Source: Oligoflexia bacterium (GTDB lineage: Bacteria; Bdellovibrionota; Bdellovibrionia; JABDDW01). From it: a DNA stretch of 36,920 bases. Below the pieces are notes generated by a model. That model had not been told where the DNA came from and ran no database searches. It saw only the letters and a list, made by a program, of their open reading frames with translations. The stretch covers positions 1 to 36,920 of the forward strand of contig JAWXAT010000055.1 in the NCBI GenBank assembly GCA_034439615.1, written 5' to 3'. How positions within the stretch are numbered: position 1 is the first letter of the stretch; every line of letters starts with the position of its first letter. Shown here piece after piece: positions 1 through 36,920 of the stretch. Made by a program: the position numbers and the translations under genes.

Positions 1-12
1 CCCCCCCCCCCC
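1..12. repeat. poly-C homopolymer at window start
   Basis: The first 12 bases are all C. The run precedes a Shine-Dalgarno-like GAGGGAG at 16-22. It may be an assembly or contig-end artefact as easily as a real tract. Confidence 0.6.
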
Positions 13-36
13 GCTGAGGGAGTAATGAAGTAACTT

Positions 37-635
37 ATGGAACGACTTCGGCCTAACTTCATTGTCGGTATTGGGGGCTCAGCTGGAGCACTTAACGCAT
101 ATAAGGCGCTCTTGGACGCCATTCCACCTAAAACAGGAATGGCCTTTGTTATTATTTCTCATATGAACCCCACTGCCAGCAGTGAGCTTGCGCTGATTTT
201 GTCGCGTCACACGAAAATGAAAGTTATGGTTCCTTCTGATGGGCTACCGATCCAGAGGAATCATGTCTACGTAATTCCTCCGAACGCAGATCTCCTCATG
301 GAGAACTATACGTTCAAAGTCATCTTCCCACGCGATATAAAGAAGAAGCAGATAGATTTGTTTTTTATTTCTTTGGCAGAGGCTATGGGAGCAAATGCGA
401 TCGGCATTGTCCTGTCTGGGTATGATGGCGATGGTAGTGAGGGATGCAAGCAAATCAAAGCAAAGCAAAGGGAGGAACAACCTTTGCTCAGGACGCGTCT
501 TCCGAAATAAACCACATGCCTGCTAGCGCTGAGGCTACGGGCTGTGTTGATTTCGTTCTGCCACCCGACAAAATTTCAGATGAACTACAAAGATTGGCAA
601 GCACTTCTATAAGTAAAGGGAAGAAACGCCTCTGA
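37..635 (+). pseudogene. cheB: Stand-alone CheB-type methylesterase, frameshifted
   Basis: CheB removes methyl groups from glutamates of chemoreceptors in the cytoplasm. The first frame (from 37) carries the catalytic signatures in order: GIGGSAG with nucleophile Ser15, ISHM with His42, and LSGYDGDG with Asp132. There is no receiver domain. The first frame leaves the family pattern at about residue 143. The remaining C-terminal segment (GGTTFAQD, then FVLPPDKI) continues in another frame and ends at 635. Between them, positions 456-470 hold three tandem CAAAG units. Removing one unit joins the frames into a 197-residue protein with the normal domain end. So the gene is either dead, a sequencing slip, or a phase-variable locus. 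The start has GAGGGAG 14 bases upstream, which is rather far. No chemotaxis neighbours are seen, although a receiver-domain tail lies at 3277-3444. Confidence 0.8.
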
Positions 636-677
636 AATTTTAAAAGACGAATAATTCCGCTAACATTGTCTCACCAA

Positions 678-692
678 AAAAGCTAAGCTTTT
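678..692. promoter_or_regulatory. Palindrome just upstream of the flavoprotein start
   Basis: AAAAGCT-A-AGCTTTT is a perfect 7-bp inverted repeat around one base. It ends 3 bases before the ATG at 696, where a ribosome binding site would be expected and none is evident. The one-base loop makes an RNA hairpin unlikely as drawn, so a DNA operator is the simpler idea. This is inference only. Confidence 0.3.
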
Positions 693-695
693 GAC

Positions 696-2087
696 ATGAG
701 CAAAAAAGTATTTGACGTAGCCGTAATCGGTGCTGGAACTGCAGGACTTTCCACTGTTTCAGAAATCCAAAGACACACTGATAATTTTGTCCTCATTAAC
801 AAGGGAGAGTATGGGACTACGTGTGCACGCGTTGGATGCATGCCTTCTAAGGTGCTTATCCAAGTAGCAAATGATTTTTACAGCAGAAAAATATTTGCTA
901 AAGAAGGGATTAAGGGCTCTCAATATCTAGAGGCTAAATCGGATCTCGTCATGAAGTACGTGAGAAGTCTGCGGGACCGTTTTGTTAAAAGTGTCATTAA
1001 CGATGTAAGAAAAATTGGTGACAAAAATCTTCAGGGCTCAGCAAGGTTTCTCGATCCCACTATCCTTCAGGTGGGCCCCCATATTATCAAAGCACGAAAA
1101 GTAATAATAGCGACAGGGACTACTCCGGTAATACCTTCTGATTGGCTAAATTTAAAAAATCTCATTTTGACAACGGATCAGTTATTTGAAGAAAAAATAC
1201 TCCCGTCTTCAATGGTGACCGTGGGACTTGGGCCGATTGGGCTCGAAATGGGCCAAGCACTTCACAGGCTCGGCGTTAAAATGACAGGTGTGGGGCAATC
1301 GAAATTTATTGGAAACTTGTCTGATCCGGTTGTTAACGGTTATGCAATAAAGCTACTTGGTTTGGAATTTGAATTAAATTTAGGGCACGAGGCTGTTGTC
1401 AAAGAGAAGAATAAAAAACTGACAATAACTGCTGGCAAAAAAACATATAAGGTTGAAAAAGTATTAGCGAGCTTAGGTAGAAAACCAAACTTAAGCGGTC
1501 TTGGTTTAAAGGAAATTGGAATTAAGTTTGATAAAAATGAAATTCCTGTATTTAACATCAACACTCTTCAGGTTGGAAAATTTCCAATATTTATTGTCGG
1601 AGATGTCAAGCACTACCGATCTGTTCTCCATGAAGCTGCTGACGATGGGAGGATCGCTGGATTTAATAGCATGCAAAAAAAACCACAAGCTTTTGAAAGG
1701 CGCATTCCTTTAAACATCACGTTTTGTGATCCCAATATTGCAACGGTCGGAAAGACATTTGAAAGTTTGACTCACGAGAAATTTATTACTGGGGAAAGCA
1801 TTTTTGATAGCGGGAGATCTATAATACTTGGATCGACCGGAATACTTCGCATTTATGGAAAACCTAAAACCGGTTTATTACTCGGGGCTGAAATGATAGC
1901 CCCTGCTGGTGAACATCTAGCGCATTTGATTGCGTGCATGATCCATCAAAAAATGACGGTTTTTGATGCCCTTAAGCTCCCCATTTACCATCCAACTCTT
2001 GAAGAAGGATTACGACATGCCCTGCGAGATCTTTCAAAGCAGGTTACCGGTTTAAGGCCCAGGCTTGATTTGGAAAAAATCAAATAA
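696..2087 (+). CDS. Dihydrolipoamide dehydrogenase-like flavoprotein (pyridine nucleotide-disulfide oxidoreductase)
   Basis: A 463-residue class I flavoprotein disulfide reductase. It has the N-terminal FAD-binding GAGTAG motif (residues 12-17), the redox-active disulfide C43-x4-C48 in TTCARVGCMPSK, a second Rossmann motif GLGPIGLEMG near residue 178 for NAD(P)H, and the C-terminal dimerisation motif HPTLEE that supplies the catalytic His. The length is normal for dihydrolipoyl dehydrogenase. No 2-oxoacid dehydrogenase subunits or mercury-resistance genes lie next to it, so the substrate is uncertain. A stand-alone Lpd-like or mercuric-reductase-like enzyme, or another disulfide reductase, are all possible. 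The start is chosen for the MSKKVFDVAVIGAG N-terminus; no clear Shine-Dalgarno site precedes it. Confidence 0.88.
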   Translation: MSKKVFDVAVIGAGTAGLSTVSEIQRHTDNFVLINKGEYGTTCARVGCMPSKVLIQVANDFYSRKIFAKEGIKGSQYLEAKSDLVMKYVRSLRDRFVKSVINDVRKIGDKNLQGSARFLDPTILQVGPHIIKARKVIIATGTTPVIPSDWLNLKNLILTTDQLFEEKILPSSMVTVGLGPIGLEMGQALHRLGVKMTGVGQSKFIGNLSDPVVNGYAIKLLGLEFELNLGHEAVVKEKNKKLTITAGKKTYKVEKVLASLGRKPNLSGLGLKEIGIKFDKNEIPVFNINTLQVGKFPIFIVGDVKHYRSVLHEAADDGRIAGFNSMQKKPQAFERRIPLNITFCDPNIATVGKTFESLTHEKFITGESIFDSGRSIILGSTGILRIYGKPKTGLLLGAEMIAPAGEHLAHLIACMIHQKMTVFDALKLPIYHPTLEEGLRHALRDLSKQVTGLRPRLDLEKIK

Positions 2088-2281
2088 AACAGAACTTCGG
2101 TTACAAAACCTCCAGTACTTGTAAGTGTAAGTGTGAGTTAGGTAGGGCATTTCAAATCCCTTGGGTCAAGGTGACGCTGAAATAAACGAGATACAGATTC
2201 TGCATGATTCTTGAGGTGGCCTTTAGATTGCACATCTCGAAGGTGACAAATTGAAATAACACAAATGAAGGAGATACAAAA

Positions 2282-2509
2282 ATGATTAATTCGTCAGAAA
2301 TAAAGCCAGATATGCCAGTAGTGTGTTCAGAAGACGGGCAATTCGCAGTGGTTGACCACCTTGAAGGCAATGAAAGTATCAAACTCAAGAAAGATAAAGC
2401 GGGCAAACACCATTTTATTCCTCTGAGCTGGGTAAAAAGCGTTGACGGTAAGGTTCATATTGACCGACCTGGTGATCAAGCTATGAGAGAATGGCGAACA
2501 GAACACTAA
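2282..2509 (+). CDS. DUF2171 domain protein
   Basis: A 75-residue soluble protein matching the DUF2171 pattern: an opening SEIKPDMPV, a central VVDHLEG, then IKL, HHFIPLSWV, and VHIDRPGDQ near the end. The function of the family is not known; members are short and beta-rich. A strong ribosome binding site (AGGAG, 2269-2273) precedes the ATG. It lies 43 bp upstream of the superoxide dismutase gene in the same direction and may be co-transcribed with it, which would fit a stress role, but this is inference. Confidence 0.85.
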   Translation: MINSSEIKPDMPVVCSEDGQFAVVDHLEGNESIKLKKDKAGKHHFIPLSWVKSVDGKVHIDRPGDQAMREWRTEH

Positions 2510-2552
2510 AATCGTTATGAGGCAATTTGCCACATATAAAGAAGGAGTTGCC

Positions 2553-3206
2553 ATGGCAATTCAATTTCCACCACTTCCATATGCTACCGACGCACTAGAG
2601 CCTTTCATTTCTAGAAATACGATGGAATTCCACTATGGGAAGCATCACAGAAAATACGTTTCAAAACTGAATATTCTAATTAAAGACACGGCGTTTGATA
2701 AACTGGAGTTAGAAGAAATTATTTTAGAGTCTGCTCATACCAATCAAGAGATTTTCAATAATGCTGCGCAGGCATGGAGCCACAGCTTTTATTGGAATTG
2801 CATGACACCAAAATCAGGTGGACAGCCTGATGACAGTAGTCTTGCTTCGATTTTACAAAACTTTGAGTCCTTTGAAAACTTTAAGTTAAAGTTTACCGAA
2901 TCCGCCAAAAAACAGTTCGGATCGGGTTGGACATGGCTTGTGAAAAACCCTGATGGAAGATTGTCCATACACAATATGAAAAACGCCGATGTGCCCGTCA
3001 TGCACGATCAAACGCCCATACTCGTCTGTGACGTATGGGAACACGCTTACTATTTGGACTATCAAAATGAGCGAGGTAAATATCTAGAGAATTTTTGGAA
3101 AACCGTAAATTGGGATTTTGTTGAGAACAATATGCGTAAAGAACCAATGATACGAATCCGTAAAATCAAAGGTATGCTGAAAGAGACCTCTATACATTTG
3201 AGCTAA
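2553..3206 (+). CDS. sodB: Superoxide dismutase, iron type
   Basis: Converts superoxide to hydrogen peroxide and oxygen in the cytoplasm. The four metal ligands are visible: His27 (EFHYGKHH), His77 (AWSHSFYW), Asp160 and His164 (CDVWEHAYYLDY). Gln73 in NAAQAW and the plain FGSGWTWLV context point to the Fe rather than the Mn form. The start is taken at 2553 because GAAGGAG at 2541-2547 gives an ideal ribosome binding site and the protein then begins MAIQFPPLPY, as in the family; the reading frame is open to an ATG at 2517 but those residues look non-coding. The length is 217 residues, slightly longer than usual because of a basic C-terminal tail after KTVNWDFVE. Confidence 0.93.
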   Translation: MAIQFPPLPYATDALEPFISRNTMEFHYGKHHRKYVSKLNILIKDTAFDKLELEEIILESAHTNQEIFNNAAQAWSHSFYWNCMTPKSGGQPDDSSLASILQNFESFENFKLKFTESAKKQFGSGWTWLVKNPDGRLSIHNMKNADVPVMHDQTPILVCDVWEHAYYLDYQNERGKYLENFWKTVNWDFVENNMRKEPMIRIRKIKGMLKETSIHLS

Positions 3207-3276
3207 ATCGCGTCGTTGCAAGCACTTCTCCAGTCGTGAAGAAGATATAGAGACCTCAATAAACGATTGATAATTC

Positions 3277-3444
3277 TTACTGTTGTTGTCCAGCAAGCTT
3301 CACGATGGCTCGAGCTAACGATTGGGGCTCAACCGGCTTTGCCATATGCGATTGAAAACCTGCCGTAACTTTAGAAAGACCTCTATCAACCATCAAACAT
3401 CCCTCGAATCTCTTCATTTGTTTGACTAACTTTGTATTGTCCAT
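3277..3444 (-). CDS. Short ORF ending in a receiver-domain tail
   Basis: A 55-residue ORF. The last ~30 residues (AGFQSHMAKPVEPQSLA...) look like the C-terminal end of a response-regulator receiver domain, including the conserved Lys-Pro after beta-5 and the final helix. The phospho-acceptor Asp and the first four strands are missing, so it cannot be a working receiver. The first ~25 residues do not resemble one. The start at 3444 is preferred over 3489 because a GGAGGAGA ribosome binding site sits just upstream of it. It is the last of a chain of small minus-strand ORFs. It could be a real small protein or a fused remnant of a lost two-component gene. Confidence 0.5.
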   Translation of the reverse strand: MDNTKLVKQMKRFEGCLMVDRGLSKVTAGFQSHMAKPVEPQSLARAIVKLAGQQQ

Positions 3445-3460
3445 TTTCTCTCCTCCGGTT

Positions 3461-3661
3461 TTAAGACCGATTACTTTTATTTTTTTCAAAAATCCAAAGC
3501 CGATGGGCTGAAATAATTGTATAACCTGGGTGAACTGTTTTTTTCTTGCGGGCCGGTCTAACCCTTTTCACCGTGTATTCATTCATGGATAATTGCTTTG
3601 GTGGCTCTAAATCATTTTCGACTGATCGTTTGACCTGCCTGTTCCATTTTTTCTTAACCAT
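3461..3661 (-). CDS. Hypothetical small basic protein
   Basis: A 66-residue, Lys/Arg-rich ORF beginning MVKKKWNRQVK. It starts inside the end of the upstream ORF (8-base overlap at 3654-3661), which suggests translational coupling, and stops 16 bp before the start of the next ORF. I do not recognise it. The high positive charge would fit nucleic-acid binding, but no motif supports that. Confidence 0.45.
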   Translation of the reverse strand: MVKKKWNRQVKRSVENDLEPPKQLSMNEYTVKRVRPARKKKTVHPGYTIISAHRLWIFEKNKSNRS

Positions 3662-4001
3662 TTTCTAATCTTTTTTGATATCCGGAATAGATCTGAATGC
3701 TTTGGTGCATCTCTCGATAGCGGGTCAAGGCTTTGATCAAACATTCAAATTGTTTTTCACTCAAATCTGAAAGCAATTCGCCTAAGAAAACTAGCCCGCC
3801 TCCACATGATATGTCTAAAGCTGCTCGAATCAAAACTCGCTCGTCCAACGAAAATTCCCAACTGTCATCAAGAAGAATCTCGGGACGATCTCTCAGAGAC
3901 ACCGCAGTCGGTGAGTCATAGAGAAAATCTAGCAACCTTTGATCGGAACCGAGCAAATGAGAATTGATTTCCTTCTTCTGGTAAGCCATTTGAGAGTGCA
4001 C
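3654..4001 (-). CDS. Hypothetical protein
   Basis: A 115-residue ORF, predicted soluble and largely helical, with a conserved-looking core DERVLIRAALDISCGGG followed by LSDLSEKQFECLIKAL. I do not recognise the family. The GTG at 4001 is chosen because GGAGG lies 5 bases upstream; a TTG at 4016 is in frame but lies upstream of that site. The first ~86 bases overlap the end of the zinc-ribbon-like gene in another frame, and the last 8 bases overlap the following ORF. It belongs to the small-ORF chain 3277-4494. Confidence 0.6.
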   Translation of the reverse strand: MHSQMAYQKKEINSHLLGSDQRLLDFLYDSPTAVSLRDRPEILLDDSWEFSLDERVLIRAALDISCGGGLVFLGELLSDLSEKQFECLIKALTRYREMHQSIQIYSGYQKRLENG

Positions 4002-4362
4002 AGTGTCCTCCGACAATGAATTTGATAGTTCGCTTACAATGCCAACACCTGCTGGCAGTGGCTCTGTTCATTGATTTCGAAAAACGATGTACTATGGAAT
4101 TTCGCTTTGTGGGAGACTGATCAGTTACTCTAGAATTCAAAATTTTTCGATTGCGAAAATTTTTCTGCCTTCGGCTTCGGCTCTCTTTGCCTTTAGGTGT
4201 GGCTGAATACCGTTTCTCAGCTAGCTTTCGATTTCTTCTTCGGCCTTCTTGACTGCAAGTTGAGCTGCAATATTTATGTCCAGTCCAACAGTTCTCACAA
4301 AGAGTAAAAAGTGTGCTGCAAATTGGACAAGTTGGCTTGATCCCGAGCAAACCCAATTTCAT
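3916..4362 (-). CDS. Cysteine-rich zinc-ribbon-like basic protein
   Basis: A 148-residue protein with an N-terminal zinc-binding-like cluster: C12-x2-C15, C22-x2-C25, C32-x3-C36. This is followed by a strongly basic region (residues ~40-75, many Arg and Lys) and a further CxxC (RCWHC) near residue 100. I recall similar Cys-rich small proteins from accessory regions of proteobacteria, often near recombination genes, but cannot confirm that here. Nucleic-acid binding is a fair inference from the charge and zinc-ribbon look. It starts 3 bp after the stop of a 42-residue ORF and overlaps the next ORF by 86 bp, a long overlap for bacteria. Its last ~30 residues may therefore be constrained by the other frame. 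Confidence 0.6.
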   Translation of the reverse strand: MKLGLLGIKPTCPICSTLFTLCENCWTGHKYCSSTCSQEGRRRNRKLAEKRYSATPKGKESRSRRQKNFRNRKILNSRVTDQSPTKRNSIVHRFSKSMNRATASRCWHCKRTIKFIVGGHCALSNGLPEEGNQFSFARFRSKVARFSL

Positions 4363-4365
4363 GGT

Positions 4366-4494
4366 TCAACATTTGACTCTCAATTGAAAGCCTCCGACCA
4401 TTAGCTTTTTGGTTGGCAGAAAACTGGGGAAGCCATTCGTCTTTGGCTTGTGGTCAGCCAAAGTCTCTTTGTCTTTGAAGCCTTTAATGGGCAT
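4366..4494 (-). CDS. Hypothetical 42-residue ORF
   Basis: A short open frame beginning MPIKGFKDKETL and ending in VKC, with GAGGGG about 11 bases upstream of the ATG. Its stop is 3 bp before the ATG of the zinc-ribbon-like gene (TGA ACC ATG), so it fits as the head of the small-ORF chain. I do not recognise it. It could also be non-coding; the evidence is the spacing and the plausible ribosome binding site. Confidence 0.35.
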   Translation of the reverse strand: MPIKGFKDKETLADHKPKTNGFPSFLPTKKLMVGGFQLRVKC

Positions 4495-4523
4495 GGTGAT
4501 TCCGATGGCCCCTCTAGTTTTGA

Positions 4524-5888
4524 TTACTTCTCATTCAAGATTTTCCATCGCCCCCTTTTTGTCGGGCCGATATGCCTGATTCTCTTGGCTGCTTTAAGCT
4601 TTTTGATATGATATTTGACGCCATCCCGAGTGATGTTAAGTTTTTCTGCTAATTCCTGCTGTGTAATACCAGGATTCTCTTTTATCAATGACAGGATCTC
4701 GGAAGAAGGATCGATGAAACTTTCTTGGGTAGTTCTTGTGTAGTTCTGGGGTAGTCTTTTCTTGTCTCAAATTGGGACGATAAAGAATGATTTTGAAAAA
4801 ATCCCCCTTATCCTCGAATACTGGAGGCTTGAGTCCTTCGGCTTTCATGGCCTCACGAATGCGGATAATTCCAGTACCAGCTTTTTCAACAATATCGAGA
4901 CGGGCAAACATATCGGCAATAATTTCGTTTCTACGAGATGAAAGTTCGCCGATGTTTTCCGGTGAAATCCCGAGTGGCAGCCTTCCGGGATTAATAATCT
5001 CAATCCGATCAGGAAAAACTCGAATTTGAATACTGGTGCCACCCATATTGTAGTCGCGGTGAATGATGGCATTGGCAATGGCTTCGCGCCAAGCCTCTTG
5101 AGGGATTTCATACACGTTTCTTCGACGGCTTGTTTCAATAATAGCTTGAAGGCTCAGATGCCTCTTGAGAAAAAACTCCGCCTCATTGAACTGAGTCAAC
5201 AAATCGCCCCGGACTTCCTTTCTATCAAAGATGTTGGCCCCCACATAATCTTTGAAAGCGAGAAGCATAACCTGCGAATGAAGAAAAAAGGGATCAAGCT
5301 TGCCAGCAAAAAAGAGAACCCCAGCGTTGTTGATTGATTTGTTCTGCATCAGATTGAGGCTTTTTAGAATATTGGGGAGCGTTTCTTTTGTGACCGAATA
5401 TTTGATATCTGCAAGCCGATAGAAATCACGAACTTTTTTAAGCGAAACGTCGGATAGTTTTGCTTTAGAATTTACTTTTTCATCGAAGTGATCATTTTCT
5501 CTTGAATCAAAGATCGCCTTAATTTCATTCCGACTTAATTTTTGAGTGACGGCATCGAATCTTTTGTAATAAGTGCCGGCGCAAGAGTAGGGCTTGTCGG
5601 TGCCTTCTACGACGTTGACGACGACAATGTTATTCACGTTTTTTACATCGACTTCGATTCTTGGATCACAATTTCGGCCCAGTCCAAAAATTTCAGCCTT
5701 AATTGCCCAGTGAGCTTAGCGCCTTTGATCGAGCCGTCATCGGCAACTCCCAGAAGGATTTTGCCACCCTTGGAGTTGGCGAAGGCTACAATGTCGTGGG
5801 CAATTTTAGATGTATATCTCTCTTTGAATTCGACAGTAAGCCCTTCGCCTTCTTTGATCAGTAATAAGAGATTCTCTTTTTTCGTCAT
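4524..5888 (-). pseudogene. Schlafen/AlbA_2 plus HATPase ATP-binding protein, two frameshifts
   Basis: Three frames together give a complete protein of the common 'ATP-binding protein' type. Segment 1 (5888 to ~5700) is an AlbA_2 DNA-binding domain (VEFKERYTSKI, IVAFANSKGGKILLGVADDG). Segment 2 (~5700 to ~4755) continues with RNCDPRIEVDVKN, a GHKL-like region (REAIANAIIHRDY, EIINPGRLP, GTGIIRIREAM). Segment 3 (~4750 to 4524) is a winged helix (NPGITQQELAEKL, then DGVKYHIKKL). The first break is healed by adding one base to the AA run near 5699-5702; the second by removing one base from GGGG at 4748-4751. Both are homopolymer-type errors, so real decay and sequencing error both remain open. 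It starts 13 bp after the AbiEi-like gene, with a GGGG-rich ribosome binding site. Such proteins are proposed transcriptional regulators or defence components. Confidence 0.85.
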
Positions 5889-5901
5889 ACCAATACCCCA
5901 A

Positions 5902-6468
5902 TCACGAAAGTGCTTCGATGTAAGGTCTCACTCGATGGGCAACACCCAGTTTGATGGCTGTATCCAAAATTTTACCTAAGTTTGATTTTCTCGATGATAT
6001 CGCATTTCTAAGGGCTGTAATCCCAATTTGAATCCCCAATTTCTCTCGCTGAACCAGACAGTCCACAATTGTTCTCTCGATTTTCGTGATTGAATAGCCG
6101 TCACACTTTTCAATTCCAATTTTCCATTTCGGGCTGCGCGCTCGAAAGACTTTGATGTCCGCAAAGTTCGTTCGTTTGGTATTAGTGACCATCATCCAAG
6201 TTTTTTTTGGGATGGAATCCGTCAGCCCGTGGTGAGCGAGCGCTGAAACCAAGCAGACGGCAGAGGGTGAGCCCACACGCAAGGTTGCAGATCTATACTG
6301 ATCCTCTTCGCTGATATCGTCTTTAGTTCGCCGATATATTCCGCGAGCCAGTTGTTCGACAACTCCCTCGGCGATGAGCTTCCTCAAGAAATAGCGATTC
6401 AGCCCAAGCTTAATTGCTTGTCTTAGTGTGAATGGTTTTTCGCTGAGCTCAAAAGGTAAAGTGTCCAC
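5902..6468 (-). CDS. AbiEi-family antitoxin/regulator-like protein
   Basis: A 188-residue protein with an N-terminal winged helix (FTLRQAIKLGLNRYFLRKLI, then GVVEQLARGIYRR) and the AbiEi middle part (SPSAVCLVSALAHHGLTD, then a Trp-Met-Met strand). The C-terminal region contains KIERTIVDCL, typical of AbiEi antitoxins. In type IV toxin-antitoxin systems AbiEi represses its own promoter and counters the nucleotidyltransferase toxin AbiEii. No AbiEii gene is present; the next gene is the broken AlbA/HATPase gene 13 bp downstream. The start is a GTG at 6468 without a good ribosome binding site, so the true start could differ. Two direct repeats lie 51-145 bp upstream and could be operators. Confidence 0.8.
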   Translation of the reverse strand: MDTLPFELSEKPFTLRQAIKLGLNRYFLRKLIAEGVVEQLARGIYRRTKDDISEEDQYRSATLRVGSPSAVCLVSALAHHGLTDSIPKKTWMMVTNTKRTNFADIKVFRARSPKWKIGIEKCDGYSITKIERTIVDCLVQREKLGIQIGITALRNAISSRKSNLGKILDTAIKLGVAHRVRPYIEALS

Positions 6469-6926
6469 TTACAAAGTCTGACACACATTGGGTCCTGAGT
6501 CAATTTGTGTTAAAACGAGGGGGTAGGCATCAAAAGAGTAACCAAAACGTCCGATGAGTGTCGATTTCGGGTCAAAAAGGGTGGGGGAGGCATCAAAACA
6601 GTAACCAAAAAGTGCCCTTTCGAGTGGCTGATCGATCCAAAACCACGTTTTTTGGTCACTATTTTTACATGTGGGTAGCTAACCCATTGTTTGTAATTAC
6701 TTTTTTTGAACACAAAACTTTGAAAACAGCGATTTTTGCCACTTTTTCGCAAAAAGTGGTGCAGCAGTTTTTTGACGCAATTGCAGGTCGGAGTATGGGA
6801 GCGGTAGTTGAATTTTTTGTTACGGGGCTATAGAAAAGAGCGAATGGTTGAGTCAATCTTTTGAGCAGGATTTTTCGGAACCAAAAGGTCAAAGACATCC
6901 AGATATGACCTATTGGAGTGCGGTAA
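6469..6926. other. 458-bp intergenic region with repeats and hairpins
   Basis: No convincing gene. It holds two ~31-bp direct repeats (6519-6613), a CCAAAA...TTTTGG inverted repeat (6637-6655), a TGGGT/ACCCA inverted repeat near 6672-6686, and a perfect 9-bp stem CCACTTTTT-CGC-AAAAAGTGG at 6739-6759. None of the hairpins is followed by a clean T-run in either direction. Short open frames here lack ribosome binding sites and recognisable motifs. Confidence 0.6.
6519..6613. repeat. Two ~31-bp direct repeats upstream of the AbiEi-like gene
   Basis: Copy 1 is at 6519-6550 and copy 2 at 6583-6613, start-to-start 64 bp. They share GGGGG(T)AGGCATCAAAA and AGTAACCAAAA, differing by one inserted T and two substitutions. 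Being upstream of a gene for a winged-helix autoregulator makes an operator role plausible. Confidence 0.75.
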
Positions 6927-7139
6927 TTACCAAACGCAGGCTGTAGCTCCGTCGCTGGTGAAAACCCAGGAAGTCGTTCCGCCCTTGCAGATACACTGAC
7001 GATAGCCTGAAGTGATGGCTAAAGAGCTGTCATGGGCTGCATCGCAAGCAAAAGGCTGGGCTGCATACTTCGCAACTCTAACAACTCCATTAACATCTAA
7101 GGCCGTTTGAGGTGATGTAGTCCCTATACCGACGTTTGG
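6927..7139 (-). pseudogene. C-terminal fragment of an 'NVGIGTT'-type surface/tail-fibre protein
   Basis: Reading minus from 7139 gives PNVGIGTTSPQTALDVNG, then VVRVAKYAAQPFACDAAHD, SGYRQCICKGGTTSW and a terminal ATACVW before a stop at 6927. This is the stalk-repeat motif and Cys-rich end seen in long secreted proteins of the S74/tail-fibre group. The fragment has no start codon. It begins directly after the stop codon of the upstream ATPase gene and in the same frame, so the large N-terminal part of the surface gene has been lost or displaced. Confidence 0.75.
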
Positions 7140-8285
7140 TTATAATCCCAATTCGCGAAGACCCTTTTGCCATGGAAGGGCCCATATCGGACCCATACGA
7201 CGCTCGGTGTGTCCCATGTGAAAAATAAAAAGCCCCGAATGGCGGGGAAAAACCTTCTGGAAATAGAGCAAGCCATCCCCGTCTTCCGTAGTAAATCTGT
7301 CGCCAGCTTTAACCTCTATGGCCACCGTACCGTTTTTGGTTTCGGCAATAAAGTCGACCTCAATTCCTTTTCTTGTCCGAAATGAAGAGATGGTTATGTC
7401 TTTATTCCACGCCCATGCTGAGTGCAAAATTTGTATGAAAACAAGTTGTTCTGCTAGAATTCCAATTCTGTCAGCGCTGGGAATGAAGTTTTGTAGCATA
7501 CCATTATAGACACCGTTATCGAACAGATAGAATTTAGGGTGACGAATAAGGTCTTCTGACTCTGCGAGAGGTGCGAATGGAAAAACACGATAACCAATTA
7601 GGGTGTCCTCCAGAATTTCAAAATATCGGGGGATCGCATGCCGAGATATTTTTGCTTTCTTGGCGATTTTAGTCAGATCCATAAATTGAGCGACGGATAA
7701 AACAGATTCATTGAGAAAACGAGCAAATGATTCAATATTTCTCGTCAGAGCTTCAGCTTTGATTTCTTCTTTAAGATAATTAGCGGCATAAGATTTTAGC
7801 AAGTGTTCGGCCTCGTTTGATTGACCCTCGAGATAAGCTTCAGGGAGTGAACCTCGGCTCAAAATCTTTTTTGTATCAAACTTATAAGCCATTTCGGCGG
7901 CTACGAGTGGGCCTAATTTGAAATTGAGTACTCGTCCAGGCAGTAAATTCGCTCCGCCACGTTTCAATTTTCTGGCGCTTGAGCCGGTGAGATAAAATTT
8001 TAACCCCTTTTGTTTATCAGCTAAGGCCTGCACTGTATTAAGAATACGGGGCAGGCGTTGAATCTCATCAATAAAAATGGATTTAGCCGATTGCAATTCG
8101 ATCAGCTTGGCAAGTTCTTCTGGGTGAGATGAATGTGTCATAAATTCAACTTCATCAGCCAAATTGATAGATAGATCGGGAGTTAATCGCGATACCAATG
8201 TGGATTTGCCGACTTGGCGCGGACCAAGAAGTAAGATGCTTTTCTTAGTTTTAGCAATAGACTCGGAAATTAATCTGTTGATCAT
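7140..8285 (-). CDS. AAA ATPase with DUF4143 domain (ATP-binding protein)
   Basis: A 381-residue protein of the AAA_14/DUF4143 group. Walker A is GPRQVGKST (residues 21-29), Walker B is SIFIDEIQRLP near residue 70, and a sensor-like YLTGSSARKL follows. A winged-helix-like middle (residues ~200-230) precedes a C-terminal DUF4143 region with GIEVDFIAE...VAIEVKAG, which resembles a PD-(D/E)xK nuclease core. The physiological role of the group is unsettled. The stop codon abuts the S74-type fragment in the same frame. A second paralogue lies 136 bp upstream in the same direction. No strong ribosome binding site is visible before the ATG at 8285. Confidence 0.9.
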   Translation of the reverse strand: MINRLISESIAKTKKSILLLGPRQVGKSTLVSRLTPDLSINLADEVEFMTHSSHPEELAKLIELQSAKSIFIDEIQRLPRILNTVQALADKQKGLKFYLTGSSARKLKRGGANLLPGRVLNFKLGPLVAAEMAYKFDTKKILSRGSLPEAYLEGQSNEAEHLLKSYAANYLKEEIKAEALTRNIESFARFLNESVLSVAQFMDLTKIAKKAKISRHAIPRYFEILEDTLIGYRVFPFAPLAESEDLIRHPKFYLFDNGVYNGMLQNFIPSADRIGILAEQLVFIQILHSAWAWNKDITISSFRTRKGIEVDFIAETKNGTVAIEVKAGDRFTTEDGDGLLYFQKVFPRHSGLFIFHMGHTERRMGPIWALPWQKGLRELGL

Positions 8286-8421
8286 GTGCTCATAATTTCA
8301 AAAAAATGAGCACAATACAATCATTTTTTATCCATAAATGCTTTGACCATGTAACAGTATCTCTTTGGCGGAATTACTTCGAAGCAGGTGCTCGGCAGAT
8401 AGCGCTTTCAACGTACCTATT

Positions 8422-9618
8422 TTAAACAATGGCGCGATAAGGTACGATAATTATTTTTGAGCTTAGTGGAACTACGACTTTGCCTCGGGTCAGAATTGCA
8501 ACGACCGCTTTTGGATTGCGTCTCAAAAAACTTTCTGCCGAAGCTATCGCTGTAGTATCGGGCGTTTCTAGTGTGGTGGGAATTAAGCCGGTCATTTTTC
8601 CAGAGACATCTAATACAAGAGGTACTCTAGCGCCGCCTCGTGTTTCATAGCTCCGAATGGAGCTGTGAGGGTGAAGGTATTTTATTTGTGCTAAACACTG
8701 TGAAAAAACAAATCGCAAAAGATCGACCTCTGCATCAATCCTTGGAGTTAAAAATGAGGCCATACCTTGGTCTTCTAAAAAGAAAATTTCTTTTTTTCTG
8801 TCACCGATAGTTTCTATTCGCCGAATAAGAAATAAGGCCTCTAAGGCGGGAACTAATTTTCTCAAACTTGGTGCAGAAATGCGTGTAAAGCGACTGAGCT
8901 CAGAAATGGAAAGTGGTTTTCCTTGATTAAAGGCGAAATACTGCATTGTTTTAAAAAGTTTTTCGAAAGGCAGAGTGGTTTCAAGAACTAATTGGATATC
9001 TCTGCGGAGCAATGTATCTAAGTGTGCATTGAAACGTTCAGCCCTCACATGGGGGTCGCGAAAAAAGCAAATTCCGGGAAGCCCCCCTTTGAGTAGATAG
9101 TCGGCAACACTTTTTTCAGAAATGAGCTGAATCTTATTTTTGCAAATTTTTTGCATTTCACTTAATGAAAGTCTCAAAAAATTGACGACATCACCAAGTT
9201 TGTAATCATTAAGTTCAGCTATGCATAAGGGCAGTAGTTCATGGGTCACTATGCGCCCGGTGAGACTTTCGCGAATAATTTTTCTAGAAGTAAAGCGCAC
9301 TGACCCTGTAAGTAAAAATCGGCCTGGTTTTTTTAAAACTCGGACAGCCTCTTTGAGTGCTGGAAAAAGTTCGGGTGCGAGTTGGCATTCGTCAATACCG
9401 AAAAGAGTGGTTCCGCGATCTAAAAATGCTTCTGGATTTGTGCGAGCAGCAGCTAATTGAACTGCTTGGTCTAGACTTACATAGCGTTCGCCAGAAACCA
9501 AACTCTCCGTGAGCGTGGTCTTGCCCGTCTGGCGTTGACCGACGATTCCCACAATGGGGCTATGCTTAATGCTTTTCAGAATTTGGGCCTGTAACAGACG
9601 TTGTCTTTGATGAGCCAT
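8422..9618 (-). CDS. AAA ATPase, DUF4143-like, diverged C-terminus
   Basis: A 398-residue ATPase with Walker A GQRQTGKTT (residues 27-35), Walker B TLFGIDECQLAP (near 90) and LLTGSVRFTSR as the following strand. A winged-helix-like segment (PLSISELSRFTRISAPSLRKL) leads into the C-terminal region. Unlike its downstream paralogue, the nuclease-like ExDF...EVK signature is not evident; instead there is VPLVLDVSGKMTGLIPTT and a hydrophobic end. It may have lost that activity or belong to a different subgroup. The 281 bp between this gene and the S74 fragment upstream contain only a 60-codon open frame without a start (about 9665-9850, minus) that I do not recognise. Confidence 0.85.
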   Translation of the reverse strand: MAHQRQRLLQAQILKSIKHSPIVGIVGQRQTGKTTLTESLVSGERYVSLDQAVQLAAARTNPEAFLDRGTTLFGIDECQLAPELFPALKEAVRVLKKPGRFLLTGSVRFTSRKIIRESLTGRIVTHELLPLCIAELNDYKLGDVVNFLRLSLSEMQKICKNKIQLISEKSVADYLLKGGLPGICFFRDPHVRAERFNAHLDTLLRRDIQLVLETTLPFEKLFKTMQYFAFNQGKPLSISELSRFTRISAPSLRKLVPALEALFLIRRIETIGDRKKEIFFLEDQGMASFLTPRIDAEVDLLRFVFSQCLAQIKYLHPHSSIRSYETRGGARVPLVLDVSGKMTGLIPTTLETPDTTAIASAESFLRRNPKAVVAILTRGKVVVPLSSKIIIVPYRAIV

Positions 9619-9899
9619 AATGTGAGTTTATACCTATATGCCTTTTTTGAAAAGGGGTTTTCAATAATAACAGCGGCACCAGGTACCTTTTTTTGTTAGA
9701 TTCTCTTGTTCTGTTTTATCAGCACGCTCTTGAAGCGATTGAATGGTGCGTGTTCTTGCACGTCGTAAGAAGGATTTTGGTGATTGCAACGAAACAGATG
9801 ATACTCTTTCAACAGCCCCATTAGTTAAATTGCCTGAATCTAAATTATCTTGAGATCAAACTGCGGTTCGAATTAACAGGCCACTGTTCTTTATTTTCT

Positions 9900-10535
9900 T
9901 TATTTCGACTGAAGGGCTTTTTCGATTTTTTCAAGACGAGCTTTGATTGCAGCGTTCTCGTTTTTCATCTGAAAATTTTCTTGCTGCAAGGATTGGATTT
10001 GGCGGTCTTTAATGATGTTTTCTATCTTCATGGCTGCAACGTTGTCAGAAACGCCAACAATTTTATTATAAAGCTCTTTAACAGCTTGTGTGAGGAGTGC
10101 CACGAAGTTTGAGTAATTAACTTGTTTAAAACCTGAATCCTTATCGTTACGAACAAGTTCAGGAGCAACTTTTTCTACTTCTTGAGCGATAAAGCCCATA
10201 GATCTTTGATCTGAAGCACTACCGTTTTTCCAGCGGAACGTGACACCATCAAGAGACCTAACTTTATCAAGTCCATGCTCGATGGGTTGAATATCAGTCT
10301 TAAGTCGAACGTCTGATGCGCAACTCATACCGGCATCTGTAACAGAGCAAGTAGCCGCATCGTTTATGAACTTAGAGATGACTGTTCCAGCGCCTCCAGT
10401 TTGGTAAACATGCAGCTTGGCAGTTGGGTTTGTTGTGTTGACATTCTCGTTTCCATTGGAAAAGTCCTGGTACCACCCGTTATTGTTGTTGTTCTCTGAG
10501 GCGGACCAGTTTACCAGCGAATGATTATAACTCAC
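9900..10535 (-). CDS. S74 intramolecular chaperone/peptidase domain, truncated tail-fibre-like protein
   Basis: A 211-residue C-terminal piece of a surface or tail-fibre-like protein. The S74 (tailspike/endosialidase-type) chaperone domain is clear: ASDVRLKTDIQPI at ~77, then RSMGFIAQEVEKVAPELV and NYSNFVALLTQAVKELY, ending in a coiled coil (residues ~165-210). In known members the chaperone trimerises the stalk and cleaves itself off before a conserved Ser/Lys site. Before it only one damaged stalk repeat (NVNTTNPTAKLHVY) remains; full-length relatives are many hundreds of residues. The GTG start has no close ribosome binding site and a stop lies five codons upstream, so this is probably a 5'-truncated gene. 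Confidence 0.8.
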   Translation of the reverse strand: MSYNHSLVNWSASENNNNNGWYQDFSNGNENVNTTNPTAKLHVYQTGGAGTVISKFINDAATCSVTDAGMSCASDVRLKTDIQPIEHGLDKVRSLDGVTFRWKNGSASDQRSMGFIAQEVEKVAPELVRNDKDSGFKQVNYSNFVALLTQAVKELYNKIVGVSDNVAAMKIENIIKDRQIQSLQQENFQMKNENAAIKARLEKIEKALQSK

Positions 10536-10673
10536 CTCAATGAATTTTCAATGAAGTGAACCTCCTGCATGAACCCTCATAAAAAGATTCATGATTCGTC
10601 TTTGCTTAAAGAACTTCTTTAAGCCCATCCGCTCGAGATGAAAATCGCACACTAAGCAGCGCCTTGACCCCAC

Positions 10674-10886
10674 ATGGGTTTCATGCCCATAGCTCTTGGC
10701 GATGTTGCTAAGGCTCACGGGCTTTCAAAACTTGCCGATGTGAGCGGTATTAATCGCAGAACTCTTTATAAGATATTTGATAAGCAAGGTAATCCAAGTT
10801 TTGAAGTCGTAAGTCGCGTGCTCGGTAACTTGGGCCTTGAATTACAAGTCCGCCCGAAGAAGGGCAAACGCGCCAAAGCTTCTTAA
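10674..10886 (+). CDS. Addiction-module antidote-like protein, N-terminally shortened
   Basis: A 70-residue ORF with the HTH part of the 'putative addiction module antidote' family: IALGDVAKAHGLSKLA, then GINRRTLYKIFDKQGNPSF and VLGNLGLELQV, and a basic tail. The family is usually about 100 residues and pairs with a RelE-like toxin gene. Here the first ~35 residues are missing. An upstream ATG at 10569 in the same frame encodes a plausible family N-terminus (MNPHKKIHDSSLLKELL) but is followed by in-frame stops before 10674, so the gene looks decayed. No toxin gene is present on either side. Confidence 0.65.
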   Translation: MGFMPIALGDVAKAHGLSKLADVSGINRRTLYKIFDKQGNPSFEVVSRVLGNLGLELQVRPKKGKRAKAS

Positions 10887-10911
10887 TTCAGAAAAGCTCG
10901 CTAATCGGAGC

Positions 10912-10940
10912 ACAAGCCTGATTTGTATGATCGGGCTTGT
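10912..10940 (+). terminator. Strong hairpin downstream of the antidote gene, no T-tract
   Basis: ACAAGCCTGAT (10912-10922) pairs with ATCGGGCTTGT (10930-10940): an 11-bp stem with one G-U pair and a 7-base loop, 26 bp after the stop codon. There is no T-run after it, so it may be a weak or factor-assisted terminator or a structural RNA end. Confidence 0.45.
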
Positions 10941-10944
10941 CTGA

Positions 10945-11109
10945 ACTCAACGAATTGTAGAGTTTCAGACTGCACTAGCAGATACCAAGCGTGGGTTTGC
11001 TAAGGCATCTGCGGCTATCAAAAAGAGTCTCTTACGTCAGATTTTTAAGTCCATCGTAGTCTCAGCTCCCGAGGCCAATGTTTTATCTTTTAATTTCCAT
11101 AAATTGTAA
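10945..11109 (+). pseudogene. Open frame without start, possible recombinase C-terminal remnant
   Basis: 54 codons between a TGA and a TAA, with no start codon. The translation contains KRGFAKASAAIKKSLLRQIF, followed by KSIVVSAPEANVLSF, a pattern like the end of a serine recombinase (helix, then short beta strands). The match is by eye only. Its position immediately beside a tRNA gene would suit a recombinase remnant of an integrated element. Confidence 0.35.
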
Positions 11110-11146
11110 AGTATCTATCCGGTATGGACCCTCGAGTTGTATTGAA

Positions 11147-11223
11147 TGGTGACCTCGGCCCGAGTCGAACGGGCGACCTGCTTCTTAGGAGGAAGCTGCT
11201 CTATCCATCTGAGCTACGAGGTC
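11147..11223 (-). tRNA. tRNA-Arg (anticodon CCT)
   Basis: A complete 77-nt cloverleaf: acceptor GACCTCG/CGAGGTC, D-arm GCTC/GAGC, anticodon stem GCTTC/GAAGC with loop CTCCTAA (anticodon CCT), T-arm GCCCG/CGGGC with TTCGACT loop, and an encoded CCA. It reads AGG codons. Confidence 0.95.
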
Positions 11224-11238
11224 TCGAATTGTATCAAT

Positions 11239-11268
11239 GTCCTAGCAAGTGTTTTCCTTTTCCGTCAA
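11239..11268 (-). promoter_or_regulatory. Candidate promoter of tRNA-Arg
   Basis: On the minus strand TTGACG (-35, 11263-11268) is followed after 18 bp by TAGGAC (-10, 11239-11244), 15 bases upstream of the tRNA 5' end. The -35 is good; the -10 is poor. Confidence 0.45.
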
Positions 11269-11328
11269 TTTCCCCGTCATCCGAGTTTTTAACAGAAAAA
11301 GAGTTCTGAATTCAATCACTTCCCGATG

Positions 11329-11377
11329 GACCCTCAGTTTAGGAAACTAGTGCTCTATCCAACTGAGCTACGCGGTC
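11329..11377 (-). pseudogene. 3'-truncated tRNA-Arg(CCT)-like gene
   Basis: 49 nt match a tRNA up to the variable loop: acceptor 5' strand GACCGCG, TA, D-arm GCTC/GAGC, anticodon arm CTAGT-TTCCTAA-ACTGA (anticodon CCT, first pair mismatched), then GGGTC. The T-arm and the 3' acceptor strand are missing. The stop codon of the TIGR02757 gene overlaps its first bases. Confidence 0.8.
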
Positions 11378-12287
11378 AGCGTGAGGTTTTGTTGTAATGC
11401 TTGATCGCTCGAGTTTCAAGCTTCTTTGTGGCTTTTCCAAAAGTCAAACAGTGCTCTTTCATGCGACAATGGCCGCAAATCTGTACATTAAATCGACTTG
11501 GACATTCTTGTGAAATTCCTAAATGACAAAGAGCAAAATCAAATCGTGTGGGGTTAAGTGCGTCTAATTGTTTTAATGCTTCAGTAATCTCAACGGCTGT
11601 TTGCCATGAGTTGTCTTTACGCTTAGTAAAACCTAGGTGTTTAGATATTCTTAAAACGTGAGTGTCTACGGGTATGATGAGATCAGCTAAGTTTACTGAT
11701 TTCCAAAGGCTAAGATCCATGGGGCCTGTGCCGCAAACCCATCTTAAAAATAAAAGTAGTCGCTTACATGCACTCTTACCTGAGGGTTTTGGAAAAAAGA
11801 ATAATGCGCCTCTTGATTTGGGTTTTATATATGGCGCACTTGGTTGACTTGTTAAGGCGTTAATAAAATTTTCAAGTCGAACAGCGATATCAAGGTTTTT
11901 GGAACTAACCTTAAAAAGATTTTCTAAACTTCCATGGTTTTTGAGTGCATGGCCTAGCCAGGTGAGAAGTAAACCTAAATCATCAGCAGTATTAAATCGA
12001 TGTTTAAAGCTTTGTGGGATGAGTTTTTTCCATTGTTTACCGGTAGTAGTTTTTAATTTTTTAGATGGCTGCGGCCCTAAGAGTAGAAATATTTTTTCTA
12101 AACTATTTTGGATTTGCCTTACATTTCCATACGCAAAAACAGCTGCTATGAGGGCTGCTACTTCGCGATCATTAGAATCTGAAAACCTAAGTACTAGTGC
12201 GAGTGGGTCATTTTTAATTTCGCCTGAAAAATCAAAACTATTTTCAACCTCTAAGAGGCGATGGCGCAAAAGGTCAATTCTTGTCAT
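11376..12287 (-). CDS. TIGR02757 family protein (endonuclease III-like fold)
   Basis: A 303-residue cytoplasmic protein of the TIGR02757/DUF2400 family. Recognisable blocks are VAALIAAVFAYGNVRQI near residue 42, FLRWVCGTGPMDLSLW near 180, and NLADLIIPVDTHVLRIS with LGFTKRK after it, then TEALKQLDALNPTRFDFALCHLGI. These fit the helix-hairpin-helix glycosylase fold. The C-terminus has C-x8-C-x2-C-x5-C (ECPSRFNVQICGHCRMKEHC), very like the [4Fe-4S] motif of endonuclease III, so a DNA-repair role is plausible though the family's activity is not established. It is divergent from the AsmA gene. Its TGA stop runs into the truncated tRNA. Confidence 0.88.
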   Translation of the reverse strand: MTRIDLLRHRLLEVENSFDFSGEIKNDPLALVLRFSDSNDREVAALIAAVFAYGNVRQIQNSLEKIFLLLGPQPSKKLKTTTGKQWKKLIPQSFKHRFNTADDLGLLLTWLGHALKNHGSLENLFKVSSKNLDIAVRLENFINALTSQPSAPYIKPKSRGALFFFPKPSGKSACKRLLLFLRWVCGTGPMDLSLWKSVNLADLIIPVDTHVLRISKHLGFTKRKDNSWQTAVEITEALKQLDALNPTRFDFALCHLGISQECPSRFNVQICGHCRMKEHCLTFGKATKKLETRAIKHYNKTSR

Positions 12288-12349
12288 ATGGGCTAAGGTA
12301 ATGTACTGTGGGCTGAAGTAAAAGTCTATTCTCAGAAGGACACTTATTT

Positions 12350-15283
12350 ATGAAAAAATTCTTGGTTTATGGGTTTGCTACATTTATTTTGCTCGCTGCA
12401 ACTATAGCCATAGTCGCTAATATAATGTTGCCACCAAAGATTAAGGAAATCATAGAAAAAGAGGGCTCCCTTGCTTTAGGTAGTCCACTCACAGTGGGGC
12501 AAGTTGCAATTGTGTTTTGGCCGCCACTTAAGCTTTCACTTTTAAATGTAAACACTATGTTAACTGAGCCTATAAATGCAAAAGTTACTATCCCACAAAT
12601 TCTAATTCAAGCTGACCTAGCTGAGATTATTTCAGGTAAACTCGTTGCTCAAGTCACTGTGACTCAGCCGCAAATCAATATGCAGCTTCCTGAAAAACCT
12701 ATTGCAGGCACAGCCCCTCAAACTAAAGAAGCAAAACAAACTGAATCAACAGATGTAAAAACTGAAAAATCAACTTCGCCTGTTGCTATAAGTATTAAAC
12801 TTAAAGCTATTGATGGTCTCATAGATGTTGTTCAGGGAGCACAGTCTGTAAAACTAGAAAAAACAAATCTTGAATTTGAAGCGATTGAATTAGATAAGCC
12901 CTGGTCATTGCAACTTGATACCTTGCTTGATTTAAATTGGGCATCTGTAAAAACAAGTTTGCCTTTGAAAATAAAGTCGAATTTTACTTTTATCGAAGAT
13001 ATTTTTATAACAAAAAACGCAACACTCGATATCGGAGGGCTCGTATTATCTTTAAGTGGTAATACAAATCTTAAAACCGAAGATCATGTTTGGGACGCCT
13101 CTACTAACATCCCTGATATAAAATCGTTACCTGTGCCTCCAGCATTTTTACCAGCAGGTGAATGGAGTGGAGCGCTTGCAGCAAAAGTTCATGCTGAACA
13201 TAAAAAAAGCCAAGATTGGTCAGCTCAAGGAAGTATTAAGGCTCAAAATCTTAAAGGTCATATTAATTATGATAAAGAAGATAAAACCATTAAAGGCCCT
13301 GTTGGTGCAAATGCTGATGTCGAGTTTGTTTTTAAGAAAACTTTAATACTCAATAAAATTATCGCAGATGCAGAGATGAAAGGTCTTTCATTACGCATCG
13401 GAAAACAGTTTTCAAAACCTGTTGGTGTGCCGTTTAACTTTAGCATCACTGCTTCCCAAACTGCAGATCTGATTAATATTCAAAATGCTCAAGCAAGATT
13501 AGCAGAATTAAAAGTTGCAGTTACAGGGAGTCTTGCTTCAACTGCAGGTAAACAGTCAAATCTTAATATCACTGTACCACGAACAACCTTGGTAGGATTT
13601 GAACAATTCATACCCATGCTTGCGGGTACCCCTTTACAGGGTTTTATCGAAGTCAAAGCATCTTTGAATGGTGATTTGCAAAAACCTGAAAATCTAAATT
13701 TAAATATCAACCCACTTTTGTTGCAGGGTGTAAGGGGCAAATTTCAGTGGATGTCTGCTGATAAAACCCAAACTCTTAGTGGCCCAATGAGCATTGACGC
13801 AAAAGCTGTCATCGTAACAAAAGGAAAAACTTTATCGGCTGCGAGTATAAACACTCAAGCTGATTTTTCAGCGTTAGATATTTCGATGGCCGATAAGTTT
13901 CAAAAAAAGGCGGGTAGCCCATTAAAACTCAATCTCTCAGCTCAACAAAAAAAGTCTCAAGTGATTATCTCTCCCTCACAGTTGACTACATCTGCTGGGG
14001 TTTTAAAAATTTCTGGAAGTTTCACAGAGCCCCAAGCACCAACATTTAATGTGAAGATGCAAATTCCAAAACTTGATCTTAATCAGATTTCAAAGCTTAT
14101 TCCGTTTTTAGCCGTTTGGAAATTATCTGGGGCAGCCGATGCTGATATTAATCTTTGGGGAAAATATGATTTTGCACTTGGTATTCAAAAAAGCCCGTTA
14201 AATTTAAAAGGTAAAATTTCAGCTGATATGCCGCAATTTATTTATAAGACAGCTGTTAATTCTACTGGGTCTACTAAAAATACTTCTGCTGAAAATTCAC
14301 CAGCAACAGAGAATAAAGGGAAAAGCGAAGTAAACAAATCTGCAGCAGAACCTCTACTTCCAAATTGGCCAATCATGAAGAATATGAATTTAGAAACTTC
14401 ATTGAAACTTGGTCATGTTGAAGCCATGGGTTTATCAATTAATCGCGTGACTTGGTCAGGGCGACTCAATCAGGGTGTATTAACAGGTACAGCAAATATT
14501 GGTGAAATTTTTGATGGTTCAGCAAAAGCAGAAAAAATTGAAACCAATTTATTGGAGGCAACACCGACAACAAGCCTCTTAACCACTGTTACGAATATGA
14601 ACATCTCTAAAGCACTTAGTTGGGCCACACCTGAATATAAAGAATTAGCTTCAGGTAAAGCTACGGGGAGCCTGAACATTAAAGCCGCACATCCTTCGCG
14701 CCCTGATTTTTTGGATGCAACTTGGGTGAAAGGTTCTTGGCGTGTGACTGAGGGGTATATGAGTACGCTTCAATTTGATAAATATATTAATCAAAAACTC
14801 GCTGGAATTCCGGGGTTAAGAGATAAAGCCAATTTAAACAGCGGTGGCTTAAAATCAAATATTGATACCACTTTTGAATTTTCTAAATCTCAGCTCAATA
14901 TTACAACCTTTAATGCAATCACCCCTGAGCGAAATGAATTAAGAGCCTCGGGTTGGATTAGAGCCACAGATAAAATCATGGATCTTCGTGGTACAGCGTA
15001 TGTGTCAACCCCCCCTGTAACTGGTGATATTTTAGCTGCTAATTCAGATGAGTCTGGAAGACTTGTATTGCCTGTACATTTCTCTGGTAATGTCGCAAGC
15101 CCTGAACTTCATTTGGCTGAGGAGACGGTAAAAACTCTTATCACACGTGCCGCAACTCATGCGGCTGGGAAATTTAAAAAACAAGCAGAGTCAACCATGC
15201 GTAATGAAGCACAAAAACACATTGATGAACAAAAAAAGAAACTTCAAGAAGAAGCTAAAAAGAGACTCGAAGGCCTTTTTTAA
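12350..15283 (+). CDS. AsmA-family protein
   Basis: A 977-residue membrane-anchored periplasmic protein. One N-terminal transmembrane helix (residues ~5-27) is followed by the AsmA opening (LGSPLTVGQVAIVFWPPLKLSLLNV) and long beta-rich repeats of the bridge-like lipid-transfer type. A Ser/Glu/Lys-rich linker lies near 120-145 and another near 640-670. The AsmA-like C-terminal module (residues ~780-930: SGGLKSNIDTTFEFSKSQL..., LHLAEETVKTLI) ends in a Lys/Gln/Glu-rich coiled coil. E. coli AsmA is shorter (617 residues). Such proteins help move phospholipids to, or assemble, the outer membrane. The start has AGAAGGAC upstream. Confidence 0.9.
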   Translation: MKKFLVYGFATFILLAATIAIVANIMLPPKIKEIIEKEGSLALGSPLTVGQVAIVFWPPLKLSLLNVNTMLTEPINAKVTIPQILIQADLAEIISGKLVAQVTVTQPQINMQLPEKPIAGTAPQTKEAKQTESTDVKTEKSTSPVAISIKLKAIDGLIDVVQGAQSVKLEKTNLEFEAIELDKPWSLQLDTLLDLNWASVKTSLPLKIKSNFTFIEDIFITKNATLDIGGLVLSLSGNTNLKTEDHVWDASTNIPDIKSLPVPPAFLPAGEWSGALAAKVHAEHKKSQDWSAQGSIKAQNLKGHINYDKEDKTIKGPVGANADVEFVFKKTLILNKIIADAEMKGLSLRIGKQFSKPVGVPFNFSITASQTADLINIQNAQARLAELKVAVTGSLASTAGKQSNLNITVPRTTLVGFEQFIPMLAGTPLQGFIEVKASLNGDLQKPENLNLNINPLLLQGVRGKFQWMSADKTQTLSGPMSIDAKAVIVTKGKTLSAASINTQADFSALDISMADKFQKKAGSPLKLNLSAQQKKSQVIISPSQLTTSAGVLKISGSFTEPQAPTFNVKMQIPKLDLNQISKLIPFLAVWKLSGAADADINLWGKYDFALGIQKSPLNLKGKISADMPQFIYKTAVNSTGSTKNTSAENSPATENKGKSEVNKSAAEPLLPNWPIMKNMNLETSLKLGHVEAMGLSINRVTWSGRLNQGVLTGTANIGEIFDGSAKAEKIETNLLEATPTTSLLTTVTNMNISKALSWATPEYKELASGKATGSLNIKAAHPSRPDFLDATWVKGSWRVTEGYMSTLQFDKYINQKLAGIPGLRDKANLNSGGLKSNIDTTFEFSKSQLNITTFNAITPERNELRASGWIRATDKIMDLRGTAYVSTPPVTGDILAANSDESGRLVLPVHFSGNVASPELHLAEETVKTLITRAATHAAGKFKKQAESTMRNEAQKHIDEQKKKLQEEAKKRLEGLF

Positions 15284-15327
15284 GACCTAAGTTTGGTTTA
15301 AAAGCGGCTATCTCTGCCGATAAGTAT

Positions 15328-15633
15328 ATGTCTATGAAAGCACCTACTTGGGATCTGATTTTCAAACAGTTAAAAAATGCTGAGAGCATTATGCTTATCT
15401 TAGCGTTGTCGTTTTTCTTTTTAGCTGGGCACAGTTATCTCACAAAAGAGTCATCTCCTGAAGTTCAAGAGCAAGTAGCTAAGGCTGGTGATAGTGTTGA
15501 ACTCCTTCAGCATGGTCAGTTTGAAGCTACAAATTTTCAACCTCTTGATGTTAAGCAGATTGAAGAAATGACTCAAAAACTTAAATCGATTAAGAAAAAG
15601 CTCACCGAACGTAGTCGCAAAACTGCCCAATAA
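15328..15633 (+). CDS. Small single-span membrane protein
   Basis: A 101-residue protein with one hydrophobic segment (residues ~20-37, IMLILALSFFFLAG) and a charged C-terminal tail ending in a Lys-rich helix (EEMTQKLKSIKKKL). It lies 44 bp after the AsmA-family gene and may share its transcript. I do not recognise the family. A second ATG two codons in is equally possible as start; no clear ribosome binding site is seen for either. Confidence 0.65.
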   Translation: MSMKAPTWDLIFKQLKNAESIMLILALSFFFLAGHSYLTKESSPEVQEQVAKAGDSVELLQHGQFEATNFQPLDVKQIEEMTQKLKSIKKKLTERSRKTAQ

Positions 15634-15733
15634 TTAAACATCTAGAATGAAAATTTTGCTCAAATATAACTGTTGAAGTATGTCGTGAATTTCTCTATTT
15701 TGCCTCTATATATAACTATATTTAAAACCAGTT

Positions 15734-15739
15734 TATAAT
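15734..15739 (+). promoter_or_regulatory. Candidate -10 box upstream of the bacterioferritin-like gene
   Basis: A consensus TATAAT, 42 bp before the ATG at 15782, lies in a very AT-rich stretch. No good -35 is found 16-18 bp upstream, so the call rests on the hexamer alone. Confidence 0.3.
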
Positions 15740-15781
15740 TAAAAAGCGTTAATCATTAATGCATTTGAAAGGTAGTACGAG

Positions 15782-16222
15782 ATGTCTCCAGAAACATTAT
15801 CAACAAGCAAAGAAGTTATGAAGTGTCTTCAAGAAATACTCCAAGCCGAGATGGCTGGAATCATGAGATACCTCCATTATTCATTTATGATCATGGGGCA
15901 TAATCGCATTCCCATTCAAAAGTGGTTTCGCGATCAAGCAAGCGAGAGCATGATGCACGCTGTAGCAGTTGGTGAAAAAATCACATCCTTTGGAGGCCAT
16001 CCTCCGTCTTTCTCTGCTGAAATGAAAGAAAGCAATGTTCATAGTATCAATGCAATGCTTGAAGAGAGTTTATCATTTGAACTCGAAGGTCTCGCGCTTT
16101 ACAAAAAATTGGTAGCATTAGCGGGTGATGATATTGCATTAGAAGAAATGGCTCGTGAATTTGTTCGAAGCGAAACAGAGCATGTTGAAGAGGTTCAAAA
16201 GATGCTCCGTAGTAGCAAATAG
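15782..16222 (+). CDS. Bacterioferritin/ferritin-like diiron protein
   Basis: A 146-residue four-helix-bundle protein of the bacterioferritin type; such proteins oxidise and store iron in cytoplasmic cages. Likely ligands: Glu23 with Tyr30 seven residues on (helix A), Glu55 and His59 (helix B, SESMMHAVAVGEKI), a Glu in helix C (SFELEGLALY, residues 98-107), and Glu131 or Glu133 with His134 (helix D). Compared with E. coli Bfr the helix-B pair is Glu-x3-His rather than Glu-x2-His, with Ser56 at the aligned position. A haem-binding Met (Met52 in E. coli) may correspond to Met57. AAAGG precedes the start. A good terminator follows at 16258-16288. It stands alone. Confidence 0.85.
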   Translation: MSPETLSTSKEVMKCLQEILQAEMAGIMRYLHYSFMIMGHNRIPIQKWFRDQASESMMHAVAVGEKITSFGGHPPSFSAEMKESNVHSINAMLEESLSFELEGLALYKKLVALAGDDIALEEMAREFVRSETEHVEEVQKMLRSSK

Positions 16223-16557
16223 GGTATACATTCTGACACTGGTGACATTTTGCGTGGCCCATGAATTTCAATAATTCATGGGTTTTTTATTTTTTAAAAG
16301 CCTAAGTGAGTGATTAGATTCCGATTCAATAGTCTAGTTTTACGAGCATTACCTGCCAGTATCGTGGCTTCTGTAGCATCTTTTGACCAAAGTATACAAA
16401 ACTGGACTAGATATTAACCGAAATTCCAACTGGAATAGTCTTAGGTGTGAAGTGCCACTGGCCAGAGGCCTAGATGTGTCTTGAGTGGTGGCATGTTGCG
16501 TGCACAATGAAGAATTGGGCACGGGGGATTTTTTAGATTACGGGGGACGCACTACAT
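16223..16557. other. 335-bp intergenic region
   Basis: It contains the terminator of the bacterioferritin-like gene and, further on, an 11-bp inverted repeat with one G-U pair (AGTCTAGTTTT at 16331-16341, AAAACTGGACT at 16398-16408) separated by 56 bases. I see no gene and no consensus promoter; the leader of the next gene has GGGGGAC as ribosome binding site. Confidence 0.5.
16258..16288 (+). terminator. Intrinsic terminator after the bacterioferritin-like gene
   Basis: A perfect 10-bp stem CCCATGAATT/AATTCATGGG with a 5-base loop (TCAAT), followed by six Ts. It starts 36 bp after the stop codon. Confidence 0.93.
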
Positions 16558-17415
16558 ATGAAGTTTGTATTTGTATCACTGATAATCTTAGGATTTGTTA
16601 GTCAAGCAAATGCTCAATCAACCACGACTATAAATTCAACAACAATACAAACACCGGCCGAACCAAAACCTAAAATATTTTCTGCAACTCTACTTTTAGA
16701 TACTTCAACAACATTAGCTCCTGGTTCTGCTGGCTCCGGTTCAGGTGGTGAAGGTTATGCCCAGTCAGGTACGTATCAATTAATTCTAGGGGCTAAACTT
16801 CCTTGGGATCTCTCATTATCTGCGAAAGGTTCCTACAGCCAAGAATATACATATGTGAGAGCAGATGGTCGATCAGGTGATTTTGATGACACAATATTTT
16901 CACTATCAAAGAAAGTTTTAAAGCCCGCCAAAGATTTTACAATTTCAACGGGAGTCTCACTTATTTTACCAACAAATAATGAAACTCAAAAATCTACACT
17001 CAAAAGCGTTTTAGGTTTTTCTGTACCAATAGCTTATAAATGGAAAAAACTTGAAATTTCTACAGCTCCGAAATTCTCACAAAGTTTTCATGAAGCTGAA
17101 GTGCAAGCAAACGGTAGGTTAAATACAGCTTATTCATTTAGTATTCTCAATACGATTGCTTACAGTTTCACAGATAAACTTTCAGCAAGTATCGTCTATG
17201 CTCCATCGCGCGGATTTACATATCAAGGAACCACAAGAGATAAGTATTCATTGATTTACGAAGTGGGCTACGCCTGGACAGATAAGTTTTCAACAGCTGT
17301 AGGTTTAGCAAATGTAAACGCCTCATCACTGCATCGAACAGGTGTTGATTCAAATTATACACTCTACGATGCAACTCAGACTGTTGGCTATTTTGATTTG
17401 ATTTTGACTTTATAG
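16558..17415 (+). CDS. Secreted outer-membrane beta-barrel-like protein
   Basis: A 285-residue protein with a signal peptide (MKFVFVSLIILGFVSQANA, cleavage after ANA-Q) and a Thr/Ser-rich linker. Many alternating amphipathic strands follow from residue ~42 (DLSLSAKGSYSQEY, SLILPTNNE, LSASIVYAPSRG). The last strand, VGYFDLILTL, ends at the C-terminus as in outer-membrane barrels, though it lacks the usual final aromatic residue. No substrate can be inferred. The start is set by GGGGGAC upstream. The next gene, for a large lipoprotein metalloprotease, begins 73 bp downstream in the same direction and may be co-transcribed. Confidence 0.75.
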   Translation: MKFVFVSLIILGFVSQANAQSTTTINSTTIQTPAEPKPKIFSATLLLDTSTTLAPGSAGSGSGGEGYAQSGTYQLILGAKLPWDLSLSAKGSYSQEYTYVRADGRSGDFDDTIFSLSKKVLKPAKDFTISTGVSLILPTNNETQKSTLKSVLGFSVPIAYKWKKLEISTAPKFSQSFHEAEVQANGRLNTAYSFSILNTIAYSFTDKLSASIVYAPSRGFTYQGTTRDKYSLIYEVGYAWTDKFSTAVGLANVNASSLHRTGVDSNYTLYDATQTVGYFDLILTL

Positions 17416-17488
17416 GTTAATTCCTAAAAGAGTTTTTAAACTCTGAGGAAGGGATAAAATGGATTTTATAAAAATAGGGGGAGCCACA

Positions 17489-20400
17489 ATGAACAATACA
17501 CGCAAAGCCATGGGTCTTATGCTAGCGCTAGTGTTCGTAGTAACCATGTCATCTTGTGCCAAAAACAAGAATGACATCGATACGACGAGCAATGCCGCAA
17601 AGGTTAAAAAAGTCGACTTAGCTGGCGAATACTCGTATGTGAGTACTCTCACAAAGGCTAATGAAGAATTAGCCTCCGACTGGTTGATACCGGGCTTACA
17701 TAATGATTTTGGTTATGTCCGCTTTGAAATCACAGAGAGTAAACTCAGAGTCATTAGAATAAATGAGATCAATCGCCCGCGCGATCAATCGTCATTGGTG
17801 GCTGAGTTTCCGATTACAAGTCATTTTGATATTAAACGTGAGACAAATGACTTTAATGAAAACACAAATAAAATCATTGAAGATACAAGAAGACCTTGGA
17901 ACGAGCGTGAATTTATGCGTGTTGACTGGGGTACGAATTTAGCCACATCAACAAGTTTGGCAAATATTTTTAATACAGAAATTAAGCAAGAAGCGGGTCA
18001 GGTTGTTACTGCTTTGAAAAAAGAATCAGATGCAACAGGTGAAATACTCTCATTTGATGTTGATGCTACAATTCAACAAACCGAATCTTTTGATAGAGGT
18101 GATGGTGAATTTGAATATGTTCCCGTAGGTTCTTTGCGTGCTCAGATGAAACATTCATTTCGAAAACTTGTGAAGAGTGATTACAAGGCATATGAAATGA
18201 CCAATAAAGATTTTAATCGCTTTGGTTTTTTTAGATCATATGAGAACTACATTGACCCAGATGGTCGCGTAACTATCACGGGGCGTAAACTATTTGCTAA
18301 TCGATTTAATGTTTGTGAAGCAGGCACAGGTCGTTCGTGTTCTCGTGGTGAGATCATGTACGTACTTAATAAAGATTTCCCGGCTGAGTATTTACCAGCT
18401 GCACGTGATGTTGTAAACGCTTGGAATAAATCTTTCCAAAAAGCACTTGATCGCAGCGATAGAATTGTTTGGCTCAATGAAGATATCAGGCCTGAGATTG
18501 GTGATAATCGATATAATATGATCGCAGCCCTTGATGAAAAAGTACCCACAGGTCTTTTGGGTGTGAGTCAAACTACAAATAATCCAAGCACAGGTGAAAC
18601 ACACTCTGCTCGTTCAACAATCTATCTAGGAGCTGTAAAACTTATTGCCGGAAACGCTGCTGATCAATTAGCAGTCGTTTTGACTGATGGTCACCCTGGT
18701 GATGGCAAAAGCCAAAGTTTAAAGAGCTTAGACTTAACAAAAGAAGTTAAGGGGATGAATGCAAAAGAAATTCCTAAACTTTTAAAAGCTCAAAGAAAAA
18801 TTCTTAAAACAAATGGCTATAAACCAGATCTTTCAATCGTAAAGCCTAATATTAATACTGCGCGCATTTTAAAGGCGCGACTTAAAGATACAGAAGGAAA
18901 CGCTGCTGCAAGTAGAGCAATGGTGTTTAGCAAGCCAGAAGTAGCTGCGAAATTAAATATTGATGATCCTGCATGGTATGAAGCTGGGTATGACGCTCGT
19001 GCATTAAAAGATGTTTCCGTGCAAGGTAAAGAAGGGCGTTTGAGAAAGTTTAAAGAACTTTCAAAATCAGCTCGTGGAATTCATACTTCTGAATTCGTTG
19101 AACCCGCAGTTGAACATTTTGTAAGAAAATTTGCGGCTCAACACCAAGGTCAACCCCTTGAGCAAATTCAGCAAAAACTAAAAGCTGAAGCTCGTCAGTT
19201 GATTTTTTACACCACCTTGATTCACGAAATGGGTCATAACTTTGGTCTTCGCCATAACTTTGGTGGATCAAGTGATAAGAAGCATTACACTGACAAATGG
19301 AATCAGCTTGAAAAAGAAAAAATTGCACTCGCTCAAGCTAATCCAAATGACCCTAGAATTGCTGAATTAGCTCTTGAGCAAGAGAGTTTTGATTTTGCAT
19401 CTGTAATGGACTATGCCGGAGGCTTTCATGAAGCTCTTGGCGGTACAGGTCATTACGACGATGCTGCAATTCGTTTTGGTTACAACACAAGCATCAATCA
19501 AAGTGCCGATGAAGTTACTGGTGTTCAGCAGAATTATAAATTTTGTACTGATCATCAAGTATTTGAAGATCCGATGTGTGCTCGTTGGGACAAAGGTTCA
19601 AACGTAAATCAAGCTTCAGCGCGCGTGATCGCACAGTATGATCGTGATTATTCATGGAGACATAATCGTCGCAATCGTGCCAACTTTGGCAACCCCATGA
19701 GTCATCTCTGGAGAACCATCCAGCGTACAATGTTGCCACTACGACTCGTCACAGATGAATTTATCTATCAATTCATCGTGTCACCTACTGTACCTGCAAA
19801 TGCCAATCAGTGTGATATCAAGTTTTTAAGAGATTCTATTGATAAAGGTGAGATGGGAAATATCTGTGATAATGCTGTAGTTGAAAAATACATGGCAGCA
19901 TTCGGAACAGATTTTTCTGACTGGGCTGATTTTGTACTGCTTCTTTTAAATCCTAAAACAGGTGATTTTTTAAAACCTCCAGCTTCTTATTTGCCAAACG
20001 GATTTGCAGATCTCATGTTGTCTAATAACATGGTTGGCAACTATTTTGTAAATGTTGTTGGTATGAACGATAGCGGCTTGTATTTGCCAATTGGTCAACA
20101 AGGTGGTGTAACTGTATTTGATAAGTTACCCTTGATCTATGAGAACAATGAACAAAACCTCATGTTCTTTTACATGGCCCAAGGTCTAAATCAAAATCAG
20201 GCTCAACAGCTTGTGAATGAAAATAAAAATAAACTTGTTGATCTTAAAAAAGGTGGCCCCAATGCAAAAGACCTTGTGTCAACAGGTACGTATGATGGCA
20301 GCTACTTTAGAGTAGAAACCCTTGGTTACGAATTTGATAAACTTGCTGCGATTCTCATCATGGGTGCTAGAGGAATGCCAGTTGATAAGTATCAGCGTAT

Positions 20401-21331
20401 AAGTTTAAACGGAAATATGTACTTCGCACCTCAAACCAAAACGTTAACACTAGCTTCGTATAATGCTCTTATCACTGAACCTAAGTATGCAATGGTTCAA
20501 TCAGTAGTAAACGTTGGTGGTGAGTCAGTAGACGCAGCCTTACCCGCATCTTGGAACTTAACCACCAAGGTTTACGGGGCATTTTATTCAGTGATGGATT
20601 TAGTCTCTGACCAGAACCATGAATACGCAGATAAAATGCGCGTATGTGTTGAGGGCGGTTCACAAACTTGTGTTAATGAACTTAACTTGCCTGAAGTAAA
20701 ATTCAGTGGAGCAAATGGTCAAAAGACTTTTAAAGCACTTCAAGTTCGAAGCAATGATGGTATCTCGTATAACTTAATCGAAAAGGGCGATTTAATTTCA
20801 AAAGCCCGCGATCAAGCCGTAAAAGATGTCACAAACCATGATCAGTTAGTCACAGAAATGCCTGCACTTCTTAACGGAAGTGCTGCTGGTCAGGGTGTTG
20901 CAGATCGCCAAAAAGCATTTATGGCACTTGTGAAGCAGCAATCTCCTACTTTGGTTAAGAAGATCGATCCATACTATGGCAGTGGATTCACCACATTTAA
21001 ATGGTGGCAGCTAGTCATGGATGAAGCCCAAGCCCTTAATGAGACGGGCAGTCATCCGGGTATGAACGTTCGAATTCAGGAGCTCTTGCCTGATGTGTTC
21101 AGCGAAGCTGATCAAGTAATCACAAACCATCTTGCAAGCAACCCCACTTTAGCAAAATCGCTTATCGAAGCTTCTGCTAAGGTGAAAAAAGATATGGTTG
21201 CTGTGAATACTCTTACTGTAAGGATCATTGCTCCAAAATTGATGATCGATAAGTACAGTGAACAGCTTCAACCTCTAGAAGATGACGCGATTTTTATCGA
21301 TTTCATCTATAGAATTTTAGGCATACAATAA
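17489..21331 (+). CDS. Large lipoprotein zinc metalloprotease (metzincin)
   Basis: A 1280-residue predicted lipoprotein. The signal peptide ends with a lipobox (VVTMSSC, Cys22), so it should be anchored in a membrane facing the periplasm or cell surface. The zinc site is the extended metzincin motif HEMGHNFGLRHNF (His579, His583, His589, catalytic Glu580), and the Met-turn SVMDYAGG is at ~640. The motif resembles the DUF4953/DUF5117 type of zinc-dependent metalloprotease. The N-terminal ~300 residues and the long C-terminal part are unassigned. The start at 17489 is preferred over 17459 because GGGGGAG lies just upstream of it and the signal peptide then begins MNNTRKAMGLML. It is followed by a strong terminator. 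Confidence 0.88.
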   Translation: MNNTRKAMGLMLALVFVVTMSSCAKNKNDIDTTSNAAKVKKVDLAGEYSYVSTLTKANEELASDWLIPGLHNDFGYVRFEITESKLRVIRINEINRPRDQSSLVAEFPITSHFDIKRETNDFNENTNKIIEDTRRPWNEREFMRVDWGTNLATSTSLANIFNTEIKQEAGQVVTALKKESDATGEILSFDVDATIQQTESFDRGDGEFEYVPVGSLRAQMKHSFRKLVKSDYKAYEMTNKDFNRFGFFRSYENYIDPDGRVTITGRKLFANRFNVCEAGTGRSCSRGEIMYVLNKDFPAEYLPAARDVVNAWNKSFQKALDRSDRIVWLNEDIRPEIGDNRYNMIAALDEKVPTGLLGVSQTTNNPSTGETHSARSTIYLGAVKLIAGNAADQLAVVLTDGHPGDGKSQSLKSLDLTKEVKGMNAKEIPKLLKAQRKILKTNGYKPDLSIVKPNINTARILKARLKDTEGNAAASRAMVFSKPEVAAKLNIDDPAWYEAGYDARALKDVSVQGKEGRLRKFKELSKSARGIHTSEFVEPAVEHFVRKFAAQHQGQPLEQIQQKLKAEARQLIFYTTLIHEMGHNFGLRHNFGGSSDKKHYTDKWNQLEKEKIALAQANPNDPRIAELALEQESFDFASVMDYAGGFHEALGGTGHYDDAAIRFGYNTSINQSADEVTGVQQNYKFCTDHQVFEDPMCARWDKGSNVNQASARVIAQYDRDYSWRHNRRNRANFGNPMSHLWRTIQRTMLPLRLVTDEFIYQFIVSPTVPANANQCDIKFLRDSIDKGEMGNICDNAVVEKYMAAFGTDFSDWADFVLLLLNPKTGDFLKPPASYLPNGFADLMLSNNMVGNYFVNVVGMNDSGLYLPIGQQGGVTVFDKLPLIYENNEQNLMFFYMAQGLNQNQAQQLVNENKNKLVDLKKGGPNAKDLVSTGTYDGSYFRVETLGYEFDKLAAILIMGARGMPVDKYQRISLNGNMYFAPQTKTLTLASYNALITEPKYAMVQSVVNVGGESVDAALPASWNLTTKVYGAFYSVMDLVSDQNHEYADKMRVCVEGGSQTCVNELNLPEVKFSGANGQKTFKALQVRSNDGISYNLIEKGDLISKARDQAVKDVTNHDQLVTEMPALLNGSAAGQGVADRQKAFMALVKQQSPTLVKKIDPYYGSGFTTFKWWQLVMDEAQALNETGSHPGMNVRIQELLPDVFSEADQVITNHLASNPTLAKSLIEASAKVKKDMVAVNTLTVRIIAPKLMIDKYSEQLQPLEDDAIFIDFIYRILGIQ

Positions 21332-21360
21332 TCTAAGTTTATAAATAATAAGCAGTGATA

Positions 21361-21387
21361 GCGGGCCAGGAAGGCCCGCTTTTTTTT
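21361..21387 (+). terminator. Intrinsic terminator after the metalloprotease gene
   Basis: GCGGGCC-AGGAA-GGCCCGC followed by eight Ts. The T-run overlaps the stop codon of the convergent DUF255 gene, so the stem may also act on the opposite strand. Confidence 0.95.
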
Positions 21388-23461
21388 ATGTGAGTGTATA
21401 TGTTTTGGGTTTTAATTGTTCTAGCGCCTGATGTTGATCGGTCACAGGAAGCTGACAGGTTTGATTTTGGCAAATGTAGAAGGTGGGCTCATTATTAATT
21501 TGAGTTTTATTTAATGCCAATTGAACCTTTGAATTAGAATCAGCAATGACTTTATTGGGATGAAAGTTTTTTCGAATAGAATTTAAAAAACATTTAAATG
21601 AGGGGTTTGTTGAATCTCCGATAAGTGCGATTTCAAATGAACCATCTGTGAGTCGGTCAATAGCATGCAATAATGCAGTTACAGCCTGGGGATGTTCTTT
21701 TAATAAAAACCCTGCGGCATGAATGATTTGTTCAGCTCTCTTTTTATATTCAAAATTTTGGTTCAAATCTCCAAGGCGTAAAAGGTTTAGCGCTGATATA
21801 GAATTAGCCGATGGAGTCACACCGTCTTCAAAAGTTTTACTGCGTGTGATCAAATAAGGGTCCGACCCATCATTATCAAAATACCCATTAGCGTTTTTAT
21901 CCCAAAAAAGTTCATCTTGAGTTTTTTGAAGTCTCATTGCGTGATCAAACCAAACTTTGTCAAAGTCACATTCATAGAGATCTAAAAGGGCTTGAATCAA
22001 TAACGCATAATCATCACTTAATGCATACTGACGACTCTCTCCTTGACGATAAGAGCGCTTAAGTTTGCCCTGTTTATCAGACATATTATTAATTAAAAAC
22101 AGTGCTGCTTTTTTTGCTGCGTCTAAATACTTTGCATCGTCGAGCACCTGAAAATATTTTGCCAAAGCAGAAATCATAAGACCATTCCAGCTAACTAATA
22201 TTTTGTCATCAAGATGAGGACGTATTCGTTTTGTTCGCACTTCAAGCATTTTTGCTAAAGCTGAATTTAAAATTTCATCTTTTTGAGAGGGGAGTGGGCT
22301 TTGGGGATCAAGAAATAGAACATTCCCTTCAAGTGCCGGTTTTTCAAAACGCTGCTCAGTTACTTCATCGCCGGTTTTATGGGCGTGGAAATTTCCTTTT
22401 TCAGTGATATGAAATGTCTTTTCGATTAACTCAAATTCACTTGAACTTAAAATATTTTTCAGTTCATCAATTGACCAGACATAAAACTTACCTTCAATGT
22501 GTTCACTATCTGCATCTTCGGCTGAATAAAATCCACCAGTGCTGTCTGTCATATCACGTAGTACATAATCACAAATTTCACGTGCAGTTCTTGCAAACTC
22601 TTCATTTTTTGTAACTTGATAGGCTTCAAGATAAGTACTCGCAATTAATGCATTGTCGTAAAGCATTTTTTCAAAATGGGGGATGAGCCATTGATCATCG
22701 GTGGCGTAACGAGCGAATCCTCCTCCTATTTGATCAAAAATTCCTCCACGGCGCATTTGCTTAAGCGTTGTCTCAACCATGTTGAGGGCTTCAGGGTTTT
22801 GTGTGCGTCTGTGAATTCTTAATAAAGTCATAAGGCTATAAGTTGGTGGAAACTTTGGTGAGCCAATATTTCCTCCATACACAGAATCAAATCGGCTTTG
22901 ATATTTTTTTAAAAAATCATGGAGATATTTTTCAGAGACATTGTGATTATCGATTAAGGGAAGAGAAGAGTTTTGTTTAATAAACTCTGCTAAACGATTT
23001 CCATCAGAAATAAGTGAGTCTGATTGTTCTTTCCACATAGTAGAAACTTTTGAGAGTAATTGAGTAAAGCTAGCATGGGCGACAAAAGTACCAGCCCAAA
23101 AGGGTTTTCCTTCAGGTGTTAGAAGTACACTGAGCGGCCAGCCGCCATGACCTGTCATGGCTTGTGCTGCTGACATGTAGATAGAATCGACGTCTGGGCG
23201 TTCTTCACGATCAACTTTGATTGCTACGAAGTTTGCATTTAAAATTTCAGCCACATCTGTTTTTTCAAAAGAATCTTTTTCCATGACGTGACACCAATGA
23301 CATGTCGAGTATCCAATCGAGAGAAATATCGGCAGGTTTTGAGTCTTAGCAATTTCAAAAGCTTCTTTATCCCAAGGGAGCCACCACACGGGATTATCTT
23401 TGTGCTGTAATAAATACGGACTTTTCTCTTGGTGAAGTTTATTGTGCCGTGTGGTTTTCAT
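21386..23461 (-). CDS. YyaL-like thioredoxin domain protein (DUF255)
   Basis: A 691-residue member of the DUF255/YyaL (human SPATA20-like) family. The N-terminal thioredoxin-like domain has the CxxC pair in [14 protein letters not shown] (Cys54, Cys57), [16 protein letters not shown] and [10 protein letters not shown] long (alpha/alpha)6-barrel follows ([44 protein letters not shown]), like N-acylglucosamine epimerase/cellobiose epimerase folds. The reaction is not established. The start is set at 23461, not 23476, because AGGA lies 6 bases before it and the family usually begins near this point. It is convergent with the metalloprotease gene. Confidence 0.92.
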
Positions 23462-23630
23462 AAAAAATCCTATCAAAAAATGGTCTTTGGGCTAGTTACA
23501 AAAAAATATTTATTCCTGTGTGATACACCAAATTATGAATCTATGCTTGGCTTAAATTTCTGAGCTCAATTATGCACTTAGAGAAATTATTTTATGGACG
23601 AATGCAGCGCGACATAGAGACAATTTAAGA

Positions 23631-24599
23631 GTGCCAGCCATAGCGAATACACTAAAAACATATTTTGGACACAACGCTTTGGCGATAGAAATTATTATTG
23701 CCATCATGTTGGGCATTATTCTGGTTTGGTTTTTCAGTAATCTAGGTAAAGAATCAAAAGACGATAGTTCACAAAATCTTAAAGACATTGAAACTGCACT
23801 TAAAAGAGTTTTGCAATCAACACCCACATCAATGCCCTCAGTAAGCCAAGCAACAAATCTCATTAAAGATGATGACGATGATATTGCTATGCCAAACGTA
23901 AAACCAATGGCCGTAGTTTCTACACCAGCCCCATCGATTGTCACTGTGGTATCACCGGCTAATACTGAAGAACTTGCAAAACTCAAAGCTGAGATGGAAT
24001 TAAAAGCCAAAAAACTTTCTGATCTTGAAGCATCACTTAAACTTGCAAATGATGAATTGACGAAAGCAAAAGCTGCACAAGCAGCGCAAGCAGAAGCTCC
24101 TGCAGGAGCAGCACCTGGTGCTGGTGTCGATATGGAAGCGCTAAATAAAAAACTTTCAGATCTCGAAGCTAGGCTTGGTGAATATGAAATTATCGAAGAC
24201 GATATTGCGAATTTAAGTTTGTACAAAGAAGAAAATGTTCGATTGAAAAGTGAATTAGAAAAAGTTAAACAAGGTGGTGGTGCCCCACAAGGTCCGCCCC
24301 ATATTGTTCCAGCTCCAACAACAGTAAATATGGAAACGCCGGGGCCCGATGCGCCAGCAAAAAAAGTGGTTGCCGCCGCAGCCGCAGCTGTTGTTGCATC
24401 AGTTGCTCCTACTCCAGCGCCGGAGCCAGCGGCTTCGCCAGTTCCTGCACAAGCTCAGGTTGATGCCGATAAATTATTAGAAGAATTTAACACCATGACA
24501 GCAGCGGCTGAAAAAGCGCCAGCACCAGCTGACGGTAAAGACACGGGCGAAAAGCTTATCGCAGAATTTGAGAATTTCATGAAAGGATCAGGCGGATGA
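23631..24599 (+). CDS. Membrane-anchored coiled-coil, Ala/Pro-rich protein
   Basis: A 322-residue protein beginning with GTG. A transmembrane segment (residues ~17-37, LAIEIIIAIMLGIILVWFF) is followed by an Asp-rich patch (KDDDDDI near 78-83) and two coiled-coil stretches (about 103-140 and 160-200). Low-complexity Ala/Pro segments lie between and after them. The end has a repeated LLEEF/LIAEFENFM motif that may be a binding peptide. The composition suggests an inner-membrane scaffold reaching across a compartment, but I do not recognise the family. It overlaps the following HEAT-repeat gene by 4 bases (ATGA), so the two are translationally coupled and may work together. Confidence 0.75.
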   Translation: MPAIANTLKTYFGHNALAIEIIIAIMLGIILVWFFSNLGKESKDDSSQNLKDIETALKRVLQSTPTSMPSVSQATNLIKDDDDDIAMPNVKPMAVVSTPAPSIVTVVSPANTEELAKLKAEMELKAKKLSDLEASLKLANDELTKAKAAQAAQAEAPAGAAPGAGVDMEALNKKLSDLEARLGEYEIIEDDIANLSLYKEENVRLKSELEKVKQGGGAPQGPPHIVPAPTTVNMETPGPDAPAKKVVAAAAAAVVASVAPTPAPEPAASPVPAQAQVDADKLLEEFNTMTAAAEKAPAPADGKDTGEKLIAEFENFMKGSGG

Positions 24600-25327
24600 A
24601 AAACTTAACTTCTGTATTTTTGTTCCTATTTACAATTCAAGTTCATGGAAGTATCCCAAAAAATAAACCAAGTATTGAGCAAATTTTATCTCAAACAAAC
24701 ACTCACAAATTTTCAACACTTAAAAAAATGGGCCCTGAAGTTTATAAAGAACTTCGAAAACTCACTTTTGATGAGAGTCGAACCTTAGGTATTCGCTGGC
24801 AAGCATTTATGGCAATGGTAAGACTTGGCGAAAAAGAAGCTATTCCTGAAGTCAAAGAAGCTCTAAATAGCAGTGATTGGTTTTTACGAGATGCAGCGAT
24901 TCGAGTATTACCCGCACTTGATAAAGAAGTAGCATACAAAGCAGCTATTAAAGGTCTTGATGATTCAGCATTAGTAGTTCGCACAACTGCTGTTGATACA
25001 TTGGGCCGTTTGGGTAAAAAAGAGTGTGCTGATAAATTGTGGACTGCACTTTATTCAAAAGATAATTATATTCGAAATCAAAGTTTATGGATTCGAAAAC
25101 ATATTGTTTCTGCCCTTGCTGATTTAGCTCTGCCTGGTAGTGAAGCAAAATTTATTAAAGTACTTGATGACAGTGATTCAACTCTTTTTGCACCCGCCAT
25201 TGCAGGCCTTGAGCGTCTGACAGGTAAAAAATTAGGAGAAACGCAAATTCCTCCAGTGTATCGTCGTTATTATTGGAAGAAATGGTATAAAGAAACTGTA
25301 AGTGTTTCTAAGGCCCAGGCGTCTTAG
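24596..25327 (+). CDS. Secreted HEAT-repeat protein
   Basis: A 243-residue protein with a signal peptide (MKNLTSVFLFLFTIQVHG) and at least three HEAT-like repeats between residues ~60 and 205: IRWQAFMAMVRLGEKEAI, FLRDAAIRVLPALDKE, VVRTTAVDTLGRLGKKE and a later ALADLALPGSEAKFI. These form a helical solenoid for protein binding. It ends in RRYYWKKWYKETV. The start overlaps the end of the membrane coiled-coil gene, making a two-gene operon. Its TAG stop overlaps the stop of the convergent lipoprotein gene. Confidence 0.82.
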   Translation: MKNLTSVFLFLFTIQVHGSIPKNKPSIEQILSQTNTHKFSTLKKMGPEVYKELRKLTFDESRTLGIRWQAFMAMVRLGEKEAIPEVKEALNSSDWFLRDAAIRVLPALDKEVAYKAAIKGLDDSALVVRTTAVDTLGRLGKKECADKLWTALYSKDNYIRNQSLWIRKHIVSALADLALPGSEAKFIKVLDDSDSTLFAPAIAGLERLTGKKLGETQIPPVYRRYYWKKWYKETVSVSKAQAS

Positions 25328-25812
25328 TTTTTAGCAGCGTTTCTAGTCAAAATTCGATCAATTTCTAGGTATCTACCGATACGATAAAGAATGGATATTT
25401 CTTCTAGCCCATTAGACGAAACAGCTTGGAAGCCAGAGAAAAAATCAGGTTGAATCTCAGCGCTTTTTAATACGATTACTTCAACTGCAGCTTTACCTTC
25501 AACACGGCCCCTCACAACCCTCACTGTAATCTTATAGCGGTATCCTGGCTTGGGTCGGGTATCATTGGGGTCAGTAAATACTTTATCACCCCTGACATAA
25601 TCAGTTTCTAAAACGCCAAGATCAATATTATTAATTTTCACTGGATATTTTCTTAACGCCAATTGCATCGAGCGCCAGACTTGTTCATAAGCATCGCCAT
25701 AGATTCTGGATTCAGGCTCTTTAATTGGAGGATCATTTTTAGGATTCGTCACGCAACCAGTGATGACAATCAAAATTAAAAACGAAGAAATTAGTTTAGA
25801 AATCGACTGCAT
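25324..25812 (-). CDS. Predicted lipoprotein
   Basis: A 162-residue lipoprotein with a lipobox VITGC (Cys20). The core reads DAYEQVWRSMQLALRKYPVKI, then DLGVLETDYVRGDKVF and YRYKITVRVVRG, a pattern like small outer-membrane lipoproteins of the LptE/BamC-like 'ferredoxin-like' type, but this is only resemblance. The upstream gene overlaps its start by 17 bases, so they form an operon. It ends tail to tail with the HEAT-repeat gene; the two stops overlap by 4 bases. Confidence 0.75.
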   Translation of the reverse strand: MQSISKLISSFLILIVITGCVTNPKNDPPIKEPESRIYGDAYEQVWRSMQLALRKYPVKINNIDLGVLETDYVRGDKVFTDPNDTRPKPGYRYKITVRVVRGRVEGKAAVEVIVLKSAEIQPDFFSGFQAVSSNGLEEISILYRIGRYLEIDRILTRNAAKN

Positions 25813-27328
25813 TGCGTGCCGCGTGTGTCATAGATTCAAAAAGATCGTATCCTATATTAACAGACATGAGTTGATTATTATCAAATTGTAAGACGGGGTC
25901 TAGTCCTAACCAAATATATTCCCAACGTTTAAAGTTTGTGGGCGGTTGAGTTTGAGCAATTTGATCATAAATAGAGCGAGTATCGATTGATAAGAGTTCA
26001 GCAGAAAGTGTTGGCAATTGGATTTTTTCTAATGTGCTGTTTCCAAACACAATCCATTGCGGGCGAACTGATTCATTTATGATGGTCCCTGTTTGTGTGA
26101 CGGTAACATCAGACAAAATGGCATGCACTGCAGATGAAGTAGGTGAAATTCCCTGTCTTTCAGGTCGGGTACTTTCAACCACACCGCCGGCCTCACTGAT
26201 TTTTAATTGGGGTACAGAAAAATATGATTTCAAAGTTAAATTTATGGTTGTTGAAGAATGTGGAATATTTCTAGCTAAGATCGAAGACATTCCCTTATGA
26301 AAAATCATGGCTTCGTTTTCAAGGTGATAATTCATCGCTAAGGCCATGGCATTTACAGGACGCGAATCACCTTTAATACAGCTTAAGTTTTGTGCACCGG
26401 CTGCGATATTTTTAATATCTGTGGGCTGATAGGGTTTTCCGACAAGTTCTGGTGCGCGTGTTAACGCAAGCCCTGCAACTTTTGGTAGTGGCGCATTTTT
26501 AGTCTCAAGTTTTAAGCACGGGCCAAGTTTTGCTTCATTAACATTCATGTGAAGCCCCGAAACAGGACCACTCATTGTTTTATCTTTAATGAGTCCAAAT
26601 TTTTGCATGGTCATTTGATTAATAATATCAAAGAGCGTTTTCCCATCGACAAGGTCTCCAGCCACATCATCAAAAGGAAATTGCCCAGCCACTGCTTGAA
26701 AGCTGTACGTAGCCGGAACAGACATGGGAAGGCGAAAGATCGGCTTATTAAGTGTTATGGGTATGATTCCGTAACTATGTCTTTGTTTTGGAAATATTAA
26801 GTTACTAGGAACAAAAACGTCTTTCCCTAAGACAGAAAATTTATCAACTTGAGTGCTGATGAGATCTGACATTTGAAAGGCAAATAATTTATCTGCGTTT
26901 AAGAACGGTAAAAAAAGTCCAAAGGTGGCGATATCTGAAAAGTTAACGATCAAGGCATCCCAGCCAACAAAATCACCTGATAATTCGGCCTGTTTTTGAA
27001 GGCTTGGGGGTGGTAGTTGAAGTTTAAATTCAATTCCTGATTGATTGAAATAAGTGATTTTTGGGTATCCTGTTTTTACAATGGTTATAGGTGTGTCGGT
27101 GATTTCACCATTTATGCTTGAGGCATTAAAACTCGCAATACCTTGGCTGTTTGTGATGGCCGTATTTTGAGCAAACGGGGAGTTGGGAGCTTTACCCACC
27201 TGAACGACAGCACCGGTAACGGCTTGGCCCTTTTGGTCTATGACTTTGACCAATAAAGCTGGGCTAGAAGCCATGGCAAGATTGAATGAAATGAGAACAC
27301 TTAGAAAAACCCCAAGATTGCTTTTCAT
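25796..27328 (-). CDS. Secreted protein with carboxypeptidase-regulatory-like domain
   Basis: A 510-residue protein with a signal peptide (MKSNLGVFLSVLISFNLAMA). Residues ~22-105 resemble an Ig-like carboxypeptidase-regulatory/CNA-B fold (VKVIDQKGQAVTGAVVQVG, TNSQGIASFNASS, IVKTGYPKIT). The rest, rich in beta strands and with a few Cys, is unassigned (for example LRPQWIVFGN-like strand near 435 and GLDPVLQFDNNQL near 480). It is the first gene of an operon with the overlapping lipoprotein gene and is probably a periplasmic or surface partner of it. Confidence 0.75.
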   Translation of the reverse strand: MKSNLGVFLSVLISFNLAMASSPALLVKVIDQKGQAVTGAVVQVGKAPNSPFAQNTAITNSQGIASFNASSINGEITDTPITIVKTGYPKITYFNQSGIEFKLQLPPPSLQKQAELSGDFVGWDALIVNFSDIATFGLFLPFLNADKLFAFQMSDLISTQVDKFSVLGKDVFVPSNLIFPKQRHSYGIIPITLNKPIFRLPMSVPATYSFQAVAGQFPFDDVAGDLVDGKTLFDIINQMTMQKFGLIKDKTMSGPVSGLHMNVNEAKLGPCLKLETKNAPLPKVAGLALTRAPELVGKPYQPTDIKNIAAGAQNLSCIKGDSRPVNAMALAMNYHLENEAMIFHKGMSSILARNIPHSSTTINLTLKSYFSVPQLKISEAGGVVESTRPERQGISPTSSAVHAILSDVTVTQTGTIINESVRPQWIVFGNSTLEKIQLPTLSAELLSIDTRSIYDQIAQTQPPTNFKRWEYIWLGLDPVLQFDNNQLMSVNIGYDLFESMTHAARNAVDF

Positions 27329-27421
27329 ATAACCCCCTAGTGATAATTAATATGAAAGCTATATGGGCTGTAAGTTGTCAATCCTAATAGAGTTTTTTGC
27401 CGCAACGGGTCGGGTTCTCCG

Positions 27422-27450
27422 TTGACAAATTGGAGATGAGTGCGTTAACT
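27422..27450 (+). promoter_or_regulatory. Promoter of tRNA-Met
   Basis: Consensus -35 TTGACA (27422-27427), 17-bp spacer, -10 TTAACT (27445-27450), 17 bp before the tRNA 5' end. Confidence 0.8.
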
Positions 27451-27467
27451 TCTGCGTTCTTTTTGAT

Positions 27468-27544
27468 GGCGGAGTAGCTCAGTTGGTTAGAGCATACGGT
27501 TCATATCCGTAGTGTCGGGGGTTCAACTCCCTCCTCCGCTACCA
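27468..27544 (+). tRNA. tRNA-Met (anticodon CAT)
   Basis: A complete 77-nt cloverleaf: acceptor GGCGGAG/CTCCGCT (first pair G-U), D-arm GCTC/GAGC, anticodon arm TACGG-TTCATAT-CCGTA, T-arm GGGGG/CCCTC with TTCAACT loop, encoded CCA. The G1-U72 pair and the arms look like elongator tRNA-Met; a tRNA-Ile with modified CAT cannot be fully excluded. Confidence 0.93.
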
Positions 27545-27594
27545 ATCTTTGAAAAAATCTTGTCAATGAATCTTAAAGTCTTGAAAATAGAACG

Positions 27595-29004
27595 ATGAAA
27601 AAGTTTTTCACCGAAAATAAAATCTTAATCTGTGCTGTGCTTTTAGGTCTCACATTTTTTGCATTTGTTGATGATCGCTATCGTAGCTTTGATGATTCAA
27701 ATCAATATTTTGTTGAAGCTCGTGAATTTGCGCAAAATCGAAAGCCGCCAGTAAAAGCAATCGCTCAAGATTTGAATTGGTTGGGGATGGACGGGCCGTC
27801 TCATACGCCGCCGTTAACAGCTTATAGCTGGTCATGGCTTAATAACAAAAGCGATCACAGGCAAACTCTTTGGAATGTAAAATTTTTTCAAGCGTGTCTT
27901 TTGTTTTTTAGTTTTCTAGGGTTCATGTGGTGTTTAGGTAATCGAAAATTTAGCTTTGATGCTTTTATTATTAGTTGTCTTGTCTTTCTAAATGAATTCA
28001 CTCGAAGTCTTGTTTTTGCACCGATTTCAGAAGCAGCATCCATAACATTTCTTATTGTGAGTTACATGTGGCCACAGTTATCAGGTATAACTTCTGTTTT
28101 TCAAATTGCAACGCGCCATCCAGTTGCAATTCTTCATGGCGCAGTTTTATGGCGGAATAAAAAAAATATTTCAGTCATTATCCCAGGTGTGATTACAGCG
28201 ATTATATTCATCGCGTATTTTCAAACCCTATTGGTTCCAAGTAAACTTACAAATATGGCCCCATCTTTGGCAAAAGTCGTGAATACATACTCGGGGCTAA
28301 TAAAGGAATGGGCTTATTTGTATTTTAATCATCTTTTGCCCGATGAAACACTCTGGTTTCAAGTGCTCTGGGGGGCGTTAGTAACGACTGCATTTATATT
28401 ACTCCTTCATCGCAAACGAAAAGCCTGGCTTGTTTGGTCACTAGTTGCCTTTTATTGTTTGATAATCCTCATCCCATTTTCTGCAGGCATGAGGTATTTT
28501 TTTCCGATTTTTATATTTTTAATTTTAGAATTTAAACCATCACTTCCTAAATGGAAATGGTCACGATTAGTTTTTGTCGTAATGGCAATGCATTTGATTA
28601 TTCAACAGGTAGGTGCGATTTCAGAATTTAAACGTTATCCAGTTCCTGAAACCGATACCCCTGGATTAGCAGAAACTAAAAAATGGCTCAAAGATAATCA
28701 ATTTGCGAAAAGCCGTATCATGATGATCGGAAGACGATTTTGCGTACATTACTTTGAGACTGAATGTTTTGGGCTAGTTATCAAAAACGATATTTTTGAG
28801 GCTTTAAATACAGAGAAAATAGATTTTGTACTCATCACAGGCCTTGCGTGGCACGGTCAAGAAAGAGAATTTGAAACATTACTAAAAGATCAATTGGCAA
28901 AATCAAATTTTAATTTTGATAAACATTTACACAATATACAAGGCGTGCAGCTCTTCGATGTTAGAGAAATAAAAAATAAGGCGAGACCTGAGATCTCTCC
29001 TTAA
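27595..29004 (+). CDS. Multi-pass membrane protein, GT-C glycosyltransferase-like
   Basis: A 469-residue protein with about eight to ten hydrophobic segments: ~9-26, ~97-118, ~120-140, ~142-165, ~190-210, ~255-275, ~281-300, ~305-320 and ~325-345. After the first one comes FVDDRYRSFDDSNQY, an acidic first loop like the catalytic Asp/Glu pair of GT-C (ArnT/PMT-like) glycosyltransferases. The C-terminal ~110 residues are soluble. This would transfer a sugar from a lipid carrier on the periplasmic side, but no acceptor can be named. It follows tRNA-Met by 50 bp and ends 18 bp before a convergent gene. Confidence 0.65.
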   Translation: MKKFFTENKILICAVLLGLTFFAFVDDRYRSFDDSNQYFVEAREFAQNRKPPVKAIAQDLNWLGMDGPSHTPPLTAYSWSWLNNKSDHRQTLWNVKFFQACLLFFSFLGFMWCLGNRKFSFDAFIISCLVFLNEFTRSLVFAPISEAASITFLIVSYMWPQLSGITSVFQIATRHPVAILHGAVLWRNKKNISVIIPGVITAIIFIAYFQTLLVPSKLTNMAPSLAKVVNTYSGLIKEWAYLYFNHLLPDETLWFQVLWGALVTTAFILLLHRKRKAWLVWSLVAFYCLIILIPFSAGMRYFFPIFIFLILEFKPSLPKWKWSRLVFVVMAMHLIIQQVGAISEFKRYPVPETDTPGLAETKKWLKDNQFAKSRIMMIGRRFCVHYFETECFGLVIKNDIFEALNTEKIDFVLITGLAWHGQEREFETLLKDQLAKSNFNFDKHLHNIQGVQLFDVREIKNKARPEISP

Positions 29005-29022
29005 AAGTATTTTATTAAAAAA

Positions 29023-30273
29023 TTATCTAAAAATTTGAAAATAGGAATCTAATCTTGTTCGGATTCTTTTAAGATCATTTGGCAATTTTGCTGGATTATT
29101 TGATGCAAGGGCCTCTTGATAACGCTTCACTGCCTTAAGTGAAGTTTCAATATTGCACTTTACACAAATCTTATCCTCTAAACCTTTAGCGTCGACATCA
29201 CTTTTATCTTTGTCATACCAATTGAGATAATCTTCAAGTCTGTATTGAAGATAAGCTAAACTCTCTGTTGTATTTTTACGTACAAGAGTTGGGTTTTTGC
29301 CAGAAGATCCCGTAATCGCGCCAATGGTTGATACCAACCCATAGTGATCTGATAAATTAATTGTTGAACCATCTTGTTTTTTAATGCGTTGATCAAAGTC
29401 ACGCTGAGCGTTGGTTATCAATAGTCTAGGTGAGACATAGATGTAATCTAATTGACCGTTGAAAGCTTTATCTCGATAAGAATTATCGCCACATGAGGTG
29501 CAAAATGTGTGATCTTGTTCTTCAAATTTGATTCCATCTAAAGATGATAATTTGTTCCAAAAATCATATTCGATATGAAAATAGCGCTGGTTAAAATCTC
29601 CAGCTAAAATAAATGCATCTGAATCAGTCTGTTCAACAATATGTGCAAAGACCTCAAAAAGCTGCATAAGTCTTTCTGGTGTGTAGCGATCCTCAGAAGT
29701 GTTTTGATTTTCTGATCCATGTCTTGCAACTAAATGTGTGTTAAACATGGAAACAGGTAAACCCTTGAGTGTGACACGACTCATTCCAATGCCTTTACCA
29801 GCCCAAGCTTCACCTTCAGTAATGCGAGAAACGCGTCCGCCTAATGTGAACACTCGAAATGATTGTCGTTCAAACGCAACCGTAGATAACATCTGGATTC
29901 CAGAACCGACTGTTAATTGAACAGGGTAATAATGATTATACTTTAGATTTGAATTTGAAAAGATGTCCTTGCGACCTTCTTCAGTCCAAGCCTCTTGCAT
30001 AAATGCAAAATCAGGTTGTTGTTCTTTGAGTAAGCGCCCGATGGCGGGCATTCGCTCTTTTTTGTCTGGGCTAACAACTTTAAGCCCAAAGACATTGAGT
30101 GATGAAACTTTTGTTTCCCACCCGCTGACATTTAGAGTTCGCGTGTATTCAGGAATACCTTCGTTACTGACTTGTGCTTGTGTAGCTTTTTCTTCACAGG
30201 CGGTTAAAAATACAAGAATTCCTATAATGCCTAGGGTTCCTCTCCATGAAGAACTGCTGCGGAGTAAGTACAT
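29023..30273 (-). CDS. Lipoprotein of the endonuclease/exonuclease/phosphatase (EEP) family
   Basis: A 416-residue lipoprotein (lipobox LTAC, Cys26). The EEP fold is evident: SLNVFGLKVVSP, DFAFMQEAW (metal-binding Glu), STHLVARHG-like NTHLVARHG, ILAGDFNQ (Asp/Asn), and INLSDHYGLVS (catalytic Asp-His). Members include DNases, neutral sphingomyelinases and inositol phosphatases. A surface-anchored lipid phosphodiesterase or nuclease is likely, but the substrate is not decided by the sequence. A C-terminal helical extension (residues ~325-416) is unusual for the minimal fold and has a CVKCN motif. The ATG has AGGGGACC just upstream. Confidence 0.85.
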   Translation of the reverse strand: MYLLRSSSSWRGTLGIIGILVFLTACEEKATQAQVSNEGIPEYTRTLNVSGWETKVSSLNVFGLKVVSPDKKERMPAIGRLLKEQQPDFAFMQEAWTEEGRKDIFSNSNLKYNHYYPVQLTVGSGIQMLSTVAFERQSFRVFTLGGRVSRITEGEAWAGKGIGMSRVTLKGLPVSMFNTHLVARHGSENQNTSEDRYTPERLMQLFEVFAHIVEQTDSDAFILAGDFNQRYFHIEYDFWNKLSSLDGIKFEEQDHTFCTSCGDNSYRDKAFNGQLDYIYVSPRLLITNAQRDFDQRIKKQDGSTINLSDHYGLVSTIGAITGSSGKNPTLVRKNTTESLAYLQYRLEDYLNWYDKDKSDVDAKGLEDKICVKCNIETSLKAVKRYQEALASNNPAKLPNDLKRIRTRLDSYFQIFR

Positions 30274-30450
30274 ATTGGTCCCCTTTACTTCTACTAATCC
30301 ATTCTAATACTCGGTACAAATGGCGGGGCGAGACACAGGGCGATGGTCTAGCAATGGTCTAGTTTTAATGGGATTCTGAAGAAAGAAATGCGAATACAGA
30401 TGGAGTGTTACTGATTAGTCATAGAGTCGATGGGATTGTTGCTAAATTGG

Positions 30451-31326
30451 TTAGGGATATATTCTATTACCTGAGATAATCCCCTGGCGTGCATTATAAA
30501 AATGAGTTTTTAAAATGACTTCTTGATAACCACTAAAACCATAAGCGTATCCACGATTATATTTAAAATTATCGTCGTAGTAAAATTTTAAAAAAGTGAG
30601 CGGCGCTAAAACTTGATGAGCTAAAATTCCCTGTGTGTCTCTCCATCCAAATTCAAGTGCTGGAGTTTTAAAAAAATAATCAATATTATTTGTTACACTT
30701 GTATAAGCAGCAAACATCCAACCTGAAGTCATGCCCAGATATTTTGAAAACTGACTCAAGTAATGTCTAGCGGTAGGTAATTCATTTGGGCCAGGAATAA
30801 TGCTGCAAGAGCCAAAAACGACTAGCGCATCGGGCATGAATTTTAATTTTGCCTTTGTTGAAAACTCATCCCAAAAAATAAATTCATCATTTTGAGTGCT
30901 GGTCCCGCGATAAAGTGAGAGTACCGGTTGAGAGCCAATGCCACCATTACTGCCATGGATTGCGAGTATAAAAAGCGATTGGATATATTCATCGTCATTT
31001 AGGCGCAGTGCTTGCCAAAATTCGTCTGCGGTATTAACTCGCCGATAGTAAACAGGACCCTGAACGGTTTTTTTAATGCGGTCAATTTGAACGCCCACCG
31101 AAGATTCGGATTCAAGAGCAGGATCAGGCCCAACGATTACGAGATTTATTCTTTTTTGTTTAGGAACATGGGCATGGCTATTAGAATGATTGGAGATTGA
31201 ATTTCTAATTTTAGTAACATAAGGATCGCTTGTTTTGAAATTTAATGAAATTTGAGCATGCACTGAAGATAGACCCATAAATATGGGTATTAATAGTCCA
31301 AGACTCCCCAACCACGTGCTTCGCAT
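30451..31326 (-). CDS. Secreted protein with clan CD peptidase-like His/Cys blocks
   Basis: A 291-residue protein with a signal peptide (MRSTWLGSLGLLIPIFMGLSSVHA). A strand-rich start (RINLVIVGPDPAL) leads into two blocks: QSLFILAIHGSNGGIG (His124-Gly125) and PDALVVFGSCSIIPG (Cys174). In caspases, gingipains and DUF4347-type proteins the catalytic His-Gly and Cys each follow a hydrophobic strand like this, about 50 residues apart. So a cysteine peptidase fold is possible. The rest (RDTQGILAHQVLAPL, NRGYAYGFSGYQEV) is unassigned, and I do not recognise the whole. The ATG has AGGGGGACC upstream. It stands alone after the pan/coa operon. Confidence 0.65.
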   Translation of the reverse strand: MRSTWLGSLGLLIPIFMGLSSVHAQISLNFKTSDPYVTKIRNSISNHSNSHAHVPKQKRINLVIVGPDPALESESSVGVQIDRIKKTVQGPVYYRRVNTADEFWQALRLNDDEYIQSLFILAIHGSNGGIGSQPVLSLYRGTSTQNDEFIFWDEFSTKAKLKFMPDALVVFGSCSIIPGPNELPTARHYLSQFSKYLGMTSGWMFAAYTSVTNNIDYFFKTPALEFGWRDTQGILAHQVLAPLTFLKFYYDDNFKYNRGYAYGFSGYQEVILKTHFYNARQGIISGNRIYP

Positions 31327-31338
31327 GGTCCCCCTAAA

Positions 31339-31382
31339 TTAACTCCGCATCACGCTGATGCGTTCCCTTGCCAAGGAGTTAA
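31339..31382. repeat. Nested inverted repeats between panD and the secreted-protein gene
   Basis: Outer arms TTAACTCC (31339-31346) and GGAGTTAA (31375-31382) enclose an inner perfect hairpin CGCATCA-CGC-TGATGCG (31346-31362). No T-run follows on the minus strand. It sits just upstream of the ribosome binding site of the gene at 31326 and so could be a leader structure or a weak terminator of the panD operon. Confidence 0.6.
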
Positions 31383-31416
31383 CTTAAAGGATGAGGCCTT
31401 GTATACTTATAAAAAC

Positions 31417-31827
31417 TTACAGCTTCTGTTGTAAAAAGGGGAGTTCAGTCTTGATGCGATCCTGGGGATCGTAATGACTCGCGAGCTTTTTAACTTTGTT
31501 TGAATCATCGACGAAAACCAGATTCGGCTTAAACAAAGAGCATTGCTCATTTTCAAACTCGGCATAGGCCGCAATGATCACTTTATCACCGGGGTGAACT
31601 AGTCGTGCAGCAGCCCCATTCAGGCAAATTTCTTGAGCTTTGCCATAGATCACGTATGTAGAGAATCTTTGGCCATTGTTGCAATTATAGATATCTACTT
31701 TTTCAAATTCAATGAGATCAGCCGCCTTGCAAAGCGCCGGATCAATAGAGATTGAACCCTCATAATTAAGATCTGCCTCAGTAACGGTAGCTCTATGAAT
31801 TTTAGATTTGAGCAGTGTTCGTTTCAT
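31417..31827 (-). CDS. panD: Aspartate 1-decarboxylase
   Basis: Makes beta-alanine from aspartate for pantothenate synthesis. The proenzyme cuts itself between Gly24 and Ser25 (NYEGSISID), creating the pyruvoyl cofactor; these residues are intact. The NGAAARLV block and [11 protein letters not shown] are present. The usual GSG before ICLNGAAA reads KAQE here, a small change. The start at 31827 ([13 protein letters not shown]) has AGAGGAAAA upstream; the frame is open further, to 31866, but that part belongs to coaX. The gene overlaps coaX by 26 bp and is the last of the operon. Confidence 0.95.
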
Positions 31828-32635
31828 ATTTTTTCCTCTTTGTTGTGGGACTGCTTGGTTTATCAACGTTCATTGCAAGGGCTTTATGTAATCCTAAAAG
31901 TACTAGCTCTGGTATGAGAGCATCAAAGACTTTTTCATTTTCAAAAAGTCTAGAAAACCCACCCGTGCCGATGACGACTGTTGGTTTATTTTCAAAATAT
32001 TTCTTTTTAATTTCACGGCTGAGTTCTTTGAGTACAGCGAGATTACCAAAATAAAGACCTGATTGAATACTCTCAACAGTTGATCTCCCCACAAGCTCTT
32101 TCGGAGCTAGAATTTCAACCGAAGGTAAGCGCGCGGTTTTTGTTTCAAGTGCTTCCATGGAAAGTCGAAGTCCGGGGAGAATCATTCCTCCTAAATACTC
32201 TTTCTCAGAAGTAACGACATCAAAAGTTGTAGCTGTGCCAAAATCAACGATAATGAGATTTTTCCCAGGAAATAAATGTGTTCCTGCAATTGAATTTGCA
32301 ATACGATCGGCACCGACTTCTAATGGGTTTCTGTATTTTATTTTTAATCCTGTTTTGGTACCTGCTTGAAGTAAAAAGGGCTGCATTTTAAAGTATTTCT
32401 GACATGCCCCTTTTAATGAATGCACAACGTCTGGCACTACAGAGCATACTGCAATTTGTTGAATGTTTTTTGGATCAATTTTGTTTTCACGTAAAACCTG
32501 AACTAAAAAAAGTCCAAATTCATCAGATGAATTTGAAAGACGTGAGTTTTTTCTAAATTGAAGGATGATTTTTTGATTCTCATCAAAAACACCCCCATAA
32601 ATTTGGCTGTTACCGACGTCGAGACCTAAAATCAT
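31802..32635 (-). CDS. coaX: Type III pantothenate kinase
   Basis: Phosphorylates pantothenate, the first step of CoA synthesis. The 277-residue protein carries the CoaX actin-like ATPase signatures: [14 protein letters not shown] at the N-terminus (phosphate 1), [12 protein letters not shown], and [14 protein letters not shown] (phosphate 2), and [11 protein letters not shown] near the end. The final ~20 residues are basic and overlap panD by 26 bp. Type III kinases need a monovalent cation and are not inhibited by CoA feedback. The start overlaps the coaB stop by 4 bases. Confidence 0.95.
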
Positions 32636-33294
32636 ATATTCTCCTTAAGTACTTCATTAAGTGCTTGGGCAAGTTCAAGTTTTGTTGTTCCTGATTTTAA
32701 AACTGCATCTTGTTTGTAAATCTCAAACCGATGCATTCCATTTTTTTTGATTTCAACAAAATCATTGTGAACAACAAAATCAATTTCCGAATTTCGAGTT
32801 AACTTTTCAATCGCTGTTTTTTGTTCTTGTAAATCTTCCGTTGCAGTTAATTTAAATGCAATCACTGTAAGTGCAGATGCTGAGTAGGACTTTAACTTTT
32901 CAACAATTTTAAAATTAGGCTTTAAAGTCACTTGAAGTTTTTGATCAGAATGGAGCTTACCACCAGCTTTACTGGGGGCTTGATCAACAGATGTCGTAAT
33001 ATTTTCCACTGAGTAGTCACTCACTGCAGCTAAGTGAATAACGACATCATATTTATAAGTGCTTAACTTGGTTTTAATTTTTTCATTGAGATCATCAAAA
33101 CTTTCAAAATAAGTAACATCTCGTACAATGCGGGGGAGTTGAGCGCCGTGACCAGCAAGTTGGGTGACTTCATGTCCACTTTCGGCCATGAAGTCTGCAA
33201 GTAGTGCCCCTGTTACACCAGTGCTGAAGTTTGTTATAAATCTTAAGCTGTCAAGGGGCTCACGTGTGGCGCCTGAAGTGATTAGAATTTTCAT
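32632..33294 (-). CDS. coaB: Phosphopantothenate-cysteine ligase (separate CoaB domain)
   Basis: Joins 4'-phosphopantothenate to cysteine. In most bacteria this is the C-terminal half of the CoaBC fusion; here it is a 220-residue protein alone. It has [20 protein letters not shown], the start of all CoaB domains, then [27 protein letters not shown] (usual AAVADY) and the Lys-rich [14 protein letters not shown]. The dimer region usual GFAAET reads [11 protein letters not shown]. It overlaps coaC by 4 bases and coaX by 4 bases. Confidence 0.9.
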
Positions 33295-33872
33295 GTCGGT
33301 ACCTCAGGCAAGCTTACATTTTGAATGATATGTTTTGACTTAAAAAATTTAAGAATTTCTATAAATATCGCGTCAGGTTCTAAAAGTCGTCCATGGCCAA
33401 TATCTCCACAGGCTTGATGACCTTCGCCAGTAGGTAAGACGTGAATATTCCAGCTTTGAAGTTTTTCTAACGAAGCCTTTGTAGTTGGGTGCTGATACAT
33501 TTCTTTATTCATTGCAGGTGCAATCAGATAAGGTTTTTTAAGGTCATAAGCTAAAAATAAAGTACCAATACAATTATTCGCAATACCAGAGGCTAAACTA
33601 TTAATCGTATTTGCAGTTGCAGGGCAAACAATCGCAAGATCAGCCCATTTGGCAAAATGAATATGATTCATCATCTGCCCTTCTTGAAATGTGTCAGAGA
33701 AAACTGATTTCCCACTGAGACCTTCAAGAGTTGCAGACCCAATAAATTTTAAAGCTTCAGAGGTTGCAACGGTTTGAACTTCAAAGCCCTCTTGCACAAG
33801 CTTTGAAATTAAATAACATGCTTTGTAACAAGCAATGGAGCCAGAAAGTTGAAATAGAATTTTGCCTTTCAT
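33291..33872 (-). CDS. coaC: Phosphopantothenoylcysteine decarboxylase (separate CoaC domain)
   Basis: Decarboxylates phosphopantothenoylcysteine to 4'-phosphopantetheine with FMN. The 193-residue flavoprotein has LFQLSGSIACYKACYL (usual GSIAAYK), MNHIHFAKWAD with the catalytic His, CPATANTINSLASGIANN (the PASANT motif, here PATANT), LIAPAMNKEMYQHP, and HQACGDIGHGRL with the active-site Cys. So both halves of the CoaBC reaction are present but split. The start overlaps the panC stop by 4 bases. Confidence 0.93.
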   Translation of the reverse strand: MKGKILFQLSGSIACYKACYLISKLVQEGFEVQTVATSEALKFIGSATLEGLSGKSVFSDTFQEGQMMNHIHFAKWADLAIVCPATANTINSLASGIANNCIGTLFLAYDLKKPYLIAPAMNKEMYQHPTTKASLEKLQSWNIHVLPTGEGHQACGDIGHGRLLEPDAIFIEILKFFKSKHIIQNVSLPEVPT

Positions 33873-34633
33873 GGTTGTACCTCGACATTATCTATAAGGC
33901 GAACAGATCCTAATCGTACTGCTCCAAAACGCCGGTTTAAACGATCTTCAATATAATCGATTTCAAAACCCTCATTTTGAAGTGCAAGTTGAATTTCTTT
34001 TACCGTTTTTTGTGAAGAGAGTTCTTTGTAAAAGAGAGGAGCTTTTTTTCGATCATCATATGCTAATAATTGATTTCTTGAACTCATGGCGAGTCCATCA
34101 TTTTCTCGCATTGTTGGGCAACCAATAATTTCTGTACTTAGAAAAAACGCCTCAGCCATTTTTTTAATAAGTAGTAATTGTTGATAATCTTTCTCGCCAA
34201 AATAGGCATGCTCTGCTTGTGCCACTTGCAATAGTTTTAATACTACTGTGAGCATTCCCTGAAAGTGCCCAGGTCTGTGTGTTCCACATAGATAGGGGCT
34301 TAGTTCTTTTTCAGTGACGGCATAATTATAGCCGTCTGGGTAAAGTTCTTCAAATGACGGCAATAAAAGATAATCAGCTCCTGCTGATTTTAATTTTTCT
34401 ATATCTTCAGACATCGGGCGTGGGTAATTTTTTAAATCTTTAGGATCATTAAATTGAGTGGGGTTTACAAAAATACTGACTAAAGTGAGATTATTTTCAC
34501 CTCTGGATTTTTCTACTAAAGATAAGTGTCCCCCATGAAGTGCTCCCATAGTTGGAACAAATCCTAAAGATTTATTTTTTAAATCTAATTTGCGAAGATT
34601 TTGCCACGCTTTAATGTGTTCAATGATTTCCAT
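33869..34633 (-). CDS. panC: Pantoate-beta-alanine ligase (pantothenate synthetase)
   Basis: Condenses pantoate with beta-alanine using ATP. The 254-residue protein has the HIGH-like motif in GFVPTMGALHGGHLSLV, VSIFVNPTQFNDPKDL, PRPMSEDIEKL, CGTHRPGHFQGMLTVVLKL, AYFGEKDYQQLLLIKKM and the KMSKS-like region RENDGLAMSSRNQLL. It is slightly shorter than usual at the C-terminus (family ~280). It starts 1 base inside the panB stop (TAATG), indicating coupling. Confidence 0.95.
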   Translation of the reverse strand: MEIIEHIKAWQNLRKLDLKNKSLGFVPTMGALHGGHLSLVEKSRGENNLTLVSIFVNPTQFNDPKDLKNYPRPMSEDIEKLKSAGADYLLLPSFEELYPDGYNYAVTEKELSPYLCGTHRPGHFQGMLTVVLKLLQVAQAEHAYFGEKDYQQLLLIKKMAEAFFLSTEIIGCPTMRENDGLAMSSRNQLLAYDDRKKAPLFYKELSSQKTVKEIQLALQNEGFEIDYIEDRLNRRFGAVRLGSVRLIDNVEVQP

Positions 34634-35421
34634 TACGCATAACTCTCAAGTTCAGTAGGAAATTTTAAATTCTTCACTTCAGTATCGAAGTTATTTAAAG
34701 CGTTAGATAAAAGTTCATTTCCTTTGAGGTACTGTTTTAAAAATTTTGGTTTAAATGTATTATTCATGCCCAAAAGATCTTGCAAAACTAAAACTTGCCC
34801 ATCGACGTTAATTCCAGCGCCAATACCAATGGTGGGTATTGAAAGTGTTTTTGTAATGTGAGTTGCAACTTGAGTAGGGATACATTCCAAAACCACAGAA
34901 AAACAACCAAGTTCTTCTAATTTAGAGGCCTGCCGAATAATATCTTGAGCCGCACTGTCATCTTTACCTTGAACTTTGAATCCACCAAATTTGTGAATTG
35001 ATTGTGGCGTAAGACCTAGATGCCCCATCACAGGTACTCCTGAATCTACTATTTGACGTACGACGTCTTCATGGCCATCAACACCTTCAAGTTTTACAGC
35101 ATGTGCTCCAGCTTGCATGAGCTTTTCAACACACTCCATTGCAGCGCCCACACCTTTTCGAAATGTCAAAAAGGGCATATCAGCAACGATAAATTTTTTC
35201 ACAGCCCCTCGGCTCACTGCCGCTGTGTGAAGTGTCATCATTTCGGTGGTTGCTTGAAGCGTTGAGGGGTGGCCATGTACCACCATGGCAAGACTATCGC
35301 CCACTAAGATACAATCTATATTTGTTTGAGCAATAATTTGTGCAGACCAATGATCGTAGCATGTGACCATTGATATTTTTTTATTCTCAGTCTTCATTTT
35401 TTTAAAATCAAGAATCGTCAT
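34633..35421 (-). CDS. panB: 3-methyl-2-oxobutanoate hydroxymethyltransferase
   Basis: Transfers a hydroxymethyl group from 5,10-methylenetetrahydrofolate to ketoisovalerate, giving ketopantoate. The 262-residue TIM barrel has ILVGDSLAMVVHGHPSTL (Mg ligand Asp), FIVADMPFLTF (second Mg ligand), AHAVKLEGVD, VPVMGHLGLTPQS, and IPTIGIGAGINVDGQVLVLQDLLGM. The start overlaps the stop of the DUF2520 gene by 4 bases. Confidence 0.96.
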   Translation of the reverse strand: MTILDFKKMKTENKKISMVTCYDHWSAQIIAQTNIDCILVGDSLAMVVHGHPSTLQATTEMMTLHTAAVSRGAVKKFIVADMPFLTFRKGVGAAMECVEKLMQAGAHAVKLEGVDGHEDVVRQIVDSGVPVMGHLGLTPQSIHKFGGFKVQGKDDSAAQDIIRQASKLEELGCFSVVLECIPTQVATHITKTLSIPTIGIGAGINVDGQVLVLQDLLGMNNTFKPKFLKQYLKGNELLSNALNNFDTEVKNLKFPTELESYA

Positions 35422-36155
35422 ATTTTTACCTCATCAGGTCTGTGCGCAAGATCTGGTAAATAAACTTTTACAAATGATAAGTAAATTTCTTGCAAAGGAT
35501 TGTCATCAAGGGCTGCGATATTTTTTAAAATGGTGGAATAATCTTTTCGACTTATTGGCCCGGTGAGAGCTTTTTGGCTTTGTGTTACGAGATTTTTTGC
35601 AGTCTGTTGTAAATAGGGTAGAGCAGCACTTCGTGGGATCATCATCTTTTTTTCCAAAGTTTCAAAAAGCGATTGCCAAAGTAGAACGGTGAAATTTCCG
35701 CTCATCACACAAAGGGCATGATAAAGGGGTTTAAGCTGCACATCGATGGCGTAAAATGGATTTTTTAATTGCGGAAAAATTTTCTTAAATGAGTGACCTT
35801 CTTTTTCACTGATAAAAGGAATCTGCTCATATGTAGTGAGATCATAAAGCTCTGATCCAAAGGTCATTAACGGGTGAAGCCCCTGGGCAGATTTTGTAAC
35901 AAGGGCTCCAGAAAAATGAATGAGAGTTTTATTTTTAAATTCTGGCCAAGATTGAATAAAGCTATCGATAGCAGAGTCTTTGATGAGTACTAAAATAATG
36001 GAGCAAGTACTTAAGGTTTCAAGGGGGCTAAGTTTTGATGTTTTTCTCGACCATTGTTTGTAGGGTATTGCACGTAATGTGAGGTAGTGAATCATATGAC
36101 GAGCCATGCGGCCGTCACCTATAATACCGTAAGTAATTTCTGGTACTTGTCCCAT
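35418..36155 (-). CDS. panG: Rossmann/DUF2520 reductase, probable ketopantoate reductase (PanG-like)
   Basis: A 245-residue protein with an N-terminal Rossmann fold (YGIIGDGRMARHMIHYL, near residue 10) and a C-terminal DUF2520 helical domain (LKPLYHALCVMSGNFTVLL, then LTGPISRKDY). In Francisella a protein of this type, PanG, was shown to be an alternative ketopantoate reductase. The gene leads the panB-panC-coaC-coaB-coaX-panD operon and overlaps panB by 4 bases, and no PanE gene is in the window. So NADPH-dependent reduction of ketopantoate to pantoate is the best guess. GAAAGGA is just upstream of the ATG. The symbol is by inference. Confidence 0.75.
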   Translation of the reverse strand: MGQVPEITYGIIGDGRMARHMIHYLTLRAIPYKQWSRKTSKLSPLETLSTCSIILVLIKDSAIDSFIQSWPEFKNKTLIHFSGALVTKSAQGLHPLMTFGSELYDLTTYEQIPFISEKEGHSFKKIFPQLKNPFYAIDVQLKPLYHALCVMSGNFTVLLWQSLFETLEKKMMIPRSAALPYLQQTAKNLVTQSQKALTGPISRKDYSTILKNIAALDDNPLQEIYLSFVKVYLPDLAHRPDEVKI

Positions 36156-36294
36156 GGATCAAGTCCTTTCAGCTAATGCGTAATGCTTTTATGAGTAAGT
36201 TACTGTCTCAAGCAAGATCAGTACTTCTAAATCAATTTATCAAATCTAGTCTTGAAAGCAATTGCGTTGTTGGGTGTGTCAAATAGATCAACAA

Positions 36295-36319
36295 TATAAA
36301 GTAGATATAAGCTTATATC
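36295..36319 (+). promoter_or_regulatory. Candidate -10 and perfect 16-bp palindrome upstream of the BFD-domain gene
   Basis: TATAAA at 36295-36300 could be a -10 box. Three bases later comes the perfect palindrome GATATAAGCTTATATC (36304-36319), near the expected transcription start and 41 bp upstream of the ATG at 36360. It is well placed for a repressor. A -35 is not clear. Confidence 0.45.
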
Positions 36320-36351
36320 AGGTCTTTTAGGGAATGCTTGGAGGTTGTATA

Positions 36352-36360
36352 ATGGTGTAA
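36352..36360 (+). other. Two-codon mini-ORF (ATG GTG TAA) before the BFD-domain gene
   Basis: GGAGG at 36340-36344 is 7 bases before ATG GTG TAA. The TAA shares its last A with the ATG of the downstream gene (TAATG). The main gene's own spacing from GGAGG is 15 bases, so translation may run through the mini-ORF first. Confidence 0.4.
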
Positions 36361-36803
36361 TGGGCGCTCAAAAACTCAAAGCTAGAGCTGAAATTTCACA
36401 GCGTGAATGGGTTGAAATGGAAGTCACACTTTCGAGTGATCAAAAAATCGAAACACTCATTTGGCATGCATGGGGTTGTAATCAACTTCTTAAAGCGACT
36501 CAAATTGCGGCTGAAGAAATGAAATCAAAAAAACTTTCTGACATTAAGTGGCTCGGCGTTCAGCATTGGGATCTCCTAATTTCAGAAGTCATGATGCGTT
36601 TACAGGGAAATTTTGAAGTTCCAATGAAAGACGAAGAACTTTGTCATTGCCGAAAAATTCAAGCGTGTAAAATTGATGAAGCCATCGTAATGGGTGCACA
36701 CACACCTGAAAAAGTGAAGGCCTGGACTACAGCAAGTTCGGGATGTGGAACTTGTCGACCAGATGTTGAAAAGCTCATTTCATTTCGACTTACTAAGAAA
36801 TAA
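36360..36803 (+). CDS. NifU-like N-domain plus BFD-type [2Fe-2S]-binding protein
   Basis: A 147-residue protein. The C-terminal part carries the Fer2_BFD cysteine set C95-x-C97-x31-C129-x2-C132 (CHCRKI..., GAHTPEKVKAWTTASSGCGTC), which binds a [2Fe-2S] cluster in bacterioferritin-associated ferredoxin and in the middle of NifU. The N-terminal ~90 residues resemble the NifU/IscU scaffold (IWHAWGCNQLLKATQIAAEE, compare FKTFGCGSAIA), but only the central Cys (Cys40) is kept, so it is probably not a working scaffold. There is no C-terminal Nfu domain. The ATG at 36360 is taken rather than TTG at 36345. It is divergent from the pan operon. Confidence 0.75.
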   Translation: MGAQKLKARAEISQREWVEMEVTLSSDQKIETLIWHAWGCNQLLKATQIAAEEMKSKKLSDIKWLGVQHWDLLISEVMMRLQGNFEVPMKDEELCHCRKIQACKIDEAIVMGAHTPEKVKAWTTASSGCGTCRPDVEKLISFRLTKK

Positions 36804-36812
36804 AATTAACCA

Positions 36813-36920
36813 CGGAAACTATCCGCGGAAACTAACCGCGAAAACTAACCGCAACAACTCAACACAACAACTCAACACAACAACTCAACACAACAACTCA
36901 ACACAACAACTCAACACAAC
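36813..36920. repeat. 13-bp tandem repeat array running off the window
   Basis: Eight complete 13-bp units and a partial one. The first three are diverged (CGGAAACTATCCG, CGGAAACTAACCG, CGAAAACTAACCG); the next five are identical CAACAACTCAACA (36852-36916). The array starts 9 bp after the BFD-domain gene stop and reaches the last base. No terminator hairpin is seen. Confidence 0.95.

What the first reader, a model, noticed from the sequence alone, without database searches (positions are those of the whole stretch)
36360..36803. Degenerate NifU-like domain fused to a BFD [2Fe-2S] domain
Seen: full BFD cysteine set, but only one of the three scaffold cysteines in the NifU-like part, and no Nfu domain. 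Such a protein could sense or hold a cluster rather than build one.
Basis: partly seen in the sequence, partly recalled or inferred. Interest (0 to 1): 0.5.

Follow-up and report, generated by a model that had tools for sequence, protein, structure and literature searches.

The report
Ferredoxin with a broken scaffold domain
A small protein shared by many bacteria related to the predator Bdellovibrio joins an iron-sulfur ferredoxin to what looks like a disarmed copy of the cell's iron-sulfur building platform, which suggests it carries electrons or a cluster rather than building clusters.

Summary
The ORF (36360-36803, +, 147 aa) carries a full BFD [2Fe-2S] domain (Cys95, 97, 129, 132; Pfam 45 bits). 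Its first ~85 residues are predicted to fold like IscU (pLDDT 89; Z 10.4, 84 residues), although Pfam's NifU_N profile does not recognise them in the window protein and a second model, of a relative, matched IscU only weakly (Z 5.2). Of IscU's three ligand cysteines only the second is kept (Cys40).

It is not a decayed one-off. 91 of 143 genomes of the class have it; outside the class only 1 of 225, probably mis-binned. In 92 aligned sequences the four BFD cysteines are invariant, the Cys37 position is never Cys, the Cys106 position is Cys once, and Cys40 is kept in 68. Conservation peaks in BFD and the junction to it. Most carriers lack a canonical NifU_N protein.

'No Nfu domain' is true of the polypeptide, but in both sister genomes an Nfu gene follows immediately. 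In this genome that Nfu gene lies on another contig, behind an HNH gene.

Best reading: a BFD ferredoxin with an IscU-fold docking domain that has lost the scaffold role, passing electrons or a cluster within iron-sulfur maturation. The function is inferred. I found no description in the papers searched.

The parts
36360..36803 (+). CDS, 147 aa: IscU-fold N-terminal domain + BFD ferredoxin domain
   Evidence: 91 relatives aligned
36360..36635 (+). N-terminal domain, residues 1-92 (strands 4-12, 16-24, 29-38; helices 41-54, 69-81), predicted IscU fold with degraded ligand site
   Evidence: fold; ligand positions; no Pfam hit
36477..36479 (+). Cys40 codon, the one kept scaffold cysteine (IscU Cys63 position); Cys in 68 of 92
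36399..36401 (+). Gln14 codon at the IscU Cys37 position; Cys in 0 of 92
36567..36569 (+). Trp70 codon at the IscU Cys106 position; Cys in 1 of 92. His69 before it stands at IscU His105 (His in 68 of 92)
36642..36779 (+). Fer2_BFD domain
   Evidence: Bfd chain 6e6r matches residues 92-147 at Z 7.9
36642..36650 (+). Cys95-His96-Cys97: first pair of BFD cluster ligands
   Evidence: Cys invariant in 92 of 92
36744..36755 (+). Cys129-Gly-Thr-Cys132: second pair of BFD cluster ligands
   Evidence: Cys invariant in 92 of 92
36340..36344 (+). GGAGG, ribosome-binding-site-like, 15 bases before the ATG
   Evidence: read from the sequence; not tested
36803..36920 (.). two 13-base tandem repeat arrays between the stop codon and the contig end

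Best explanation
It is a [2Fe-2S] ferredoxin of the BFD type joined to an IscU-fold domain that has given up cluster building and most likely serves as a rigid docking module. Proposed mechanism: the N-terminal domain recognises a member of the iron-sulfur maturation machinery (the cysteine desulfurase, SufBCD, or, in the window's family, the Nfu encoded next door) much as IscU or SufU would, and places the permanently bound BFD cluster where it can pass electrons or, less likely, the cluster itself. Shown: domain order, invariant BFD ligands, loss of two scaffold ligand positions across the family, conservation across the class. Predicted: the IscU fold. Inferred: docking, the partner, and electron transfer. 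The nearest precedent is NfuA, whose degenerate A-type domain lacks a ligand cysteine and targets NfuA to apo-proteins (PMC8593673, passages).
For: BFD cysteines 92 of 92; Cys37 position 0 of 92 and Cys106 position 1 of 92 Cys; predicted IscU fold of the window protein; conservation highest in BFD (2.57 bits), the junction 82-94 (2.37) and helix 2 (2.24), lowest in the strands (1.26); present in 91 of 143 class genomes, at most 1 of 225 outside; canonical NifU_N in only 8 of 143 and SufE in 127 of 143, so the main system of the class looks like SUF; translation-coupled Nfu gene in both sister genomes; NifU's stable [2Fe-2S] cluster may provide electrons, and the donors to NifU and SufBC2D are unknown (PMC8593673, passages).
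Against: No partner or biochemical evidence; outside the window's family no Fe-S assembly gene is a common neighbour in the gene clusters I identified. The IscU fold is weaker in the second model (Z 5.2) and sequence similarity to IscU is marginal (hhalign E 0.002-0.004, 0-3 of 100 shuffles as good). 52 of 143 class genomes are without an N-domain match, so the protein is dispensable for the lineage.
Confidence: 0.5

Rival explanations
1. The N-terminal domain only shares a common three-strand, two-helix arrangement with IscU and has another origin (C-terminal domains of lipoate ligases and lipoamide dehydrogenases have a similar arrangement). The protein is then a BFD ferredoxin with an unrelated partner domain.
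For: Non-IscU chains score close to IscU: 4tvw Z 9.2, 3ii4 Z 8.5 against IscU 10.4. The second model reaches IscU only at Z 5.2. The N-domain profile rings no canonical NifU_N protein at E<=1e-3 in 368 genomes and no PDB sequence at E<=10.
Against: Foldseek ranks 1-20 are all IscU/ISCU; NifU_N is the only Pfam family met by more than one of 51 members (3 members, best E 0.028); the Asp39, Cys63, Pro100 and His105 positions are kept in order; the same order, IscU-like then BFD, as in NifU.
Confidence: 0.17
2. An iron-sulfur or redox sensor: the BFD cluster state changes the N-terminal domain and so the activity of a bound partner.
For: A stable cluster without a scaffold site would suit a sensor; the conserved junction would couple the two domains.
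Against: No regulatory or DNA-binding domain found and no regulator gene among the recurrent neighbours identified.
Confidence: 0.1
3. A partner of bacterioferritin: like Bfd, it reduces stored iron so that it can leave the ferritin.
For: BFD domain nearest to the small Bfd next door (hhalign E 6.6e-20); small Bfd ORF convergent in 54 of 92 loci.
Against: Bacterioferritin over the cut-off in only 13 of 143 class genomes, of which 5 carry this protein by comparison; none in the window's genome. Other ferritin types were not tested.
Confidence: 0.08
4. Still a scaffold or sulfur carrier that uses Cys40 (with His69) alone or in a dimer, like SufE or SufU.
For: Cys40 is the best-kept N-terminal cysteine (68 of 92) and His69 is His in 68 of 92.
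Against: 24 of 92 lack Cys40 and 7 of 92 have no cysteine in the domain. SufE or SufU is present elsewhere. No more similar to SufE than shuffled columns are (37 of 100 as good).
Confidence: 0.08

Closest known systems
NifU (NifU_N - BFD - Nfu), such as the full-length proteins L206-L213 of the same phylum
   Same: Order IscU-fold domain then BFD domain; in the window's family an Nfu gene follows in the two sister genomes.
   Different: Two of three scaffold ligands lost, the part before the first IscU strand missing, no Nfu domain in the chain, BFD nearer to small Bfd than to NifU's BFD, and the separate Nfu does not group with NifU C-termini.
IscU / SufU (NifU_N family)
   Same: Predicted fold of residues 1-84 and the order of the Asp39, Cys63 and His105 positions.
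   Different: No NifU_N match over the cut-off; ligands incomplete; fused to BFD.
Bfd (bacterioferritin-associated ferredoxin) and the BFD domains of NirB and proline dehydrogenase
   Same: The [2Fe-2S] domain with C-x-C ... C-x2-C.
   Different: Carries an extra N-terminal domain; bacterioferritin is absent from most carriers.
NfuA (degenerate A-type domain + Nfu)
   Same: A parallel in how it may work: a carrier-type domain that lost a ligand and became a targeting module on a working cluster domain (PMC8593673, passages).
   Different: Different domains on both sides; no homology is claimed.

Membership tests
BFD-type [2Fe-2S] domain (PF04324) | Profile match over the curated cut-off and four ligand cysteines | tested here: met
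   45 bits against 26; four Cys in 92 of 92
BFD-type [2Fe-2S] domain (PF04324) | A bound, redox-active [2Fe-2S] cluster | not testable with these tools
   Needs spectroscopy
NifU/IscU scaffold (NifU_N, PF01592) | Profile match over the curated cut-off | tested here: not met
   No match at E<=10 for the window protein; of 51 N-domains 3 match, best E 0.028
NifU/IscU scaffold (NifU_N, PF01592) | Three ligand cysteines | tested here: not met
   One of three in the window; Cys37 position 0 of 92, Cys106 position 1 of 92
NifU/IscU scaffold (NifU_N, PF01592) | IscU fold | tested here: inconclusive
   Window protein Z 10.4 with Foldseek ranks 1-20 IscU; relative L007 Z 5.2; predicted models only
NifU (three-domain) | C-terminal Nfu domain in the same chain | tested here: not met
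   a separate Nfu gene is adjacent in two sister genomes
Bfd partner of bacterioferritin | Bacterioferritin in the same genome | tested here: not met
   TIGR00754: no match at E<=1e-3 in G000; over the cut-off in 13 of 143
SufE-type sulfur carrier | SufE profile match and an invariant acceptor cysteine | tested here: not met
   Pfam scan of the window protein lists Fer2_BFD only; Cys40 absent in 24 of 92; hhalign to class SufE no better than shuffles

The most novel reading that the evidence does not exclude
This is a dedicated electron donor of the SUF system: a ferredoxin that docks on the cysteine desulfurase or SufBCD by imitating IscU/SufU and supplies the electrons for persulfide reduction. 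In the window's family its gene is coupled to Nfu, so that NifU's domain set has been put together again from separate genes.
Probability: 0.13. Interest if true: 0.7.

Novelty: new variant of a known kind. Interest (0 to 1): 0.4.

Why it matters
Which protein gives electrons to SufBC2D and to NifU is called unknown in a 2021 review (PMC8593673, passages). A class-wide ferredoxin carrying a disarmed IscU-fold domain is a concrete candidate that is cheap to test, in a class whose best-known member, Bdellovibrio, can be manipulated genetically (recalled). It would also be a second case, after NfuA, of a scaffold or carrier domain that lost ligands and became a docking module.

Tried and rejected
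Bacterioferritin partner: few class genomes have bacterioferritin over the cut-off. SufE-like carrier: Cys40 is not invariant and there is no profile similarity. A plain 'NifU cut in two': BFD is nearer to the small Bfd, and the separate Nfu of the window's family groups with the class's own ~200 aa Nfu proteins, not with NifU C-termini (long branch of 1.45, so unsure). In that tree 3 of 8 NifU proteins are missing because their C-terminal part did not pass 15 bits. Searches of PDB sequences with the single protein and with profile A1 gave nothing. PHROGs gave one weak hit (E 0.054). NCBIfam's hits run through the BFD part only. The second AlphaFold model (relative L007) had Bfd as Foldseek's first hit and mostly HIV integrase chains, at probability 0.07 or less, in the rest of the top 50; this counts against the fold claim. 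Literature: the listings showed no description of this family; two papers were read as passages only, the rest as listings. The library holds open-licence papers only.

Rows dropped before counts: of 57 selected N-terminal sequences 51 went into A1 (L108, L120, L124, L125, L128, L130 were left out as odd in length or start). L093, L117, L123 and L125 were left out of the hhalign set. Of 98 loci, 6 (L132-L137) held no full-length relative and were not counted. Seven loci could not be placed in the gene-order clustering.

Full report
What is there. The gene at 36360-36803 (+) encodes 147 residues. It stands back to back with a DUF2520 gene (35418-36155, -) and is the last gene before the contig ends in 13-base tandem repeats. 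Pfam recognises only Fer2_BFD at residues 95-140, 45 bits. NCBIfam's hits are to the same part: NirB 8.7e-9, NifU 0.0017.

Fold of the N-terminal part. AlphaFold on the window protein with seven relatives gave pLDDT 89.2 and pTM 0.83, with strands 4-12, 16-24, 29-38 and helices 41-54 and 69-81 before the BFD helices. Foldseek ranks 1-20 are IscU/ISCU, best E 1.1e-3, none under 1e-3. The second aligner gives IscU Z 10.4, rmsd 2.6, 84 residues; E. coli IscU 9.6; NifU N-terminal domain 5uft 8.1. The best non-IscU chains are 4tvw (resorufin ligase) at 9.2 and lipoamide dehydrogenase at 8.5; Bfd matches residues 92-147 at 7.9. Against this, the model of a relative (L007, pLDDT 88.2) reached IscU only at Z 5.2, still the best match of that domain in the list, and Foldseek showed no IscU in its top 50. 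By sequence, comparison with sets holding IscU or SufU gave E 0.002-0.004 and probability 9-13%; the eight NifU N-domains alone gave 0.12, SufE 0.045, and 12 unrelated neighbour families 0.083 or more. Of 100 column-shuffled controls, 0 to 3 scored as high for the IscU and SufU sets. Among 51 members, NifU_N was the only Pfam family met by more than one: 3 members, best E 0.028. The IscU relationship is therefore likely, but it rests mainly on one predicted structure and on colinear positions.

Cysteines. In 92 aligned sequences (the window and 91 relatives, from 98 loci) the four BFD cysteines are present in all. At the IscU Cys37, Cys63 and Cys106 positions Cys occurs in 0, 68 and 1 of 92. 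The Asp39 position is Asp in 64 and Glu in 13, the Pro100 position Pro in 73, the His105 position His in 68; 7 have no cysteine in the N-terminal domain (E. coli IscU numbering recalled). After reduction to 64 sequences under 70% identity, mean conservation is 1.26 bits in the strands, 1.49 in helix 1, 1.50 in the loop, 2.24 in helix 2, 2.37 in the junction and 2.57 in BFD. Selection seems to act on the cluster-holding part and its attachment more than on the former scaffold site (inference).

Distribution. Searching with the protein finds 98 of 143 class genomes, including matches to a small Bfd only. The N-terminal profile finds 92 of 368 phylum genomes: 91 of 143 in the class and 1 of 225 outside. 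That one, G154, has the same protein letters as G063 over the 139 residues compared, so a mis-binned contig is likely. A scan of 84,980 species genomes with the window protein found 7 relatives; five titles say Bdellovibrio-related, one 'Oligoflexia', one 'Proteobacteria' (the scan needs short exact patterns, so it is not exhaustive).

Other iron-sulfur genes. Canonical NifU_N: 8 of 143 class genomes and 110 of 368 in the phylum; comparing lists, 6 of the 92 carriers have it. SufE: 127 of 143; all three genomes of the window's family lack it. Nfu: 141 of 143, mostly two each. This genome has sufS and a canonical SufU gene in one run with an FeS_assembly_P (PF01883) gene on contig C57. Full-length NifU proteins of 300-344 residues occur elsewhere in the phylum.

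The Nfu next door. In the two sister genomes the order is this gene, then a 78-80 aa Nfu gene overlapping by one base (G142) or starting 4 bases later (G141), then a convergent small Bfd and a DHH phosphoesterase gene. In the window's genome contig C55 ends in repeats after this gene, while contig C15 starts with other repeats, an HNH gene, more repeats, and then Nfu, Bfd and DHH in the same order. The simplest reading is that an HNH-and-repeat insertion split the pair; the contigs are not joined, so this is inference. The BFD part is nearer to the small Bfd (E 6.6e-20) than to NifU's BFD (7e-9), and the Nfu does not group with NifU C-termini. So the NifU-like set may have come together anew rather than be a NifU cut in two.

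Neighbourhood elsewhere. A small Bfd ORF is convergent in 54 of 92 loci (gap of 50 bases or less in 41), on the same strand in 3, and not found as a separate ORF in 35, 5 of them near a contig end. In G028 the small Bfd and this protein form one reading frame. In 35 of 35 loci with both a small Bfd and a DHH match, the DHH lies on the same strand within 400 bases; 5 of the 6 loci without this protein have that pair too. The protein looks like an addition to an older Bfd-DHH pair (inference).

What it most likely does. A scaffold needs its ligands, and this family has dropped them while keeping a ferredoxin cluster site intact, so building is unlikely. A 2021 review says that NifU's stable [2Fe-2S] cluster may provide electrons, that the electron donors to NifU and SufBC2D are unknown, and that the degenerate domain of NfuA targets it to apo-proteins (PMC8593673, passages). 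By analogy I propose a docking module plus ferredoxin acting in iron-sulfur maturation (confidence 0.5 for the whole; the partner is not known). Bacterioferritin is an unlikely partner: only 13 of 143 class genomes have it over the cut-off.

Novelty. The parts are known. The class-wide combination of a disarmed IscU-fold domain with BFD was not found described in the searches and 86 of an open-licence library. I rate it a new variant of a known kind.

Noticed in passing
L138:404-1441 (G000:C15) and other contigs of G000: An HNH endonuclease gene family with 24 matches in this genome, several of them within a few hundred bases of contig ends (C15, C57, C34, C42, C44, C53) and, on C15, flanked by tandem repeats of 15 and 31 bases. 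It may be a mobile, repeat-linked element that breaks the assembly.
   Followed up: partly
window 36803-36920: Two 13-base tandem arrays with different units start at the stop codon of the gene and run to the contig end.
   Followed up: partly
L138:1826-2077 and small Bfd ORFs in 63 loci: The small Bfd proteins end their ligand motif with C-x3-C (GPCGGSC) in 61 of 63, not the C-x2-C of this protein and of E. coli Bfd (E. coli motif recalled).
   Followed up: no
L052:4694-5371 (G028): Small Bfd and the IscU-fold/BFD protein lie in one open reading frame, a possible three-part fusion; it is seen in this one genome, of 54% completeness.
   Followed up: no
L207, L208, L211: Three of eight full-length NifU proteins of the phylum have a C-terminal Nfu-like part without a CxxC motif (read by eye; under 15 bits to the Nfu profile used).
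   Followed up: no
G000, G141, G142: All three genomes of the window's family lack SufE and have a NifU_N protein instead: SufU type in G000 and G141, IscU type in G142. Most of the class is the other way round.
   Followed up: partly
window 31417-36155 (-): By eye a pantothenate/coenzyme A gene run: DUF2520 protein, panB, panC, two ORFs like the halves of CoaBC, coaX, panD. Only DUF2520 was tested.
   Followed up: no
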